Assembly (NCBI RefSeq): GCF_007035645.1
Contig: NZ_AP019632.1
Span: 1,984,001 to 2,048,000, forward strand
Length of the DNA stretch: 64,000 bases
Direction: 5' to 3'
Origin: Enterobacter asburiae
Lineage (GTDB): Bacteria; Pseudomonadota; Gammaproteobacteria; Enterobacterales; Enterobacteriaceae
Below the pieces are notes generated by a model. The model did no database searches, was not told where the DNA came from, and saw only the letters and a list, made by a program, of their open reading frames with translations. This document shows, piece after piece, positions 1 through 64,000 of the stretch. Position 1 is the first letter of the stretch. Every line of letters starts with the position of its first letter. The translations under genes were made by a program, and so were the position numbers.

Positions 1-522
1 TCCATCATGATGGGGCGCGTCTTTATGGCGAATGGCGACTACGCCAAAGCCGTTGAAAGCCTGCTGCGGGTTATCGACCAGGACAAAGAACTGGTCAGTG
101 AAACGCTGGAAATGCTGCAAACCTGCTATCAACAGCTCGACAAGCAGGAAGAGTGGGTAGCTTTCCTGCGTCGCTGCGTGGAAGAAAATACCGGCGCCAC
201 CGCTGAACTGATGCTCTCTGACGTTGTTGAGCAGTATGAGGGAAGCGACACCGCGCAGGTTTATATTACGCGTCAGCTGCAACGTCATCCGACCATGCGG
301 GTGTTCCATAAGCTAATGGATTACCACCTGAACGACGCTGAAGAAGGGCGCGCCAAAGAGAGCCTGATGGTGCTGCGCGACATGGTTGGCGAACAGGTGC
401 GCAGCAAGCCGCGCTATCGCTGCCAGAAGTGTGGTTTTACCGCGTATACGCTCTACTGGCACTGTCCTTCCTGCCGCGCCTGGTCCACCATCAAGCCAAT
501 CCGTGGCCTGGACGGGCAGTAA
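1..522 (+). CDS. lapB: LapB (YciM), lipopolysaccharide assembly protein B, 3' part only
   Basis: This is the C-terminal 173 residues of LapB; the gene starts upstream of the window (whole protein about 389 aa in E. coli). LapB is a cytoplasmic-membrane-anchored TPR protein that promotes FtsH degradation of LpxC and so limits LPS synthesis. The visible part holds TPR-like helices followed by a C-terminal rubredoxin-like metal site, CQKC ... CPSC (residues about 138-155 of this fragment). Both Cys pairs are intact, so the protein looks functional. It is followed after about 185 nt by pyrF on the same strand, the usual enterobacterial order. Identity is confident; nothing can be said about its N-terminus here. 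Confidence 0.95.
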   Translation, partial: SIMMGRVFMANGDYAKAVESLLRVIDQDKELVSETLEMLQTCYQQLDKQEEWVAFLRRCVEENTGATAELMLSDVVEQYEGSDTAQVYITRQLQRHPTMRVFHKLMDYHLNDAEEGRAKESLMVLRDMVGEQVRSKPRYRCQKCGFTAYTLYWHCPSCRAWSTIKPIRGLDGQ

Positions 523-707
523 TTTTTTAAAACGCCGCATTTTAGTTACAACATACTGAAGGTTTTTCCCTTGTCCTGAACTCCGTGCGGTTTGCCGGCC
601 TGGCAGGCGCGTAAATGGATCCTGTCAATTTGCGGCGTCGGCAGGTAGAATGCTGGCCGTTTATCTGTTCCGCGCCGCTGCGCGCCCATAGACGAAAAGG
701 GCTGGTC

Positions 708-1445
708 ATGACGTCTGTTACATCCTCCACTTCCCGCGTAATTACGGATTCTCCTGTTGTTGTTGCGCTTGATTACAATAAGCGTGACGCTGCACTGGCG
801 TTTGTCGACGGCATCGACCCTCGCGACTGCCGTCTGAAAGTTGGCAAAGAGATGTTCACGCTGTTTGGACCGCAAATCGTTCGCGATCTGCAGCAGCGCG
901 GCTTTGACGTTTTCCTCGACCTGAAATTCCACGATATCCCGAATACCACGGCGCACGCGGTTGCCGCAGCCGCAGAGCTGGGCGTATGGATGGTCAACAT
1001 CCACGCATCGGGTGGGGCAAGAATGATGACGGCCGCCCGTGAGGCGCTCCTGCCGTTCGGTAAAGATGCACCGTTGCTGATTGCGGTCACCGTACTGACC
1101 AGTATGGACGAAAACGATCTACGCGACCTGGGCGTGACGTTGTCACCCGCCGAGCATGCCGAACGTCTCGCGCGTCTGACGCAGCATTGCGGCCTGGATG
1201 GCGTTGTTTGTTCCGCGCAGGAAGCGGTACGTTTCAAATCAGCGCTGGGCCAGGATTTTAAACTGGTTACGCCGGGTATCCGTCCTGCAGGCAGCGAAGT
1301 GGGCGATCAGCGCCGCATTATGACGCCTGAGCAGGCGCTAGCTGCTGGCGTTGACTATATGGTCATCGGGCGTCCGGTGACGCAGTCTGCCAACCCGGCT
1401 GAGACGCTTAAGGCTATCAACGCATCGCTGAAAAAGGGGGCCTAA
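708..1445 (+). CDS. pyrF: orotidine 5'-phosphate decarboxylase
   Basis: PyrF converts OMP to UMP, the last step of de novo pyrimidine synthesis, in the cytosol. The 245-residue protein matches the E. coli length and has the catalytic array D71-x-K73-x-x-D76 in the segment [11 protein letters not shown], plus K44 in the segment RLKVGKE. The open frame extends upstream to 615, but the start at 708 gives the conserved N-terminus ([10 protein letters not shown]...). It overlaps yciH by one base (TAATG), so the two are probably translationally coupled, as in E. coli. Confidence 0.97.
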
Positions 1446-1771
1446 TGACCGATTCCAACAGCCGTCTGGTCTATTCAACCGACAGCGGGCGTATAGACGA
1501 GCCGAAAGCGAAAGTGGAACGTCCTAAGGGGGACGGCATCGTTCGGATCCAGCGCCAGACCAGTGGACGAAAAGGGAAAGGGGTTTGCCTTATCTCCGGC
1601 ATTGACCTGGGTGATGCTGAACTGGCAAAGCTGGCGGCCGAGTTGAAAAAGAAATGTGGCTGCGGCGGCGCCGTGAAAGACGGTATTATTGAAATCCAGG
1701 GAGATAAGCGCGATTTAATAAAATCTCTGCTGGAAGCCAAAGGGATGAAAGTCAAACTGGCAGGCGGTTAA
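1445..1771 (+). CDS. yciH: YciH, SUI1/eIF1-like translation factor homologue
   Basis: The 108-residue protein belongs to the SUI1/eIF1 family. The SUI1 fold spans about residues 30-105 and includes the typical GxxxKDGxIEIQGD segment near the C-terminus. Bacterial YciH is thought to influence initiation fidelity like eIF1 or IF3; its physiological role is uncertain. The start codon overlaps the pyrF stop (TAATG), indicating a pyrF-yciH operon. A perfect 11-bp hairpin follows at 1779-1802 and probably ends the transcript. Confidence 0.93.
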   Translation: MTDSNSRLVYSTDSGRIDEPKAKVERPKGDGIVRIQRQTSGRKGKGVCLISGIDLGDAELAKLAAELKKKCGCGGAVKDGIIEIQGDKRDLIKSLLEAKGMKVKLAGG

Positions 1772-1778
1772 AATAAAT

Positions 1779-1802
1779 GAGCCACGGCAAATGCCGTGGC
1801 TC
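1779..1802 (+). terminator. hairpin after pyrF-yciH
   Basis: GAGCCACGGCA and TGCCGTGGCTC form a perfect 11-bp stem with a two-base apex, starting 7 nt after the yciH stop. There is no clear T-run after it (GTGTTAT), so it may stabilise the 3' end or work with Rho rather than act alone. Confidence 0.55.
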
Positions 1803-1876
1803 GTGTTATATACGTGCGTATGTCAGACCTGAAATGCGTTCAAATATCGCAATACCGGGGAAGGCTTAGAGAATAA

Positions 1877-2095
1877 TTATTTGCCAACCTGGTGACCGAT
1901 AATACCACCGACAGCAGCGCCACCTAATGTACCCAGCGTACTACCATCCGTTAATACTGCACCACCGAGAGCACCGGCACCGGCACCAATAGCGGTGTTA
2001 CGGTCACGTTTAGACCAGTTAGAGCACGCGCTCAGGGACATTGCTACAGTGATTGCCAGAACAGCGGCGGCTAATTTTTTGCTGGTTAAGGTCAT
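1877..2095 (-). CDS. osmB: OsmB, osmotically inducible lipoprotein
   Basis: The protein has 72 residues. An N-terminal signal ends in the lipobox LSAC (Cys24), so the mature protein is a lipoprotein. A glycine-zipper region follows (about residues 36-68, repeated GAGAGALGG / GGAAVGGIIG). In E. coli osmB is induced by osmotic and envelope stress via RpoS and Rcs. The start at 2095 is preceded by a good Shine-Dalgarno (CAGGAGAAAG) and by a -10-like CTATACTTA on the minus strand about 45 nt upstream. It is transcribed toward yciH. Confidence 0.95.
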   Translation of the reverse strand: MTLTSKKLAAAVLAITVAMSLSACSNWSKRDRNTAIGAGAGALGGAVLTDGSTLGTLGGAAVGGIIGHQVGK

Positions 2096-2141
2096 AATAC
2101 TTTCTCCTGAATTATCGATTCACGGAAAGATGTACACGTTA

Positions 2142-2147
2142 AGTATA
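2142..2147 (-). promoter_or_regulatory. osmB -10 element (RpoS-like)
   Basis: On the minus strand the sequence reads GTCTATACTTAACG, with TATACT at 2147-2142. CTATACTTA fits the extended RpoS -10 pattern (CTATACT). RpoS control of osmB is known in E. coli; here it is inferred from this match and its place about 50 nt upstream of the start codon. Confidence 0.5.
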
Positions 2148-2330
2148 GACGAATCGAATACTTAATTCTGTTCTCCGTGAAAGCTGGTCGCGCAGGCGTT
2201 ACGTAATCACGCAGGTGATAGTCACTTCCTGTTATATCGCTAACATTAATTTTACGACTTTAATGCAGGTTAAACAGGTAAAAACTCTTAAAGAAGTACC
2301 AGGAATCATCTCAGAGAAAGAAGGGCGTAT

Positions 2331-2349
2331 GCGCCCGAAATTCGGGCGC
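2331..2349 (-). terminator. hairpin after yciT
   Basis: GCGCCCGAAATTCGGGCGC is a perfect 19-base palindrome lying 10 nt past the yciT stop on the minus strand. A second GGGCGTATGCGCCC hairpin overlaps it, and the minus strand continues with a T-rich CTTCTTTCT. It is a likely terminator for yciT. Confidence 0.6.
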
Positions 2350-2358
2350 GGAGGGAAC

Positions 2359-3111
2359 TCAGGCGGTCGTTTTAATAATATTGACGATCAGCCCGTCATC
2401 TTCCAGTTTATTACGGTGCGCATCGCTCAACCGTTCATCGGTAATCACGCGGCTAAAGCGTGAAACCGGGCCCATCGTATAAGGGTGAACGGCGCCAAAT
2501 TTAGAGCTGTCGGTCAGCACAATGGCTTCACACTCTTTTTCCAGCACGGCATTCACCACGTCGGAGCGCATCATATCCCGGCCGGTAAAACCTGTCTCCG
2601 GTTGCCAGCCGTCAATCCCGATAAAGGCCTTGCTGAAATGAACCTGCTGAACATACTGACGGGTCAGCGGGCCTACCATGCTTTCACTTTTTTTCTGGTA
2701 AATACCGCCCAGCAGAATCACCTCGCAGCGCGTCTCTTTGAGCAAATGCGCGATATAGCTGCTGACGGTGATGATGGTAACGTCTTTTTGATCGGCAAGC
2801 GTGCGCGCCAGAAGGGCATTGCTGCTGCCGTTTTCAATAAAGACGGTCTCGCCGTTGTTCACCAGGGACGCGGCAAATTCCGCCAGTTCACGTTTGAGCG
2901 CGTAGTTATTCATCATGCGCGTCTCGACGTCATCACTGTCCAGCGGGACAGCATATCCGTGAGCGCGACGCAGGTAGCTCTGTTTTTCCAGCAGATTAAG
3001 ATCCTGACGGATGGTGACTTCAGAAACGCCGGTGGTTTTAGCGAGATCGACTACGCTTACGCGTCCCTGATCGATGACCATCTGCAAAATGAGTTGTTGT
3101 CGGGAATTCAT
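2359..3111 (-). CDS. yciT: YciT, DeoR-family transcriptional regulator
   Basis: The 250-residue protein has an N-terminal DeoR winged helix (about residues 1-57, with the recognition segment [19 protein letters not shown]). A sugar-phosphate-isomerase-like sensor domain follows (about 75-245, containing [10 protein letters not shown] and [20 protein letters not shown]). In E. coli YciT has been linked to osmotic and envelope responses, but its ligand is not established. An in-frame ATG at 3120 would add MDA; 3111 gives the conserved MNSRQQ start. Neither start has a strong Shine-Dalgarno. Confidence 0.92.
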
Positions 3112-3154
3112 AGCATCCATTTAATAAAGCGAAACGAGGTCGGAGACGGTGGGA

Positions 3155-3337
3155 TTAAACTTCCCACGGAGCTTTTGGCTGTCTGTTTTCTGGCGCATTG
3201 TCAGCACCATTCTGAGCAAGAAGTTCAGACTTCAGGATCTCGAGATTACGGATAGCAGAGTGATAATCGCCCGCCACCAGGATATCCAGCACGGTATCAA
3301 TTCGTTGTGCTACAGCTTGTGCGTCAATAGTCGACAT
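3155..3337 (-). CDS. yciZ: YciZ, UPF0509 small protein
   Basis: The protein has 60 residues, beginning [19 protein letters not shown] and ending PKAPWEV, which matches the UPF0509 family of enterobacteria. No function is established. The open frame runs upstream to 3415, but the start at 3337 is chosen because it has a Shine-Dalgarno (GGGGTGAG, 4-5 nt upstream) and the conserved N-terminus. It lies 43 nt upstream of yciT on the same strand and may be co-transcribed with it. Confidence 0.88.
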
Positions 3338-3494
3338 AATCTCACCCCAGGCGCGAAAAGTTAATATTTTCAATGATGCAGAAAATAGGTTCAAAAGAGA
3401 AGGGAAAAAATGCAATAACTAAATTACATAAACGTAAGTGATAAATTTATTCCCCCTCATGCAGCAGGCTTAATGACTGGATTAGTCTAAAACT

Positions 3495-3513
3495 GCGCGC
3501 AAGGCGCTTTTTT
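3495..3513 (+). promoter_or_regulatory. small GC hairpin plus T6 in the rpfF leader
   Basis: GCGC-GCAAG-GCGC followed by six T lies 17-35 nt upstream of the rpfF ATG, just before its Shine-Dalgarno (AAGAGG). It resembles a very short intrinsic terminator or attenuator, but a 4-bp stem is weak, so function is uncertain. Confidence 0.25.
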
Positions 3514-3530
3514 ATAAGAGGAATTAGACT

Positions 3531-4400
3531 ATGACAGTTATCAATCAGCCTACCTGCACACTGTTTACCGATACTGAACGGTTCACTCAGCTGTCAGGGT
3601 ATTACGAGGCGGAGCGTCACACGGTCTGGATGATGCTGCGGGCTCAGCCACGTCCTTGCTTTAACCATGCGTTAATAGAGGAGATCATGAACTTTTTATG
3701 GCTGGTTCGCCAGTCTGGGTTTGCGGTTGATTTTTGGGTAACCGGATCGCTGGTTCCCGAGATGTACAATACGGGCGGTGATTTACAGTTCTTCGTCGAG
3801 TGCATTCAGAACGGACGTCGGGAAGCGTTACGGGCGTACGCTCGCGCCTGCGTTGATTGCGTCCATGCGGCCTCACGGGGGTTTGATACGGGAGCCATCA
3901 CTCTGGCAATGGTAGAAGGCAGTGCGTTAGGGGGCGGGTTTGAGGCCGCTCTGGCGCACCATTTCGTCCTGGCTCAGCGCGATGCCCGTTTAGGTTTCCC
4001 GGAGATAGCCTTCAACCTGTTTCCGGGTATGGGAGGATATTCCCTGGTTGCACGCCGTGCAGGCATGAAGCTGGCGGAGGAACTCATCTACAAAGGGGAA
4101 TCCCATACGGCTGAATGGTACGAACAGCACGGGCTGGTGGATGTCCTGTTTGAACCGGGACAAAGCTATGTCTCCACCCGAACCTTCATCGACACGCTGC
4201 GGCCAAAACTGAATGGCGTAAGGGCGATGCTGCGCGCCCGTACGCGCGTTCTGCAATTGCCTCGCAGTGAACTGATGGACATCACGGAAGACTGGGTTGA
4301 TGCCGCTTTCTGCCTGGAGCCGAAAGATATCGCCTACATGGAGCGTCTGGTCACGCTGCAAAACCGCCATCACGCGGCGGGCCTGCGTAAAGCCAGTTAA
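3531..4400 (+). CDS. rpfF: RpfF-type enoyl-CoA hydratase/thioesterase, DSF-family signal synthase
   Basis: The 289-residue crotonase-fold protein is like Xanthomonas and Burkholderia RpfF, which turns 3-hydroxyacyl-ACP into cis-2-unsaturated fatty acids used as diffusible signal factors. The two catalytic glutamates of the family are present: E138 in GGGFEAALA and E158 in [13 protein letters not shown]. The oxyanion-hole region NTGGDLQFF (residues 80-88) is also there. The Shine-Dalgarno AAGAGG precedes the ATG. It is convergent with rpfR and the two stop codons overlap by 3-4 bases, keeping signal synthase and receptor physically linked. E. coli K-12 has the receptor homologue but not this synthase. 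The exact fatty-acid product cannot be read from sequence. Confidence 0.9.
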
Positions 4401-6388
4401 CATTGATTTCGCGCTTGATATCGTTTTAGCCATCGCTCGAATGCGGCAGCGGGCATCGGCTTAGCAAACAGAAAACCCTGCCGTTCGTTGACGCCGTTCT
4501 TGGTCAGAAAGGCGTCTTCTTTTGCATTCTCCACACCCTCGGCAATCACCTGCAGATTTAACGCCTGCGCCACCGCGACGATAGCGCGCACCAGTGACTG
4601 GGAAATAGACTGCTTATGAATATCCCTGACGAAAGATTGATCGAGCTTAATGGCGTCGATAGGGAAGCGGGCCAGCTGAGAAAGGGAAGAGTAGCCGGTG
4701 CCAAAATCATCCAGATGAATTTGCGCCCCGAGTCGGCTGAACTGCTGGATCACGGACAGCGCCAGCTCTTCATTTTCGATAAGACAGCTTTCGGTCAACT
4801 CAACGTCGACCGGGCAGTATTCAAAATTCAGATCCTTCAGCGCCTGCTTTAAGTCGCTGAAAATAGTCTGGTCGGCCAGCTGGCGTGCAGAGACGTTCAC
4901 CGCCACGCGCAGGTTTATTCCCTTATCGCGCCATTTTGCCACCTGACGAACCACGTCGAGCATCACCCAGCGGCCCAGCGGCACAATCAACCCCGACTCT
5001 TCGGCATAAGAGATAAACTCCAGCGGCGGGATCAGGCCGCGTTCTGGTGATTGCCAGCGGACCAGCGCTTCAAGGCTTCTGACTTCTCCGCGCCAGGTTA
5101 TTTTCGGCTGATAGTGGATCAGAAGCTGATCGTTATCCAGGGCCTTGCGCAGGTTGGTATCCAGCCAGAGATACTCAAATACGCGCTGGTTCATCTCGGG
5201 TGAGAAGACGCAGAACTTGCCCCGGCCGTTCTCTTTGGCAGTGTACATGGCGGTATCGGCGTTGCGAATAACGCTTTCCCGGTCGTTTCCGTGCTGCGGG
5301 GCGAGGGCAATACCCAGAGAGCAGCCGGTATAAATCTCAATCAGACCGATTCGGAACGGCTGGCGCAGGCGGGTTAAAATGCGCGACGCCATCGCCTCCA
5401 GAGAGCCCTGAGAGGTATTGGTGGCCATGACGATAAACTCATCGCCGCCAAGACGCGCCAGCACCTGTTCTTCATCCAGACAGCTCAAGATGGCGAGGGC
5501 GACAGCCTGCAACAGCTGATCGCCAAACATATGCCCGTAAGCGTCGTTGACCTTTTTAAAGTTATCCAGATCGAGATACACCACGCCCACCTGCGTGTCG
5601 CCGCGGTTGTCGATGGCGTCAGAAATCAGATCGTGGATCGCATTGCGGTTGGGCAGGCCGGTGATGGTATCGGTATTGGCCAGCACGCGCAGTCGTTCCT
5701 GAGCGCGGCGCTCCTCGGTAATATCTGTCCCGGAACAGATAAGGAAAATTTCATTTTTACCGCTGCCGCTGTGCACGAATTTGTTTCTGAACAGAAAAAG
5801 GCGCTGCCCTTTACGCGTTTTGATCCAGCGTTCGACTTCGTAGGAGCTGCCGTTGCGAAAAAAACCGGTAATATTGCGCTTTGAGGCTGCCGCTTCGCTG
5901 CGGCTCATAAACAGCTTAAACACGTTCTGCCCAATCACTTCTTGCTCTTTCAGGCCGGTGTACTCTTCGCTAAGCCGGTTAAAACGCTGAATATTGCCGT
6001 GCTGATCGAGAATAACAATGACGGAGTTGGCCTCTGAGACAACCTGTTCCGCGAAAGAGAGCCCCTGAGCCAGATCGCGCGCCACGGAGGGTGTATCGTT
6101 CCAGGCGGAAGCGGTGCCTGCCCACTCGTTGCGGGTAATTTTACGGCCCACAAGATGAACCGGGACATCTTCCCCGTACAGGGAGAGCGACATGGAAATG
6201 CTGGAGGTAATAACGGTTAAATGACGGATGAGATCGGCCTGTTCATCGTCCAGCGCCACGACCTGAGTGACATCGGCATTTTCGCTGGTGGAGAGGTGCA
6301 GAGCGTTGCTGTCGGCTGACAGGCGCCACCACGGGCTGTGAGTCCCCATGTAGCGAAACAGCAAATTCTGCTCCAGATCGTCCATCAT
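4397..6388 (-). CDS. rpfR: RpfR/PdeR (Gmr): FI-PAS-GGDEF-EAL signal receptor and c-di-GMP enzyme
   Basis: The 663-residue cytosolic protein has four parts: an N-terminal RpfF-interaction domain (about residues 1-95), a PAS sensor (about 110-225), a GGDEF domain with intact GGDEF at 314-318, and an EAL domain with EAL at 440-442 plus DDFGTGYS and EGVE motifs. In the RpfF/RpfR systems of Burkholderia and Cronobacter, the PAS domain binds the cis-2 fatty acid and shifts the balance toward c-di-GMP breakdown. E. coli calls the orthologue PdeR (Gmr). ATG codons occur at 6388 and 6385, preceded by GGGAG. Its stop overlaps that of rpfF on the opposite strand. Confidence 0.92.
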
Positions 6389-6663
6389 GTTTTCTCCCGC
6401 AGCTGTTCATTAGCGCACAAATTATTCATTTGCTGTCGACTTTTCCGTTGAGAAACAGCGGCAAAACCGAAGTGAACCTGTTGTTTTTCCCTGCTTTCTT
6501 ATAATAAAACGAGTCAGGTTAAAAAGGATACTGAGCGTATAGAAATTCACGTAACCGAATATAACAACACTCTTTTACTGTAGATAATTATGGCGGTTTT
6601 GGGCGAAGGGATACTGAAAATAGTAAGGAAAAATAATGATTTTGTGGCGGGCATAAAAAGAAA

Positions 6664-6701
6664 AATTGTCGGCCCTTCCGGAAAGGAAACGGCCGACAAT
6701 T
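6664..6701 (-). terminator. rnb intrinsic terminator
   Basis: AATTGTCGGCC and GGCCGACAATT form a perfect 11-bp stem around a loop with its own small inverted repeat. On the minus strand it is followed by TTTTCTTTTTA. It starts 11 nt after the rnb stop. Confidence 0.85.
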
Positions 6702-6711
6702 GAACCGGTTA

Positions 6712-8646
6712 TCAGGCGACAGGGCGCGCGATAATACTGCGGGTTTCCATGCGAACTTCGGCGATAGTAACGTCAATCACGTCGGTGACTTTGTAAACTG
6801 TTTCACCTTTAATTTGCACGGTACCGTTTTCCTGGCTACAGACCATTTCGTCACGAACCGCGTGCAGGAACGGCGCAGGAATAAACGCGACAGCACCGTT
6901 ATCGACCAGACGGACGCGCATGCCCCCGCGGCTGATATCGATGATCTCTGCGGCGAAACGGGTGTCCGTACCGGCTTTATCCTGCAGGAAACGTGCGTAC
7001 AGCCAGTCACCAACGTCACGCTCGGCCATGCGGTTCAGACGGCGACGATCGGCCATCTGCAGCGTGGTGTCCTCCTGAGGACGGGCAATGGTTTCACCTT
7101 TGATAATCGCTTTCAGCAGGCGGTGGTTAACCATATCGCCATACTTACGGATCGGCGATGTCCAGGTGGCGTAAGCTTCGAGGCCAAGGCCAAAGTGCGG
7201 GCCAGGCTCGGTGCTGATTTCAGCGAAGGACTGGAAGCGACGAATGCGGCTGTCCAGGAAGCCCGACGGCTGCGCGTCCAGCTCGCGGCGAAGCTTGCAG
7301 AAGCCCGGCAGCGTCAGCACTTCTTCCGGATCAACGTGCACATCGTGATTTTTCAGCAGGGCCGCCAGCGCTTCGGTATTCGCCGGATCAAACCCAGTGT
7401 GGACGTTGTAAATGCCAAAGCCCAGTTTGTCGCGCAGCACGCGTGCGGCACAGATGTTGGCGGAAATCATCGCCTCTTCAACGATGCGGTTCGCAATGCG
7501 TCGCGGTTCGGCCACGATGTCCAGCACTTCGCCTTTCTCGCCCAGAACAAAGCGATAATCCGGGCGGTCTTTGAACACCAGCGCGTGGGTTTTACGCCAC
7601 TCGCCGCGGTTGAGGCAGATGCGATGCAGCAGACGGATTTGCGCGGCAATGGCGTCTGATTCAGGTTTCCAGCTACCGGTATTTTCAAGCCAGTCGGACA
7701 CGTTATCGTAGGCCAGCTTGGCTTTCGATTCGATGGTGGCGGCAAAGAACTCGATATCGTCTTCAATCGCGCCATCTGCGGCGATAATCATGCGGCAGGC
7801 AAGGACCGGGCGCACTTCATTTGGACGCAGCGAGCAGAGATCGTCTGACAATTCGCGCGGCAGCATCGGAATGTTGAAGCCCGGCAGGTAGTTGGTGAAC
7901 GCACGGATTTTAGCCGCGTCATCAAGCTTGCTGCCTTCGGCAATCCAGGCGGTTGGATCGGCAATGGCGACGGTCAGATGCAGTTTGCCATCGGCGCTCT
8001 CTTCAGCGTACAGCGCGTCATCCATATCTTCCGTGCTGGCGCTGTCGATGGTGACAAACTCCAGCGCGGTGAGATCGCGGCGCGTCAGACCTTCGTCCTG
8101 CATCTCGGTCGCTACGCCGTTCGGCGCTTCTTTTTCAAGATTATGGCGTGCCAGCGTGACCCACCATGGCACGAAATGGTCGGCGCCAAAGGTGATGAAC
8201 TGGGTCAGCTCAGCATAAAAACCGCGATCGCCTTTCAGAGGATGACGGCGCATTTCTGCTACGGCCCAGTCACCTTCTTTAAAATCATGCTCAACGCCAC
8301 GGGCGGCGCGGCAGGGAATAGCATCTTTCAGCAGGGGATGATCCGGAACGATAGCAAGACGATCGTCTTTTCTCTGCACCTTGCCCACAAAACGGGTCAG
8401 GAACGGTTCGATCAGTTCTTCCGGCTCGGCAGACTCGCGGTCCTTCTCGGTATGAATGACGGCCATGACGCGATCGCCATGCATCACTTTCTTCATCTGC
8501 GGAGGCGGAATGAAGTAGCTTTTCTGCGCGTCAACCTCAAGGAAGCCAAAGCCCTTTTCCGTGGCTTTTACGACCCCTTCTGCACGCGGCGTCTGGGAAT
8601 GCAGTTGCTGTTTAAGCTGCGCTAGCAGCGGGTTGTCCTGAAACAT
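6712..8646 (-). CDS. rnb: exoribonuclease II
   Basis: RNase II is a processive 3'-5' hydrolytic exoribonuclease that degrades unstructured mRNA. The 644-residue protein equals the E. coli length. It carries N-terminal cold-shock domains (about residues 20-170), the RNB catalytic domain with the acidic cluster [15 protein letters not shown] around residue 200-212 (the D201/D207/D209/D210 equivalents), and a C-terminal S1 domain (about 560-640). It is a single gene on the minus strand with its own terminator. Confidence 0.97.
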
Positions 8647-8734
8647 AATGTTCTATTTTCGTAGCCATTGAGCGGCTGACAGTTTTACGCGATTCTCACT
8701 GTCTCAGCAAGCGCTCTTTGGGTAATTAGTATGG

Positions 8735-9721
8735 TTATTCCTCTTTACCAAACGCGACTTTCAGACGATTGAGCCAGCCATCAAACGCGCTGCGGGTAAG
8801 CAGCGTGATGGCATGTTCGCCGGGGAGTCCCTGATCCGTGAGCGGGGTAAACTGCGCGGCGCTGAAGCGGTCCGGAGAGCGCGTCAGCAGTTCGACCGCC
8901 GCCGAAAGTGCGGGGGACGTCAGCGGGATCGCTTCGCGGGTGTTTAACAGGATTTCTCCGGTCAGGTCGAGCAGCGAAGGCTCATGGCAAAGGACCGGCG
9001 TCAGCGCCTCCAGCGCGGGTTCTGCCTGCCAGCGGGACAGCGACTCAAGCTGATGCGCACTCGCATAGCGCAGCTCGACGACGGGCAATAGCGGCACCCA
9101 GGCGGCGTGGCTCGCGGGCAGCGTGTGCGGCTGAATATGATGGCCTGGCAACCAGCGAACGGGGTGTCCTAACAGCGCCTGAAAAACCGCGACCACGCGC
9201 GCCTGAAAACCGATAAACCCGATAATCTGGTTAATCACCACAATGTCATATATTGACAGGCCAACCTCATCAAGCTGGTTTTGCGCTTTATCATCAATCA
9301 CATCAGGAGAGCTGGCGAGCTGGCGGGCGTACTGCGTAATTTGCGCCAGACGTCGGTTGCTTTCGCGCGAGGAGTCCGGGCCGGGAAGCGGGGCGAGGAG
9401 GGCGGCGTAATGGTTACAAAGCCGCTGAACCCCACAGGCCTGGGCGACCGTTAGCGCGGTGCTGAGCCGATCGTAGGCGCTGAGCGTATGCAGGCGGTTC
9501 ACGGGAATCGAGAGCGGAAACAGCTGGTGGCACAAGGCTCTGGCAGGGGTAAGCCAGCCAGAACAGGCGGTGACAATCTCATCAGGCAGGGCTAAATCGA
9601 GCAAAAAACGATCGTCGACGTTAGCGGCTTCGGGCACCAGAGGCAGAACATCTGTCTGCGCGTGGTTCGACTGGGTCTCGTGATACCAGTGGCCTTTGCC
9701 GGAAAAACGGCGTTGTTCCAT
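8735..9721 (-). CDS. yciW: YciW, CMD/AhpD-like domain protein
   Basis: The 328-residue protein begins MEQRRFSGKGHWYHETQSN, the N-terminus typical of YciW. The central part (about residues 60-240) resembles the carboxymuconolactone decarboxylase/AhpD-like fold of peroxidase-related proteins, and the segment VGLSIYDIVVINQIIGFIGFQARVV is well conserved. The function is unresolved; in E. coli it is usually called a putative oxidoreductase. It lies between rnb and fabI on the same strand, as in E. coli, with 88 nt to rnb and about 150 nt to fabI. Confidence 0.85.
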   Translation of the reverse strand: MEQRRFSGKGHWYHETQSNHAQTDVLPLVPEAANVDDRFLLDLALPDEIVTACSGWLTPARALCHQLFPLSIPVNRLHTLSAYDRLSTALTVAQACGVQRLCNHYAALLAPLPGPDSSRESNRRLAQITQYARQLASSPDVIDDKAQNQLDEVGLSIYDIVVINQIIGFIGFQARVVAVFQALLGHPVRWLPGHHIQPHTLPASHAAWVPLLPVVELRYASAHQLESLSRWQAEPALEALTPVLCHEPSLLDLTGEILLNTREAIPLTSPALSAAVELLTRSPDRFSAAQFTPLTDQGLPGEHAITLLTRSAFDGWLNRLKVAFGKEE

Positions 9722-9835
9722 GTGCGTTCCTTGATCTCAAAATGGCGATCAATATCCTGGCGTAAGGCAGATAAAGGGAAAAATATTGTTAGGTGATAAC
9801 AAATAGCAGAACGGAATAACGAAGGGGTGGTGCGG

Positions 9836-9868
9836 GGGGAAAACTCTCTTCCCGTGCGGGAAGAGAGT
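9836..9868 (-). terminator. fabI intrinsic terminator
   Basis: ACTCTCTTCCCG and CGGGAAGAGAGT form a perfect 12-bp stem with a two-base apex, 6 nt after the fabI stop. On the minus strand it is followed by TTTTCCCCCC, a short T-run. Confidence 0.75.
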
Positions 9869-9874
9869 CACAGC

Positions 9875-10663
9875 TTATTTAATTTCCAGCTCGTTCATTG
9901 CAGCGATGTTGAAGCCGCCGTCAACGTGAACCACTTCACCGGAGATACCAGCGGAAAGGTCAGAGCACAGGAATGCTGCAGAGTTACCCACATCTTCAAT
10001 GGTAACGGTACGACGAATTGGGGTAACCGCTTCGCAGTGTGCCAGCATTTTACGGAAATCTTTAATACCGGAAGCTGCCAGGGTGCGGATAGGACCTGCA
10101 GAGATGGCGTTAACGCGCACGCCTTCAGGACCCATTGCGTTCGCCATGTAGCGTACGTTGGCTTCCAGAGAGGCTTTCGCCAGGCCCATAACGTTGTAGT
10201 TAGGGATAGCACGCTCAGCGCCCAGATAGGACAGGGTCAGCAGGGCTGCGCCCGGGTTCAGCATCGCGCGGCAGGATTTCGCCATCGCAACGAAGCTGTA
10301 GGAGCTGATGTCGTGAGCGATTTTGAAGCCATCACGGGTAACCGCGTTCACGTAGTCGCCGTCCAGCTGGTCGCCAGGAGCGAAGCCAATGGAGTGAACG
10401 AAACCGTCGAATTTCGGCCATGCTTTTGCCAGTTCAGCAAACATGCCGTCGATGCTTTCGTCTTGTGCAACGTCACATTCCAGAACGATGCTGGAACCCA
10501 GCTGCGCGGCAAACTCTTCAACACGGCCTTTCAGCTTGTCGTTCTGGTAGGTGAACGCCAGCTCAGCGCCTTCGCGATGCATTGCCTGTGCGATGCCGTA
10601 TGCGATGGACAGTTTGCTGGCAACGCCAGTCACCAGAATGCGCTTACCGGAAAGAAAACCCAT
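9875..10663 (-). CDS. fabI: enoyl-[acyl-carrier-protein] reductase (NADH)
   Basis: FabI reduces enoyl-ACP in the last step of each fatty-acid elongation cycle and is the target of triclosan. The 262-residue short-chain-dehydrogenase fold has the FabI-type catalytic pair Y156...K163 in [14 protein letters not shown]. The cofactor region [13 protein letters not shown] is present, and G93 (in SIGFAP), the site of known triclosan-resistance changes, is unmutated. The open frame extends upstream to 10708; the start at 10663 has the Shine-Dalgarno AAGGAT and the conserved MGFLSGKR. Downstream E. coli order (ycjD, sapF) is interrupted here by an accessory block. Confidence 0.98.
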
Positions 10664-10736
10664 AGCTTTAATCCTTATATTCATTACTAATTTTGCCTTG
10701 TAATTCATAGCGTTACAGGCAGTATTTCAAAATCAT

Positions 10737-10756
10737 TCGAAATTAGCTCGAAATTA
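10737..10756. repeat. tandem 9-mer TCGAAATTA, period 11, upstream of fabI
   Basis: TCGAAATTA occurs at 10737-10745 and again at 10748-10756, one helical turn apart, about 75-95 nt upstream of the fabI start. The rest of 10664-10933 shows no gene or clear terminator for the pump gene that ends at 10934. Confidence 0.5.
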
Positions 10757-10933
10757 TAGCCCACTCACAGCCCCTTGTGTCACGATATTTCTCGCTGTTC
10801 TCCGAAGACGCCTGCCCCGAAGAATGCGCCGCGGACTCGCGGGGGCTCAAAATTTCAGCATTCGTCCAGTATATCACCCGGCAACAGGTTCACCTCATCC
10901 AACCAGCGAGGAAGCGCGATCCCGCGAGGGTAT

Positions 10934-13900
10934 TCACGCTTTCCTGAGATTGTCGATGAAGCGCGCGATGACGATAAAGAAAACCGGTACGAAGAAAATG
11001 GCGAGAAGCGTACCGCTAATCATGCCGCCAAATACGCCGGTACCGATGGCATGCTGCGTACTGTCGCTCGCACCATTGGCCAGCATCAACGGAACAACCC
11101 CTAAGGTGAAGGCTAACGACGTCATCAGAATAGGGCGCAGGCGCTGGCCGGCGGCATGAATGGTTGCCGCCAGCAGGGGCTGACCCTGGCGATGGAGCTG
11201 CCTCGCAAATTCAACAATCAGAATGGCGTTCTTGGCCGACAGGCCGATAAGCGTAATCAGGCCGACCTTGAAGAAAACGTCATTCGTCATGCCGGCAACG
11301 GACACCGCGATCACCGCGCCGATAAGACCCAGCGGAACGACCAGCATGACCGCAAATGGAATAGACCAGCTCTCATACAGGGCGGCTAGCACCATAAACA
11401 CGACCAGTATCGACAGGACGATAAGGCCCGGAAGCTGAGATTCCGATTTTCTCTCCTGCAATGAACTGCCTGCCCACTCGCCAGCCATGCCCTGAGGTAA
11501 ATCTCTGGACAAACTCTCCATAACCTTCATTGCGGTGCCGCTGGACTCTCCCGGCGCCGCATTTCCGGTAATGCGAATAGCCGAATATCCCTGATAACGC
11601 GTCAACTGCTGGGGCGCAACGTGCCAGGAAAGCGTGGCAAACGTCGATACCGGCACCATCTGTCCCATCCGGTTTTTCACTGATAATGTCAGTATCTGCT
11701 CAGGCTGCATTCGGTAAGGCGCATCGGCCTGAATAATCACCTGCTGGACGCGGCCGTTGTTCGTATAGTCATTGACGTAATTTGAGCCCAGGGTGACGGA
11801 GAGCGTCTGGTTGATTTCATCAAATGCGACGCCCATCGCTTCCGCCTTTTCTCTGTCCACCTGGAGCGCAAGGCTTGTTCCTTCCGGCAGACCGTCTATA
11901 TACACGTCACTCAGTTCAGGGCGCTGGTTGGCCTGCAGGACCAGAGCGTCGGCAGCGCGCTTTAACGCCTCGTAGCCCAGTCCCGCTCTGTCCTGCACGT
12001 ACCAGGTGAAGCCCGACGAGGTGCCCATATCCGAAATGGCCGGCGGGAGCAGGCTCATCGTGACGGCATCAGAGACGTTTGCCATGCTGGCCTGTATCCG
12101 GTCGGCTTCCCCCTGGGCCGTCGAGCCCTGCCGATCTTTCCAGTCCTTCAGCGTGGTGAAGGCCATAGCCGAGTTAGGTCCTGAACCTGAAAATCCAAAC
12201 CCCAGGATCATAATGTTGCTTTCAATATCCGGCCGGGCCGCAATTTCCTCTTCAAATTTTTTAACCACGTTGAGGGTACGCTGCATCGTGGCATCTGAAG
12301 GCAGCTGGATTGAGGACATAAAGTAGCCCTGATCTTCGTCCGGCAGAAAGGACGACGGTAACGAAGACAATCCCAAAAACAGCGCAGCACAAAGCGCAGC
12401 GTACAGGAGCAGCATACGCCCGGTTCGCTTCAGAACGGCACCCAGCCCGGCTTCGTAACTGGCGGTGAGCGAACGAAAGCGCGCGTTAAACCCGACCGCG
12501 AATCTTCCGCCTCCGCTCTTTCCTGGCTTATGCGGCTTGAGTAACGTTGCGCACAGGGCAGGCGTCAGCGTCAGGGCAAGAAACGCGGACAGCAGTATGG
12601 AGACCGCCATGGAAATACAAAATTGTCGGTAGATAATCCCGACGGATCCTTCCGCAAACCCCATGGGGATAAAGACGGCGGTCAGCACCAGCGTGATGCC
12701 AATAATCGCCGGGGTGATTTCCTGCATGGCTTGCCGCGTGGCGTCACGCGGAGACAGGCTTTTTTCCTCCATCAGTCGTTCAACGTTCTCCACGACCACG
12801 ATGGCATCATCAACGATAATCCCTATTGCCAGCACCATGCCGAACATCGTCAGAATATTGATGGAGTAGCCGCTCAATAGCATCACCGTGAAGGTGCCAA
12901 GAAGCGCGACGGGAGCAACAATCGCCGGGATAAGCGTACAGCGTATCTTGTGCAGAAACAGCAGCATAACCAGGAAGACGAGGACCATCGCTTCCACAAA
13001 TGTCTGAACAACTTTCATGATAGAAAGTTTTACAAACGGCGCGGTGTCGAAGGGGATCGTAAATGCCATTCCTTCGGGTAACACCCGGGAAAGTTCGTCG
13101 ATGCGCACCCGTACGCCGGAAGCCGTGCTCATCGCATTCGCGCCAGGCGAGAGCTGAATTGCCGCCGCCGTTGCGGGCACGCCATTTTCACGGATACCAA
13201 AAGCGTAGCTTTGCAGGCCAGATTCAATCCGCGCAATGTCGGACAATTTCAGGCGGGCACCGGATGCGTCAGATTTCAGGGTGATATTCCTGAACGCCTC
13301 AACCGAGGAGAGCTGTCCCTTCACGGTGATGGGATACGTCACCCCTTGTCCTGCAGAGGCTGGCTCATCTCCCGTTTTGCCGGGCGAAACCAGGGCATTT
13401 TGCTGGCCAACGGCGGTAAGAACATCGCTTACCGAAAGCCCGTAGCCGTGGAGCTTCATGGGATCCAACCAGATGCGCAGCGCTTTTTCGCCGCCAAACA
13501 GCTGAACTTTCCCTACGCCGGGCACGCGACGAAGCTCGTCACTGACGTTTCTGGCAAAATAGTCGCTTAAATCGGCTTCCTCAAATTGACCCGTCGCCGA
13601 CTTCAGCCCCACCATCATTAAAAAGCCAGAGTTAGCGGCCTCGACGTTGATGCCGTTTTGCCTTACCGCCTGAGGCAGACGAGGCTCGACGATCTTAATC
13701 TGATTCTGCAGATCCATCTGCGCCAGCTTGATGTCCGTGCCCGGTTTAAAGGTGACGGTAATCGATGCCGAACCGGTTGTGTCACTGGATGATTCAAAGT
13801 AGAGCAAATTATCTACGCCGGAGATTTCGCGCTCGATTAACGATACCACCGACGTGTTCATGATATCGGGGCTGGCCCCGGGGTAACTGACGGAAATAAT

Positions 13901-14029
13901 GATTCCAGGCGGCGCCACCGCCGGATACTGCGCAACCGGCAAACGGGGAATAGACAGGAGCCCTGCCAGAACGATAAAAAGCGCCACTACCCAGGCGAAA
14001 ACGGGGCGTTCGATAAAAAAATGCGGCAT
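10934..14029 (-). CDS. AdeB-like RND (HAE1) multidrug efflux transporter, inner-membrane subunit
   Basis: The 1031-residue proton/drug antiporter of the HAE1-RND family starts FFIERPVFAWVVALF. It has the proton-relay residues of AcrB/AdeB: the DD pair in IGIIVDDAIVVVENVERL (about 406-407), a lysine in GLSAKNAILIVEFA (about 930) and an arginine in RLRPILMTSLAFT. Segments such as VEAANSGFLMMVG, PFDTAPFVKLSIMKVV and FKVGLITLIGLSAKNA follow remembered Acinetobacter AdeB closely. No membrane-fusion protein or outer-membrane channel gene is next to it, so partners such as AcrA-type proteins or TolC would have to come from elsewhere. It starts 4 nt after the upstream six-TM ABC gene, so the two form an operon. 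Substrates cannot be predicted. Confidence 0.9.
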   Translation of the reverse strand: MPHFFIERPVFAWVVALFIVLAGLLSIPRLPVAQYPAVAPPGIIISVSYPGASPDIMNTSVVSLIEREISGVDNLLYFESSSDTTGSASITVTFKPGTDIKLAQMDLQNQIKIVEPRLPQAVRQNGINVEAANSGFLMMVGLKSATGQFEEADLSDYFARNVSDELRRVPGVGKVQLFGGEKALRIWLDPMKLHGYGLSVSDVLTAVGQQNALVSPGKTGDEPASAGQGVTYPITVKGQLSSVEAFRNITLKSDASGARLKLSDIARIESGLQSYAFGIRENGVPATAAAIQLSPGANAMSTASGVRVRIDELSRVLPEGMAFTIPFDTAPFVKLSIMKVVQTFVEAMVLVFLVMLLFLHKIRCTLIPAIVAPVALLGTFTVMLLSGYSINILTMFGMVLAIGIIVDDAIVVVENVERLMEEKSLSPRDATRQAMQEITPAIIGITLVLTAVFIPMGFAEGSVGIIYRQFCISMAVSILLSAFLALTLTPALCATLLKPHKPGKSGGGRFAVGFNARFRSLTASYEAGLGAVLKRTGRMLLLYAALCAALFLGLSSLPSSFLPDEDQGYFMSSIQLPSDATMQRTLNVVKKFEEEIAARPDIESNIMILGFGFSGSGPNSAMAFTTLKDWKDRQGSTAQGEADRIQASMANVSDAVTMSLLPPAISDMGTSSGFTWYVQDRAGLGYEALKRAADALVLQANQRPELSDVYIDGLPEGTSLALQVDREKAEAMGVAFDEINQTLSVTLGSNYVNDYTNNGRVQQVIIQADAPYRMQPEQILTLSVKNRMGQMVPVSTFATLSWHVAPQQLTRYQGYSAIRITGNAAPGESSGTAMKVMESLSRDLPQGMAGEWAGSSLQERKSESQLPGLIVLSILVVFMVLAALYESWSIPFAVMLVVPLGLIGAVIAVSVAGMTNDVFFKVGLITLIGLSAKNAILIVEFARQLHRQGQPLLAATIHAAGQRLRPILMTSLAFTLGVVPLMLANGASDSTQHAIGTGVFGGMISGTLLAIFFVPVFFIVIARFIDNLRKA

Positions 14030-14033
14030 TAAA

Positions 14034-14942
14034 TTAACGTCCGGTTACGTGAATTTCATCATCAGTGGATACGCGCTTGCCGATATCCCTGAGCTGCGAA
14101 AATTTCTCAAGAAGCTGCGGCGCGTCATCGAGGCTCGTCGCGAACATCCACATGTAGGTCATCACCGAGTAAATATGTCCGGCGGTGATGCCGGTTGAGC
14201 GCGTCATCCAGACGATGGTCAGCGTAAAAAGCGCGGCAACAAGCACGCCGACCCACAAATAACCCCACGCCTCGCGGTCAGATAATGCGATACGCAAACG
14301 CGCCAGCGTGGAGTAATGGCGGTGAAGGGTAGCCGTGCCCGCCTTATGGACATAATCCACTTCTTTTTCCAGCCGATTATTCAGGCGCATGAACAGCCAT
14401 TCATTTTTACGGGCATATCCTGAGACAAATCCGAGCAGGATAAATACAATCGCAAAGCACATGACGCCGGCCCAAAATTCAATAAACAGCAACATGATTG
14501 CGGCACCAAAAAGTGAGCTCAGCGAGGTAATAAGCAGGGGAAGGTGCATTTCAAAGAAATCCACATATTCGCGCGAGAGCGTTACCCTGGCGGCGATCGC
14601 CGAATGGTTAAGCTGATATTTGCGCTGTGCCAGGACGACGGAAACCGCGAGTCCGGCATAAATGCGTGCAAACGTGCGCGTGTCTACGCTTCGTCTGGCC
14701 GCACCGATGAACCACATGCAAAGCACCATCAGGCCATACAGCGCGGCGTTAAGCGTTTCACCGGCGAGGATGGCATTTATCGCGATGCCAGCCAGAACGG
14801 GATAAAGTAAAAACGTCACGTTTTCGGCCACCACCAGGAAAAAAGTGACAACCAGTTTTTTCCGGTGCCGTATCGCGAGTTTTTTTAGCGAGTGCATCAC
14901 TCCGGCAGGTTCAGAAGAACGAAGATTATTACGGTTCATCAT
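14034..14942 (-). CDS. ABC-transporter six-transmembrane domain protein without ATPase domain
   Basis: The 302-residue hydrophobic protein resembles the exporter-type ABC membrane domain (ABC_membrane_3-like). Hydrophobic segments lie at about residues 30-50, 65-85, 135-155, 160-180, 225-245 and 255-275. No Walker A, signature or Walker B follows; the protein ends soon after the last helix, and no ABC ATPase gene is adjacent. It is the first gene of an operon with the RND pump (4-nt gap). Start codons occur at 14942 and 14939 without a strong Shine-Dalgarno; Met at 14897 is an alternative. Its role is unknown: it could be a pump accessory, or a half-transporter using a distant ATPase. Confidence 0.75.
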   Translation of the reverse strand: MMNRNNLRSSEPAGVMHSLKKLAIRHRKKLVVTFFLVVAENVTFLLYPVLAGIAINAILAGETLNAALYGLMVLCMWFIGAARRSVDTRTFARIYAGLAVSVVLAQRKYQLNHSAIAARVTLSREYVDFFEMHLPLLITSLSSLFGAAIMLLFIEFWAGVMCFAIVFILLGFVSGYARKNEWLFMRLNNRLEKEVDYVHKAGTATLHRHYSTLARLRIALSDREAWGYLWVGVLVAALFTLTIVWMTRSTGITAGHIYSVMTYMWMFATSLDDAPQLLEKFSQLRDIGKRVSTDDEIHVTGR

Positions 14943-15040
14943 TATGGATAAGTTTTATCAGATTCTTAGGTGAGTTATTTTTGTGCAAAATAGCGTGAGG
15001 GAGAGTCTACCGCGCGCCTGTTTAGCGGAAATGGGCGGTT

Positions 15041-15058
15041 TGTGGAGGCTATGTGGAG
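15041..15058. promoter_or_regulatory. AdeR-like tandem direct repeat upstream of the six-TM/RND operon
   Basis: TGTGGAGGCTATGTGGAG contains two exact TGTGGAG copies, 11 bp apart. It lies 98 nt upstream of the six-TM gene and just after the stop of the small membrane gene. As recalled, AdeR of Acinetobacter binds a tandem AAGTGTGGAG with the same 11-bp period, so this is proposed as the binding site of the adjacent AdeR-like regulator. Confidence 0.6.
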
Positions 15059-15065
15059 CAACGGC

Positions 15066-15476
15066 TCAAATCATTCTCATAATAAGGTACAGCGGGGCTC
15101 CACCAAAAAAAATGATCAAATAACACTCGTAGTAAAAGACCAGATCCTCGATATCGGGCATCGCGTTTAACAACACGGTGAACGTAATAATGAGATAAAC
15201 AAAAATCACCAACAGCCAGAAGGCGACGACGAGTAGCTCAGTCAACGCGCCGGCTTTATTCTGGATTATCAGAGAGACAACCGACAATGCGATGCAGCCA
15301 TAGATAATGGGTGAAGAGAGCAGCGTTGAGGCGACTTTTTCATCCATTTTGTGTACCAGCATCAGCCAGATATAAAGTAATCCCCAGGACAGCAGCAGGA
15401 ACAGGGAATATAAGCCCAGTTTTTTAGGAGAGAAATATTTAGAAAGTTCCATGTTCATTATTTCAGCCAACTTCAT
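15066..15476 (-). CDS. hypothetical four-TM membrane protein
   Basis: I do not recognise this 136-residue protein. It has a short cytosolic N-terminus (MKLAEIMNMELSKYFSPKK), then four hydrophobic segments at about residues 20-42, 55-72, 78-103 and 115-135, and a very short C-terminus. It is visibly richer in A+T than its neighbours, which fits recent acquisition. It sits between the pump operon (same strand, 123 nt downstream) and the divergent two-component system. A near copy of the AdeR-like repeat lies about 102 nt upstream of its start, so it is probably part of the same regulon. Confidence 0.6.
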   Translation of the reverse strand: MKLAEIMNMELSKYFSPKKLGLYSLFLLLSWGLLYIWLMLVHKMDEKVASTLLSSPIIYGCIALSVVSLIIQNKAGALTELLVVAFWLLVIFVYLIITFTVLLNAMPDIEDLVFYYECYLIIFFGGAPLYLIMRMI

Positions 15477-15578
15477 AAAATCTTTAAGTAACAGGGATAA
15501 TGTGCAACGCTAAATGTAAAAAGAGTTTTGTCTCAATAGCGATTTTGAACGGGCATTGTCGAGTCATTATTGACGGAA

Positions 15579-15596
15579 TGTGTAGGCTGTATGGAG
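15579..15596. promoter_or_regulatory. second AdeR-like repeat between the small membrane gene and the two-component system
   Basis: TGTGTAGGCTGTATGGAG matches the site at 15041-15058 in 15 of 18 positions, in the same orientation. It lies 102 nt upstream of the small membrane gene and 127 nt upstream of the response regulator. A third partial match, GGAGGCTGTGT, occurs at 15654-15664. The site could serve autoregulation or the divergent gene. Confidence 0.5.
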
Positions 15597-15723
15597 AAAT
15601 AACCGGGCATTTAAATCAACCGGGAAATTTTCGTGACCACGGCACTTTTTCGCGGAGGCTGTGTCTTATTGTGCTAAAGATATCTAATAGCGAGCTCAAA
15701 GGGATTTCACCCGCGGAGATAAA

Positions 15724-16428
15724 ATGCACAAAAATACGCTGATCCTTGTTGTTGAAGATGAAGACGAAATCGCCGATATACTGATGAGCTACCTGGAGCG
15801 TTCGGGAATGAAAACGCTCCGAGCCAGGCAGGGCGAACAGGCCATAGCGCTCGATCGCCTCCATAAACCGGATCTCATATTGCTGGACATTCACCTGCCC
15901 GTATGTGACGGCTGGAGCGTACTTACCACGCTTCGTCAGGAAAGTGCTGTCCCCGTCATTATGGTTTCCGCTCTCGATCAGGATGTCGATAAGCTCATGG
16001 GGCTGAGGCTGGGCGCGGATGATTACGTGATCAAACCTTTCAACCCTTCTGAAGTTGTCGCCCGGGTTGAGGCGGTGCTGCGCAGGACAAAACCCGCGCT
16101 TCAGCAGGCGGGTTCCCAGCCGCTCAGAACGCCCTTTATTACGGTCTATCCGGATGACTTCTACGTGGAAGTCACCGTGGGCGCAGAGGTTGTCTCCCCG
16201 GTATTAACGACGACCGAATTTAAATTGCTCACATACCTGGTGAGATATCCGCGAAAGGTCTGCTCCCGCGAAGAGCTGCTCAACGCGTGTCTGCCGGAAG
16301 GGGATACGCTCGACAGAACGGTCGACAGCCATATGAGCAAGTTGCGTAAAAAACTGGAGCTTGCCGGCCTCTATGGTGTTCCCGAGAGCATCAGAGGCAT
16401 GGGCTACCGGCTTGGGGAAAAGAAATGA
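15724..16428 (+). CDS. OmpR-family response regulator, AdeR-like
   Basis: The 234-residue regulator has a receiver domain (about residues 5-118) with acidic pocket E11-D12, phospho-acceptor D55 in LLDIHLP and K104 in VIKPFNP. A winged-helix DNA-binding domain follows (about 138-231), with RTVDSHMSKLRKKLE as the recognition segment. Several stretches (LVVEDEDEIADIL, DRTVDSHMSKLRKKLE) resemble AdeR of Acinetobacter. The Shine-Dalgarno GGAGATAAA precedes the ATG. It overlaps the kinase gene by ATGA. The likely role is phosphorylation-dependent control of the neighbouring six-TM/RND operon via the TGTGGAG repeats. BaeR-like control is an alternative. Confidence 0.85.
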   Translation: MHKNTLILVVEDEDEIADILMSYLERSGMKTLRARQGEQAIALDRLHKPDLILLDIHLPVCDGWSVLTTLRQESAVPVIMVSALDQDVDKLMGLRLGADDYVIKPFNPSEVVARVEAVLRRTKPALQQAGSQPLRTPFITVYPDDFYVEVTVGAEVVSPVLTTTEFKLLTYLVRYPRKVCSREELLNACLPEGDTLDRTVDSHMSKLRKKLELAGLYGVPESIRGMGYRLGEKK

Positions 16429-17489
16429 ACAAAGAGTCTGTTCTGAGCCGTCAGATCTTAACGTATATGCTGTTGCTGACGTTTACGATCATTGCCATCG
16501 CCATACTCGGCTCCTGGTTTTTTTACTCCTTTATTCTGGATCAACTCCCGGGCGGCCCTGCTGCGGGCGATGACGAGCAGATGACGATGTGGGACTGGGT
16601 ATGGATTGGGACCGCGACTACGATCAGTATGATTATTGCCCTCTTTTTCACGGTCAAACTGTCATCGCGGATCCTCACCCCGCTAAACGCGGTAGCGTCC
16701 AGCCTGAAAAAGATTTCTCAGGGCGATCTGGATGCCCGGGCATTCTGCGCCAGTTCCCGGCTGGGTGAGATCAATCACCTGGTGACGGATTTCAATGAAA
16801 TGGCGGAAAAATTACAGACGCTGGATATTCAGAGAAAATCCTGGAATGCCGCTATTGCGCATGAGCTGAGAACCCCGGTCACGATCTTACGCGGACGGCT
16901 TCAGGGGTTGGTTGACGGCGTTTTTACCCCGGATCCGGTGCTGTTTAATAATCTTCTCAAACAGACGGAAGGGTTAACCCGCCTGATTGAAGATCTCCGG
17001 GTTATCAGTTCGGATGGCGGGGCGGGATACACGTTATGCCAGTCAAGAACGGATCTAAAAGGGACAATACAGAACGCACTCGATACGTTCATGCCCGAGT
17101 TCAGCCGTAAGGCTTTTACCGTCAATACAGACCTGAGGGAGCAGCAGTGCGTATTCGATCCATTGCGCATCAATCAGTGTTTGACCGTTTTATTTGATAA
17201 TGCCTTACACTATTCAACCTCGCGCACGCTCATCGTGAAAAATGGCGTTTCTGATAAAGGCAATTTTATCCTTATTCAGGACGGGGGACCGGGCATCCCC
17301 AGAGAGTTTCATGATTTCCTGTTTCAGCCCTTTCAGCGCGATAATGGCGCCAGACATGTGAACCCGGAAGGCTGTGGTTTGGGCTTGTCGGTGGTAAAAG
17401 CCATCATGCTGGCTCATGGTGGCGATGTTACCTATACCTTATCGACGCAAAACCACTCGATATTTAAACTCACCTGGCCCGACTCGTGA
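16425..17489 (+). CDS. sensor histidine kinase, AdeS-like
   Basis: The 354-residue inner-membrane kinase has TM1 at about residues 12-36, a short periplasmic loop (about 37-58), TM2 at about 59-80, a HAMP linker (about 80-135), a dimerisation/phospho-acceptor helix with H146 in AIAHELRTPVTILRG, and an ATPase domain with N-box NQCLTVLFDNALHYS and G-boxes QDGGPGIP and GCGLGLSVVKAI. The small periplasmic loop suggests sensing in or near the membrane. Its start overlaps the regulator stop (ATGA), so the pair is one operon. Its 3' end overlaps the convergent ATP-grasp gene by 20 bases. Confidence 0.87.
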   Translation: MNKESVLSRQILTYMLLLTFTIIAIAILGSWFFYSFILDQLPGGPAAGDDEQMTMWDWVWIGTATTISMIIALFFTVKLSSRILTPLNAVASSLKKISQGDLDARAFCASSRLGEINHLVTDFNEMAEKLQTLDIQRKSWNAAIAHELRTPVTILRGRLQGLVDGVFTPDPVLFNNLLKQTEGLTRLIEDLRVISSDGGAGYTLCQSRTDLKGTIQNALDTFMPEFSRKAFTVNTDLREQQCVFDPLRINQCLTVLFDNALHYSTSRTLIVKNGVSDKGNFILIQDGGPGIPREFHDFLFQPFQRDNGARHVNPEGCGLGLSVVKAIMLAHGGDVTYTLSTQNHSIFKLTWPDS

Positions 17490-18411
17490 GCTTCAGCGGC
17501 AGGTCAAATGTGCCTGCCGGCGATAAATGCCATATTTTTCCTAACTTAGCATCCCACTCCTGCGGGGTAATCGTCAGCTTACCGCGTCTCGGGCTTAAGG
17601 TTATTTCGCTGAAATAGATTTCATCTTTTTTTAGCATAAGGTCAACGCGGCAGTAGTCAATTCCATCCGCCAGCTCCTGGGAGGCCAACAAAGCCTGGCG
17701 GAATAAGAGCGGTTCGCATGGTTCTGCTGAAGTATTTGGATATTCCATCCGGAAGGGTTGTAAGTTCCAGTACCTGTCATAAACGTTGATAAACCCTTTG
17801 CCGTTATCATCCGTAAAATCCGCTTCTACATAGTGGGCAACGCCGTGAAAACAATGGATCCTCAGCATTTCGGGCGTTGTATTCCTGTCAGCGTCGTCGA
17901 AGAGATCGATAAACGGCTCGCAAAGTATACTCGGCGTAATGTTTTTGTACTGCCATTCGCGCGTGGTGTAGTAAAGATTTTTCTTTAACGCGAGGCTCAG
18001 CTTTTTACACGCTTCTTTTTCATTAAATTGCGCTTTGTTTGTACATATTATTGTGCTGCCGCTGTCATGGTTGCACTTAAGGACGAATTTGTCAGGAAGA
18101 ACTGAAAAATCAATCTGCGACGGCCGGGTATAAACGCCAATTAATGGCACCGTTTTCACGCGCGTTGTTCTGGAGGAAACGTATGCCCGAACGGCGAGTT
18201 TATCGGCAAGCATCGTGTAGAAGTTATTATGGTCATAGACCAGCCGATGGCATATTTTTTCACTCAACGTCGTGGGCGAGTTAATGTCAGGGGTTTCCCC
18301 AGTTGTTTTCTTAAGCCTCACGGTATGAAAATGCAGGTCCGTCATTAAAAATGAGCGGCATTTTCTGATGAGATACTCTGTGTATTTTAAAACGTAAGTG
18401 GCGGTGTTCAT
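17470..18411 (-). CDS. TupA-like ATP-grasp protein
   Basis: The 313-residue protein resembles the ATP-grasp family typified by TupA (teichuronopeptide synthesis), often annotated as glycosyltransferase in polysaccharide loci. Visible marks are LSEKICHRLVYDHNNFYTMLADKL near residues 48-72, FVLKCNHDSGST (about 109-120, nucleotide-binding lysine), EPFIDL and the metal-binding end YCRVDLML...IYFSEITLSPRRG (about 253-280). Such proteins ligate amino acids to sugars or acids in envelope polymers; the substrate here is unknown. A strong Shine-Dalgarno (GGAGGAGAAG) precedes the ATG at 18411. It is A+T-richer than the flanking core genes and overlaps the kinase gene tail to tail. Confidence 0.7.
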   Translation of the reverse strand: MNTATYVLKYTEYLIRKCRSFLMTDLHFHTVRLKKTTGETPDINSPTTLSEKICHRLVYDHNNFYTMLADKLAVRAYVSSRTTRVKTVPLIGVYTRPSQIDFSVLPDKFVLKCNHDSGSTIICTNKAQFNEKEACKKLSLALKKNLYYTTREWQYKNITPSILCEPFIDLFDDADRNTTPEMLRIHCFHGVAHYVEADFTDDNGKGFINVYDRYWNLQPFRMEYPNTSAEPCEPLLFRQALLASQELADGIDYCRVDLMLKKDEIYFSEITLSPRRGKLTITPQEWDAKLGKIWHLSPAGTFDLPLKLTSRAR

Positions 18412-18493
18412 TTCTTCTCCTCCGTAATGTCCGGATATTCTGGAGAAGAACTGTTGATTGATATTGCTTAAAATATGGAGCAGGGATGGAGAC

Positions 18494-18538
18494 GAAAAAT
18501 TAAAGGATTAAATAGCGCACGCAGGCTATTTAATCCTT
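18494..18538 (-). terminator. sapABCDF operon terminator
   Basis: AAGGATTAAATAGC (18503-18516) and GCTATTTAATCCTT (18525-18538) form a perfect 14-bp stem with an 8-nt loop. On the minus strand it is followed by TAATTTTT. It lies 35 nt past the sapF stop. Confidence 0.8.
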
Positions 18539-18572
18539 AATTTAGTGGGGCAATTTGTGTTGAGCGTCGCGC

Positions 18573-19379
18573 TTAGCGGTCTTTTCTCCACGCATCGGCG
18601 GTCAATGCTTCACCAAAATGACCGGCAATCAGTCGTTTTGTCAGCTCATGAAGCGGGGAGGCCATCACATCCGCCGTGCTGCCGCGCTCGACAACTTCGC
18701 CCTGGTGCATGACCATCACCTGATCGCTGATGTGCTTCATCATTCCCAGATGCTGGGTGACGTAGATATACGAGATCCCCTGTTTTTCCTGCAATTCCAG
18801 CATCAGGTTAATCAGCTGCGAGCGCATCGACATATCCAGCGAGGCAAGCGCTTCATCCGCAATGATCACTTTTGGCCGCAAAATCAACGCACGCGCCAGG
18901 CCCAGACGCTGTTTCTGGCCGGGGGCCAGCATATGCGGGTAGTAGCTTTCGTGATCCGGCAACAGCCCAACCATACGCAGGGTTTCAAATACGCGCTTAC
19001 GGCGCGCCTCCGGCTCCAGGTCGGTGTTCAGACGCAGCGGAAAATCGAGGATCTGCGAAATGCGCTGGCGCGGGTTAAGCGAGGTCGAGGGATCCTGGAA
19101 AATCATGCGGATGCGCTGGCTGCGGAAAGAGTAATCGCCGAACGTCAGAGGATGATCGTCAATCAACACTTCGCCTGCAGTCGGTTCAACCATGCCGGCG
19201 AGCATTTTCGCCAAGGTGGATTTCCCGGAACCGTTCTCGCCGATGATCGCCAGGGTCTGTTTTTCACGCAGCGTAAAGCTCAGCGGCTTCACCGCGTCGA
19301 CAGTTTGACGATGAAACAGCCCCGTACGGTAGCGAAAGGTCTTACTCAGGTTGCGAACTTCCAGTAAGGTTTCGACCAT
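18573..19379 (-). CDS. sapF: SapF, ABC transporter ATPase
   Basis: The 268-residue ATPase has Walker A GENGSGKST at residues 48-56, Walker B VIIADEAL, and a signature LAPGQKQRLGLARAL, a variant of LSGGQ that SapF proteins share. It energises the Sap importer, linked to antimicrobial-peptide resistance in Salmonella and to putrescine export in E. coli. It is the last gene of sapABCDF, beginning one base after the sapD stop region. A strong terminator follows at 18494-18538. Downstream, E. coli has ycjD and fabI, but here an accessory block intervenes. Confidence 0.96.
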   Translation of the reverse strand: MVETLLEVRNLSKTFRYRTGLFHRQTVDAVKPLSFTLREKQTLAIIGENGSGKSTLAKMLAGMVEPTAGEVLIDDHPLTFGDYSFRSQRIRMIFQDPSTSLNPRQRISQILDFPLRLNTDLEPEARRKRVFETLRMVGLLPDHESYYPHMLAPGQKQRLGLARALILRPKVIIADEALASLDMSMRSQLINLMLELQEKQGISYIYVTQHLGMMKHISDQVMVMHQGEVVERGSTADVMASPLHELTKRLIAGHFGEALTADAWRKDR

Positions 19380-19380
19380 T

Positions 19381-20373
19381 TCACTCTCTCTCCATGTTCA
19401 GCGGGAAATGACAGGCGTACAGATGATTCTTGGCCCCGGTCAGGCGTGGCGTCTCGATACATTTACGCTGAGCATATGGGCACCTTGGCCCCAGACGACA
19501 GCCTATCGGCAGGGATTCCAGCAGCGGAATCGCCCCCGGCAGGGTATTCAGGCGGCTCTTATGCGGCATCGCGCTGCCAAAATCCGGAATGGCGCGGATA
19601 AGCGCCTGCGTATACGGATGATGCGGCGCGCCGATCAGATCTTCACTCGGCGCGGTTTCGACCGTTTGCCCGCAGTACATGACGTCAATTTTATCCGCCC
19701 ATTTGCTGAGCATTTGCAGGTCATGGCTGATCAGCAAAATGGTGGTGTTGTTATTCTGGTTGAGACGCGACAGCAGGCGGAAAATTTGCGCCTGCGTGGT
19801 GGGTTCCATCGCGTTGGTGGGCTCATCCGCAATCAGCAAACGCGGCTGATTTGCCAGCGCGATGGCAATCATCACTTTCTGACATTCGCCGTCGGTCAGC
19901 TCATAAGGGAAGCTGCGCATCGCGTCTTTGTGATCTTTGATCCCGACGCGGTGTAAAAGCTCGATGGCGCGGCGCTTGCGCCAGCCAACGCGTTGCCACC
20001 AGCGGCCTTTATAGGTCCAGCCGGGAATGTTCTGCATGAGCTGTTTACCCACGCGTTCGGACGGGTCGAGACAGGACTGCGGCTCCTGGAAAATCATCGA
20101 GACGTTATGCCCGACAAGCTTTCTCCGCTCGCGGGGGGAGAGACGCAGCAGATCGATATCGTCAAAACGCATACGGTCTGCCGTCACGCGCCAGTTGTCT
20201 TTCGCCACGCCGCAGATAGCCTTGGCAATCAGGCTTTTTCCCGAGCCGGATTCCCCCACCAGCCCGCGTATTTCACCCTCTGCAAGGGTGATACTGATGC
20301 GATCGACGGCTTTAACCCAGCCTTCACCGGTTTTGAATTCGATGGTGAGGTTGCGAATATCAAGAAGCGGCAT
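19381..20373 (-). CDS. sapD: SapD, ABC transporter ATPase
   Basis: The 330-residue ATPase has Walker A GESGSGKS at residues 40-47, a signature region [22 protein letters not shown] and Walker [14 protein letters not shown]. It ends with the oligopeptide-transporter-type C-terminal domain containing cysteines ([14 protein letters not shown]). It partners SapF and the permeases SapB and SapC, and in E. coli SapD also supports Trk potassium uptake. Its start overlaps the sapC stop by one base. Confidence 0.96.
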
Positions 20374-21263
20374 TATTGCACCCCCGCGTTAATTGCACGG
20401 CGAATACCGTCGCCCAGCAGGTTGATAAGCAGCACGCTCACCATAATGGCCGCCCCCGGCAGCATGACCGTCCAGGGTGCCACGTAGATCAACTCCAGCG
20501 CGTCGCCGAGCATTGCACCCCATTCGGGCGACGGCAGCTGTGCACCGAGGTCGAGAAAGCCGAGCGCCGCGATGTCCAGAATCGCCATCGACAGGGCGCG
20601 GGTGATCTCTGTGACCAGCCCGGCGGCGATGTTGGGCAGCACGGCAAACCACAGAATGTTGAAGGTCGTCGCGCCGTCCAGACGCGCGGCGACGACGTAC
20701 TCTTTTTCCAGCTCATCATGCACCATGCTGTAAACCGAGCGCACGATGCGGGGCAGGATAGCCAGCCAGACGGCGAACATGGCATGCGACAGGTGCGGAC
20801 CGGCAAAGGCAACAACAATGATTGCCAGCAGCAGGGACGGAATCGACAGCAGCGTATCCAGAATGTGGTTAAGGACCGCCGAACGCAGGCCATGGGTGGA
20901 TCCCGCAAAAATACCGAGCGCCAGCCCGCAGATCGTAGCCGCGAGCGTCACCACAAATGCGCCGCCCACCGTCGGGGCTGCACCGCTCAACAGGCGGCTC
21001 AACACGTCACGTCCGAGGTCGTCCGTTCCCAGGAAGAAAGAGACTTCACCGTAGCGCGACCAGGACGGTGGCAGCAGCTGATAGCCAAGGAACTGCTGGT
21101 CGATGCCGTACGGCGCAAACCACGAGCCAAAGACGCAAAGCAACACCAGTCCGGCGCAGCCGTAAAGGCCGATCATCGCCGTGGTGTCACCATAGAATTT
21201 ACGCCACACGGTACGCAGCACGCCGGGCGTGCGCTTTTCACTGTATACGCTATCGTAAGGCAT
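20373..21263 (-). CDS. sapC: SapC, ABC transporter permease
   Basis: The 296-residue DppC/OppC-type permease begins [14 protein letters not shown], with a first TM at about 30-50, a periplasmic stretch ([16 protein letters not shown]) and about five further TM helices. The cytoplasmic EAA-type loop [24 protein letters not shown] couples to the ATPases. Its start lies inside the sapB 3' end (14-base overlap), so translation is coupled. Confidence 0.96.
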
Positions 21264-22215
21264 ACCATTCCTTATGCTTCAATGGGTTAGCCATGGCACC
21301 CAGAATATCGGACAACACGTTAACAATAATCACCAGCGAACCAATCACCATCACGCCCGCAGAAATAGCGGCGTAGTCCTGCTGGCGGATGGCGTTAATC
21401 AGCCATCGCCCCAGGCCTGGCCAGCTAAAGACCATCTCGGTAATCATCGCCAGCGTCAGCATGGTGGAAAACTGTAATCCCAGACGCGGAATAACCGGCG
21501 GCAGCGCGTTGTGCAGGACGTTGCGGCGCAGTATGGTCAGGCGTGACAACCCGCGCGTGGCCGCGGCTTTGACGTAGTTCTGGTCAAACACCTCGATAGT
21601 GCTCAGGCGCATCAGGCGGATCACTTCGGTTGTTGGCGCAACCGCCAGCGTCAGAACCGGCAATACCATATGGCGCACGGCGCTGACGATCATCTCATGG
21701 CGCCACACCGAATCGGACAGCCACGCATCAATGATGGCAAAACCCGTCACCGTTTTAACCGTATAGAGCAGGTCAAAACGACCTGAAACCGGCAGCCAGC
21801 CCATCGTCAGCGAGAAGAACAGCGTCAGCAGCAGCGCCAGCCAGAATACCGGGATGGAGAAGCCGAACAGGGCGAGGGCGCTGATAAACTTATCCTGCCA
21901 TTTATTGCGATAGATCCCGGCCAGCATGCCCACGGGGATCCCGACCATCAGGGCAAAGCCGAAGGCCAGAATACACAGCTCCATCGTGGCCGGGAAAACC
22001 TCTTTCAGCTGCTGAGAAATCAGCTGCCCGTTAATGCTGGACACGCCGAAATCCCAGTGCAGCAGCCCGTTAAACCAGAACAGCCAGGCATCCCACAGCG
22101 ACGACCCCTGGAGCGGGGCGTGGGGCGTGAAATAGCTCAGGCTGAAGCCGACAAAGTTCAGGAAAAAGAGCGTCACCAGCAGCAAAAGGAGCCGACGTAA
22201 GGTAAAAATAATCAT
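21250..22215 (-). CDS. sapB: SapB, ABC transporter permease
   Basis: The 321-residue DppB/OppB-type permease has an N-terminal TM (about residues 7-28) and five later TM segments, with the EAA-like loop [28 protein letters not shown] at about 215-242. Its start overlaps the sapA stop by four bases (ATGA) and its 3' end overlaps sapC by 14 bases, giving a tightly coupled sapABCDF operon. Confidence 0.96.
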
Positions 22216-23852
22216 GGTTTTTTCACCTCTTGTTCTTTTTCACGCGACACGCCGGCGAACGAGGCGTTGCCGAACGGACTCAGCACCAGGCCTTTAATAT
22301 CGTAACGATAGGCCTGAAGACGCAGGGAAGAGGCCAGCGGCAGCACCGGCAGTTCCTGGGCAAGGATCTTCTGCGCTTCATCATAGGCGTCGATGCGTGA
22401 GGCCAGCTGCTGGGAAGCCAGCGCTTTTTGCAGCACGGCGTCAAACTCCCGGTTACACCAGTGGGCGTAGTTGGTCTGCGAATTTATCGCCGCACAGCTC
22501 AGGAGCGGCCGGAAGAAACTGTCCGGATCGTTACTGTCGGTCGCCCAGCCGGTCAGGGTTAAATCATGATTCATGTCCATCAGGCGCGCCTCCTGGAAAC
22601 GGCCCTCAACCGGTACGATGATCACTTTGACGCCCACCTGCGCCATATCTGCCTGCAGCAGTTCGGCGGTCTTAAGCGGGCTCGGGTTCCACGCCTGGGA
22701 GCTGGTTGGCACCCAAAGCTGCAGCGTGAGGTTTTCCGCCCCCAGCGCCTTCAGCTGTTCACGCGCTTTTGCCGGATTGTATTCCGTAATTTTAGCTTCA
22801 CCGTCATAGGCCCACGAGGCGCGCGGTAAAATTGAGGCGGCGGTTTCCGCCGTGCCGTAGTAGATCGACTGCATCAAACGCTGGTTGTTAATCGCCAGCG
22901 CCAGAGCGTGGCGTACGGCAGGGTTATTCAACGGCGGCTTATCCGTGTTAAAGGCCAGATAAGCGATATTCATGCCGGGGCGTAACGTCAGGCGCAGGCG
23001 CGGATCGTCACGCAAAATGGTGAGCTGGCTGGCCGCGGGCCAGGCGAGCACGTCGCACTCCCCGGTGAGCAGTTTCGACAGACGTCCCGTTCCACCTGAA
23101 CCGAGATCGACCACCACCTGCGGCATCAGCGGGGTGCCGCGCCAGAAATGCTCATGACGCTGCAGACGAATATACTGCCCGGCGCGGTATTCAGCGAGCT
23201 GGAACGGACCGGTGCCGACCGGCTGACGATCGAGTAACTCCTGACGATCTTTTTTCGTCAGGGTCGCCGCGTATTCAGCAGACATGACTGACGCATAGTG
23301 GGTCGCCAGATGCCAGAGGAAGGAGGCATCCGGGCGCGTCAGCGTAAATTCAACCGTCCGGTTGTCCAGCTTGCGCACGCTCTTGACGGTATCAGCAAAC
23401 TGCAGGCTGTCGAAATAGGGGAAATTATCCCCGTTAACGTTATGCCACGGGTGGTTGCGGTTAAAGATGCGCTGGAAGGTAAAGACCACGTCATCTGCGT
23501 TCAGCCTGCGCGTGGGGGTAAACCAAGGCGTGCGCTGAAACGCGACGTCATCGCGCAGGTTAAAACGGTACGTTGCGCCGTTATCCAGCACTTCCCAGCT
23601 TTCCGCCAGCTCAGGCACCAGACGGTAGGTGTATGGGTCAACATCAAGCAGACGGTCGTAAAGCTGCGCGGCCAGGGTATCCACGATCAGGCCGCTGCCC
23701 GCTTTTTGCGGGTTGAAGGTATCCACCTGGCCGCTTACGCAATAGACAAAGCCGCTGTCACGAATGTCAGGCTGGGGAGTTTGCCCGGGCGCGGCAAAGG
23801 CCAGGCTGCTAAACAGACCGAGTGCTAAAAAGGACGATAAAACCAGACGCAT
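22212..23852 (-). CDS. sapA: SapA, periplasmic peptide-binding protein
   Basis: The 546-residue solute-binding protein of the DppA/OppA family has a Sec signal at residues 1-20 ([20 protein letters not shown]). In the family it captures peptides, including cationic antimicrobial peptides, in the periplasm for SapBCDF. Conserved signature segments such as [31 protein letters not shown] are visible. It is the first gene of the operon, 88 nt downstream of pspF on the same strand. Confidence 0.96.
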
Positions 23853-23940
23853 AATTTTTAAGGTTTTTAGGTTCGATCTGCAAAGTGTATCGCACTTACG
23901 CCTGCTTCGTAAAAATGTCTGCAGGTAAGTGCTGATATTG

Positions 23941-24918
23941 TCAGCGCATTTGATGCTTTTTGAGCAATGCCCTTAACTGATGGTAGGTCAGACCCAGCAG
24001 TTCAGCCGCCCGTTTCTGGTTATATTTCGCCGTCTTCAGGCTTTGCTCCAGCAGCTGTTTCTCCTGATCGTTCTGGAACTGGCGTAAATCAAGGGGGAGA
24101 GTAGGGAGATCGCCTGAAGACGCTGGTGTGGGTAGCGGCGCTGCGCTGCGCTGAAAAGGATCGATAATGATATTGTCCAGCTCCGTCTCGCTGCTGCCGT
24201 GGCGATAGACGGAGCGCTCCACGACGTTTTTCAGTTCGCGGATATTTCCCGGCCAGTGGTAAGCCAGCAGCGTCTCCTGCGCATAATCGCTGAAGCCGGG
24301 GAACAGCGGCAGTCCGAGCTCTCGGCACATCTGAATCGCAAACTGGTCTGCCAGCAGCATGATGTCGCTTCTGCGCTCGCGCAGGGGTGGAAGCTGAACG
24401 ACGTCAAAGGCCAGGCGGTCAAGCAGGTCGGCACGGAATTTCTCCTCCGCCACCATCTCCGGCAGGTTGGCGTTCGTGGCGCACACCAGGCGTACGTTAA
24501 CCTGCAGCGGCTGGCTGCCGCCGACGCGCTCCAGCTCGCCGTACTCAATCACGCGCAGCAGTTTTTCCTGCACCAGCATGGGCGCGGTGGCCAGCTCATC
24601 CAGAAACAGCGTACCGCCGTCGGCGCGCTCAAAGCGTCCGGGATGGCGTTTCTGGGCACCGGTAAACGCCCCCGCTTCATGGCCGAAGAGCTCGGTGTCG
24701 AGCAGGTTTTCATTCAGCGCCGCGCAGTTAAGGGAAATGAAGGGGCCATCCCAGCGCCCGGAGAGGTAATGCAGACGGTTGGCTATCAGCTCTTTCCCCG
24801 TTCCGCGTTCACCGACGATCAGCACCGGTTTATTGAGCGGCGCCAGGCGAGAGACCTGTTCCAGCACTTCGAGAAAGCTGTTTGCTTCGCCGAGTAAATT
24901 GTCTTTGTATCCGGGCAT
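23941..24918 (-). CDS. pspF: PspF, sigma54 enhancer-binding activator of the phage-shock operon
   Basis: The 325-residue AAA+ activator lacks a receiver domain, as typical for PspF. It has Walker A GERGTGKE (residues 36-43), the sigma54-contact loop GAFTGA (83-88), Walker B GGTLFLDEL and a C-terminal Fis-type HTH (YNQKRAAELLGLTYHQLRALLKK). It is held inactive by PspA and activates the divergent pspA promoter. A GTG at 24933 would add five residues but directly abuts AAGGAG, so 24918 (MPGYKDNLLG, like E. coli) is preferred even though its spacing of 15 nt is long. Confidence 0.96.
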   Translation of the reverse strand: MPGYKDNLLGEANSFLEVLEQVSRLAPLNKPVLIVGERGTGKELIANRLHYLSGRWDGPFISLNCAALNENLLDTELFGHEAGAFTGAQKRHPGRFERADGGTLFLDELATAPMLVQEKLLRVIEYGELERVGGSQPLQVNVRLVCATNANLPEMVAEEKFRADLLDRLAFDVVQLPPLRERRSDIMLLADQFAIQMCRELGLPLFPGFSDYAQETLLAYHWPGNIRELKNVVERSVYRHGSSETELDNIIIDPFQRSAAPLPTPASSGDLPTLPLDLRQFQNDQEKQLLEQSLKTAKYNQKRAAELLGLTYHQLRALLKKHQMR

Positions 24919-25017
24919 GATGAAATTAACCACTCCTTAGCGATATTCACCAGGGAAGAATAGTTCTTCACTGCGTAAAAATCAATCAGACTCAGTGAAA
25001 TCAATAAGATAAAAACC

Positions 25018-25034
25018 TGGCATGATGTTTGTAT
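25018..25034 (+). promoter_or_regulatory. sigma54 promoter of pspABCD
   Basis: TGGCATGATGTTTGTA shows the -24 GG (25019-25020) and -12 GT (25031-25032) with exactly ten bases between, as sigma54 requires. It lies about 50 nt upstream of pspA. The upstream AATCAATAAGATA (from about 24999) resembles an IHF site, fitting the known PspF/IHF architecture. Confidence 0.85.
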
Positions 25035-25084
25035 TATCAGTACAGCAGGGCATAGCCCGATAACAGAACTATGAGGATTTGATT

Positions 25085-25753
25085 ATGGGTATTTTTTCTC
25101 GTTTTGCCGACATCGTGAACGCCAACATCAACTCACTGCTTGAGAAAGCGGAAGATCCGCAGAAGCTGGTACGTCTGATGATTCAGGAGATGGAAGACAC
25201 GCTGGTTGAAGTGCGTTCAACCTCCGCCCGCGCGCTGGCGGAGAAAAAACAGCTTACGCGTCGTATTGAACAGGCAACCGCTCAGCTGAACGAATGGCAG
25301 GAAAAAGCGGAGCTGGCGCTGCGTAAAGACAAAGAGGATCTGGCCCGTGCGGCGCTGATCGAAAAACAGAAGCTGGCTGATATGGTCGCGACGCTCGAGC
25401 ATGAAGTGACGCTGGTGGACGACACGCTCACCCGTATGAAGAAAGAGATTGGTGAGCTTGAAAACAAACTGAGCGAAACCCGCGCGCGTCAGCAGGCGCT
25501 GACCCTGCGTCACCAGGCGGCAAGCTCCTCCCGCGACGTGCGTCGTCAGCTAGACAGCGGTAAGCTGGATGAAGCGATGGCGCGTTTTGAATCGTTTGAA
25601 CGTCGTATCGACCACATGGAAGCGGAAGCCGAAAGCCACGGCATCGGCAAGCAGAAGTCGCTGGATCAACAGTTCGCCGATCTGAAGGCTGATGATGAAA
25701 TCAGCGAGCAGCTGGCGGCACTGAAAGCCAAAATGAAGCAAGACAACCAATAA
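25085..25753 (+). CDS. pspA: PspA, phage-shock protein A
   Basis: The 222-residue ESCRT-III/IM30-like coiled-coil protein has an N-terminal amphipathic helix ([22 protein letters not shown]) that binds stressed membranes. Long helices fill the rest (coiled coil about 25-185). It binds and inhibits PspF in unstressed cells and forms membrane-supporting assemblies under envelope stress. The start at 25085 (Shine-Dalgarno TGAGGA) is preferred to an in-frame ATG two codons earlier. It leads pspABCD. Confidence 0.98.
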
Positions 25754-25802
25754 TAATTCCTGCGGCACCTGAGCGTGCCGCATCATAAGACAAGGAGTAC
25801 AC

Positions 25803-26027
25803 ATGAGCGCGCTTTTTCTGGCCATTCCCCTGACAATTTTCGTGCTGTTCGTTTTGCCGATTTGGCTATGGCTGCACTACAGCAACCGTTCTTCTCGGGG
25901 CGAACTCTCCCAGAGTGAACAACAGCGTCTGGTACAGCTCTCCGACGAGGCGAACAAAATGCGCGAACGCATTCAGGCGCTGGAAGCCATCCTGGATGCT
26001 GAGCATCCAAACTGGAGGGACCGTTAA
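25803..26027 (+). CDS. pspB: PspB, phage-shock protein B
   Basis: The 74-residue inner-membrane protein has one TM helix (about residues 4-24, FLAIPLTIFVLFVLPIWLWLH) and a charged cytosolic coiled coil (about 35-70). With PspC it senses envelope stress and pulls PspA off PspF. The Shine-Dalgarno AAGGAG precedes the ATG. It overlaps pspC by one base (TAATG). Confidence 0.97.
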   Translation: MSALFLAIPLTIFVLFVLPIWLWLHYSNRSSRGELSQSEQQRLVQLSDEANKMRERIQALEAILDAEHPNWRDR

Positions 26028-26386
26028 TGTCTGGACTGAATCTGAACAAAAAGCTGTGGCGTATTCCACAGCAGGGCATGGTGCGCGGCGTTTGTGCCGG
26101 GCTGGCTCACTATCTTGATGTCCCGGTCAAACTTGTCCGCGTGGTCGCGGTGCTATCGATATTCTTCGGCCTGGCGTTTATTACCCTGGTGGCATACATC
26201 GTCCTGTCGTTTGTTCTTGACCCGATGCCAGAAGGAGAATTGGCTGCGGAGGGAGCTCCGACCAGCAGCGATCTTCTCAATGCCGTTGATGAGCAGCTCG
26301 CCGCCGGTGAGAAGCGGCTACGGGAAATGGAACGCTATGTCACGTCGGATACCTTTACGCTGAGAAGTCGCTTTCGTCAGCTTTAA
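26027..26386 (+). CDS. pspC: PspC, phage-shock protein C
   Basis: The 119-residue PspC-domain protein starts with a cytosolic stretch (LNKKLWRIPQQGMVRGVCAGLAHYLDVPVKLVRV) and has a hydrophobic region at about residues 38-68. A C-terminal coiled-coil-prone tail follows. It works with PspB as the stress sensor and PspA recruiter at the inner membrane. Its first codon overlaps the pspB stop. Confidence 0.97.
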   Translation: MSGLNLNKKLWRIPQQGMVRGVCAGLAHYLDVPVKLVRVVAVLSIFFGLAFITLVAYIVLSFVLDPMPEGELAAEGAPTSSDLLNAVDEQLAAGEKRLREMERYVTSDTFTLRSRFRQL

Positions 26387-26398
26387 GAGAGAGATGAG

Positions 26399-26623
26399 AT
26401 GAAACAACACTGGCAACAGGCCGGTCAGAAGGTAAAACCCGGCCTGAAAATCGCAGGTAAACTGGTCCTGCTGACCGCGTTACGGTTCGGCCCGGCAGGC
26501 GTGGCGGGTTGGGCGATCAAATCCGTTGCCCGCAAACCGGTCAGAATGGTGCTGGCCGTGGCGCTCGAACCGCTGCTGCAAAAGGTGGCAAAACGGCTTT
26601 CTCGCCGTTACTTATCCCAATAA
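26399..26623 (+). CDS. pspD: PspD, phage-shock protein D
   Basis: The 74-residue basic protein has a central hydrophobic stretch (about residues 18-45, [24 protein letters not shown]) and a cationic C-terminus (RLSRRYLSQ). It is a peripheral inner-membrane member of the psp operon with an auxiliary role. It lies 12 nt after pspC. The rhodanese gene pspE that follows pspD in E. coli is missing here; ycjM comes next. Confidence 0.93.
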
Positions 26624-26769
26624 TTCCTGCTGGCGTTAGCCCTTTCCCTGACGGGGGAGGGACTGGCGACGGTTAACCGCATTTCCTCTTTTCCCGGTTC
26701 TTTCTTTGCGGCAGCTCACAATATTGCGCTGAGCTGCTTTGCAATCACCTTTTTCTCCTTTCTGGTCCG

Positions 26770-26798
26770 TTGACAGATATTTTTCATGGGAGTAGATT
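26770..26798 (+). promoter_or_regulatory. sigma70 promoter of the ycj operon
   Basis: TTGACA (26770-26775), a 17-nt spacer and TAGATT (26793-26798) form a near-consensus promoter. The predicted start is about 26805, just before the operator-like sequence. The rest of 26624-26769 shows no gene. Confidence 0.7.
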
Positions 26799-26807
26799 GC
26801 CACTCCG

Positions 26808-26821
26808 TGGGACCGCTACCA
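26808..26821 (+). promoter_or_regulatory. LacI-family operator candidate at the ycjM promoter
   Basis: TGGGACCGCTACCA is an imperfect palindrome with a central CG, typical of LacI-family operators, placed at about +3 to +17. The identical 14-mer recurs at 36752-36765 before ycjU. YcjW, encoded downstream, is the likely binder. Confidence 0.65.
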
Positions 26822-26832
26822 TGGAAAATGAA

Positions 26833-28518
26833 ATGAATACAAAAATTAAAGAACTCATTAATATTGTTTACGGGGAAACGTTTTCTGACGCCCATCTTAA
26901 TGTGCTGCTGGAAAATATTGGAAATGCCGCTTCTGTTATTACGGAAAAACGTAAAACGGGTTGGGATGAAAAAGACGTTGTCCTGATTACCTATGCCGAT
27001 CAGTTTTCAGCGAAAGGGGAGAAGGCGCTACCGGTGTTTACACGTTTTTATAACAGGTGGCTTTCTCGTTCTTTTTCTCATGTTCATCTCTTGCCTTTTT
27101 ATCCATGGTCTTCGGACGACGGTTTTTCTGTTATCGATTATCACGAGGTTGCACCGGAAACCGGAACGTGGCGAGACGTTGCTGAATTAAAACAGTCAGC
27201 CAGTTTAATGTTCGATTTCGTATGCAACCATATGTCAGCCAAAAGCAAATGGTTCGCTAATTATCTGAAGCAAATGCCAGGATATGAAGATTTCTTTATT
27301 TCTGTCGATCCTGAAACAGACTTATCCGCGGTGACGCGTCCGCGTGCCTTACCGCTTCTTACGCCTTTCACGCTGCATGACGGCAGCGTGCGACACCTGT
27401 GGACCACCTTCAGCGAGGACCAGGTCGATCTCAATTTCGCCTCTCCGCAGGTGCTGATCGCGATGGTCGACGTGCTGCTGCATTACCTGATTGAAGGGGC
27501 GCGATACATTCGTCTGGATGCGGTGGGATTCATGTGGAAAATACCCGGAACAAACTGCATCCACCTTGAGCAAACCCACCAGCTCATCCAGCTTTTCCGC
27601 GCGATTACCGAGGCTGTCGCCCCTGGAACGGTGATTATTACCGAGACGAACGTTCCGCATAAAGATAACGTTGCTTACTTCGGTGACGGCGAAAATGAAG
27701 CGCAGATGGTTTATCAGTTCTCTTTGCCCCCGCTGGTGCTGCATGCGGTGCATTCTCAGGACGTCGGGACGCTGAGCCAGTGGGCAGCGTCGCTGACGTT
27801 GCCTTCCACGAAAACCACCTGGTTTAACTTCCTGGCCTCGCATGACGGGATTGGTCTGAATCCGTTACGCGGAATTTTACCCGAGTCGGAAATCCTCTCG
27901 CTTGTGGAAAAACTTCAGGCTGAAGGGGCGTTGGTTAACTGGAAAAATAACCCGGATGGTACACGCAGTCCTTATGAAATTAATGTGACCTATCTGGATG
28001 CTTTAAGTACGCGTGACAGTCTTGATAGCCAACGGATTGCCCGGTTTATTCTGGCGCATGCCGTCCTTTTAAGCTTCCCCGGCGTGCCTGCGGTTTATAT
28101 CCAGAGCATTCTCGGTTCACGTAATGATTATGCAGGTGTTGAACGCCTGGGATACAACCGTGCGATTAATCGTGAGAAATACACGGCAGGGCAAATTGAT
28201 AGCCTGCTTGAAGATAAAAATAGCCTGCGTTCTCAGGTCTATTGCTCGTTAAGCCAGTTAATCACGCTGCGTCGGGCGGAGAAAGCATTCCATCCTGACA
28301 GTGAAGCTTATTTCAGTGCGTCAGGTAAATATGTTTTAAAAATCGTTCGCGTGGCGGGTTGTGGTGAGAAAGTAACGGCGCTGTTTAATTTCAGTGACGG
28401 CATTCAAACGGTGGAATCCGATATTCATTCCGGAACGGAGTTGATTTCCGGGAAAGATATTACAGATAAAACGCTGACCCTATATCCATGGCAGGTGTTG
28501 TGGATTAAAGAAAACTAA
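26833..28518 (+). CDS. ycjM: YcjM, GH13_18 glucosyl phosphorylase (glucosylglycerate phosphorylase)
   Basis: The 561-residue sucrose-phosphorylase-like GH13 enzyme. The E. coli homologue is reported to phosphorolyse glucosylglycerate. Visible GH13 marks are VCNHMSA, the nucleophile region YIRLDAVGFMWK, the acid/base region VIITETNVPH and FLASHDGIGLNP. The open frame extends to a TTG at 26770, but that codon is part of the -35 box. The start at 26833 aligns with the E. coli N-terminus, though its Shine-Dalgarno is weak; ATG 26821 is the alternative. First gene of ycjMNOPQRSTUV. Confidence 0.9.
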   Translation: MNTKIKELINIVYGETFSDAHLNVLLENIGNAASVITEKRKTGWDEKDVVLITYADQFSAKGEKALPVFTRFYNRWLSRSFSHVHLLPFYPWSSDDGFSVIDYHEVAPETGTWRDVAELKQSASLMFDFVCNHMSAKSKWFANYLKQMPGYEDFFISVDPETDLSAVTRPRALPLLTPFTLHDGSVRHLWTTFSEDQVDLNFASPQVLIAMVDVLLHYLIEGARYIRLDAVGFMWKIPGTNCIHLEQTHQLIQLFRAITEAVAPGTVIITETNVPHKDNVAYFGDGENEAQMVYQFSLPPLVLHAVHSQDVGTLSQWAASLTLPSTKTTWFNFLASHDGIGLNPLRGILPESEILSLVEKLQAEGALVNWKNNPDGTRSPYEINVTYLDALSTRDSLDSQRIARFILAHAVLLSFPGVPAVYIQSILGSRNDYAGVERLGYNRAINREKYTAGQIDSLLEDKNSLRSQVYCSLSQLITLRRAEKAFHPDSEAYFSASGKYVLKIVRVAGCGEKVTALFNFSDGIQTVESDIHSGTELISGKDITDKTLTLYPWQVLWIKEN

Positions 28519-28532
28519 AAAGGACCTTAAAA

Positions 28533-29825
28533 ATGAAAATGCCCAGAATTGTGCTGATTTCAGCACTGGTTTCGTGCGCCTTGTTATCAGGATGCAAGGA
28601 CGACAAAAAGTCTGCTGTCACCATTGAGTTTATGCACTCGTCAGTCGAGCAGGAGCGCCAGGCGGTTATCACGAAGCTTATCGAAAAGTTCGAGAAAGAG
28701 AACCCCGGCATCACGGTGAAACAGGTGCCGGTCGAAGAGGATGCCTACAACACCAAGGTTATTACGCTCGCCAGAACGGGCGCGCTGCCAGAGGTGATTG
28801 AAGTCAGCCATGACTACGCGAAAGTTATGGACAAGGAACAGCTCCTGGATCGCAAAGCTATCGGCGAAGCCATTAAAGCGGTAGGCGAGGACACCTTCTA
28901 TGACGGCATCTTGCGTGTTGTTCGTACGGAAGACGGTTCTGCCTGGACGGGAGTGCCAGTCAGCGCCTGGCTATCCGGCGTCTGGTATCACAAAGATGCG
29001 CTTGCTGCGGCAGGTATCCAGGAGCCGCATAACTGGGAACAGCTGCTGAAAGCCAGCCAGAGGCTCAATGACCCGACCAAAAAACATTACGGCATTGCGC
29101 TGCCCACCGCCGAAAGCGTGATGACGGAGCAGGCATTCTCCCAGTTTGCGCTTTCCGGCGGTGCGAACGTTTTTGATGCCAAAGGGAACGTCGATATCGA
29201 TACCCCTGAAATGGCAAAAGCCCTGGCGTTTTATAAAGATCTGGCCGCGACTACCATGCCGGGTTCAAACGACGTCATGGAGATCAAAGATGCCTTCATG
29301 AACGGTTCTGCGCCGATGGCGGTTTACTCCACCTACATCCTTCCGGCGGTATTCCAGGACGGAAACCCTGCCAACCTGGGCTTCGTCGTCCCAACAGAAA
29401 CCTCTTCTGCCGTTTACGGCATGGTCACGTCGCTGACGATTACCACCGGTCAAACCGAAGATGAGACTCAGGCGGCTGAAAAGTTTGTGACCTGGATGGA
29501 GCAGGCTCAAAACGCAACCGACTGGGTCATGATGTCGCCCGGCGCGGCACTGCCGGTGAACAAGCTGGTGGTGGGCACCGATACCTGGAAAAACAACGAT
29601 GTGATTAAAGCGTTTGGGCAACTGCCTTACGAACTGATTGCGCAGTTCCCGAATGTGCAGGTATTTGGCGCCGTGGGCGACAAAAACTTCACACGCATGG
29701 GCGATGTTACCGGGTCCGGCATCATCAGTTCCATGGTGCATAACGTCACGGTGGGGAAAAAAGATCTCAGCAACACGCTTAGTAACAGCCAGAAGCGTCT
29801 GACCGATCTGATTTCACAACGATAG
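28533..29825 (+). CDS. ycjN: YcjN, sugar ABC transporter substrate-binding lipoprotein
   Basis: The 430-residue family-1 solute-binding protein (MalE type) has the lipobox LLSGC (Cys21), so it is anchored to the outer face of the inner membrane. The mature part binds the imported glucoside, as yet undefined, for YcjO and YcjP. It lies 14 nt after ycjM. Confidence 0.95.
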   Translation: MKMPRIVLISALVSCALLSGCKDDKKSAVTIEFMHSSVEQERQAVITKLIEKFEKENPGITVKQVPVEEDAYNTKVITLARTGALPEVIEVSHDYAKVMDKEQLLDRKAIGEAIKAVGEDTFYDGILRVVRTEDGSAWTGVPVSAWLSGVWYHKDALAAAGIQEPHNWEQLLKASQRLNDPTKKHYGIALPTAESVMTEQAFSQFALSGGANVFDAKGNVDIDTPEMAKALAFYKDLAATTMPGSNDVMEIKDAFMNGSAPMAVYSTYILPAVFQDGNPANLGFVVPTETSSAVYGMVTSLTITTGQTEDETQAAEKFVTWMEQAQNATDWVMMSPGAALPVNKLVVGTDTWKNNDVIKAFGQLPYELIAQFPNVQVFGAVGDKNFTRMGDVTGSGIISSMVHNVTVGKKDLSNTLSNSQKRLTDLISQR

Positions 29826-29847
29826 GAGCGCTCTGCGGAAGGAAATT

Positions 29848-30729
29848 ATGAAGACGTTGTTTTCTGGTCGTTCAGATATGCCTTTCGCCATGCTGCTGTT
29901 GGCCCCCAGCTTGATTTTGCTGGGGGGCCTGGTGGCCTGGCCAATGATTTCCAATATTGAAATCAGTTTCTTACGTCTGCCGCTTAACCCGCGCATTAGC
30001 GCTGTGTTTGTCGGGCTGGATAATTACATTCGCATTCTCAGTGATGCAGCATTCTGGCACTCGCTGTGGATGACGTTCTGGTACACGGCGCTGGTGGTGA
30101 TCGGCAGCACGGGGTTGGGGCTGGCGGTGGCGATCTTCTTTAACCGTGAATTCCGTCTGCGGAAAACGGCACGTTCACTGGTGATTTTATCCTACGTCAC
30201 CCCGTCCATTTCGCTGGTGTTTGCATGGAAATACATGTTCAACAACGGCTACGGCATTGTGAACTATCTGGGCGTTGACCTGCTGCATCTGTATGACCAG
30301 GCGCCGCTGTGGTTCGACAATCCTGGCAGCAGCTTTGTACTGGTGGTGCTGTTCGCCATCTGGCGCTACTTCCCGTACGCGTTCATTTCGTTCCTCGCGA
30401 TTTTGCAGACCATTGATAAGTCGCTGTATGAAGCGGCGGAAATGGACGGCGCGAATGCCTGGCAGCGTTTTCGAATCGTTACGCTGCCCGCGATTATGCC
30501 GGTGCTGGCAACGGTGGTGACGCTTCGCACTATCTGGATGTTCTACATGTTTGCGGATGTCTACCTGTTGACGACCAAGGTCGATATTTTGGGCGTCTAT
30601 CTCTACAAAACCGCATTCGCTTTCAACGATTTGGGTAAGGCTGCGGCGATCTCTGTCGTGCTGTTCGTGATCATCTTCGCGGTGATTCTGCTGACCAGAA
30701 AAAGGGTAAACCTCAATGGCAACAAATAA
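29848..30729 (+). CDS. ycjO: YcjO, sugar ABC transporter permease (MalF type)
   Basis: The 293-residue permease has six TM helices, the first at about residues 13-35, and the EAA loop SLYEAAEMDGANAWQRFRIVTLPAI (about 192-216) that docks to the ATPase. Its 3' end overlaps ycjP by 14 bases, so translation is coupled. Confidence 0.95.
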   Translation: MKTLFSGRSDMPFAMLLLAPSLILLGGLVAWPMISNIEISFLRLPLNPRISAVFVGLDNYIRILSDAAFWHSLWMTFWYTALVVIGSTGLGLAVAIFFNREFRLRKTARSLVILSYVTPSISLVFAWKYMFNNGYGIVNYLGVDLLHLYDQAPLWFDNPGSSFVLVVLFAIWRYFPYAFISFLAILQTIDKSLYEAAEMDGANAWQRFRIVTLPAIMPVLATVVTLRTIWMFYMFADVYLLTTKVDILGVYLYKTAFAFNDLGKAAAISVVLFVIIFAVILLTRKRVNLNGNK

Positions 30730-31558
30730 ACGCGTACTGAGCCGTATTGGTTTTTATCTCGGTCTGGCGGTGTTCCTGGTCATCACGCTGTTCCCGTTCT
30801 TCGTGATGCTGATGACGTCGTTTAAGAGTGCGAAAGAGGCGATATCGCTTAACCCGACCATTTTGCCGCAGGCGTGGACGCTGCAGCATTACGTCGACAT
30901 CTTTAACCCTCTGATTTTCCCGTTCGTGGACTATTTCAAAAACAGCATGGTGGTGTCGCTGACCTCCTCGGTGATTGCCGTATTTCTCGGCACGCTGGGG
31001 GCTTACGCCTTGTCCAAACTGCGTTTTAAGGGCCGCACGACGATCAATGCGAGTTTCTACACCGTCTACATGTTCTCCGGAATATTGCTGGTGGTGCCGC
31101 TGTTCAAAATCATCACTGCTCTTGGGATCTACGACACCGAGCTGGCGCTGATTATCACCATGGTGACCCAAACGTTACCGACAGCGGTGTTCATGCTGCG
31201 CAGCTATTTCGACACCATCCCGGACGAAATCGAAGAAGCCGCGATAATGGACGGCCTGAACCGCCTGCAAATCATCTTCCGCATCACCGTGCCGCTGGCG
31301 ATTTCCGGGCTCGTGTCGGTGTTTGTCTACTGCTTCATGGTGGCGTGGAACGACTACCTGTTTGCGTCCATTTTCCTGTCCAGCGCCAGCCATTTCACCT
31401 TGCCGGTTGGGCTGAACACGCTCTTTAGCACGCCAGATTATATCTGGGGTCGCATGATGGCGGCATCGCTGGTGACGGCGCTTCCGGTGGTCATCATGTA
31501 CGCCCTGTCTGAACGTTTTATTAAAAGTGGTTTGACCGCCGGTGGCGTGAAGGGCTGA
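30716..31558 (+). CDS. ycjP: YcjP, sugar ABC transporter permease (MalG type)
   Basis: The 280-residue permease has six TM helices and the EAA loop EIEEAAIMDGLNRLQIIFRITVPLA (about 171-195). With YcjO it forms the translocation pore; the ATPase is YcjV, encoded five genes downstream. Confidence 0.95.
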   Translation: MATNKRVLSRIGFYLGLAVFLVITLFPFFVMLMTSFKSAKEAISLNPTILPQAWTLQHYVDIFNPLIFPFVDYFKNSMVVSLTSSVIAVFLGTLGAYALSKLRFKGRTTINASFYTVYMFSGILLVVPLFKIITALGIYDTELALIITMVTQTLPTAVFMLRSYFDTIPDEIEEAAIMDGLNRLQIIFRITVPLAISGLVSVFVYCFMVAWNDYLFASIFLSSASHFTLPVGLNTLFSTPDYIWGRMMAASLVTALPVVIMYALSERFIKSGLTAGGVKG

Positions 31559-31586
31559 GGCGGCCAATTTTAACAAGGAGTCAGTC

Positions 31587-32639
31587 ATGAAAAAATTAGT
31601 TGCGACAGCGCCACGCGTGGCGGCGCTGGTGGAATATGAAGATCGTCCGGTTGCCGTCCATGAAGTGAAAATTCGCGCCCGCTTTGGCGCGCCTAAACAC
31701 GGTACCGAAGTGGTGGATTTCCGCGCCGCCAGTCCGTTTATTGACGAAGAGTTCAACGCGGAGTGGCAGATGTTTACCCCACGTGAAGAGGGGGCGGCCC
31801 GCGGGATCGAATTCGGTAAGTTCCAGCTGGGCAATATGATTGCTGGCGAGATTATCGAATGCGGTGCTGACGTCACGGAATACCAGATCGGCGACAGCGT
31901 CTGCTGCTACGCACCGCTGCAGGAAACGGTGATCGTTAACGCGGTGAATAACTATAAGCTGCGCAAAATGCCGCAGGGCGCCTCCTGGAAAAACGCCGTT
32001 TGCTACGATCCGGCGCAGTTCGCCATGAGCGGCGTGCGTGATGCCAACGTTCGCGTGGGCGACTTTGTTGTCGTGGTCGGTCTGGGAGCCATTGGGCAAA
32101 TTGCGATCCAGCTGGCCAAAAAAGCCGGTGCGTCAATCGTCATCGGCGTCGACCCTATCGAACACCGCTGTGAGATTGCCCGCCGTCATGGGGCTGACCA
32201 CTGTCTGAACCCAATCGGCACCGATGTCGGTCTGGAAATCAAAAAGCTGACCGGGAAGCAGGGCGCGGACGTGATCATCGAAACCAGCGGCTTTGCAGAT
32301 GCGCTGCAGTCCGCGCTGCGCGGGCTCGCCTATGGCGGCACTATCTCCTACGTAGCCTTCGCGAAACCGTTCGCGGAAGGCTTTAACCTCGGCCGCGAAG
32401 CGCATTTCAATAACGCGAAGATTGTCTTCTCCCGCGCCTGTAGCGAACCCAACCCGGATTACCCGCGCTGGAACCGTAAACGTATTGAAGAGACCTGCTG
32501 GGAACTGCTGATGAACGGCTATCTAAATTGTGAAGATCTCATCGACCCGGTCGTCACCTTCACCACCAGCCCGGAAAGCTACATGAAGTATGTCGATCAG
32601 CACCCGGAACTGAGCATCAAAATGGGCGTCACTTTTTAA
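31587..32639 (+). CDS. ycjQ: YcjQ, medium-chain dehydrogenase (guloside 3-dehydrogenase)
   Basis: The 350-residue MDR-family dehydrogenase has the dinucleotide motif VVGLGAIGQIAIQLAKKAGA at about residues 157-176. In E. coli YcjQ is reported to act on D-gulosides, interconverting the 3-hydroxyl and 3-keto forms. With YcjR and YcjS it would rework the sugar ring through a keto intermediate. The Shine-Dalgarno AAGGAG precedes the ATG. Confidence 0.9.
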   Translation: MKKLVATAPRVAALVEYEDRPVAVHEVKIRARFGAPKHGTEVVDFRAASPFIDEEFNAEWQMFTPREEGAARGIEFGKFQLGNMIAGEIIECGADVTEYQIGDSVCCYAPLQETVIVNAVNNYKLRKMPQGASWKNAVCYDPAQFAMSGVRDANVRVGDFVVVVGLGAIGQIAIQLAKKAGASIVIGVDPIEHRCEIARRHGADHCLNPIGTDVGLEIKKLTGKQGADVIIETSGFADALQSALRGLAYGGTISYVAFAKPFAEGFNLGREAHFNNAKIVFSRACSEPNPDYPRWNRKRIEETCWELLMNGYLNCEDLIDPVVTFTTSPESYMKYVDQHPELSIKMGVTF

Positions 32640-32656
32640 GCTAAGGAAAGCAAAAC

Positions 32657-33445
32657 ATGAAAATCGCAACACAAAATCAGGCCTTTTTCCCGGTCAATAT
32701 CATGGAGAAATTCCAGTACATCAAAGCGATGGGTTTTGATGGCTACGAAATTGACGGCAAGCTGCTGGTGGAAAACCTCGCCGAGGTAAAAGCGGCGATT
32801 AAGGCCACCGGACTGCCGGTGACGACGGCCTGTGGCGGATACGATGGCTGGATTGGCGACTTCATCGAAGAACGTCGTCTGAACGGGTTACAGGAGATTG
32901 AACGTATCCTGGAAGCGCTGGCTGAAGTGGGCGGCAAGGGCATTATCGTGCCTGCTGCCTGGGGAATGTTTACCTTCCGTCTGCCGCCAATGACCTCTCC
33001 ACGCAGCCTGGACGGTGACCGCAAAGCCGTAAGCGCCTCCCTGCGCTGGCTGGATGAGGTAGCGGCGCGCACCGGAACGACCGTCTACCTGGAACCGCTG
33101 AACCGCTATCAGGATCATATGATCAACACCCTGGCTGATGCGCGTCGCTATATCGAAGAGAACGGCCTGAAGCACGTGCAGATCATCGGCGATTTCTATC
33201 ATATGAACATCGAAGAAGACTCGCTGACGGATGCGCTGTATCAGCACCGCGATCTGCTGGGCCATGTGCACATCGCAGATAACCACCGCTACCAGCCGGG
33301 CAGCGGCAGCCTCGATTTTGCCAGCCTATTCGATCGGCTGCGTGCGGATAACTACCGGGGTTACGTGGTGTATGAATGCCGTGTTCGCGCCGAGGATCCG
33401 GCTCAGGCATACCGGGACTCGCTCACTTACTTGCGTAAATGCTAA
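32657..33445 (+). CDS. ycjR: YcjR, xylose-isomerase-like epimerase of 3-keto-glycosides
   Basis: The 262-residue TIM-barrel protein of the AP-endonuclease-2/xylose-isomerase superfamily has metal-binding candidates in YLEPLNRYQDHMI, IIGDFYHMNIEE, HVHIADNHR and YECRV. E. coli YcjR is reported as a 3-dehydro-guloside 4-epimerase acting between YcjS and YcjQ. It lies 17 nt after ycjQ. Confidence 0.9.
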   Translation: MKIATQNQAFFPVNIMEKFQYIKAMGFDGYEIDGKLLVENLAEVKAAIKATGLPVTTACGGYDGWIGDFIEERRLNGLQEIERILEALAEVGGKGIIVPAAWGMFTFRLPPMTSPRSLDGDRKAVSASLRWLDEVAARTGTTVYLEPLNRYQDHMINTLADARRYIEENGLKHVQIIGDFYHMNIEEDSLTDALYQHRDLLGHVHIADNHRYQPGSGSLDFASLFDRLRADNYRGYVVYECRVRAEDPAQAYRDSLTYLRKC

Positions 33446-33459
33446 GGATGACGAGCGTG

Positions 33460-34515
33460 ATGAGTGCTTCTACACCTTCGCCTCTGCGCGTCGCCATCAT
33501 TGGCGCCGGACAGGTCGCGGATAAAGTGCATGCCTCGTATTACGCCACGCGCAGTGATGTTCAGATGGTGGCTGTCATGGACAGCCATCCTGAACAGGCT
33601 CGGGCGTTTGCGGAACGTCATGGTATTTCCTCGGCATGGCAGGATGCGCGAGAGATGCTCGAGGCGGTTAAGCCGGATGTGGTGAGCGTCTGTTCGCCTA
33701 ACCGGTTCCATTTCGGGCACGTCATGGCCGCGCTGGAAGCAGGCTGCCACGTGATGTGTGAAAAACCGCCGGCCATGACGCCGCAGGAGGCAGATCGGAT
33801 GCGCATGGCCGCGCGCAAGGCAGGAAAAGTGCTGGCGTATGATTTTCACCATCGTTTTGCTCTTGATACGCAACTGCTGCGTGAAGCTGTGATAAAGGGG
33901 GAACTGGGCGAAATTTATTACACCACGGCGCAGGCGCTACGCCGCTGCGGGGTTCCCGGCTGGGGCGTCTTTACCAACAAAACGCTTCAGGGCGGTGGGC
34001 CGCTGATTGATATCGGCATCCATATGCTCGATGCCGCGATGTACGTGCTGGGGTTCCCGGCGGTAAAAAAGGTGACGGCACACAGCTTCCAGAGGCTGGG
34101 AAACCGTAAAAGCAGCGGCCAATTTGGTGCGTGGGATCCCACGCAGTTTACCGTTGAAGATGCCCTGTTTGGCACCATTGAATTTTGCAACGGCGGCATT
34201 CTGCGTCTGGACACGTCGTTTGCGCTCAATATCCGTGAACAATCCATCATGAACGTCGCATTCTGCGGCGAAAAGGCTGGCGCCATGCTGTTCCCGGCGC
34301 ACATCTACAACGACGAAGCCGGTACTTTAGTCACCCTCACGCAGCGTGAAGAGGCTGACGATCGGCGTCATATGCGCAGTATGGATGCCTTCGTACGGCA
34401 TGTGCAGGGAGAACCCGTCATGATCGCTGATGCGGAGCAGGGGCTGGTTATCCAGCAGCTCGTCGCCGCGCTGTATGAATCAGCAGAAACAGGGGAAAGC
34501 GTGACGTTATGCTAA
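33460..34515 (+). CDS. ycjS: YcjS, Gfo/Idh/MocA oxidoreductase (glucoside 3-dehydrogenase)
   Basis: The 351-residue protein has the Rossmann motif VAIIGAGQVADKVH near its start, the EKP motif (CEKPPAMTPQEADRM) and the catalytic region GGGPLIDIGIHMLDAAMYVLG. E. coli YcjS is reported to oxidise D-glucosides at C3 with NAD. In-frame ATGs also occur at 33439 and 33448; 33460 gives the E. coli length and has AAGGA at 33444-33448. It overlaps ycjT by 7 bases. Confidence 0.9.
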   Translation: MSASTPSPLRVAIIGAGQVADKVHASYYATRSDVQMVAVMDSHPEQARAFAERHGISSAWQDAREMLEAVKPDVVSVCSPNRFHFGHVMAALEAGCHVMCEKPPAMTPQEADRMRMAARKAGKVLAYDFHHRFALDTQLLREAVIKGELGEIYYTTAQALRRCGVPGWGVFTNKTLQGGGPLIDIGIHMLDAAMYVLGFPAVKKVTAHSFQRLGNRKSSGQFGAWDPTQFTVEDALFGTIEFCNGGILRLDTSFALNIREQSIMNVAFCGEKAGAMLFPAHIYNDEAGTLVTLTQREEADDRRHMRSMDAFVRHVQGEPVMIADAEQGLVIQQLVAALYESAETGESVTLC

Positions 34516-36788
34516 ACGTGTCTGTATTAACCGACCCGGACTTTTGTCCACACAGCCTGAATAAATACGCCTCCATCATGGCCTGCGGTAATGGCTACAT
34601 GGGGCTCCGGGCTGCGCACGAAGAAGATTACACCCAGCAAACCAGAGGCATGTATCTTGCGGGCCTCTATCATCGTGCTGGTCGCAACGAGACCACTGAG
34701 CTAATCAATCTGCCGGATATCATCGGTATTGATGTTGAGCTGGATAGCGTCAATTTCACGCTCCTGTCAGGCGAAATCCTCGAGTGGCAGCGCGAGCTGG
34801 CGTTTGCTAATGGCGAGCTTCGTCGCAGCGTCGTCTGGCGCTCGCCTGACGGGAAACGCTATCGTCTGGAGAGCCGTCGTTTTGTGTCGCTAGACCAGTT
34901 GCCCTTAGTGGCCATGCAGCTTTCGATTACACCGCTCGATGCCGCCACGCAGGCCGTGCTGCAAACCGGCATTGACGCAACTCAAACGAACAGCGGCAGA
35001 CAGCATCTGGATGAAATGTCGGTCAGAGTGTTCGACCAGCAATATATGCAGGGCGTATATGAAACGCAGGACCGCGCGTCTGAGATTGTTGTTTCAGCAT
35101 ATTGTCAGCTCTCCGCGAAGAGCGATAGCTGTTTCACCGCCAAAAATCGTCGTCTCAGCGTTCATCATTCGCTGACGATTGCTAAGGGTGACACTGTCAC
35201 GCTTGAAAAAATCGTCTGGGTGGCACATCGCAGTGATAAAGCACTGTCGCAGGCCTCGTTCGCCCGAAACGCGCTGGCCGATCTTAAGGTCTGTGCGGCA
35301 AGAGGCTACGACGCCTTGCTTGAGAGTTCGGCGTGTGCCTGGCAAGAGGTCTGGCGTAACGCTCGGGTGGAGGTGGACTCTACGGAACATCAGGATCAGA
35401 TGGCGCTGGATTACGCCGTCTGGCATTTGACGACCATGACGCCAGCCCATGATGAGCGAAGCAGTATCGCCGCCAAAGGGCTGACGGGCGAGGGGTATAA
35501 AGGCCACGTCTTCTGGGATACCGAAATTTTCCTGCTGCCTTTCCATCTCTTCACGCGACCTCAAATCGCCCGTAGCCTGCTGCGCTATCGTTGGCTCAAC
35601 CTGGCCGGGGCGCGGGAAAAAGCCCGTCGCAACGGCTGGCCCGGCGCGTTGTTCCCATGGGAAAGCGCCGCCAGCGGGCTGGAAGAGACGCCGGAGTTCG
35701 CGGCTATCAACATCCGAACCGGCACGCGCCAGAAGGTGGCCTCCGCGCTGGCGGAACACCACATCGTGGCGGACATTGCCTGGGCCGTCGTCGCTTACTG
35801 GCAGGCGACGCAGGATGAGACCTTTATGCGAAACGAAGGCCTGACGCTGCTGATGGAAACCGCCGCGTTCTGGATGGGCCGCGCGACGGAAATTAATGGT
35901 CGTCTCGAAATCCATGATGTTATCGGACCTGACGAATACACCGAGCATGTGAACAACAACGCGTATACCAACTATCTGGCCTGGCACAACGTTGCCTGCG
36001 CTCGCCAGTTTATGGCGATATTTGGGCGCGAGGATGAAGGTTTTACGCACAAAGCGACACGGTTCCTGAAGTGCTTATGGCTGCCGGAGGCCAATCCAGA
36101 CGGTGTGATCCCGCAGGATGATACCTTCATGGCCAAACCGGCCATCGATCTCAGCCGCTACAAAGCCAAAGCGGGTAAGCAGACCATTCTGCTCGATTAT
36201 TCCCGCGCGGAAGTCAACGACATGCAGATCCTTAAGCAGGCTGATGTGGTGATGCTTACCTACCTGTTGCCGGAGCGGTTTACCCCGCAACAGTGTGCCG
36301 CCAATCTGGCGTTCTATGAGCCCCGCACGATCCATGACTCTTCGCTGAGCAAGGCCATTCACGGCATTGTGACTGCCCGCTGTGGTGACGTCGAAGGTGC
36401 CTACGCCTTCTGGCGCGATGGCGTCGCTATCGATCTTGGGGACGACCCGCACAGCTGCGATGACGGAATTCACGCCGCTGCGACCGGCGCTATCTGGTCC
36501 GGCGTCATTCAGGGCTTTGCCGGTATGCAGATAGTGGATGGGGAGCTGCATCTTTCGCCCAGGTTGCCGGCCCACTGGCGAAGACTGGCATTCCCGCTGC
36601 GCTGGCGAAATGCAACGCTGCACTTCACCTGTGAAAACGAGGTGTTAACCATTGAAGCTTCGGCACCTTCCATGTTGACGCTGTGGGGCAAGACGCTACA
36701 CGTATCGGGGCGGACAGTTTGCGCTTATAAGGATTTTCTTGCACCTGTTAATGGGACCGCTACCACGGAGGGGCGCCATGACGCTTAA
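34509..36788 (+). CDS. ycjT: YcjT, GH65 kojibiose phosphorylase
   Basis: The 759-residue GH65 enzyme. In E. coli YcjT phosphorolyses kojibiose to glucose and beta-glucose-1-phosphate. The catalytic acid lies in [21 protein letters not shown] (about residues 468-488), and the phosphate-site region SSLSKAIHG is present. The product feeds YcjU. Its 3' end contains the second operator-like sequence and the ycjU Shine-Dalgarno, and overlaps ycjU by 11 bases. Confidence 0.93.
36752..36765 (+). promoter_or_regulatory. second LacI-family operator candidate, inside ycjT before ycjU
   Basis: TGGGACCGCTACCA, an exact copy of the 14-mer at the ycjM promoter, lies within the ycjT coding end, 13 nt before the ycjU ATG. 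A weak -10-like TATAAG occurs at 36726-36731. It could control an internal promoter or act as a roadblock or loop partner. Confidence 0.6.
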
Positions 36789-37443
36789 GGCGGTTGTATT
36801 CGATCTGGACGGTGTGATCACCGATACCGCACACCTCCATTTTCTGGCCTGGCGTGCAGTGGCGGATGAAATCGGCATCACCTTCGACGAAGTATTTAAC
36901 GAACAGCTGAAGGGCATTAGCCGCATGGATTCCCTGCAGCGCATCCTGAAGCATGGCGGGAAAGAGGGGATGTTCAGCCATGAGCAGTGCCTCGCGCTGG
37001 CGACGAAAAAGAACGCGCTCTATGTCCAGTCTCTGGCGTCGCTGACGGAGGATTCACTGCTTCCGGGTATTCGCGACGTCCTGGCGGATATCCGTGCGGC
37101 GAAGGTCAAAATTGGGCTCGCCTCCGTATCCCTGAATGCCCCGGGGATCCTGCACGCGCTGGGCATTCATCAGGCCTTCGATTTTTGCGCCGATGCTTCC
37201 CGTATTCGCCGCTCAAAGCCAGACCCGGAGATCTTCCTTGCTGCCTGTGCAGGCCTGAATGTGCGTCCTGACGCGGCTATAGGTATCGAAGATGCACCTG
37301 CAGGCGTTGAGGCGATCAACGCGGCGGGAATGCTATCGGTTGGGATTGGATCTGGCCTGAACCATGCGGGTTTACAACTTCATTCAACGCGGGAACTGAC
37401 CTGGAAATGCCTGACCGAGTTTTGGGCATCCCGGACGTATTGA
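36778..37443 (+). CDS. ycjU: YcjU, beta-phosphoglucomutase
   Basis: The 221-residue HAD-superfamily enzyme converts beta-glucose-1-phosphate to glucose-6-phosphate. The nucleophile motif is FDLDGVITD near the N-terminus; later motifs are [15 protein letters not shown] and [13 protein letters not shown]. The start at 36778 has a strong GGAGGGG Shine-Dalgarno; the frame extends upstream to 36739. Confidence 0.94.
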
Positions 37444-37456
37444 TAAGGAATTAACA

Positions 37457-38539
37457 ATGGCTCAACTGTCCCTGAAACACATTCAGAAAATCTATGATAA
37501 CCAGGTCCACGTGGTTAAGGATTTCAGTCTCGAAATAGAAGACAAGGAGTTCATCGTCTTCGTCGGGCCTTCGGGCTGCGGGAAATCCACGACGCTGCGC
37601 ATGATTGCCGGTCTGGAGGAGATCAGCGCGGGTGAACTGATTATTGACGGGGTGTGCATGAATGACGTGCCCGCCAAGTCACGCGATATCGCGATGGTGT
37701 TCCAGAACTATGCGCTTTATCCGCATATGACGGTCTACGACAACATGGCGTTCGGCCTGAAGATGCAAAAAATTGCGCCTGTGGTTATCGACGAGCGCGT
37801 TAACTGGGCGGCACAGATCCTCGGATTACGCGAGTACCTCAAGCGTAAACCGGGCGCGCTGTCCGGCGGCCAGCGACAGCGCGTGGCGTTGGGCAGGGCG
37901 ATCGTGCGCGAAGCGGGCGTGTTCCTGATGGATGAACCGCTCTCCAACCTTGATGCCAAGCTTCGCGTGCAGATGCGGGCTGAAATCAGCAAGTTGCACC
38001 AGAAGCTCAACACCACGATGATTTACGTGACCCACGACCAGACGGAAGCCATGACGATGGCGACCCGCATCGTGATCTTAAAAGACGGCATTATTCAGCA
38101 GGTCGGCGCTCCGAAGCAGGTATACAACGAACCGGCAAACATGTTTGTTGCTGGGTTTATTGGATCGCCAGCCATGAACTTTATTCGCGGTGCTATCGAC
38201 GATCGCTATTTCGTCACGGAAACGCTGCGTCTGGCGATCCCGGAAGACAAGCTCGCTTCACTGAATGCCGCAGGGTATCAGCGCAAAGCGGTGGTGTTTG
38301 GGATCCGCCCGGAAGATATTCTCACTCTGCAGAGCAGTGGTAAAAATATCGCGGCGAAAGTCAGCGTAGCCGAACTGACCGGCGCGGAATTCATGCTTTA
38401 CGCCACCGTTGGCGGTCATGAGCTGGTGGTTCGCGCTGGCGCGGCGAATGATTATGCCGCAGGGGATAATATCAACATCCAGTTCGATATGAATAAGTGC
38501 CATTTCTTCGACGCTGAAACCGAAGCGGCTATTAGATAA
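37457..38539 (+). CDS. ycjV: YcjV, MalK/UgpC-type sugar ABC transporter ATPase
   Basis: The 360-residue ATPase has Walker A GPSGCGKST, signature LSGGQRQRVALGRAI, Walker B VFLMDEPLSNLD and a C-terminal TOBE/regulatory region. It should power the YcjNOP importer. In E. coli K-12 ycjV is commonly annotated as a disrupted gene; here it is intact, so the transport system has its own ATPase. It lies 13 nt after ycjU and is followed by a strong terminator. Confidence 0.95.
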   Translation: MAQLSLKHIQKIYDNQVHVVKDFSLEIEDKEFIVFVGPSGCGKSTTLRMIAGLEEISAGELIIDGVCMNDVPAKSRDIAMVFQNYALYPHMTVYDNMAFGLKMQKIAPVVIDERVNWAAQILGLREYLKRKPGALSGGQRQRVALGRAIVREAGVFLMDEPLSNLDAKLRVQMRAEISKLHQKLNTTMIYVTHDQTEAMTMATRIVILKDGIIQQVGAPKQVYNEPANMFVAGFIGSPAMNFIRGAIDDRYFVTETLRLAIPEDKLASLNAAGYQRKAVVFGIRPEDILTLQSSGKNIAAKVSVAELTGAEFMLYATVGGHELVVRAGAANDYAAGDNINIQFDMNKCHFFDAETEAAIR

Positions 38540-38551
38540 GAAAGGTGTTCG

Positions 38552-38578
38552 CCGGAAATGCAAATTTCCGGTTTTTTT
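38552..38578 (+). terminator. ycj operon terminator
   Basis: CCGGAAAT-GCAA-ATTTCCGG (8-bp stem) followed by seven T, 12 nt after the ycjV stop and 28 nt before ompG. It should separate the operon from ompG, with some read-through possible. Confidence 0.88.
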
Positions 38579-38605
38579 GTTTGTTACTTATAAAGGGAAA
38601 ATTAA

Positions 38606-39520
38606 ATGAGTACTCTACTAAGAAGTGCTGCGCTCGTTCTGTGCGCAGGAGTTAGCTGTGCACAAGCATCAGAAGCAGCTAAACAGTGGGAATTTAATAT
38701 TGGCGCAATGTATGAAATCGAAAACGTTGAGGGGCAGGGCGACGATAAAGATGGATTATATGAACCTTCCGTGTGGTTTAATGCAACCTGGGATGCGTGG
38801 ACTATTTCGCTGGCGATGTATCAGGAGGGGCCGGTTGATTACAGCAGTATGACCCGTGGAACCTATTTCGATCGTCCTGAATTTCAATTACGCTATCGCT
38901 TTATCGGAACCGATAATTTCACCTTCGGTCTGACCGGCGGTTTCCGTAATTATGGTTATCACTTTAAAGATGAGCACGGTGCCAAAGACGGCAGCGCTAA
39001 TATGCAGCGCTACAAAGTTCAGCCTGACTGGGATATTAAATTAACCGATGACTGGCGTTTTGGCGGCTGGTTTGCCATGTATCAGTTTGCTAACGATCTG
39101 CAAAAAACCGGCTATGCTGACAGCCGCGTTGAAACCGAAACGGGCTTTACCTGGACCATTAACGAAACCTTTGCTGCTAAAGTGAATTATTATTTAGAGC
39201 GCGGCTTCAATATGGACAGTTCCCGTAATAACGGCGAGTTTTCTACTCAGGAAATTCGTGCCTATCTGCCCATTTCGTTAGGCCAGACCACCTTAACGCC
39301 TTATACCCGCCTGGGGCTCGATCGCTGGTCGAACTGGGACTGGCAGGACGATCCTGAGCGTGAAGGACACGATTTCAACCGACTCGGTCTCCTCTACGCT
39401 TACGATTTCAACAATGGTTTATCCATGACGCTGGAATACGCCTATGAGTGGGAAAACCACGATGAAGGCGAAAGCGACCGCTTCCACTATGCGGGGGTTG
39501 GCGTAAACTACGCGTTCTGA
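38606..39520 (+). CDS. ompG: OmpG, monomeric outer-membrane porin
   Basis: The 304-residue protein has a Sec signal (residues 1-22, ending CAQA) and a 14-strand beta-barrel-type sequence with a terminal aromatic residue (VGVNYAF). Conserved stretches such as FNIGAMYEIENVEGQG and YYLERGFNMDSSRNNGEFSTQEIRAYLP identify OmpG. It is a wide, non-selective pore suited to oligosaccharides and sits beside the glucoside operon, giving outer-membrane entry for its substrates. Confidence 0.95.
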   Translation: MSTLLRSAALVLCAGVSCAQASEAAKQWEFNIGAMYEIENVEGQGDDKDGLYEPSVWFNATWDAWTISLAMYQEGPVDYSSMTRGTYFDRPEFQLRYRFIGTDNFTFGLTGGFRNYGYHFKDEHGAKDGSANMQRYKVQPDWDIKLTDDWRFGGWFAMYQFANDLQKTGYADSRVETETGFTWTINETFAAKVNYYLERGFNMDSSRNNGEFSTQEIRAYLPISLGQTTLTPYTRLGLDRWSNWDWQDDPEREGHDFNRLGLLYAYDFNNGLSMTLEYAYEWENHDEGESDRFHYAGVGVNYAF

Positions 39521-39531
39521 CCGACTGCACG

Positions 39532-39556
39532 CCAGGGGCACTTCGCCCCTGGTTTT
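39532..39556 (+). terminator. ompG terminator
   Basis: CCAGGGGC-ACTTC-GCCCCTGG (8-bp stem) followed by TTTT, between the convergent ompG and ycjW stop codons. The T-run overlaps the end of ycjW. Confidence 0.75.
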
Positions 39557-40565
39557 AGCGAAGGGAAGCAGCCAACAAAAAGTGGGTATCAACCAGCACT
39601 TTTTGCGGGGCGGGATGACCCGCAATACGCCTGAAAAGAAGATCGCAGCTCTCTTCCCCCAGCTTTCGGGTGGGGATATCAAAGCCGCCAGGTGCGGGCG
39701 TTAAAATGAGAGACAGCATCGGGTCACTGTATCCGGCTATCACCACCTGCTCCGGGATCATCAGGTTCAACTCATCCGCCGCGCGATAGAGGCTAAGTAA
39801 CTTCATGCTGTCGGTAGCGAATACTGCATCAGGCGGCGTGGGTGAAGACAACAATTCCAGCGCCGCCGTAAGCGCACTCTCATGGGTATAACCGCCATCC
39901 CTGATCCAGTCCGGGTTAAGGGCAATATGGTGCTTTTCCAGACTGGCTTTATAGCCCGCAAGGCGATCGATCGAAACATGATAATCAAGCGGGGCATGCA
40001 GACAGGCAATTTTACGGCGTCCGTTTTTAATAAAGGTTTCGGTCAGCGTGGCGCTGTCATGGAAATTATCCGTGTCGACGGAATAGATATTTTGATACTC
40101 ACCTTCCACTTTACCGATAACCACTACCGGTACGCCATACGCATCCAGCGTGGTGAAAAAGGATTCATTTGCCGGTGAGCTCATCATAATGATCCCTTTG
40201 ATCATCTTCTGTTTTATTTTACTCACGCATTTCAGCAGATCGTCTTCGCTGCTTTTTGACGTTTGTAAAATAACGTCAAATCCTTCTTCTTCCGCTTTTG
40301 CCGTAATGGCATGAAGGACATCGGAGAAAAAAGGATTTCCGGCAGTGGTTTTGGTTGATCGGGTTGAAATAACCATAATGGCATCGAAGCCTGAAGAGGT
40401 CAGGGCACGGGCCAGTTTGTTGGGCTGATAATTTAATTCGTCAATCGCCTTCAGCACTTTTTCACGCGCTTCGGGAGAAATATTCGTTTGTTTATTCAGA
40501 ACGCGGGAAACGGTTGATTTCGATACGCCCGCAACCCGTGCGATATCATAGATGGTGGGTGACAT
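39555..40565 (-). CDS. ycjW: YcjW, LacI-family transcriptional regulator
   Basis: The 336-residue repressor has an N-terminal HTH ([21 protein letters not shown]) with hinge helix (NKLARALTS) and a periplasmic-binding-protein-like sensor domain (about residues 60-330). In E. coli YcjW is tied to the ycj operon and to control of the rhodanese PspE and H2S production. The two 14-mers at ycjM and ycjU are its likely operators. It is divergent from ycjX. Confidence 0.93.
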
Positions 40566-40642
40566 ACACCTTACTCACTCCGGACTGACAGCAATGCCGT
40601 TCATCTTACTGGAGAGAAAATGGCAATAGCAATAAATAAGAA

Positions 40643-40667
40643 TTGATAATCAACGATCTGCCCCCAT
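40643..40667 (+). promoter_or_regulatory. sigma32 (heat-shock) promoter of ycjXF
   Basis: TTGATAA (40643-40649), a 12-nt spacer and CCCCAT followed by TTA (40662-40670) match the sigma32 pattern CTTGAAA-N-CCCCATNT. It lies about 55 nt upstream of ycjX, whose E. coli orthologue is a known heat-shock gene. Confidence 0.7.
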
Positions 40668-40720
40668 TTATTGTATTCTGAAGCCATGCATTCAAGGCTT
40701 CCAGGCAACGAAGGACGGCG

Positions 40721-42118
40721 ATGAAGCGACTTAAAAACGAAATCAATTCACTGGTGAACCGCGGCGTTGACCGTCATCTGCGTCTGGCCGTGACGGGGCT
40801 GAGCCGCAGCGGTAAGACGGCGTTTATCACCGCGATGGTGAACCAGCTCCTGAACCTGCACGCCGGGGCGCGTCTGCCGCTGCTCAGCGCGGTGCGGGAA
40901 GAACGCCTGCTGGGCGTGAAGCGCGTTCCTCAGCGTGATTTTGGGATTCCACGTTTTACCTATGACGAAGGGCTGGCGCAGCTCTATGGCGATCCGCCCA
41001 TGTGGCCGACGCCGACGCGAGGGGTGAGTGAAATTCGCCTCGCGCTCCGCTTTCGCTCCAATGAATCCCTGATGCGCCACTTCAAGGATACCTCTACGCT
41101 GTACCTTGAAATCGTCGATTACCCCGGTGAATGGTTGCTCGACCTGCCGATGCTGGCGCAGGATTACCTCAGCTGGTCCCGCCAGATGACGGGCTTGTTG
41201 CAGGGGCAGCGCGCCGGGTGGTCGGCCAAATGGCGACAGCTGTGCGAAGGCCTGGACCCGCTTGCGCCAGCCGATGAAAACCGTCTGGCGGCCATTGCCG
41301 AAGCCTGGACGGCGTATCTGCACCAGTGCAAGCAGGAAGGGTTGCACTTCATTCAGCCGGGTCGCTTTGTCCTGCCGGGTGATTTAGCGGGCGCGCCTGC
41401 GCTTCAGTTCTTCCCCTGGCCGGACGTGGATAGGGTGGGCGAGTCGAAGCTGGCGCAGGCCGACAGGCACACTAACGCCGGGATGCTGCGCGAGCGTTAC
41501 AATTACTACTGTGAAAAAGTGGTCAAGGGATTCTATAAAAACCACTTTTTGCGATTTGACCGTCAGATTGTGCTGGTGGATTGTCTGCAGCCGCTCAACA
41601 GCGGGCCGCAGGCCTTCAACGATATGCGTCTGGCGCTGACGCAGCTGATGCAAAGTTTTCACTACGGGCAGCGGACGCTGTTTCGCCGTCTGTTCTCACC
41701 GGTGATCGATAAACTGCTCTTTGCGGCCACCAAGGCCGATCACGTCACGGTCGACCAGCATGCCAATATGGTATCGCTGCTGCAGCAGCTGGTGCAGGAC
41801 GCCTGGCAAAACGCCGCCTTCGAAGGGATCGGCATGGATTGCCTTGGGCTTGCGTCCGTGCAGGCAACGCAAAGCGGGCTGATTGATCTTAACGGCGAGA
41901 AAATACCGGCATTACGCGGGAACCGGCTCAGCGACGGTGAACCGCTTACCGTCTATCCGGGCGAAGTGCCTGCGCGGCTGCCGGGTCAGGCCTTCTGGCA
42001 GAACCAGGGCTTCCAGTTTGAAGCCTTCCGCCCGCAGGCAATGAGCGTCGATCGGCCATTACCACACATCCGTCTGGATGCGGCGCTGGAGTTTTTGATT
42101 GGAGATAAATTGCGATGA
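40721..42118 (+). CDS. ycjX: YcjX, DUF463 P-loop protein
   Basis: The 465-residue protein has an N-terminal P-loop [10 protein letters not shown] (about residues 26-35) and further conserved segments ([25 protein letters not shown]) like those of stress-related GTPases. Its function is unknown; it is heat-shock regulated in E. coli and found with ycjF. It overlaps ycjF by four bases (ATGA). Confidence 0.93.
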
Positions 42119-43167
42119 CGGAACCGTTAAAACCGCGCATAGACTTTACCGGAACGCTTGAGCAGGATCCTCAGGAGGCGTTTAAAACCGCGCAGACGTT
42201 CAGCGGCACGCAGGCTGATAACTTTGCCCCGGCCCTGACCGAGGAGCCCGGCGTCGAGGAAGGTCCTGCTGAGGCGGTTGTGGAAGCCGCCCTGCGTCCA
42301 AAACGCAGCCTGTGGCGCAGGATGGTCACCGCCGGTCTGGCGCTGTTTGGCGTAAGCGTGGTTGGGCAGGGCGCGCAGTGGACGATGAACGCCTGGCAAA
42401 CTCAGGACTGGGTCGCGCTGAGCGGATGTGCCGCGGGCGCGCTGATTGTGGGAGCGGGTATCGGGTCGGTTGCCACCGAGTGGCGGCGGCTCTGGCGTTT
42501 GCGCCAGCGCGCGCACGAGCGTGATGAGGCGCGGGATCTGCTCCACAGCCACGGCACCGGCAAAGGCCGCGCGTTCTGTGAAAAGCTGGCCAGCCAGGCC
42601 GGAATCGATCAGTCGCATCCGGCGCTTCAGCGCTGGTATGCCGCCATCCATGAAACCCAGAATGACCGGGAAGTGGTGACGCTCTACTCCCATATGGTTC
42701 AGCCGGTGCTGGATGCCCAGGCGCGACGCGAGATCAGCCGTTCTGCGGCGGAATCCACCCTGATGATTGCCGTCAGCCCGCTGGCGCTGGTCGATATGGC
42801 CTTTATCGCCTGGCGTAACCTGCGCCTGATCAACCGTATCGCGAACCTTTACGGCATAGAGCTGGGTTACTACAGTCGACTCCGGCTGTTCAAGCTGGTC
42901 CTGCTCAATATCGCGTTTGCCGGGGCGAGTGAACTGGTGCGCGAAGTCGGAATGGACTGGATGTCGCAGGATTTGGCGGCGCGTCTTTCCGCTCGTGCCG
43001 CGCAGGGTATCGGCGCGGGATTATTGACCGCGCGTTTGGGGATTAAAGCGATGGAAGTCTGCCGTCCGCTGCCGTGGATTGATGGCGATAAGCCCCGGCT
43101 GGGGGATTTCAGGCGCGAGCTGATCGGCCAGCTTAAAGAGACGCTCAATAAAAAACCGGCTCCGTGA
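42115..43167 (+). CDS. ycjF: YcjF, DUF697 inner-membrane protein
   Basis: The 350-residue protein has an N-terminal cytosolic part rich in acidic and Pro residues (about 1-65), two TM helices (about 70-90 and 98-122) and a C-terminal DUF697-like region with another hydrophobic hairpin (about 215-245). It is the partner of YcjX in one operon; its function is unknown. Confidence 0.93.
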
Positions 43168-43192
43168 GGTTTTGTTCACTTATCGTGCTGGC

Positions 43193-43210
43193 TGTCAATA
43201 TTTCTTGACA
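43193..43210 (+). promoter_or_regulatory. TyrR box upstream of tyrR
   Basis: TGTCAA-N6-TTGACA fits the TyrR box pattern TGTNNA-N6-TNNACA, inside a longer perfect 9-bp inverted repeat (43190-43198 and 43205-43213). It lies 70 nt upstream of tyrR, consistent with the known autorepression. Confidence 0.75.
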
Positions 43211-43279
43211 GCCATCTTCCCGATCACCGTGTTCTGGCATATCATTTTACTGTTATTGGCTTAAAACGGTGAATTTCCC

Positions 43280-44821
43280 ATGCGTCTTGAAGTCTTCTGT
43301 GAAGACCGTCTCGGTCTGACCCGCGAGTTACTCGATCTTCTTGTTTTACGTAGCATTGATTTACGTGGCATTGAGATCGATCCTGTCGGGCGAATTTACC
43401 TCAATTTTGCCGAAATTGAATTTAATACCTTCAGCAGCCTGATGGCGGAAATCCGCCGTATCGCTGGCGTTACGGATGTACGCACCATTCCCTGGATGCC
43501 CTCTGAGCGTGAGCATCTGGCGCTGAGCGCGCTGCTGGAAGCGATGCCTGAGCCGTTCCTCTCCCTGGATTTGAAAAGCAAAGTTGAGCGCGTTAACCAC
43601 GCGAGCTGCCAGCTTTTCGCGCAGAGCCAGGAGAAGCTCAGCAATCATAACGCCGCGCAGCTGATCCCCGGCTTTAACTTCCAGCGCTGGCTGGACAGCA
43701 ATCCGCAGAACACGCTTAGCGAGCATGTGGTGATTAACGGGCAGAATTTCCTGATGGAGATCACGCCGGTCTATCTGAAAGGGGAAGGGAATACCCGCGT
43801 GTTGACCGGGGCGGTGATCATGCTGCGCTCGACGTTACGCATGGGTCGCCAGCTGCAGAACATTTCCAGCCAGGACGTTGGCGCGTTCAGCCAGATTATT
43901 GCCGTCAGCCCGAAAATGCGTCATGTGGTTGATCAGGCGCGCAAGCTCGCAAGCCTGACCGCGCCGTTGCTGATTACCGGGGATACCGGCACCGGGAAAG
44001 ACCTGCTGGCTCACGCCGTGCATCTGGCGAGCCCGCGTGCGGCTAAGCCTTATCTGGCACTTAACTGCGCCTCTATTCCGGAAGACGCCGTTGAAAGCGA
44101 GCTGTTTGGCCACGCGCCGGAAGGCAAGAAAGGGTTCTTCGAGCAGGCTAACGGTGGCTCCGTGCTGCTGGACGAAATCGGCGAAATGTCGCCGCGCATG
44201 CAGGCTAAGCTGCTGCGTTTCCTGAACGACGGAACCTTCCGCCGCGTCGGTGAGGATCACGAAGTGCATGTGGACGTGCGCGTCATTTGCGCCACCCAGA
44301 AAAACCTGGTGGAACTGGTGCAAAAGGGGATCTTCCGCGAAGATCTCTATTACCGCCTCAACGTCCTGACGCTGAATATTCCCCCGCTGCGCGATTGCCC
44401 GCAGGACATCATGCCGCTCACGGAGCTGTTCGTCGCCCGCTTTGCCGACGAGCAGGGGGTGCCGCGTCCGAAGCTGTCTGCCGATCTCGGCACGGTGCTG
44501 ATGCGCTACGGCTGGCCGGGCAACATTCGCCAGCTTAAAAACGCCGTTTATCGTGCGCTGACCCAGCTGGAAGGCTATGAACTGCGTCCGCAGGATATTC
44601 TGTTGCCTGATTACGACGCGGGGACGGTATCGGTTGGCGAAGAGGCGATGGAAGGTTCGCTGGACGATATCACCAGCCGTTTTGAGCGTTCAGTGCTGAC
44701 GCAGCTGTACCGCAGCTATCCCAGCACCCGCAAGCTGGCAAAACGCCTTGGCGTCTCGCATACCGCGATCGCGAACAAGCTGCGTGAGTATGGGTTGAAT
44801 CATAAGAAAGGCGACGAATAA
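43280..44821 (+). CDS. tyrR: TyrR, aromatic amino-acid regulator
   Basis: The 513-residue regulator has an ACT domain (about residues 1-70), PAS (about 78-190), an AAA+ domain (about 205-430, Walker A GDTGTGKD) and a C-terminal HTH (STRKLAKRLGVSHTAIANKLREYG). As usual for TyrR, the sigma54-contact GAFTGA loop is replaced (GHAPEGKKGFFEQ), so it works with sigma70. It controls aroF, tyrP, mtr and related genes with Tyr, Phe and Trp as cofactors. Confidence 0.97.
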   Translation: MRLEVFCEDRLGLTRELLDLLVLRSIDLRGIEIDPVGRIYLNFAEIEFNTFSSLMAEIRRIAGVTDVRTIPWMPSEREHLALSALLEAMPEPFLSLDLKSKVERVNHASCQLFAQSQEKLSNHNAAQLIPGFNFQRWLDSNPQNTLSEHVVINGQNFLMEITPVYLKGEGNTRVLTGAVIMLRSTLRMGRQLQNISSQDVGAFSQIIAVSPKMRHVVDQARKLASLTAPLLITGDTGTGKDLLAHAVHLASPRAAKPYLALNCASIPEDAVESELFGHAPEGKKGFFEQANGGSVLLDEIGEMSPRMQAKLLRFLNDGTFRRVGEDHEVHVDVRVICATQKNLVELVQKGIFREDLYYRLNVLTLNIPPLRDCPQDIMPLTELFVARFADEQGVPRPKLSADLGTVLMRYGWPGNIRQLKNAVYRALTQLEGYELRPQDILLPDYDAGTVSVGEEAMEGSLDDITSRFERSVLTQLYRSYPSTRKLAKRLGVSHTAIANKLREYGLNHKKGDE

Positions 44822-44822
44822 C

Positions 44823-44848
44823 AAAAAGCCTCTGTAAAGAGGCTTTTT
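44823..44848 (+). terminator. tyrR terminator (bidirectional)
   Basis: AAAAAGCCTC-TGTAAA-GAGGCTTTTT; the A5/T5 arms make it usable from both sides, serving tyrR and the convergent gene ending at 44858. Confidence 0.88.
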
Positions 44849-44857
44849 ACTTTGCGT

Positions 44858-46066
44858 TTATTCCTTCGCCATCGGCGTGTTAACGATGTCTGTTTTTGTC
44901 TCTCCCTGAATCGATGCAATCCTGTTTTCGACCTCTTTCACCTGCTGCGGGCTGTGCAGCAGGGTATAGGTCAGGTCAAACTGCGCGCTGGCACCGGGCT
45001 GCAGCTGCTTAACCCGCTTCTGCTCGCGTTCAATCGTAACGGGGTAGGCGTAGCTGGTGCCCGGCTCAATGCCCGTGACGTAGCCCTGCTTCAGCGTATC
45101 GGTGTTCTTCCATAAGGTCAGCACGGGCAGCTGGCGGGTATCAAACTGGATTGACGCGCCTTTATCTCCGGCTTTATTGACCACCGCCGCAAGCGTTTCG
45201 TGGTTATTGTCCGAGAGCGGTTTAATGTTAAAGACCATCTCATCAAAGCCTTTTGTCGGCCCGGCATAGGTTTGCCAGTCGTTAACGCCCGCCTTGGCGT
45301 AGTCATTGAACGGGCTCACGCTCGCCGCCGGCGCAAGGAAACGGGCGCCTTCTTCGAGGATCGGCGTGCCGAAGTTGCTGTGATAGATGATTTGGTAATC
45401 ATGAGGGTAATCCGCATGGTTGGTCAGAACATCGTGCAGGCTGAACTGGTTAGTTCCGGGAACGTAGCGCAGTTCGGTCATGGTTTGCAGATCCGATTTT
45501 TTAAACGTGCTCTCTTTGATCAAACCCCGAACGCGGATTTCATGCGGGGCGGCATCGGCGATTTCAACCTCGACCTGCGAAACGGGGGTATTACCGGCCC
45601 TGCCGTGCAGGGTGTAAATTTGCCCGTCAGCGGTGACCGGATGTCCTGTCCACTCATAGCCACAGCGCACCATCATCTCGTTGAAACCATCCAGCCAGCC
45701 GAGACCGTTGCGGCTCTCAAGATTGATATATGCCGGATTAACGACCTCTTTAACGGGCGAATTCCACCCCAGTCGGGTGCCAAAGCCTTCTACATGCAGA
45801 AGGTTCATCCCGCGGGTCGGGCTCAGGGTAATCGTCAGGCCGTCTTTACTGCTGATTATGATGACTTTGCTGCCTTCCTGTTTACCACCGTGCAAGACTT
45901 TTTGCTCAATGCTGAACGTTTGGTCTTTAACTTTCAGCTCATCACTGGAAATCTTCCAGTTTCCTTTCTCTACGCTGCTTTCAGCGCTTGTCAGCACCCA
46001 GGTTTTGGCCGCTGCATGGCCAGAACTCAGTACCGCAAGGAGCGTAAAAGCGAATTTAATTTTCAT
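44858..46066 (-). CDS. periplasmic DUF4432 / aldose 1-epimerase-like protein
   Basis: The 402-residue protein has a Sec signal (residues 1-20, ending GHAAAKT). The body looks like the galactose-mutarotase-type beta-sandwich of DUF4432 (SPTRGMNLLHVEGFGTRLGW, HGRAGNTPVSQVEVEI, YHSNFGTPILEEGARF). The substrate is unknown; it is probably a periplasmic sugar-binding or mutarotase-like protein. The Shine-Dalgarno AAAGGAT precedes the ATG. It is not part of the E. coli tyrR-tpx interval as I recall it. The 275 nt between it and tpx hold only the tpx terminator and A+T-rich sequence. Confidence 0.75.
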   Translation of the reverse strand: MKIKFAFTLLAVLSSGHAAAKTWVLTSAESSVEKGNWKISSDELKVKDQTFSIEQKVLHGGKQEGSKVIIISSKDGLTITLSPTRGMNLLHVEGFGTRLGWNSPVKEVVNPAYINLESRNGLGWLDGFNEMMVRCGYEWTGHPVTADGQIYTLHGRAGNTPVSQVEVEIADAAPHEIRVRGLIKESTFKKSDLQTMTELRYVPGTNQFSLHDVLTNHADYPHDYQIIYHSNFGTPILEEGARFLAPAASVSPFNDYAKAGVNDWQTYAGPTKGFDEMVFNIKPLSDNNHETLAAVVNKAGDKGASIQFDTRQLPVLTLWKNTDTLKQGYVTGIEPGTSYAYPVTIEREQKRVKQLQPGASAQFDLTYTLLHSPQQVKEVENRIASIQGETKTDIVNTPMAKE

Positions 46067-46283
46067 ATTTTATCCTTTTTGCTGAAACGATTATTTTCTT
46101 TCGTAAGCAAATCTAATGTTTAGGCAAAAAGGGAAATGTGATGTGCTTCACTGCGGTCGAAAATAGAGAATTTTAACGATTATTATGCGTTATTGATCAC
46201 GTTAATGTTACGCGTCGACGTTTTTATTGCATGACTAATGTGATTTGTGAGCATTTATGCTTTAACGATTCAGCTTTATTATA

Positions 46284-46309
46284 ATAAAAAACCCCGCCGC
46301 GGCGAGGTT
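46284..46309 (-). terminator. tpx terminator
   Basis: On the minus strand AACCTCGCCGCGGCGGGGTT folds into a GC-rich stem followed by TTTTTATTATAA, 33 nt after the tpx stop. Confidence 0.8.
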
Positions 46310-46341
46310 GAGAATAAGTTGTATAGAATGCTAAGTACTTA

Positions 46342-46848
46342 TTATGCTTTCAGCACGTCCAGCGCGGCAGTGTAATCCGGCTCGGTGGTGATTTCGTTAA
46401 CCAGTTCGCTGAAGACAACGGTGTCGTTTTCATCCAGAACCAGTACGGCACGTGCCGCCAGACCTTTCAGTGGGCCTTCCGCGATGCTGACGCCGTATTT
46501 CTCGAGGAAATCTGCGCTGCGCAGGGTGGAGAGGGTGATAACGTTGCTCAGGCCTTCAGCACCGCAGAAACGGGACTGGGCAAACGGCAGGTCAGCGGAA
46601 ATGCACAGCACAACGGTGTTGTCCATTTCAGTCGCCAGCTGGTTGAATTTACGCACGGACGCGGCACAAACGCCGGTATCAATGCTTGGGAAAATGTTCA
46701 GTACTTTGCGTTTACCCGCAAACTGAGCCAGTGTGACGTCAGACAGATCTTTAGCCACCAGAGTAAAAGCCTGCGCTTTGCTGCCAGCCTGCGGAATGGA
46801 ACCTGCAACAGCAACCGGGTTGCCCTGGAAATGAACGAGTTGTGACAT
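46342..46848 (-). CDS. tpx: thiol peroxidase, atypical 2-Cys peroxiredoxin
   Basis: The 168-residue periplasmic/cytosolic peroxiredoxin reduces lipid and hydrogen peroxides with thioredoxin. The peroxidatic C61 is in [12 protein letters not shown] and the resolving C95 in SRFCGAEG; C82 is also conserved. The Shine-Dalgarno CAGGAAG precedes the ATG. It is divergent from ycjG. Confidence 0.97.
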
Positions 46849-46955
46849 AGATATCTTCCTGTTTACATATAGTTAACGTCGGGGCTAGTGTATGCCATCA
46901 GCGGATAACACGGCAAACCAAATTTTTCGCCTTTCCGGGCCGCAAGGAGTCAGTG

Positions 46956-47921
46956 ATGAGAAGCGTTAAGGTCTATGAAGAAGCCTGGCCATTGCATACC
47001 CCGTTTGTGATCTCCCGCGGCAGTCGAAGTGAAGCCAGCGTGGTCGTGGTTGAAATTGAAGAAGAGGGGGTTAAAGGCGTTGGGGAATGTACGCCTTACC
47101 CGCGCTATGGAGAAAGTCCTGCGTCGGTGATGGCGCATATCATGACCCTGGTGCCTGACCTGCAAAAAGGGCTCACGCGCGAGGCGTTACAGCAGCGTTT
47201 ACCCGCCGGGGCAGCGCGCAACGCCATCGACTGTGCGCTCTGGAGCCTTGAGGCCGCCAGGCAGGAACAATCGCTGACGTCCTTGCTGGGGGTATCGCTG
47301 CCGGAGTCCGTCGTGACGGCGCAAACGGTCGTGATTGGTGAGCCGGAGCAGATGGCTGCCAGCGCAAAAGCGCTCTTTGACGCCGGGGCCACGCTGTTAA
47401 AAGTGAAGCTCGACGATCGCCTGATCAGCGAGCGGATGGTCGCCATTCGCTCGGCGGTTCCCTCGGCCACGCTGATTGTTGACGCCAACGAGTCGTGGCA
47501 TCCCGAGGGGCTTGCCGCGCGATGCCAGCTGCTGGCTGACCTGGGCGTAGCGATGCTGGAACAGCCTCTGCCAGCGAAGGATGAGGCGGCGCTGAAGAAT
47601 TTTATCCATCCGCTGCCCGTCTGTGCGGATGAAAGCTGTCATACCCGCGAGAATTTGAGCGCGCTTAAGGGCAGCTATGAGATGGTCAATATCAAGCTCG
47701 ACAAGACCGGCGGGCTGACAGAAGCGCTGGCCCTGGCGGCGGAAGCGCAGGCGCAGGGCTTTTCCCTGATGCTTGGATGCATGCTCTGCACATCCCGGGC
47801 GATCGGCGCGGCGCTGCCGCTGGTCAATCAGGTCCGTTTCGCCGATCTGGACGGCCCGACGTGGCTGGCGGTCGACGTTTCACCGGCGCTTAATTTTACC
47901 AGCGGCGTGCTTCATCTTTGA
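46956..47921 (+). CDS. ycjG: L-Ala-D/L-Glu epimerase
   Basis: The 321-residue enolase-superfamily enzyme epimerises L-Ala-D-Glu from recycled murein. The catalytic lysines are in LLKVKLD and VNIKLDKTGG; the metal ligands are in LIVDANESW, LEQPL and CADES. The ATG at 46956 gives the E. coli length; a GTG one codon earlier is possible. The Shine-Dalgarno AAGGAGT is present. Its 3' end overlaps mpaA tail to tail by 10 bases. Confidence 0.95.
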   Translation: MRSVKVYEEAWPLHTPFVISRGSRSEASVVVVEIEEEGVKGVGECTPYPRYGESPASVMAHIMTLVPDLQKGLTREALQQRLPAGAARNAIDCALWSLEAARQEQSLTSLLGVSLPESVVTAQTVVIGEPEQMAASAKALFDAGATLLKVKLDDRLISERMVAIRSAVPSATLIVDANESWHPEGLAARCQLLADLGVAMLEQPLPAKDEAALKNFIHPLPVCADESCHTRENLSALKGSYEMVNIKLDKTGGLTEALALAAEAQAQGFSLMLGCMLCTSRAIGAALPLVNQVRFADLDGPTWLAVDVSPALNFTSGVLHL

Positions 47922-48625
47922 GGCTGCCAGCGCAGTAGCTCCATCATCGCGTTTAAGTATTTTTCGCTGGCTTCGTCGGAGGAAATTGGCGGGAATTCAG
48001 CGGTGATGCAGGGCAGGCTCAAATCGGCGCACCAGCTACCGAACGATCCGGGTGTTTCATAGCCCACGCTGGTGACGAGCGGCAGGGCGAAAGCCTGCGC
48101 CAGCCACGCGCCCAGGTCGGAGTGACGCGGATCTTCAATGCAGGCCAGCGGATCGTGGAAGGAGACAACCCAGGCGGGGTGGATCTTATGGATAAGCTGG
48201 CACAGCGCCTGCGTTTCCGGCTCCGAGCCGGGCTTGTCTCCCGTCAGCAGCACCACGTCCCGCTCCTCGGCGGAGCTGTTCCAGCGATAAACCGTTTCTC
48301 CGGCGCGCCAGTTTGCCGCCGGGAAATTACGGTTCAGGTCAACGCCCCTCGCATTCGCCCGTAATCCAAGCTGACAGCCGTCCGGATTGACGGCAAGAAT
48401 CACGTGGTGACGGCGCAATGAAGGCGTCAGCGTCCGCAGCGCGCAGGAAAGCGTGACTATGGACGAGTTCTCGTCTCCGTGCGTGCCGGCAATGATCAAA
48501 CCGCTGCTGCGATCGGCATCGGGCGCCGGGAACCAGATCAGCGATGCGCCTAAAAATGAGCGGCCATATTGCTCAGCGCCCGGCGGAAAGGCCCCGCGCT
48601 CCGCTCGTGGTCGGGTGATTGCCAT
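47912..48625 (-). CDS. mpaA: murein peptide amidase A
   Basis: The 237-residue zinc carboxypeptidase (M14 type) cleaves the gamma-D-Glu-meso-DAP bond of murein tripeptide. The Zn ligands are in GTHGDENSS and SFHDP, and the catalytic Glu in CITAEFPP. The open frame reaches 48685; the start at 48625 (MAITRPRAERG) matches E. coli and has a CAGGAT Shine-Dalgarno. It acts just before ycjG in the pathway. Confidence 0.95.
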   Translation of the reverse strand: MAITRPRAERGAFPPGAEQYGRSFLGASLIWFPAPDADRSSGLIIAGTHGDENSSIVTLSCALRTLTPSLRRHHVILAVNPDGCQLGLRANARGVDLNRNFPAANWRAGETVYRWNSSAEERDVVLLTGDKPGSEPETQALCQLIHKIHPAWVVSFHDPLACIEDPRHSDLGAWLAQAFALPLVTSVGYETPGSFGSWCADLSLPCITAEFPPISSDEASEKYLNAMMELLRWQPQR

Positions 48626-48810
48626 ACGAAATCCTGATAAAGAAGTCTCTACTGGCAGTGTTGTGCAAAACCCGCTGTTAATCAAATAGTTTCCGTAACG
48701 CTTGAGAATTGCCTTAAATCACTATTCAGGCGTAAGGTATTTGCATTTCTCTGTTTCGAAACAAATAATTACGCATCTGCTTGTTACCTGAATTCATCAA
48801 AGGGGATCTT

Positions 48811-50427
48811 ATGAAGCATCCTGTTTCGCGTCTCTGCGCTGCACTGTACCTGTGCGGACTCTCTACACTCTCGTACGCTGCTGATGTGCCCCAGGGCACG
48901 GTACTGGCGCAAAAACAGGAGCTGGTCAGGCATATTAAAGACGAGCCGGCTTCGCTCGATCCGGCAAAAGCGGTGGGATTACCCGAGATTCAGGTAATTC
49001 GCGATCTTTTCGAAGGGCTGGTGAATCAGAACGAGAAAGGGGAGCTGACCCCCGGCGTGGCGACGCGCTGGCAGAGCAACGATAACCGTATCTGGACGTT
49101 CATCCTGCGCGATAACGCGAAATGGTCTGACGGTACGCCCGTCACCGCGCAGGATTTTGTCTACAGCTGGCAGCGTCTGGTTGACCCGAAAACCACGTCT
49201 CCGTTTGCCTGGTTTGCGGCGCTGGCGGGCATCAATAACGCGCAGGCCATTATCGATGGCAAAGCGGCGCCAGATACCCTGGGCGTGACGGCGGTGGATG
49301 CCAGAACCTTACGCGTCCAGCTGGACAAACCGCTCCCGTGGTTTAGCAACCTGACGGCAAACTTCGCCTTCTATCCGGTGCAAAAAGCGAACGTTGAAAG
49401 CGGGAAAGAGTGGACGCGTCCGGGCGCTCTGGTGGGTAACGGCGCGTACGTCCTGAACGACCGCGTGGTGAATGAAAAACTGGTTGTCGTGCCGAATACG
49501 CACTACTGGGACAACGCGAAAACTGTCCTGCAAAAAGTGACCTTCATTCCGATTAATCAGGAATCGTCCGCCACTAAGCGCTATCTGGCGGGGGATATTG
49601 ATATCACCGAATCGTTCCCGAAAAACATGTATCAGAAGCTCCTGAAGGACATTCCGGGACAGGTGTATACGCCGCCTCAGCTCGGGACCTATTACTATGC
49701 GTTTAACACGCAAAAGGGCCCGACGGCCGATGCCCGGGTGCGTCTTGCGCTGAGCATGACTATCGATCGCCGCATTATGGCGGAAAAGGTATTAGGTACA
49801 GGCGAGAAGCCGGCCTGGCATTTCACCCCTGACGTGACGGCGGGCTTCACCCCTGAGCCTTCACCGTTCGAGCAGATGTCCCAGCAGGAGCTGAACGCTC
49901 AGGCGAAAACGTTGCTCCAGGCCGCAGGTTACGGCCCGCAGCGTCCGCTGAAGTTGACCCTGCTGTACAACACCTCGGAAAACCATCAGAAAATCGCCAT
50001 TGCGGTGGCGTCCATGTGGAAGAAAAATCTCGGTGTGGACGTCAAACTGCAAAACCAGGAGTGGAAAACCTATATCGACAGCCGTAATACCGGCAATTTT
50101 GATGTGATCCGCGCGTCATGGGTAGGCGATTACAATGAGCCGTCGACCTTCCTGTCCCTGCTGACCTCCACCCACAGCGGCAATATCTCGCGTTTCAACG
50201 ACCCGGCCTACGATAAAATTATCCACCAGGCGACGCTGGAAACCACGGCGAAAGCGCGTAATACCGACTACAACATGGCGGAGAAAATCCTCCTGGAGAA
50301 AGCGCCTATCGCGCCCATTTACCAGTACACCAATGGTCGCCTGATTAAGCCCTGGGTGAAAGGCTACCCCATCAATAACCCGGAAGACGTGGCGTATAGC
50401 CGGACGATGTTTATCGAGAAGCACTGA
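48811..50427 (+). CDS. mppA: murein tripeptide-binding protein
   Basis: The 538-residue OppA-type binding protein has a Sec signal (residues 1-23, ending LSYAA). MppA binds L-Ala-gamma-D-Glu-meso-DAP and delivers it to OppBCDF. The start at 48811 is preceded by AAAGGGGAT; the frame extends upstream to 48781. It is divergent from mpaA, so the recycling genes sit together. A GC hairpin without T-run follows at 50440-50461. Confidence 0.95.
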   Translation: MKHPVSRLCAALYLCGLSTLSYAADVPQGTVLAQKQELVRHIKDEPASLDPAKAVGLPEIQVIRDLFEGLVNQNEKGELTPGVATRWQSNDNRIWTFILRDNAKWSDGTPVTAQDFVYSWQRLVDPKTTSPFAWFAALAGINNAQAIIDGKAAPDTLGVTAVDARTLRVQLDKPLPWFSNLTANFAFYPVQKANVESGKEWTRPGALVGNGAYVLNDRVVNEKLVVVPNTHYWDNAKTVLQKVTFIPINQESSATKRYLAGDIDITESFPKNMYQKLLKDIPGQVYTPPQLGTYYYAFNTQKGPTADARVRLALSMTIDRRIMAEKVLGTGEKPAWHFTPDVTAGFTPEPSPFEQMSQQELNAQAKTLLQAAGYGPQRPLKLTLLYNTSENHQKIAIAVASMWKKNLGVDVKLQNQEWKTYIDSRNTGNFDVIRASWVGDYNEPSTFLSLLTSTHSGNISRFNDPAYDKIIHQATLETTAKARNTDYNMAEKILLEKAPIAPIYQYTNGRLIKPWVKGYPINNPEDVAYSRTMFIEKH

Positions 50428-50439
50428 TGTTTTATGAGG

Positions 50440-50461
50440 CCTGGCGCGAGAATGCGCCAGG
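50440..50461 (+). terminator. hairpin after mppA
   Basis: CCTGGCGC-GAGAAT-GCGCCAGG, a perfect 8-bp stem 12 nt after the mppA stop, with no T-run; a probable 3' end signal. Confidence 0.45.
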
Positions 50462-50517
50462 TCTGCAAAACTCGTTACCGCTTCATTCGCTATGCGTGGC
50501 CCGATACCGGGTCTCTG

Positions 50518-51081
50518 TTATTCTAACAGCGCATTAAACTTCGCCAGCCACTGCGGATGCGCGGGCCAGGCGGGAGCCGTCACCAGGTTACCGTCTACAT
50601 GGGCCTGATCGATGCCAATAGCGGCGTAGTGACCACCGCTGAGACGGACTTCAGGCGCACAGGCCGGGTAGGCGCTACAGGTTCGTCCTTTCAGAATCCC
50701 CGCGGCAGCAAGCAGCTGTGGTCCGTGGCACACTGCGGCAATCGGCTTACGCGCGGCGTCAAATGCCTGTACCAGCTTTAAGACGTCCTCATTTAACCGC
50801 AGATACTCGGGCGCTCTCCCGCCGGGGATGAGCAGCGCGTCGTAGTCCTGCTCCTTTACGGCTGAAAAATCGGCATTGAGGGTAAAGCGGTGACCGGGCT
50901 TTTCGCTGTAGGTCTGGGCGCCGTCAAAGTCATGAATTGCCGTCATGATGTAGTCGCCCTTCGGTTTGTCGGGGCAGACCGCGTCCACCTGATGACCAAT
51001 CATCTGCAACGCCTGAAAAGGCACCATGGTTTCGTAATCTTCGGCGTAATCGCCAACCAGCATCAGGATCTTCTTGCTCAT
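50518..51081 (-). CDS. DJ-1/PfpI family protein
   Basis: The 187-residue protein of the DJ-1/PfpI superfamily has the nucleophile-elbow cysteine in [14 protein letters not shown] (about residue 117) and the partner glutamate in [12 protein letters not shown] (about residue 17). Members are described as deglycases, glyoxalases or chaperone-like proteins; the exact activity is not clear from sequence. The Shine-Dalgarno GAGGAAAGA precedes the ATG. In E. coli K-12 this interval carries ynaI instead. Confidence 0.85.
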
Positions 51082-51146
51082 CTTTCCTCACCTCTATCAA
51101 TAAAGATGATTAAGATATAGCCTGGCGTGGGTGAATTGCCGGAAAT

Positions 51147-51170
51147 AAAAAAGCCCGTCAGAGCACGGGC
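51147..51170 (-). terminator. terminator downstream of the small membrane gene
   Basis: On the minus strand GCCCGT-GCTCTG-ACGGGC is followed by TTTTTTATTT. A second hairpin, CCGCGTA-TTT-TACGCGG, lies at 51223-51239. It probably ends the dgcM transcript; the rest of 51171-51298 shows no gene. Confidence 0.75.
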
Positions 51171-51298
51171 AACATAAGCAAATGAATAAGTGATTCGTTA
51201 TCAACGTTGTTGGAGGATAACGCCGCGTATTTTACGCGGCTGTAACGGAAGCAGATACCTGACATATTCGGTAGGTGAAACAAGCGATTAAACGTGCG

Positions 51299-51517
51299 TT
51301 ACGGTGCATCGAAGGTCGGGTAAAGGCTATTTTCCAGGAACTCGACGAGATACCAGATCTCACCGCTAAAAATAAACCAGAAGCCAAATATAATAAGGAG
51401 TAAAATAATTAAGGTGAGTATTATTTCTGTTTTTCCCATTGCGGTTTTTACCCACCTGACGCTAATTGATTCGAGGTGGGCATTGTAGCGGGGCTTTTCC
51501 GGATACTCCAGTTTCAT
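51299..51517 (-). CDS. small one-TM protein coupled to dgcM
   Basis: This 72-residue protein is not recognised. It has a basic cytosolic head (MKLEYPEKPRYNAHLESISVRW), one strong TM helix (about residues 31-52, EIILTLIILLLIIFGFWFIF) and an acidic end (EIWYLVEFLENSLYPTFDAP). Its ATG overlaps the dgcM stop (ATGA, 51514-51517), so it is probably translated by coupling. An internal Met at 51439 would give a 46-residue version. The terminator at 51147-51170 follows. Confidence 0.55.
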   Translation of the reverse strand: MKLEYPEKPRYNAHLESISVRWVKTAMGKTEIILTLIILLLIIFGFWFIFSGEIWYLVEFLENSLYPTFDAP

Positions 51518-52746
51518 GCCGCAAGGACTTTATTGCGTCCGTCATTTTTAGCGCGATACAGCGCATCGTCCACACGCTTAAACAGCTCGTCAATACTTTC
51601 ACCCTGATTGTGCCGCGCTACGCCGATGCTGACGGTAAACCGCGGCAAGCCTGGAATCGTAATGCGGGCAACGGCTGCACGGACTGACTCGGCAATCTGC
51701 ATCGCGGTGTCGAGAGAGGTGCGCGGCAGCAGGATAACGAACTCTTCGCCACCCCAGCGGAACACCATATCGCCCTCCCGACTACAGTCTTCCAGCGTCC
51801 GGGAAAGGGCGATAAGCACCTCATCGCCTTTCAGATGGCCGAACAGGTCATTAATGTTTTTGAAATGGTCGGTATCCACCAGCAGCAGGCTAAATTGCTG
51901 CTGCGAGGGAAGTTTATTCAGATTGCTTTGATCGGTAATCGCGTAGAACTGGCGCCGGTTGAGTAACCCCGTCATGGAGTCACGTAACGCCGCATGTTCC
52001 AGCTCCTGCTCCAGCCTTTTTTGCTCGGTGATATCGTGGATGATGCACAGCATCAGCTTGTCACCGTAGATCTCAATGGGCCCGGCATACGTCTGAACGT
52101 GGCGGGTGGATCCATCGGCAAGGCGGTGAACAAAATTGAGCGGCTTATGACCACCGGGCAGCGCGGCAATCGCAGTCATAATGGGCATCACATCTCGCCC
52201 CAGCGTATTGATTTCCCAGGTATGCTTACTGCACATGTCATCATGTGAATAACCATAAAAATTGAGCGCGGCCAGATTCGCATCGACGATTTGACCGTCG
52301 CGGGCCGGATCGATTAACAGCATTGGGGCGCTGTTGGTCAGAAAAAAGCGTGCATAAAAACCCTGTTTTTTCCGACGGTAGGTAGCGGAACGGCTGGCCT
52401 TCAATCCTGAGAGTATTTGTTGGGAGATGCCCTCGAAAACAATCACATCGCCCCAGGGCGCGTAGTGGGCAAGCGAGAGACGACAGCTTAACGGCGTATC
52501 CTGTCCATCCCGGCTTGTTGTCCAGATTTCGACGATCTCCTGCTCTGTTTTCAGTTCAGATACATACATCGACAGGACGGTTTGCGCACTGGCAGAGTAG
52601 ATCCCTTTGCGCAGGTCATCGAGCGTTTTATCCCCCATGATCTGCGTTGCGGCCACATTCGCAAAAATGATCTTTTCCAACACGGGTGAAACGAGCCACA
52701 CGGGTGTTTTAATTACATTCAACGCATCAAAACAAGGTTGCGACAT
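51514..52746 (-). CDS. dgcM: DgcM (YdaM), diguanylate cyclase
   Basis: The 410-residue cytosolic protein has two PAS-like regions (about residues 5-110 and 135-245) and a C-terminal GGDEF domain with an active GGEEF (332-336). The length and long stretches (KQGFYARFFLTNSAPMLLIDP, DDALYRAKNDGRNKVLAA) match E. coli DgcM, which with MlrA activates csgD and curli in a local c-di-GMP module. No I-site RxxD is evident just upstream of GGEEF. The Shine-Dalgarno AGGAAA precedes the ATG. Confidence 0.93.
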   Translation of the reverse strand: MSQPCFDALNVIKTPVWLVSPVLEKIIFANVAATQIMGDKTLDDLRKGIYSASAQTVLSMYVSELKTEQEIVEIWTTSRDGQDTPLSCRLSLAHYAPWGDVIVFEGISQQILSGLKASRSATYRRKKQGFYARFFLTNSAPMLLIDPARDGQIVDANLAALNFYGYSHDDMCSKHTWEINTLGRDVMPIMTAIAALPGGHKPLNFVHRLADGSTRHVQTYAGPIEIYGDKLMLCIIHDITEQKRLEQELEHAALRDSMTGLLNRRQFYAITDQSNLNKLPSQQQFSLLLVDTDHFKNINDLFGHLKGDEVLIALSRTLEDCSREGDMVFRWGGEEFVILLPRTSLDTAMQIAESVRAAVARITIPGLPRFTVSIGVARHNQGESIDELFKRVDDALYRAKNDGRNKVLAA

Positions 52747-52838
52747 AGGCGTTTCCTGTTCATCGACAACATGTGCCTGACAATCATGACAGAATTGACT
52801 CGCGTGTACTCCCTTGAAACATACTCCACTTAACCCCG

Positions 52839-54968
52839 TCAGGCATGATTTTTTTGAGAAATAAATGCGGGGTCCGTTTGAATTTTATTAATGGGTATAA
52901 TCTGTTTGTCTGAGTTTATCTGCAGCAGTAGCCACGGTACCTGTTCGGCAGGTAAGGGGCGAGAGAACAGATATCCCTGCAGGTAATCGCAGCCGAGTCG
53001 GGTGAGAACCGCCTGCTGTTCTTCCGTCTCGATCCCTTCTGCCACCACATTCATCTCCATGGTCCGGGCGATACTGATAATGGTTTCAACCAGCTTGTAG
53101 CTTTTTTCATTTTCCAGCATCGACGTGACAAAGCTTCTGTCGATCTTGAGCTCTTTTGCTGGCAGCACGCTCAGCATCAAAAGGTTGGAATAGCCCGTCC
53201 CAAAATCATCAATCGAGACAACGATCCCCGCATGATTAAACGCATTGAGCAACTCAATGCTGCGGTCGAGATTTTTAAGCGCGGTGCTTTCCGTTACCTC
53301 CAGGATCAGCCGGGACGGAGACAAGCTATATTTTTCCAGCATCGACGAGACGATCTGGAAAATATCAGGCTGTTCAAACTGGATGGGGGATAGGTTGAGA
53401 GACAGCGTCCACTGGCTGAAGCCTTGCTCAGTCCAGAAATGAAGCTGTCGGCATGCCGCTTCAATGGCCCAGTTACCTACCGGAATAATTAAGCCCGTTT
53501 GTTCCAGGGAGGGGATAAACAGATTAGGCAGCACAACCCCTTGCTCAGGATGCCGCCAGCGCAGAAGGGCTTCAAAACCGTGAATGGTTTTCTCTCCCGC
53601 ATGCCAGGTTGGCTGGTACCACAGCTCAAACTGATCGCGCTCAAGCGCCTGAGAAAGCTCCTGCAGGAAACCGGGTTTCGCCGGGATCGCTGTTGACATC
53701 TCGGTCCGGTAAATCGCCCAGCCGTTGCGGCCATCTTCCTTGACGCGATGTAATGCTGCATCCGCCTTGAGCTTTAGCTCGTGCAGCGTTTCGCCATCCT
53801 GAGGATAGAGGCTTACGCCCGCGCTGATCGTTGTGCTTAACGTATGCCCGCAGACGGACAGAGGGCGTCGCACGTCTTCGAGCAACGCGGTGACCAGGGC
53901 GTTGAGCCTGTCGTCGTCACATTCCGGCACCAGCAGGATAAAGGCGTCGCCTCCCAGCCTTGCCAGGGTCATCTCTCGCGTGAGCCGGGCCGTGATGCGC
54001 TGCGCGACCGTGATCAATAGCTCATCACCGACGCTGTGACCCCACGTATCGTTAACGCGTTTGAAGTGATCGACGTTCAGGAAAATAACCGCAAATGGCT
54101 TCTTGCTCAGCAGCGCGCTGCGCAGACAATCCTGCATGCGGAGATCCATCTGGTGGCGGTTTGCGAGCCCGGTGAGCGCGTCAAACCGCGCCTGTAGCTC
54201 AAGCTGGCGGTTGAGCTGATGCAGATTATCCGTCAGCCGGCAGGTGCGCCGGTGGGAATCGATCAGCGAAATGATTAACATCACGCCGAGCAGGCAGAGC
54301 GTGGTGACCGACACCCAGATGGATAACCCCAGCTCGCCGATCCCGCCAGGGAGGGTATGCGCCATTTCCTGAAACCGCGCGGCACTCATGCCGGTATAGT
54401 GCATCGCACAAATGGCGGCACCCATGACGAAGGCCGCGAGAATGCGATTGATAAAGACGCCTTTGTGTTTATCCCGCAGGCGGAAAGCCAGCCACAACGC
54501 CGTGCCGGAGGCAACAACCGCAATAACCACGGACAACCCCACGAGGCGGCGATCCCAGATGATGCTGCCATCCAGCATCAGGGCCGCCATACCGATGTAG
54601 TGCATCGACACCACGCCAGCGCTCAGGATCGCCGTGGCAAAGATCAGTCGAAAGGGAGAAAGTTTTTTGCCCGCGACGGCAATATTAAGTGCCGTGGCCG
54701 ATGCAACCACCGCGACGCCCAGTGACGCAAGGGTTAACCAGAGGTCGTAGCTCATCATCATGGGCATTTGCATCGACAGCATGCCGATAAAGTGCATCGA
54801 CCAAATGCCAATGCCCAGCGTGACCCCACCGGCAATGCGCCAGAACAGGGCAGCCTTTCGGCTGGAGAGGGGGATCTTTCCGGCGCTGTCCAGCGCCACA
54901 AAGGAGGCGATAAACGCCACCAGATAAGAGATAGCGATTAACACAGGGTCCCACGATATATTGAGCAT
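52839..54968 (-). CDS. MHYT-GGDEF-EAL membrane c-di-GMP phosphodiesterase
   Basis: The 709-residue protein has seven TM helices (about residues 1-235) with three MHYT motifs (MHFIG at 58, MHYIG at 122, MHYTG at 189), thought to bind a metal and sense a gas. A degenerate GGDEF domain follows (GGDAF at 339-343), then an EAL domain with [31 protein letters not shown] and EGIETEEQ intact. It is most likely a phosphodiesterase whose GGDEF part is regulatory. It is 92 nt upstream of dgcM on the same strand. The 456 nt before the MCP gene hold no other gene. Confidence 0.88.
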   Translation of the reverse strand: MLNISWDPVLIAISYLVAFIASFVALDSAGKIPLSSRKAALFWRIAGGVTLGIGIWSMHFIGMLSMQMPMMMSYDLWLTLASLGVAVVASATALNIAVAGKKLSPFRLIFATAILSAGVVSMHYIGMAALMLDGSIIWDRRLVGLSVVIAVVASGTALWLAFRLRDKHKGVFINRILAAFVMGAAICAMHYTGMSAARFQEMAHTLPGGIGELGLSIWVSVTTLCLLGVMLIISLIDSHRRTCRLTDNLHQLNRQLELQARFDALTGLANRHQMDLRMQDCLRSALLSKKPFAVIFLNVDHFKRVNDTWGHSVGDELLITVAQRITARLTREMTLARLGGDAFILLVPECDDDRLNALVTALLEDVRRPLSVCGHTLSTTISAGVSLYPQDGETLHELKLKADAALHRVKEDGRNGWAIYRTEMSTAIPAKPGFLQELSQALERDQFELWYQPTWHAGEKTIHGFEALLRWRHPEQGVVLPNLFIPSLEQTGLIIPVGNWAIEAACRQLHFWTEQGFSQWTLSLNLSPIQFEQPDIFQIVSSMLEKYSLSPSRLILEVTESTALKNLDRSIELLNAFNHAGIVVSIDDFGTGYSNLLMLSVLPAKELKIDRSFVTSMLENEKSYKLVETIISIARTMEMNVVAEGIETEEQQAVLTRLGCDYLQGYLFSRPLPAEQVPWLLLQINSDKQIIPINKIQTDPAFISQKNHA

Positions 54969-55377
54969 TATGCAATCCCACGCCTGAGAGGGTTACCGAT
55001 TTCGCCTGCCGGATACATCTTTATCGGGCAACGAACATGCGCATTCAAACCATATTAGTTATTTATCGTGAAAAATGACCAGTCATATTAATACTCTAAA
55101 ACTTATTAAGAATATAAAATATATTCTCTTGTTAATATATTAAGCATTGCTAAACAAGAACGAATAACAGTAGCAAAGCTCCTTAAATATGAGGGCGATC
55201 GTGTCGTCTCACCGCGGGCGATACTATCGCTTAACATGGCTGGAGAACAGTATCACAGCATGCTGAGCAAAACATTTTCACTAATACGCTCTTTTTATCT
55301 GACTTAACGTAAATCTCAGGATGCTAACGGCGAAACAAAAAACAAGCGTTGTTTGCGATGAAAAACTTCCGGGCCAA

Positions 55378-55386
55378 TGCTATAAG
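55378..55386 (+). promoter_or_regulatory. extended -10 promoter candidate of the chemoreceptor gene
   Basis: TGCTATAAG is an extended -10 element 39 nt upstream of the ATG at 55425. No convincing -35 or FliA-type promoter was found. The surrounding 54969-55424 is A+T-rich and shows no gene. Confidence 0.35.
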
Positions 55387-55424
55387 TCTAAGTGCCGACC
55401 AAAATATAAAACGTGGGTATTATC

Positions 55425-56567
55425 ATGCTAAAAAATATTAGTGTAAGGACCTTTATTATCGGGTTCCTTTTCTCTCTTTTTTTGGTAAGTGCAGGTGTCG
55501 TTGTTCTATTTTCCAGCAATACGTCTCTCTTTATTTCGCTTAATGTCATCAATTTCGTTGCGCTATTTTTGCTCTGGGTCTATATGACGAAGTATCTTGT
55601 GACGCCGATCAATACGGTGAAGAGAAGTATTGAGGAGGTGACCGCAGGTAACCTTGGCGTATCTATCCCTGAATTTGGCAATAACTGTGCGGGCCGGCTC
55701 ATCCCCGGGATCAATAGTCTTTCCGGCAATATTGCGACGCTGGTGCGTGAGATCAGAGCGTCATCGCAAACCGCCATGACCTTATCGGATCAACTCTCGG
55801 CACGTAGCGCTCAGCTTTCGGTGAAAACCGAACAGCAGTCTGCGTCTTTGGTGCAAACCGCAGCCAGCATGGAGCAAATGGCCGCGAGCACCAAAAACAA
55901 TGCCGATAACACCCGCCTGGCGAGCGAGCAGGCAAATGTGGCGACGTTACAGGCGCGCAAGGGTGGCGAGCTGATGGGACAGGTCGCCAGCAATATGCAG
56001 TCCATTACCGAATGCGCGCAGCAGATGACGGAGATTATTTCGCTCATTGACGGCATTGCGTTCCAGACGAATATCCTGGCGCTCAACGCGGCCGTGGAGG
56101 CGGCAAGGGCGGGCGATCATGGCAAGGGTTTTTCTGTCGTCGCGGAAGAGGTAAGAAACTTGGCACACCGCAGCGCGGAGGCCGCGAAGAATATCAAAAC
56201 GCTGATTGAAGTCACCAGCAGTAACGTCACGCAGGGAGCCAGCGTTGTGTCACAGGCAGAGAAAAACATGCATGAAATCGTGACCGGCTCGGGAAATGTA
56301 AGCCGCTTAATGGACGACATTTCCGCGTCAACCTCAGAGCAGGAGAAAGGCATTTCTCAGATTACCCTGGCGCTATCGGAGCTGGAGCGGGTCACACAAA
56401 GTAACGTGGCAATGGCAGAGGAACTCAACGGTTCGTCTGATGTACTGCGTAATCAGGTGATTGAGCTGCAGACCCGAACGCGTAATTTCAGGCTCGATCA
56501 GTCATCCTTGTCCTCATCATCTGGCGGCTCGCCATCCTTCCTGCAGCGGCCAGAGCACTCTCTCTGA
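55425..56567 (+). CDS. methyl-accepting chemotaxis protein without periplasmic sensor domain
   Basis: The 380-residue protein has two close TM helices (about residues 9-28 and 36-55), a HAMP domain (about 56-105) and a full methyl-accepting signalling domain. The hairpin tip is canonical (SLIDGIAFQTNILALNAAVEAARAG...GFSVVAEEVRNLA, about 208-255). The loop between the TMs is too short for a ligand-binding domain, and the C-terminus (FLQRPEHSL) lacks the NWETF-type CheR/CheB tether. It probably senses in the membrane or via HAMP, or works in mixed arrays. A GTG at 55413 is an alternative start. Confidence 0.85.
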   Translation: MLKNISVRTFIIGFLFSLFLVSAGVVVLFSSNTSLFISLNVINFVALFLLWVYMTKYLVTPINTVKRSIEEVTAGNLGVSIPEFGNNCAGRLIPGINSLSGNIATLVREIRASSQTAMTLSDQLSARSAQLSVKTEQQSASLVQTAASMEQMAASTKNNADNTRLASEQANVATLQARKGGELMGQVASNMQSITECAQQMTEIISLIDGIAFQTNILALNAAVEAARAGDHGKGFSVVAEEVRNLAHRSAEAAKNIKTLIEVTSSNVTQGASVVSQAEKNMHEIVTGSGNVSRLMDDISASTSEQEKGISQITLALSELERVTQSNVAMAEELNGSSDVLRNQVIELQTRTRNFRLDQSSLSSSSGGSPSFLQRPEHSL

Positions 56568-56577
56568 CAGCACCTCA

Positions 56578-56602
56578 AAGCCTGGCATGCCAGGCTTTTT
56601 TC
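56578..56602 (+). terminator. chemoreceptor terminator
   Basis: AAGCCTGG-CATG-CCAGGCTT followed by TTTT, 10 nt after the stop. Confidence 0.88.
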
Positions 56603-56721
56603 ACGCCTCCGCCTGGTATGTACAATTCCTGAGCGATTTCAGCGCGATGGAATACATAGTTGTTGCTTAACCCCTGATGAAAGCTAGACTGACACCGAAG
56701 AGCTAAAAAGGTGGAGGCGCA

Positions 56722-57705
56722 GTGGAAAGCATTAAAGGATCTGAACTAAACGTTCCAGACGCAGTTTTTGCGTGGGTGCTGGATGGTCGCGGCGGTGCGC
56801 GACCGCTGGAAGATAATGATGTGATCGATAGTGCGCATCCCTGCTGGCTACATCTGAACTACACCCACCCGGACAGCGCTGACTGGCTGGCCTCGACGCC
56901 GCTCTTGCCCAATAACGTGCGCGATGCGCTGGCGGGTGAAAGCCTGCGGCCCCGCGTGAGTCGAATGGGTGACGGGACGCTGATCACCCTGCGCTGCATT
57001 AACGGCAGCACGGATGAACGCCCGGATCAGCTGGTTGCGATGCGTGTCTACATGGACGATGGGCTCATTGTGTCGACCCGCCAGCGAAAAGTTCTGGCGC
57101 TGGATGACATCGTCAACGATCTGAAAGAGGGCACCGGGCCGGTCGACTGCGGCAGCTGGCTGGTGGACGTCTGCGACGCCCTTACCGATCATGCGAGTGA
57201 ATTTATTGAAGAGCTGCACGACAAAATCATCGACCTGGAAGATAACCTGCTCGATCAGCAGATCCCGCCGCGCGGTTTTCTGGCCTTATTGCGTAAGCAG
57301 TTGATTGTGATGCGCCGCTACATGACGCCGCAGCGCGACGTGTATGCGCGTCTTGCCAGCGAAAGGCTCGCCTGGATGAATGACGATCAGCGACGCAGAA
57401 TGCAGGATATTGCCGACAGGCTGGGGCGAGGGCTGGACGAGATTGATTCCTGTATTGCCAGAACGGCGGTGATGGCGGACGAAATCGCGCAGGTGATGCA
57501 GGAGTCTCTGGCGAGAAGAACCTATACGATGTCCCTGATGGCGATGGTGTTTTTACCCAGCACGTTTCTTACCGGGCTGTTTGGCGTGAACCTTGGGGGA
57601 ATTCCGGGTGGCGCTTATCGCTACGGCTTTACCGCGTTTTGCGTGATGTTAGTTGTTTTGATTGGTGGTGTTGCATGGTGGTTGCATCGTAGTAAATGGC
57701 TGTAA
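56722..57705 (+). CDS. zntB: ZntB, zinc transporter of the CorA family
   Basis: The 327-residue CorA-superfamily protein has a large cytosolic N-terminal domain and two C-terminal TM helices (about residues 267-288 and 300-320) with the GVN pore motif (FGVNLGG) instead of GMN, as in ZntB. It transports zinc across the inner membrane; the direction has been debated. It uses a GTG start with a GGTGGAGG Shine-Dalgarno, as the E. coli-type N-terminus [18 protein letters not shown] supports. Confidence 0.96.
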
Positions 57706-57751
57706 ATTTACGCTTTTTTCAGCTTTTAACGGGATCAAAACGCTCTTTTAA

Positions 57752-57765
57752 TTGAGCGAAGTCAA
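57752..57765 (+). promoter_or_regulatory. FNR box of fnrS
   Basis: TTGAGCGAAGTCAA fits TTGAT-N4-ATCAA with one mismatch in each half. Its centre is 42.5 nt before the fnrS start, the class II position. A -10 TATTAC lies at 57791-57796. Confidence 0.8.
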
Positions 57766-57800
57766 TAAACATCTACCCCGTAAGGTGCAATATTACTCCC

Positions 57801-57920
57801 GCAGGTGAATGCAACGTCAAGCGATGGGCGTTGCGCTCCATATTGTCTTACTTCCTTTTTTGAATTACTGCATAGCACAATTGATTCGTACGACGCCGAC
57901 TTCATAGTCGGCTTTTTTTT
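57801..57920 (+). ncRNA. fnrS: FnrS small RNA
   Basis: About 120 nt between zntB and dbpA match the E. coli Hfq-dependent sRNA FnrS from GCAGGTGAATGCAACGTC at the 5' end to a terminator (GCCGACTTCATAGTCGGC plus T8). FnrS is made under anaerobiosis via FNR and represses mRNAs of aerobic metabolism such as sodB, cydD and gpmA. The terminator loop is shorter than I recall from E. coli. Confidence 0.92.
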
Positions 57921-57975
57921 GCCTCCTGATTCTCAGCGTCTACCCTAAAAGGGACGACAGCAAATTCTGGAGGGA

Positions 57976-58161
57976 ATGATGAGCATCCTGAACGCTCTGC
58001 TACTGCAACAATCGCGTCAATCCGATCCCGTCCCCACCGATCCGGTGCCAATGCCCGATCCCATCCCGCGTCCGCAGCCGATGCCCGACCCGCCGCCAGA
58101 TCAAGAACCGATTAAATTGTCGCATCGAATCGCGAGATCTGCGAGGATACGCGCCATCTGA
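57976..58161 (+). CDS. small proline-rich protein, YnaL-like
   Basis: This 61-residue ORF lies between fnrS and dbpA. It has a short hydrophobic start (MMSILNALLLQQSRQ), a Pro-rich repeat stretch with PDP/PVP/PMP units (about residues 17-43) and a basic end (KLSHRIARSARIRAI). A strong Shine-Dalgarno (GGAGGGA) precedes the ATG. The tail resembles the small ORF ynaL that I recall next to E. coli dbpA. Function unknown. Confidence 0.65.
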   Translation: MMSILNALLLQQSRQSDPVPTDPVPMPDPIPRPQPMPDPPPDQEPIKLSHRIARSARIRAI

Positions 58162-58188
58162 CCGCAAAGATGACCACGAGAGACTACT

Positions 58189-59562
58189 GTGACCGCTTTT
58201 TCTACCCTGAATGTTCTGCCCGCCGCCCAGCTCGATAACCTCAACGAGTTGGGTTACCTCACGATGACGCCTGTTCAGGCGGCCGCGTTGCCCGCCATCC
58301 TCGAGGGCCGTGACGTGCGCGTGCAGGCGAAAACGGGCAGCGGGAAAACGGCGGCATTTGGCCTTGGCCTGTTGCAGCACATCGATGCGGCGCTTTTTCA
58401 GACCCAGTCTCTGGTGCTGTGCCCGACACGCGAACTGGCAGACCAGGTCGCGGGTGAACTGCGTCGCCTGGCGCGTTTCCTGCCCAACACCAAGATTTTA
58501 ACCCTCTGCGGCGGACAGCCGTTCGGCGCGCAGCGTGATTCACTCCAGCATGCGCCGCACATTATTGTCGCAACGCCCGGCCGCCTGCTGGATCACCTGC
58601 AAAAAGGCACCGTCTCGCTGGATGCGTTACAAACGCTGGTGATGGATGAGGCAGACAGGATGCTGGATATGGGCTTCAGCGATGCAATTGACGAGGTGAT
58701 CCGTTTCGCCCCGGCCGATCGTCAGACGCTGCTGTTCTCCGCGACCTGGCCGGAGGCCATCGCCGCCATCAGCGGGCGCGTGCAGAAAAATCCGCTTACC
58801 ATTGAAATCGACAGCGTAGATGCGCTGCCCGCCATCGAGCAGCAGTTCTTTGAAACTTCGCAGCAGGGGAAAATTTCGCTCCTGCAGAAATTGCTGAGCC
58901 AGCATCAGCCTGCGTCCTGCGTGGTGTTCTGTAATACCAAAAAAGACTGTCAGTCGGTCTGTGATGCCCTGAATGCCGCCGGCCAGAGCGCATTGTCGCT
59001 GCATGGCGATCTGGAACAGCGCGATCGCGATCAGACGCTGGTCCGCTTCGCTAACGGCAGCGCCCGCGTTCTTGTCGCAACCGACGTCGCTGCGCGCGGT
59101 CTGGACATTAAATCCCTGGAGCTGGTGGTGAACTTTGAGCTGGCGTGGGATCCTGAAGTGCACGTGCACCGTATTGGCCGTACCGCGCGCGCGGGAAACA
59201 GCGGTCTGGCGATCAGCTTCTGCGCACCGGAAGAGGCGCAGCGCGCCAACATTCTCTCTGAGATGCTGCAGATTAAGCTGAACTGGATGAATGCACCGGC
59301 CAGCGCCAGCATTGTGCCGCTGGAGGCTGAAATGGCGACGCTGTGCATTGATGGCGGTAAAAAAGCCAAGATGCGTCCAGGTGACGTATTAGGGGCGCTG
59401 ACCGGGGATGTGGGTCTGGACGGGGCGGATATCGGCAAGATTGCGGTCCATCCGGCGCATGTCTACGTAGCGGTTCGCCAGGCGGTTGCCCATAAGGCAT
59501 GGAAGCAGCTGCAAAACGGGAAAATTAAGGGTAAAACCTGTCGCGTACGTCTGCTGAAATAA
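58189..59562 (+). CDS. dbpA: DbpA, ATP-dependent RNA helicase
   Basis: The 457-residue DEAD-box helicase acts in 50S assembly and recognises 23S rRNA hairpin 92. Motifs present: Q-motif region TMTPVQAAALP, Walker A AKTGSGKT (47-54), DEAD (VMDEADRML), SAT and HRIGRTAR. The C-terminal RNA-binding domain (about 380-457, GGKKAKMRPGDVLGALTGD) is characteristic. It uses a GTG start. Confidence 0.97.
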   Translation: MTAFSTLNVLPAAQLDNLNELGYLTMTPVQAAALPAILEGRDVRVQAKTGSGKTAAFGLGLLQHIDAALFQTQSLVLCPTRELADQVAGELRRLARFLPNTKILTLCGGQPFGAQRDSLQHAPHIIVATPGRLLDHLQKGTVSLDALQTLVMDEADRMLDMGFSDAIDEVIRFAPADRQTLLFSATWPEAIAAISGRVQKNPLTIEIDSVDALPAIEQQFFETSQQGKISLLQKLLSQHQPASCVVFCNTKKDCQSVCDALNAAGQSALSLHGDLEQRDRDQTLVRFANGSARVLVATDVAARGLDIKSLELVVNFELAWDPEVHVHRIGRTARAGNSGLAISFCAPEEAQRANILSEMLQIKLNWMNAPASASIVPLEAEMATLCIDGGKKAKMRPGDVLGALTGDVGLDGADIGKIAVHPAHVYVAVRQAVAHKAWKQLQNGKIKGKTCRVRLLK

Positions 59563-59569
59563 AGAATGA

Positions 59570-59598
59570 AGCGTCTCAGAAGGTGTTTCTGAGACGCT
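59570..59598. terminator. shared hairpin between dbpA and ttcA
   Basis: AGCGTCTCAGA...TCTGAGACGCT, an 11-bp perfect stem between the convergent dbpA and ttcA; T-runs are weak on both sides. Confidence 0.55.
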
Positions 59599-59604
59599 AA
59601 TCGC

Positions 59605-60540
59605 TTACTTCACTTCAAGCACGTTGAGACGCAGCTCTTCAAACTGATTGTCATCTTCTTCCGGCTGCCAGCCCGCTGGCTGCATGGGAATATCTTCCCG
59701 ATCAAACGCCAGGTCCCCGCCGTTCACAACTTCTGACTCGTGGTTGATGCCTTTAAAGTCGAACAGCTCCACATCCGCGAGATGGGAAGGGACAACGTTT
59801 TGCATCGCGCTGAACATGGTTTCGATACGACCCGGATAACGCTTATCCCAGTCGCGCAGCATGTCGCCAATCACCTGACGCTGCAGGTTCGGCTGAGAGC
59901 CGCACAGGTTACATGGAATGATCGGGAAACCTTTAGCCTGAGAAAAACGCTCAATGTCTTTTTCGCGGCAGTAGGCGAGAGGGCGGATCACAATGTGCTT
60001 GCCGTCATCGCTCATCAGCTTAGGCGGCATGCCTTTCATCTTGCCGCCGTAGAACATATTGAGGAACAGCGTTTGCAGGATATCGTCGCGGTGATGGCCC
60101 AGCGCAATTTTGGTCGCGCCCAGCTCCGTCGCGGTACGATACAGAATGCCGCGGCGCAGACGAGAGCAGAGTGAGCAGGTGGTTTTCCCTTCCGGGATTT
60201 TCTCTTTCACAATGCCATAGGTATTTTCTTCGACGATTTTGTACTCAACGCCCAGCTTCTCGAGGTATTCCGGCAGAATGTGCTCCGGAAAGCCCGGCTG
60301 TTTCTGGTCAAGGTTGACCGCCACCAGGGAAAATTTCACCGGTGCGCTTTGCTGAAGATTACGCAGGATCTCCAGCATGGTATAGCTGTCTTTACCCCCT
60401 GACAGGCAGACCATGATGCGGTCACCTTCTTCAATCATGTTGAAGTCTGCAATGGCTTCGCCCACGTTACGGCGCAGTCGCTTTTGCAGTTTATTCAGGT
60501 TGTATTGCTCTTTTTTGTTAATCTCTTGATTCTCTTGCAT
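59605..60540 (-). CDS. ttcA: TtcA, tRNA 2-thiocytidine(32) synthetase
   Basis: The 311-residue PP-loop ATPase thiolates C32 of some tRNAs. The PP-loop is SGGKDS (47-52). The cysteines of CSLC (about 122 and 125) and CNLC fit the known [4Fe-4S] site. In E. coli K-12 the Rac prophage uses this gene as its attachment site; here the gene is intact and is followed upstream by accessory genes. Confidence 0.97.
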
Positions 60541-60803
60541 TTAGTACTACCTTCGGAGCCAGCAGGGGCAAACATTGTATGCCGCGTATGGTACGGATTC
60601 CGGCGGCGAATACCAGCACGTTTTACAGCTGCGTTAAATCTGGAGCCCTATAATGATTCACATCATGCAGGCTTAAGGGTAATGGCTAGTGATGCCGGGG
60701 TGATGCGTTATATCGACAAGGGTAGCTTTAAAAAGCCTGACAAACCTGGGAGGGCATCAGAAGGGTGCAGGCTCGCTGGGATAAGTATCACTTTTATTTC
60801 AGC

Positions 60804-61214
60804 TTACAGCACCTCAACCAATTCAAATTCTTCCGCGATCAGTTCCATATCTTCAGAAAAATGGCCTTCGCGGAAGAAAAATCGCTGATGCTCTTTCTGC
60901 CAGTATTCAAGGCTTAAATCGCCTTCACCCTCTTTGCGAGCGAATTCTTCATTTACATCGCAAAAACGCACCAGCCGCATTGAAACCAGCCGGATCACAC
61001 AGACCGGGACATTCTGGCCATCAAGAATTATGTTGTAGCTCCCCATCCGCGGAGCAGACACATCCTGCGCGTACGAGGCAAAAGATCCGCAGGTGGCCGT
61101 TTTGATTCCTTTTTTAATCAGGTCCGCAAGCACGCTCGCCAGTTCCGGGCCGTCACCCATTTGCCAGGCCACTGCGCCTGGGTACTTCATTTTTAATTCT
61201 TCAACCTGAACCAT
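60804..61214 (-). CDS. ASCH-domain protein
   Basis: The 136-residue protein has the ASCH fold marks GIKTATCGSFASY (GxKxxT, about residues 36-48), a beta-barrel core and an acidic C-terminus (EELVEVL-type). ASCH proteins bind RNA or nucleosides; related ones are RNases or acetylcytidine amidohydrolases, but the activity here is unknown. The Shine-Dalgarno AAGGGA precedes the ATG. The 263 nt to ttcA show no convincing gene. Confidence 0.8.
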   Translation of the reverse strand: MVQVEELKMKYPGAVAWQMGDGPELASVLADLIKKGIKTATCGSFASYAQDVSAPRMGSYNIILDGQNVPVCVIRLVSMRLVRFCDVNEEFARKEGEGDLSLEYWQKEHQRFFFREGHFSEDMELIAEEFELVEVL

Positions 61215-61502
61215 TCAAATCCCTTCTTAACTCTTAACCAAAAGAATCGGAATAGCGGTTTTAGCATAAACCCCCTCGACTGTAGAAGCAGAGTCGCCTT
61301 TCCTTGCATTTTTAGTTCGGGTGGGAAGGAAAACAAAGCGTTGCGCGTATTGCCCTGGTAAATATATCCTTACGAGGTTATCTGTGTGGTGAATCTGCTG
61401 TCTGCAGCCAGGCGCGTGGCTTTGAATATCAGTAACGAGTCACCTGGATGCAACCAGCACCACGCTTTTTCTTTAAATATTATCCCATTGGAAGGGTTTA
61501 AC

Positions 61503-61712
61503 GTGTTCAAGCTTAGTTCATCTCTACTGGCCATTTTCCTGCTGTCAGGCTGTAGCTCCGATCTGGTTCTCAGTCCACCTAAACAACCCGAATACAAGTC
61601 AATGCCTGAAATAACTCAGTCTGTGACGCCAACGCAACAGCGTGCCATCATGGCCGGCGAGCGGCCAGACTGGTCAGAAAGAACCCCGATCAATACAATA
61701 AAGCGATATTAA
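61503..61712 (+). CDS. small hypothetical lipoprotein
   Basis: This 69-residue protein has a signal with lipobox LLSGC (Cys18), so the mature form is a lipoprotein of about 52 residues. The rest is unrecognised (SPPKQPEYKSMPEITQS...RAIMAGERPDWSERTP). A GTG start with a GGAAGGG Shine-Dalgarno is chosen; the frame extends upstream to 61386 but without signal-peptide logic. A terminator follows at 61731-61752. Confidence 0.6.
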   Translation: MFKLSSSLLAIFLLSGCSSDLVLSPPKQPEYKSMPEITQSVTPTQQRAIMAGERPDWSERTPINTIKRY

Positions 61713-61730
61713 TAGACACTTATCCACCAG

Positions 61731-61752
61731 GGCTGCCGTTCGGCGGCCTTTT
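61731..61752 (+). terminator. terminator after the lipoprotein gene
   Basis: GGCTGCC-GTTC-GGCGGCC followed by TTTTG, 18 nt after the stop. Confidence 0.7.
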
Positions 61753-61894
61753 GTTTCCCCTGAATCTGGTTTACGAGAACTTTTCTGACGCCTGTCATGG
61801 TATTTATTACGTTATCAACCATGCTTAAGACGATGACAATTCAATCACTTCACCATCGTTGAAGCGGCAACTTTACTTAAATCGAGAACCCTAA

Positions 61895-63418
61895 ATGCGC
61901 CATGCATCTATCCCCGTAGCTGCAGCCACGACAATGTTTTTGCTCGGCGTTTTTATCATCAATTTACAGGTTTGGTATTCTGCGCGGGCTGATAGCCTGG
62001 CAGAGGCGCACTACGTCGTACGGAACATGAATGTTATTCTTAAAGAAGCTCGCCATGCGACTGAGATGGCAATGCAACTTGCCGAGAATGAGTGTGATGC
62101 TGAAGGGCAATATCGGCTGGGCACCGAGGCGGCATTACAGCCTCACCTGAGAACGATCGTTATTCTGAAAAATGATGCGGTCTGGTGCTCCTCGTTACCG
62201 GGAAACCGCGTATTGTTGGTCAACAGCTCAGTGCTGCCTGAGTCATCATTGCTCCTCGTCCCTTCGGCCAGTACCGTCAACGGTCTTCCGGTTCTCTTGT
62301 ATCAGACAATTCACGCCGGAAGCCGGATCATCGTTAGCATCAGCGATAGCCATATCCGGGATGCGCTGGATATGCCATTAAATGGCGTTGAATATTCCCT
62401 GAGAGTAGGCAATACCCTTTTAAGCCTGACAGGTGATGTGACGGCGGCAGACCATACGAAGAAAGAGATATTAACGGTAAAAGCCTCTGGTTATCCTTTC
62501 TCGGTACAATTCAACTCTCCACCTCTTTTTAGTCTTAAGAGATTATTCAATCGAGCCGGAGGCGTGGTGTTATTCCTGCTGATAATATCGTCTCTCTCTG
62601 CTTATATTCTTCAACGCTATATTTCTAAGGATGTTTCACCCGAAGAGTCACTGCGCATCGCCATTTACAGAAATGAAATTATTCCGTATTACCAACCCGT
62701 CGTGAGCGGCAAAGAGGGAACCTTGCGGGGTGTGGAAGTGCTGGCCAGATGGAAACATCCACAATCAGGGTTTATTTCTCCTGCATCCTTCATTCCTCTT
62801 GCGGAGAAATCCGGTTTAATTATTCCTTTGACTCAGAGCTTAATGAGGCAGGTTGCAATACACATGAATGCTATTGCGACATTGCTGCCGGAAGGGTTTC
62901 ACGTAGGGATTAACTTCAGCGCTTCTCATATCGTTGCGCCCACCTTTGTTGAAGAGTGTCTCCACTACAAGCGCAGCTTCACTCAACAGGATCTCAACCT
63001 CGTCGTTGAGGTGACGGAGCGTGAACCGCTCGACATTGATGAACAACTCGTTAATACATTGAATGAGCTACATAATAACGGATTTGCCATTGCGCTGGAT
63101 GACTTTGGTACGGGTTATTCCGGCCTGTCCTATCTGCAGGATCTGCACATTGACTACATTAAAATCGACCAGAGCTTTGTTGCCAGGGTTAACGCGAATG
63201 AGGACTCAACCCTAATCCTTGATTCGGTACTGGAGTTGGCCAAAAAACTCTCAATTAGCATCGTGGCGGAAGGCGTTGAAACTGAAGAGCAGCTCGATTA
63301 CCTCACACGCAATCATATCCGGTTTTTACAGGGGTATTTCTTTTACAAACCTCTTCCTTTCAAGGAACTGGTCAAAGTTCTCTTGTCGAAGCCAAAAGTT
63401 AAGGTCAGGGTGGAATAA
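61895..63418 (+). CDS. CSS-domain EAL c-di-GMP phosphodiesterase
   Basis: The 507-residue inner-membrane protein has TM1 (about residues 7-27), a periplasmic CSS domain with the motif WCSS (C98-S99-S100) and another Cys67, TM2 (about 222-241) and a cytosolic EAL domain. The EAL signature is EVL (281-283, in GVEVLARWKHP), as in other CSS-EAL proteins; [14 protein letters not shown] and EGVETEEQ are intact. In this family the periplasmic thiols are controlled by DsbA/DsbB and proteolysis, linking redox state to c-di-GMP. The gene is A+T-richer than the core genes. Confidence 0.88.
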   Translation: MRHASIPVAAATTMFLLGVFIINLQVWYSARADSLAEAHYVVRNMNVILKEARHATEMAMQLAENECDAEGQYRLGTEAALQPHLRTIVILKNDAVWCSSLPGNRVLLVNSSVLPESSLLLVPSASTVNGLPVLLYQTIHAGSRIIVSISDSHIRDALDMPLNGVEYSLRVGNTLLSLTGDVTAADHTKKEILTVKASGYPFSVQFNSPPLFSLKRLFNRAGGVVLFLLIISSLSAYILQRYISKDVSPEESLRIAIYRNEIIPYYQPVVSGKEGTLRGVEVLARWKHPQSGFISPASFIPLAEKSGLIIPLTQSLMRQVAIHMNAIATLLPEGFHVGINFSASHIVAPTFVEECLHYKRSFTQQDLNLVVEVTEREPLDIDEQLVNTLNELHNNGFAIALDDFGTGYSGLSYLQDLHIDYIKIDQSFVARVNANEDSTLILDSVLELAKKLSISIVAEGVETEEQLDYLTRNHIRFLQGYFFYKPLPFKELVKVLLSKPKVKVRVE

Positions 63419-63439
63419 TCTTTATTCGGTTGTTTCTGA

Positions 63440-63468
63440 GAAAATAAAAAGGGGGGACATCATCCCCC
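63440..63468 (-). terminator. minus-strand intrinsic terminator of an unannotated unit
   Basis: On the minus strand GGGGGA-TGATG-TCCCCC is followed by CTTTTTATTTT. It points away from the EAL gene, so it ends a transcript coming from the right, probably that of the 22-codon ORF at 63483-63551. Confidence 0.7.
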
Positions 63469-63482
63469 AAAAATGCAGACCG

Positions 63483-63551
63483 TTATTGCTTTAACCACGG
63501 TAATATTTTGTTATGCATTGACCGGATGGTCAAATTAATTGTTTTCAACAT
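63483..63551 (-). CDS. possible 22-residue small protein
   Basis: The frame MLKTINLTIRSMHNKILPWLK + Q is short, basic (4 Lys/Arg plus His) and amphipathic-looking. It is not recognised. It lies 15 nt before a strong minus-strand terminator and about 60 nt after an FNR-like box, so it may be a small protein or the coding part of a regulatory RNA. The Shine-Dalgarno (AAGAA) is weak. Confidence 0.35.
   Translation of the reverse strand: MLKTINLTIRSMHNKILPWLKQ
63518..63533. repeat. inverted repeat TTGACC-GGAT-GGTCAA
   Basis: A perfect 6-bp inverted repeat with 4-nt spacer, inside the 22-codon ORF; could be an operator or an mRNA hairpin. A further ATTGTTTT-GTT-AAAACAAT repeat lies at 63664-63682. 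Confidence 0.4.
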
Positions 63552-63610
63552 TGTTTTGGGTGTTCTTAAATGAATGGATGGCTTTAAATATTAGCTGGCT
63601 AACGTTTAAT

Positions 63611-63624
63611 TTGACTTTAATCAA
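63611..63624 (-). promoter_or_regulatory. FNR-like box
   Basis: On the minus strand TTGATTAAAGTCAA matches TTGAT-N4-ATCAA in 9 of 10 positions. A -10-like TTTAAA at 63583-63588 is 32 bases from the box centre, the class II geometry. Confidence 0.4.
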
Positions 63625-63869
63625 TATTGTCGCACCCTCTTTAGATTGATGGGGGTAATGATTATTGTTTTGTTAAAACAATGCTCTTACGCTGTGTTTT
63701 CGACGTAAGTTGTTTCAGGTTAATTTTTTAAGAAAAAAATGCTAGCGGTCAACGCATAATGAAATAATGCTTACTTATTACCGCAGTTTAAATGTTAACC
63801 AGTAAAGGCCCGGGGCGCAGTTTGCATTTTAGAATAGCCGTCTCACTCTGAGATTTTCGTCAGTTAACG

Positions 63870-63875
63870 TATAAT
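63870..63875 (+). promoter_or_regulatory. -10 box TATAAT before the last gene
   Basis: A perfect TATAAT 39 nt upstream of the ATG at 63915; the -35 is weak. The remaining 63552-63869 is A+T-rich with no gene on either strand apart from the elements listed. Confidence 0.45.
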
Positions 63876-63914
63876 GCGTCATCCAAAACTGCTAAACACC
63901 CCGTGGCTCGTGCT

Positions 63915-64000
63915 ATGACCCTTAATCGCTTTTGTTATTTACTCCTGATTATCGCTGCGATCGGCAGCCTTCTTGCTACCCATTCTCTGGTCATGTGGTT
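63915..64000 (+). CDS. N-terminus of a membrane or secreted protein, cut by the window end
   Basis: Only 28 residues are visible, starting MTLNRFCYLLLIIAAIGSLLA and continuing with a hydrophobic stretch: an N-terminal TM helix or signal peptide. The identity cannot be told. It is preceded by TATAAT at 63870 but has no clear Shine-Dalgarno. Confidence 0.5.
   Translation, partial: MTLNRFCYLLLIIAAIGSLLATHSLVMW

Follow-up and report, generated by a model that had tools for sequence, protein, structure and literature searches.

Two direct repeats lie on either side of a small membrane protein gene in the 64,000-nucleotide stretch of Enterobacter asburiae DNA analyzed here (the window), and their position beside a two-component system raises the question of whether its response regulator acts through them and on which genes. 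The repeats are TGTGGAGGCTATGTGGAG (positions 15041 to 15058) and TGTGTAGGCTGTATGGAG (15579 to 15596), both as read on the plus strand, with 15 of 18 positions identical and three differing. An earlier note assigned them to a regulon of the adjacent regulator, and this assignment is supported by their co-occurrence with the regulator gene crrA, by the AdeR-type motif, and by published binding in Enterobacter cloacae. The repeats are very probably the promoter-distal halves of two CrrA operators that, with a third at 18452 to 18491, make up one local regulon. Its predicted units are crrC, an ABC-membrane gene with kexD, and a TupA-like gene. The earlier finding was sound but understated, covering two of the three operators, each longer than noticed. 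Four points are corrected here: the operators are longer, there is a third, the partial copy at 15654 is rejected as an operator by the model, and the spacing between repeats and genes is incidental.

The crrAB-crrC-kexD locus of Enterobacter

The small membrane gene (15066 to 15476, minus strand; 136 amino acids as listed) matches the CrrC family (NCBIfam NF051485.1) with 171.5 bits, above the cut-off of 150. The profile alignment begins at residue 23, so that the true start is uncertain and may lie at 15458 or 15452; most relatives beyond the five closest loci align to CrrC from residue 5 or later. An ABC transporter transmembrane-domain gene (14034 to 14942; Pfam PF13748, 259.5 bits) and a kexD/adeB-like gene for an RND permease (10934 to 14029) are located on the same strand, in the positions of ECL_01759 and ECL_01758, respectively. 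The permease gene is adjacent without a fusion-protein gene and is preceded by crrC and the ABC-membrane gene. All three genes lie ahead of crrA (15724 to 16428, plus strand) on the opposite strand.

crrA encodes an AdeR-like response regulator of the OmpR family. Its best NCBIfam family is AdeR at 261.7 bits, below the cut-off of 340 for the equivalog NF012227.0, and by this profile CrrA is a relative of AdeR, not AdeR itself. The best PDB matches are AdeR structures, and further families are CreB (174.1 bits) and, in third place, BaeR (171.6 bits). The histidine kinase gene crrB (16425 to 17489, plus strand), with HAMP, HisKA, and HATPase_c domains, is AdeS-like (302.1 bits; NCBIfam cut-off, 500), with BaeS as second-best family. 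Beyond crrB, a minus-strand gene (17470 to 18411; Pfam PF14305, 129.9 bits) encodes a TupA-like ATP-grasp protein, which is taken to be the counterpart of the neighbor called “glycosyltransferase” in Klebsiella pneumoniae (PMC6026146; published papers are referred to throughout by their available excerpts).

The locus of K. pneumoniae ATCC 13883 (L012), an unannotated record in which names were placed by gene order, has the same order as CrrAB-CrrC-KexD of this species and carries all three operators. Protein identities range from 45 to 87%: 78% for the regulator, 70% for the kinase, 45% for CrrC, 74% for the ABC protein, 87% for the RND permease (part-length, 291 residues), and 63% for the TupA-like protein. 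This gene order and these identities, together with the CrrC score, identify the locus as the Enterobacter crrAB-crrC-kexD locus of the polymyxin and odilorhabdin response. Mutations in CrrB lead to high-level resistance to polymyxins and odilorhabdins.

Predicted operators and their promoters

Alignment of six close loci revealed two conserved blocks, each consisting of four half-sites at an 11-bp period in gene direction. The repeats noted first are half-sites 1 and 2 and thus cover only the half of each 40-bp operator that is farther from the promoter. The inner half-sites show more degeneracy, and half-site 3 is weakly conserved. Read in gene direction, the plan is CTCCAYA-N4-CTCCAYA-N4-nnnCAww-N4-nTCAAYA, followed by 9 nt to the −10 hexamer.

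All three predicted operators are on the minus strand. Operator A, at the crrC promoter (15557 to 15596), contains the repeat at 15579 and has the half-sites CTCCATA (15590 to 15596), CTACACA (15579 to 15585), GTCAATA (15568 to 15574), and CTCGACA (15557 to 15563). Operator B, at the promoter of the ABC-membrane gene and kexD (15019 to 15058), contains the repeat at 15041 and has the half-sites CTCCACA (15052 to 15058), CTCCACA (15041 to 15047), GCCCATT (15030 to 15036), and CTAAACA (15019 to 15025). Operator C, which was absent from the earlier note, is placed at the promoter of the TupA-like gene (18452 to 18491), with the half-sites CTCCATC (18485 to 18491), CTCCATA (18474 to 18480), AAGCAAT (18463 to 18469), and ATCAACA (18452 to 18458). 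CTCCAY twice at 11 bp fits sites B and C, and site A has CTACAC in half-site 2. The position of operator C suggests that the TupA-like gene is a direct target.

Predicted −10 hexamers follow the operators after 9 nt on the same strand: CAAAAT for crrC (15542 to 15547), TAGACT for the ABC-membrane gene/kexD unit (15004 to 15009), and CAGAAT for the TupA-like gene (18437 to 18442). No good −35 element was found at these operator-linked promoters. Of 71 sites, all placed by the 40-bp operator alone, 68 carry the −10 letters A (column 51) and T (column 55), so that A51 and T55 played no part in placement. The three sites without them are rows dropped for register (site A of locus L052 and site C of L052 and L027), and L099 and L100 show a poorer −10 fit at site A. 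The distances from the repeats to the ORF starts (98 nt for the start at 14942 and 102 nt for that at 15476), previously offered as evidence, are correct, but their near-equality has little weight because the crrC start is uncertain. The steadier distance is that from operator to −10, and the 98/102-nt spacing is incidental rather than a conserved feature.

A first matrix was made from 11 40-mers, which were A and B sites taken from six loci (the window and L003 to L007). Run on 24 other enterobacterial loci, this matrix of A and B sites located both in the majority of them and repeatedly picked up a third site, operator C, at about 2.7 kb downstream from the start of crrA. Three loci without crrC (L014, L016, and L025) had the third site only, and L028 and L029 had weak matches only, at the places of A and B. 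A hold-out matrix of 48 unique sites, from which the window and L003 to L007 were left out, ranked the three operators first in the 64-kb window (47.6 for 15541 to 15596, 46.0 for 18436 to 18491, and 29.6 for 15003 to 15058), the next score being 4.8. The three operators were also on top in L088 and L099 to L102, loci of the genus that contributed no training sites, with scores of 34.7 to 58.0 and next-best scores of 21.5 in L088 and ≤7.2 in L099 to L102.

A third partial copy of the repeat, GGAGGCTGTGT, is indeed located in the crrA upstream region (15654 to 15664, plus strand), and the region around it is conserved in six close loci. Its candidacy as an operator was rejected: it gave no match with the site model described below and fell outside the six best matches of the hold-out matrix in the window.

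Distribution of the sites and alternative readings

Sites were counted in the window plus 29 enterobacterial loci. All 25 crrC-bearing loci have site A (the L052 copy, out of register, was left out of the profile), and site C was placed in 26 loci (the copies of L027 and L052, out of register, were left out). Site B is present in 20 of the 25 crrC-bearing loci, including every one of the 13 that have the ABC gene; the loci without it (L004, L020, L024, L027, and L052) all lack that gene, and kexD starts about 40 to 205 bp behind crrC in the four of them that could be measured. Three further records (L091, L103, and L104) are the same as L004, L028, and L016 and are not independent.

Individual loci depart from the common arrangement. 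In L004, which lacks both the ABC-membrane gene and operator B, kexD follows crrC at a distance of about 40 bp, and two units are naturally fused. L016 (Citrobacter freundii) has no crrC match, an RND permease gene that precedes crrA on the strand of crrA itself, and operator C only. The crr operators of L012 (Klebsiella), L013 (Mangrovibacter), and L015 (Citrobacter) are nearly identical, a hint that the locus has been transferred.

In E. cloacae ATCC 13047, the regulator AdeR_Ec (ECL_01761), the ortholog of CrrA, binds a 539-bp fragment before its own gene, in the same intergenic region upstream of ECL_01760, with a motif 159 bp upstream of ECL_01761 (PMC11892822). Operator A of L099 ends at the same distance of 159 bp before crrA (2042 to 2202), and the published motif is therefore most likely site A. 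The stated intergenic length of 539 bp disagrees with L099, in which the start of the crrC match is about 300 bp away from crrA. The available text of that study describes a single direct-repeat motif, whereas the locus analyzed here has three sites, each with four half-sites in register with a −10 hexamer. Furthermore, ECL_01761 controls ECL_01758 and ECL_01760 (PMC9664853), and reverse transcription-PCR (RT-PCR) placed crrC, the ABC gene, and kexD on one E. cloacae transcript (PMC11892822). Site B may consequently be an internal or secondary promoter.

The single transcript would also fit a system in which operator A alone is important, the other two being relics or weak sites, and kexD is expressed only by read-through from crrC. 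The lack of site B in five of 25 loci points in the same direction, as does the K. pneumoniae crrB mutant without colistin, in which crrC rose >256-fold and the pump and glycosyltransferase genes rose 2- to 4-fold, like the arn genes (PMC6026146). Nevertheless, such a restricted role is unlikely: B and C retain the four-repeat plan with its −10 hexamer across genera, B accompanies the ABC gene wherever that gene is found, and C serves a gene outside the crrC transcript whose K. pneumoniae counterpart rose about 256-fold in the mutant with colistin (PMC6026146). In the available text of the same paper, crrC, the “glycosyltransferase,” and the efflux pump all increase in the crrB mutant, and these genes correspond to the three units that carry operators here.

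The preferred reading, a three-unit CrrA regulon, was examined at the genome level with a sequence-only site model built from 65 unique sites. In the whole genome (4,770,723 bases; 150 of 620 first-look candidates scored) it gave three matches at an E value of ≤10, all at the locus; the window's own sites are in the model, and the informative part of the scan is therefore the absence of further matches. The pattern TGTGNAGNNTRTRTGGAG occurs twice in the genome, exactly at the two repeats from which it was itself derived, and the reversed-pattern control occurs once. The shorter core CTCCAY-N5-CTCCAY is found at three further places, one of them inside a 467-amino-acid kinase-like ORF, and none matches the full model. 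In this genome, CTCCATGATTTCTCCAT (L113:1501-1517; G000 C1:2741846) lies at the 5′ end of a 112-amino-acid ORF and is not a full-model match.

Conservation of the sites with the two-component system, a further check proposed by the earlier note, holds in the genomes of the genus that were examined. Among 24 genomes, including that of the window, 14 have crrA; matches at E ≤ 0.1 occur in exactly these 14 and in none of the other 10 (140 candidates scored per genome). Twelve crrA-bearing genomes have three matches, one has two, and one has four. At least seven of the 14 (G004, G010, G013, G014, G018, G019, and G023) are outside the model, as judged by crrA identities not shared by any training locus of the genus, and the rest include training records, such as G021, which is L004. 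Co-occurrence follows the whole locus and therefore does not by itself single out CrrA. The fourth match in G004 (C2:1646900; E = 0.0103) is weak, with no downstream same-strand ORF among those listed.

In 16 genomes of other families, no crrA was detected at E ≤ 1e−50, and four of them show weak matches only (E of 0.021 or worse). Across 295 genomes of the same family (≤19 candidates scored per genome, strict filters), 10 have crrA at ≥69% identity and all 10 have matches at E ≤ 1e−3, a count that is largely circular because several of the 10 are training records. The site model fails to detect the majority of the family's AdeR-like loci that are more distant: only one of seven genomes with an AdeR-like regulator at 50 to 59% identity has a match at E ≤ 0.01, and the other six have none. 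Thirteen other family genomes have a match at E ≤ 0.01, with E values of 0.003 to 0.01. Two of the 285 genomes without such a crrA gave matches at E ≤ 1e−3. In one, of another genus (G209; L090:6212-6266), an AdeRS-like locus has a four-repeat operator before a 370-amino-acid ORF, by position an adaptor gene, and an RND gene. In the other (G117; L089:4587-4629; C4:133586-133628; E = 2.4e−4), the match precedes the gene for a small exported protein of 165 amino acids. This protein resembles Spy, which is linked to BaeR, and the match may be a BaeR-type site.

The main rival regulator is BaeR, because its box shares CTCCAT with the sites described here: the sites could belong to, or be shared with, this envelope-stress regulator, which would place the locus in the Bae response. 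The E. coli BaeR box, TTTTTCTCCATDATTGGC, contains CTCCAT (PMC3915751), BaeR and BaeS rank third and second among the families of the regulator and kinase, respectively, and G117 supplies one of the two family matches outside crrA genomes. However, the box in the available text is not a tandem of four, and with ≤3 mismatches it has 15 genome hits (nine for the reversed control), none of them at the three sites or among the site-model matches. AdeR also outscores BaeR by 90 bits for the regulator. A BaeR assignment is thus highly improbable. Chance or low-information similarity, which the three further genomic places of the core might suggest, is scarcely credible given the hold-out ranking, the co-occurrence in the genus, and the lack of any further full-model match.

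A possible shared operator plan in the AdeR family

The earlier note named an AdeR operator with the same 11-bp period, and the published operator is such a tandem, AAGTGTGGAG (PMC9426577, PMC10052836). The repeats of the window are likewise a TGTGGAG-like tandem with an 11-bp period between regulator and target. In the sequence given in these papers, the Acinetobacter baumannii AdeR operator, AAGTGTGGAGNAAGTGTGGAG, has the reverse complement CTCCACA-N4-CTCCACA, equal to half-sites 1 and 2, and it lies in a similar divergent arrangement of regulator and pump genes; it is described as two repeats, compared with four half-sites in the CrrA operators. The DzrR operator of Dickeya oryzae, CGGTTCTCCATCATATCTCCATATT, reads CTCCATC-N4-CTCCATA, both CTCCAY at an 11-bp period (PMC10052836). 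Its DNase footprint extends over only 25 bp and covers two repeats. The authors did not find the AdeR repeat at the DzrR site and, in the text available, proposed at least two binding groups (PMC10052836). In addition, AdeR homologs cross-bind and substitute for each other (PMC11892822, 2025).

AdeR-like loci of distant bacteria, including Azospirillum, Rhizobium, Trinickia, Pelomonas, and Pseudomonas, contributed no training sites. In 14 of 18 such loci, some of them near-identical, the top match across the entire locus fell ≤300 bp upstream of the regulator, the exceptions being L030, L035, L041, and L048; L033 and L046, which lack upstream sequence, were left out. When half-sites 1 and 2 served as anchor, 20 of 24 distant loci passed (L035, L048, L094, and L097 failed), or 15 after removal of near-identical ones. 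In these 15 anchored sequences, the CTCCAY values peaked at +22 (4.00 of 6) and +33 (3.93), other unanchored offsets giving 1.1 to 2.9, and the TATAAT value was 2.87 at +49, surpassed at a single offset, +14, which is within the anchor. As far as sequence comparison goes, the array of four repeats with its register therefore appears to be a property of the AdeR family rather than of Enterobacter alone. AdeR and CrrA have in common RTVDSH-SKLRKKLE, which we take to be the recognition helix.

A structural parallel is the pho box of PhoB, whose 11-bp direct repeats end about 10 bp before the −10 element and stand in for the −35. It resembles the CrrA operator in repeat period and −10 placement, and its sequence and regulator differ. 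This geometry and the PhoB parallel suggest that two tandem dimers activate transcription in a class II-type manner. CrrB, perhaps together with other kinases, would respond to membrane-active peptides and phosphorylate CrrA; two CrrA dimers would then bind along the four repeats, with the inner pair covering the −35 position, and would bring in RNA polymerase in the manner of PhoB on its pho box. Binding of CrrA to B and C and occupancy by two dimers are what we infer from the site sequences. In the published excerpts, the kinase has a limited role in E. cloacae colistin resistance and another kinase is proposed (PMC9664853), and DzrR activity is likely independent of phosphorylation (PMC10052836).

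We incline, with modest confidence, to a wider proposal in which AdeR, DzrR, and CrrA share one operator code. The four-repeat array at a fixed distance from the −10 would be family-wide, serving with two dimers as the activation platform, and the division between AdeR and DzrR sites would largely reflect reading of opposite strands. The CrrA regulon would then comprise exactly three local units, with the TupA-like gene as a direct target.

In the accessible literature searched, which included PMC9403492, no operator was found for Klebsiella CrrA, and one site has been described for Enterobacter. Site A is thus known; sites B and C and the plan shared by all three seem not to have been reported in that literature. 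The repeats are very probably control sites of a locus for defence against peptide antibiotics, a result that mostly extends published knowledge. The defined site list provides a candidate direct regulon of three units, with no others in the genome by the scan, and it would explain the joint response of crrC, kexD, and the “glycosyltransferase” gene. It also suggests that the wider effects on lipopolysaccharide and lipids (arn and pagP) are indirect. For the family, the binding sites of AdeR, DzrR, and CrrA would fall under one description.
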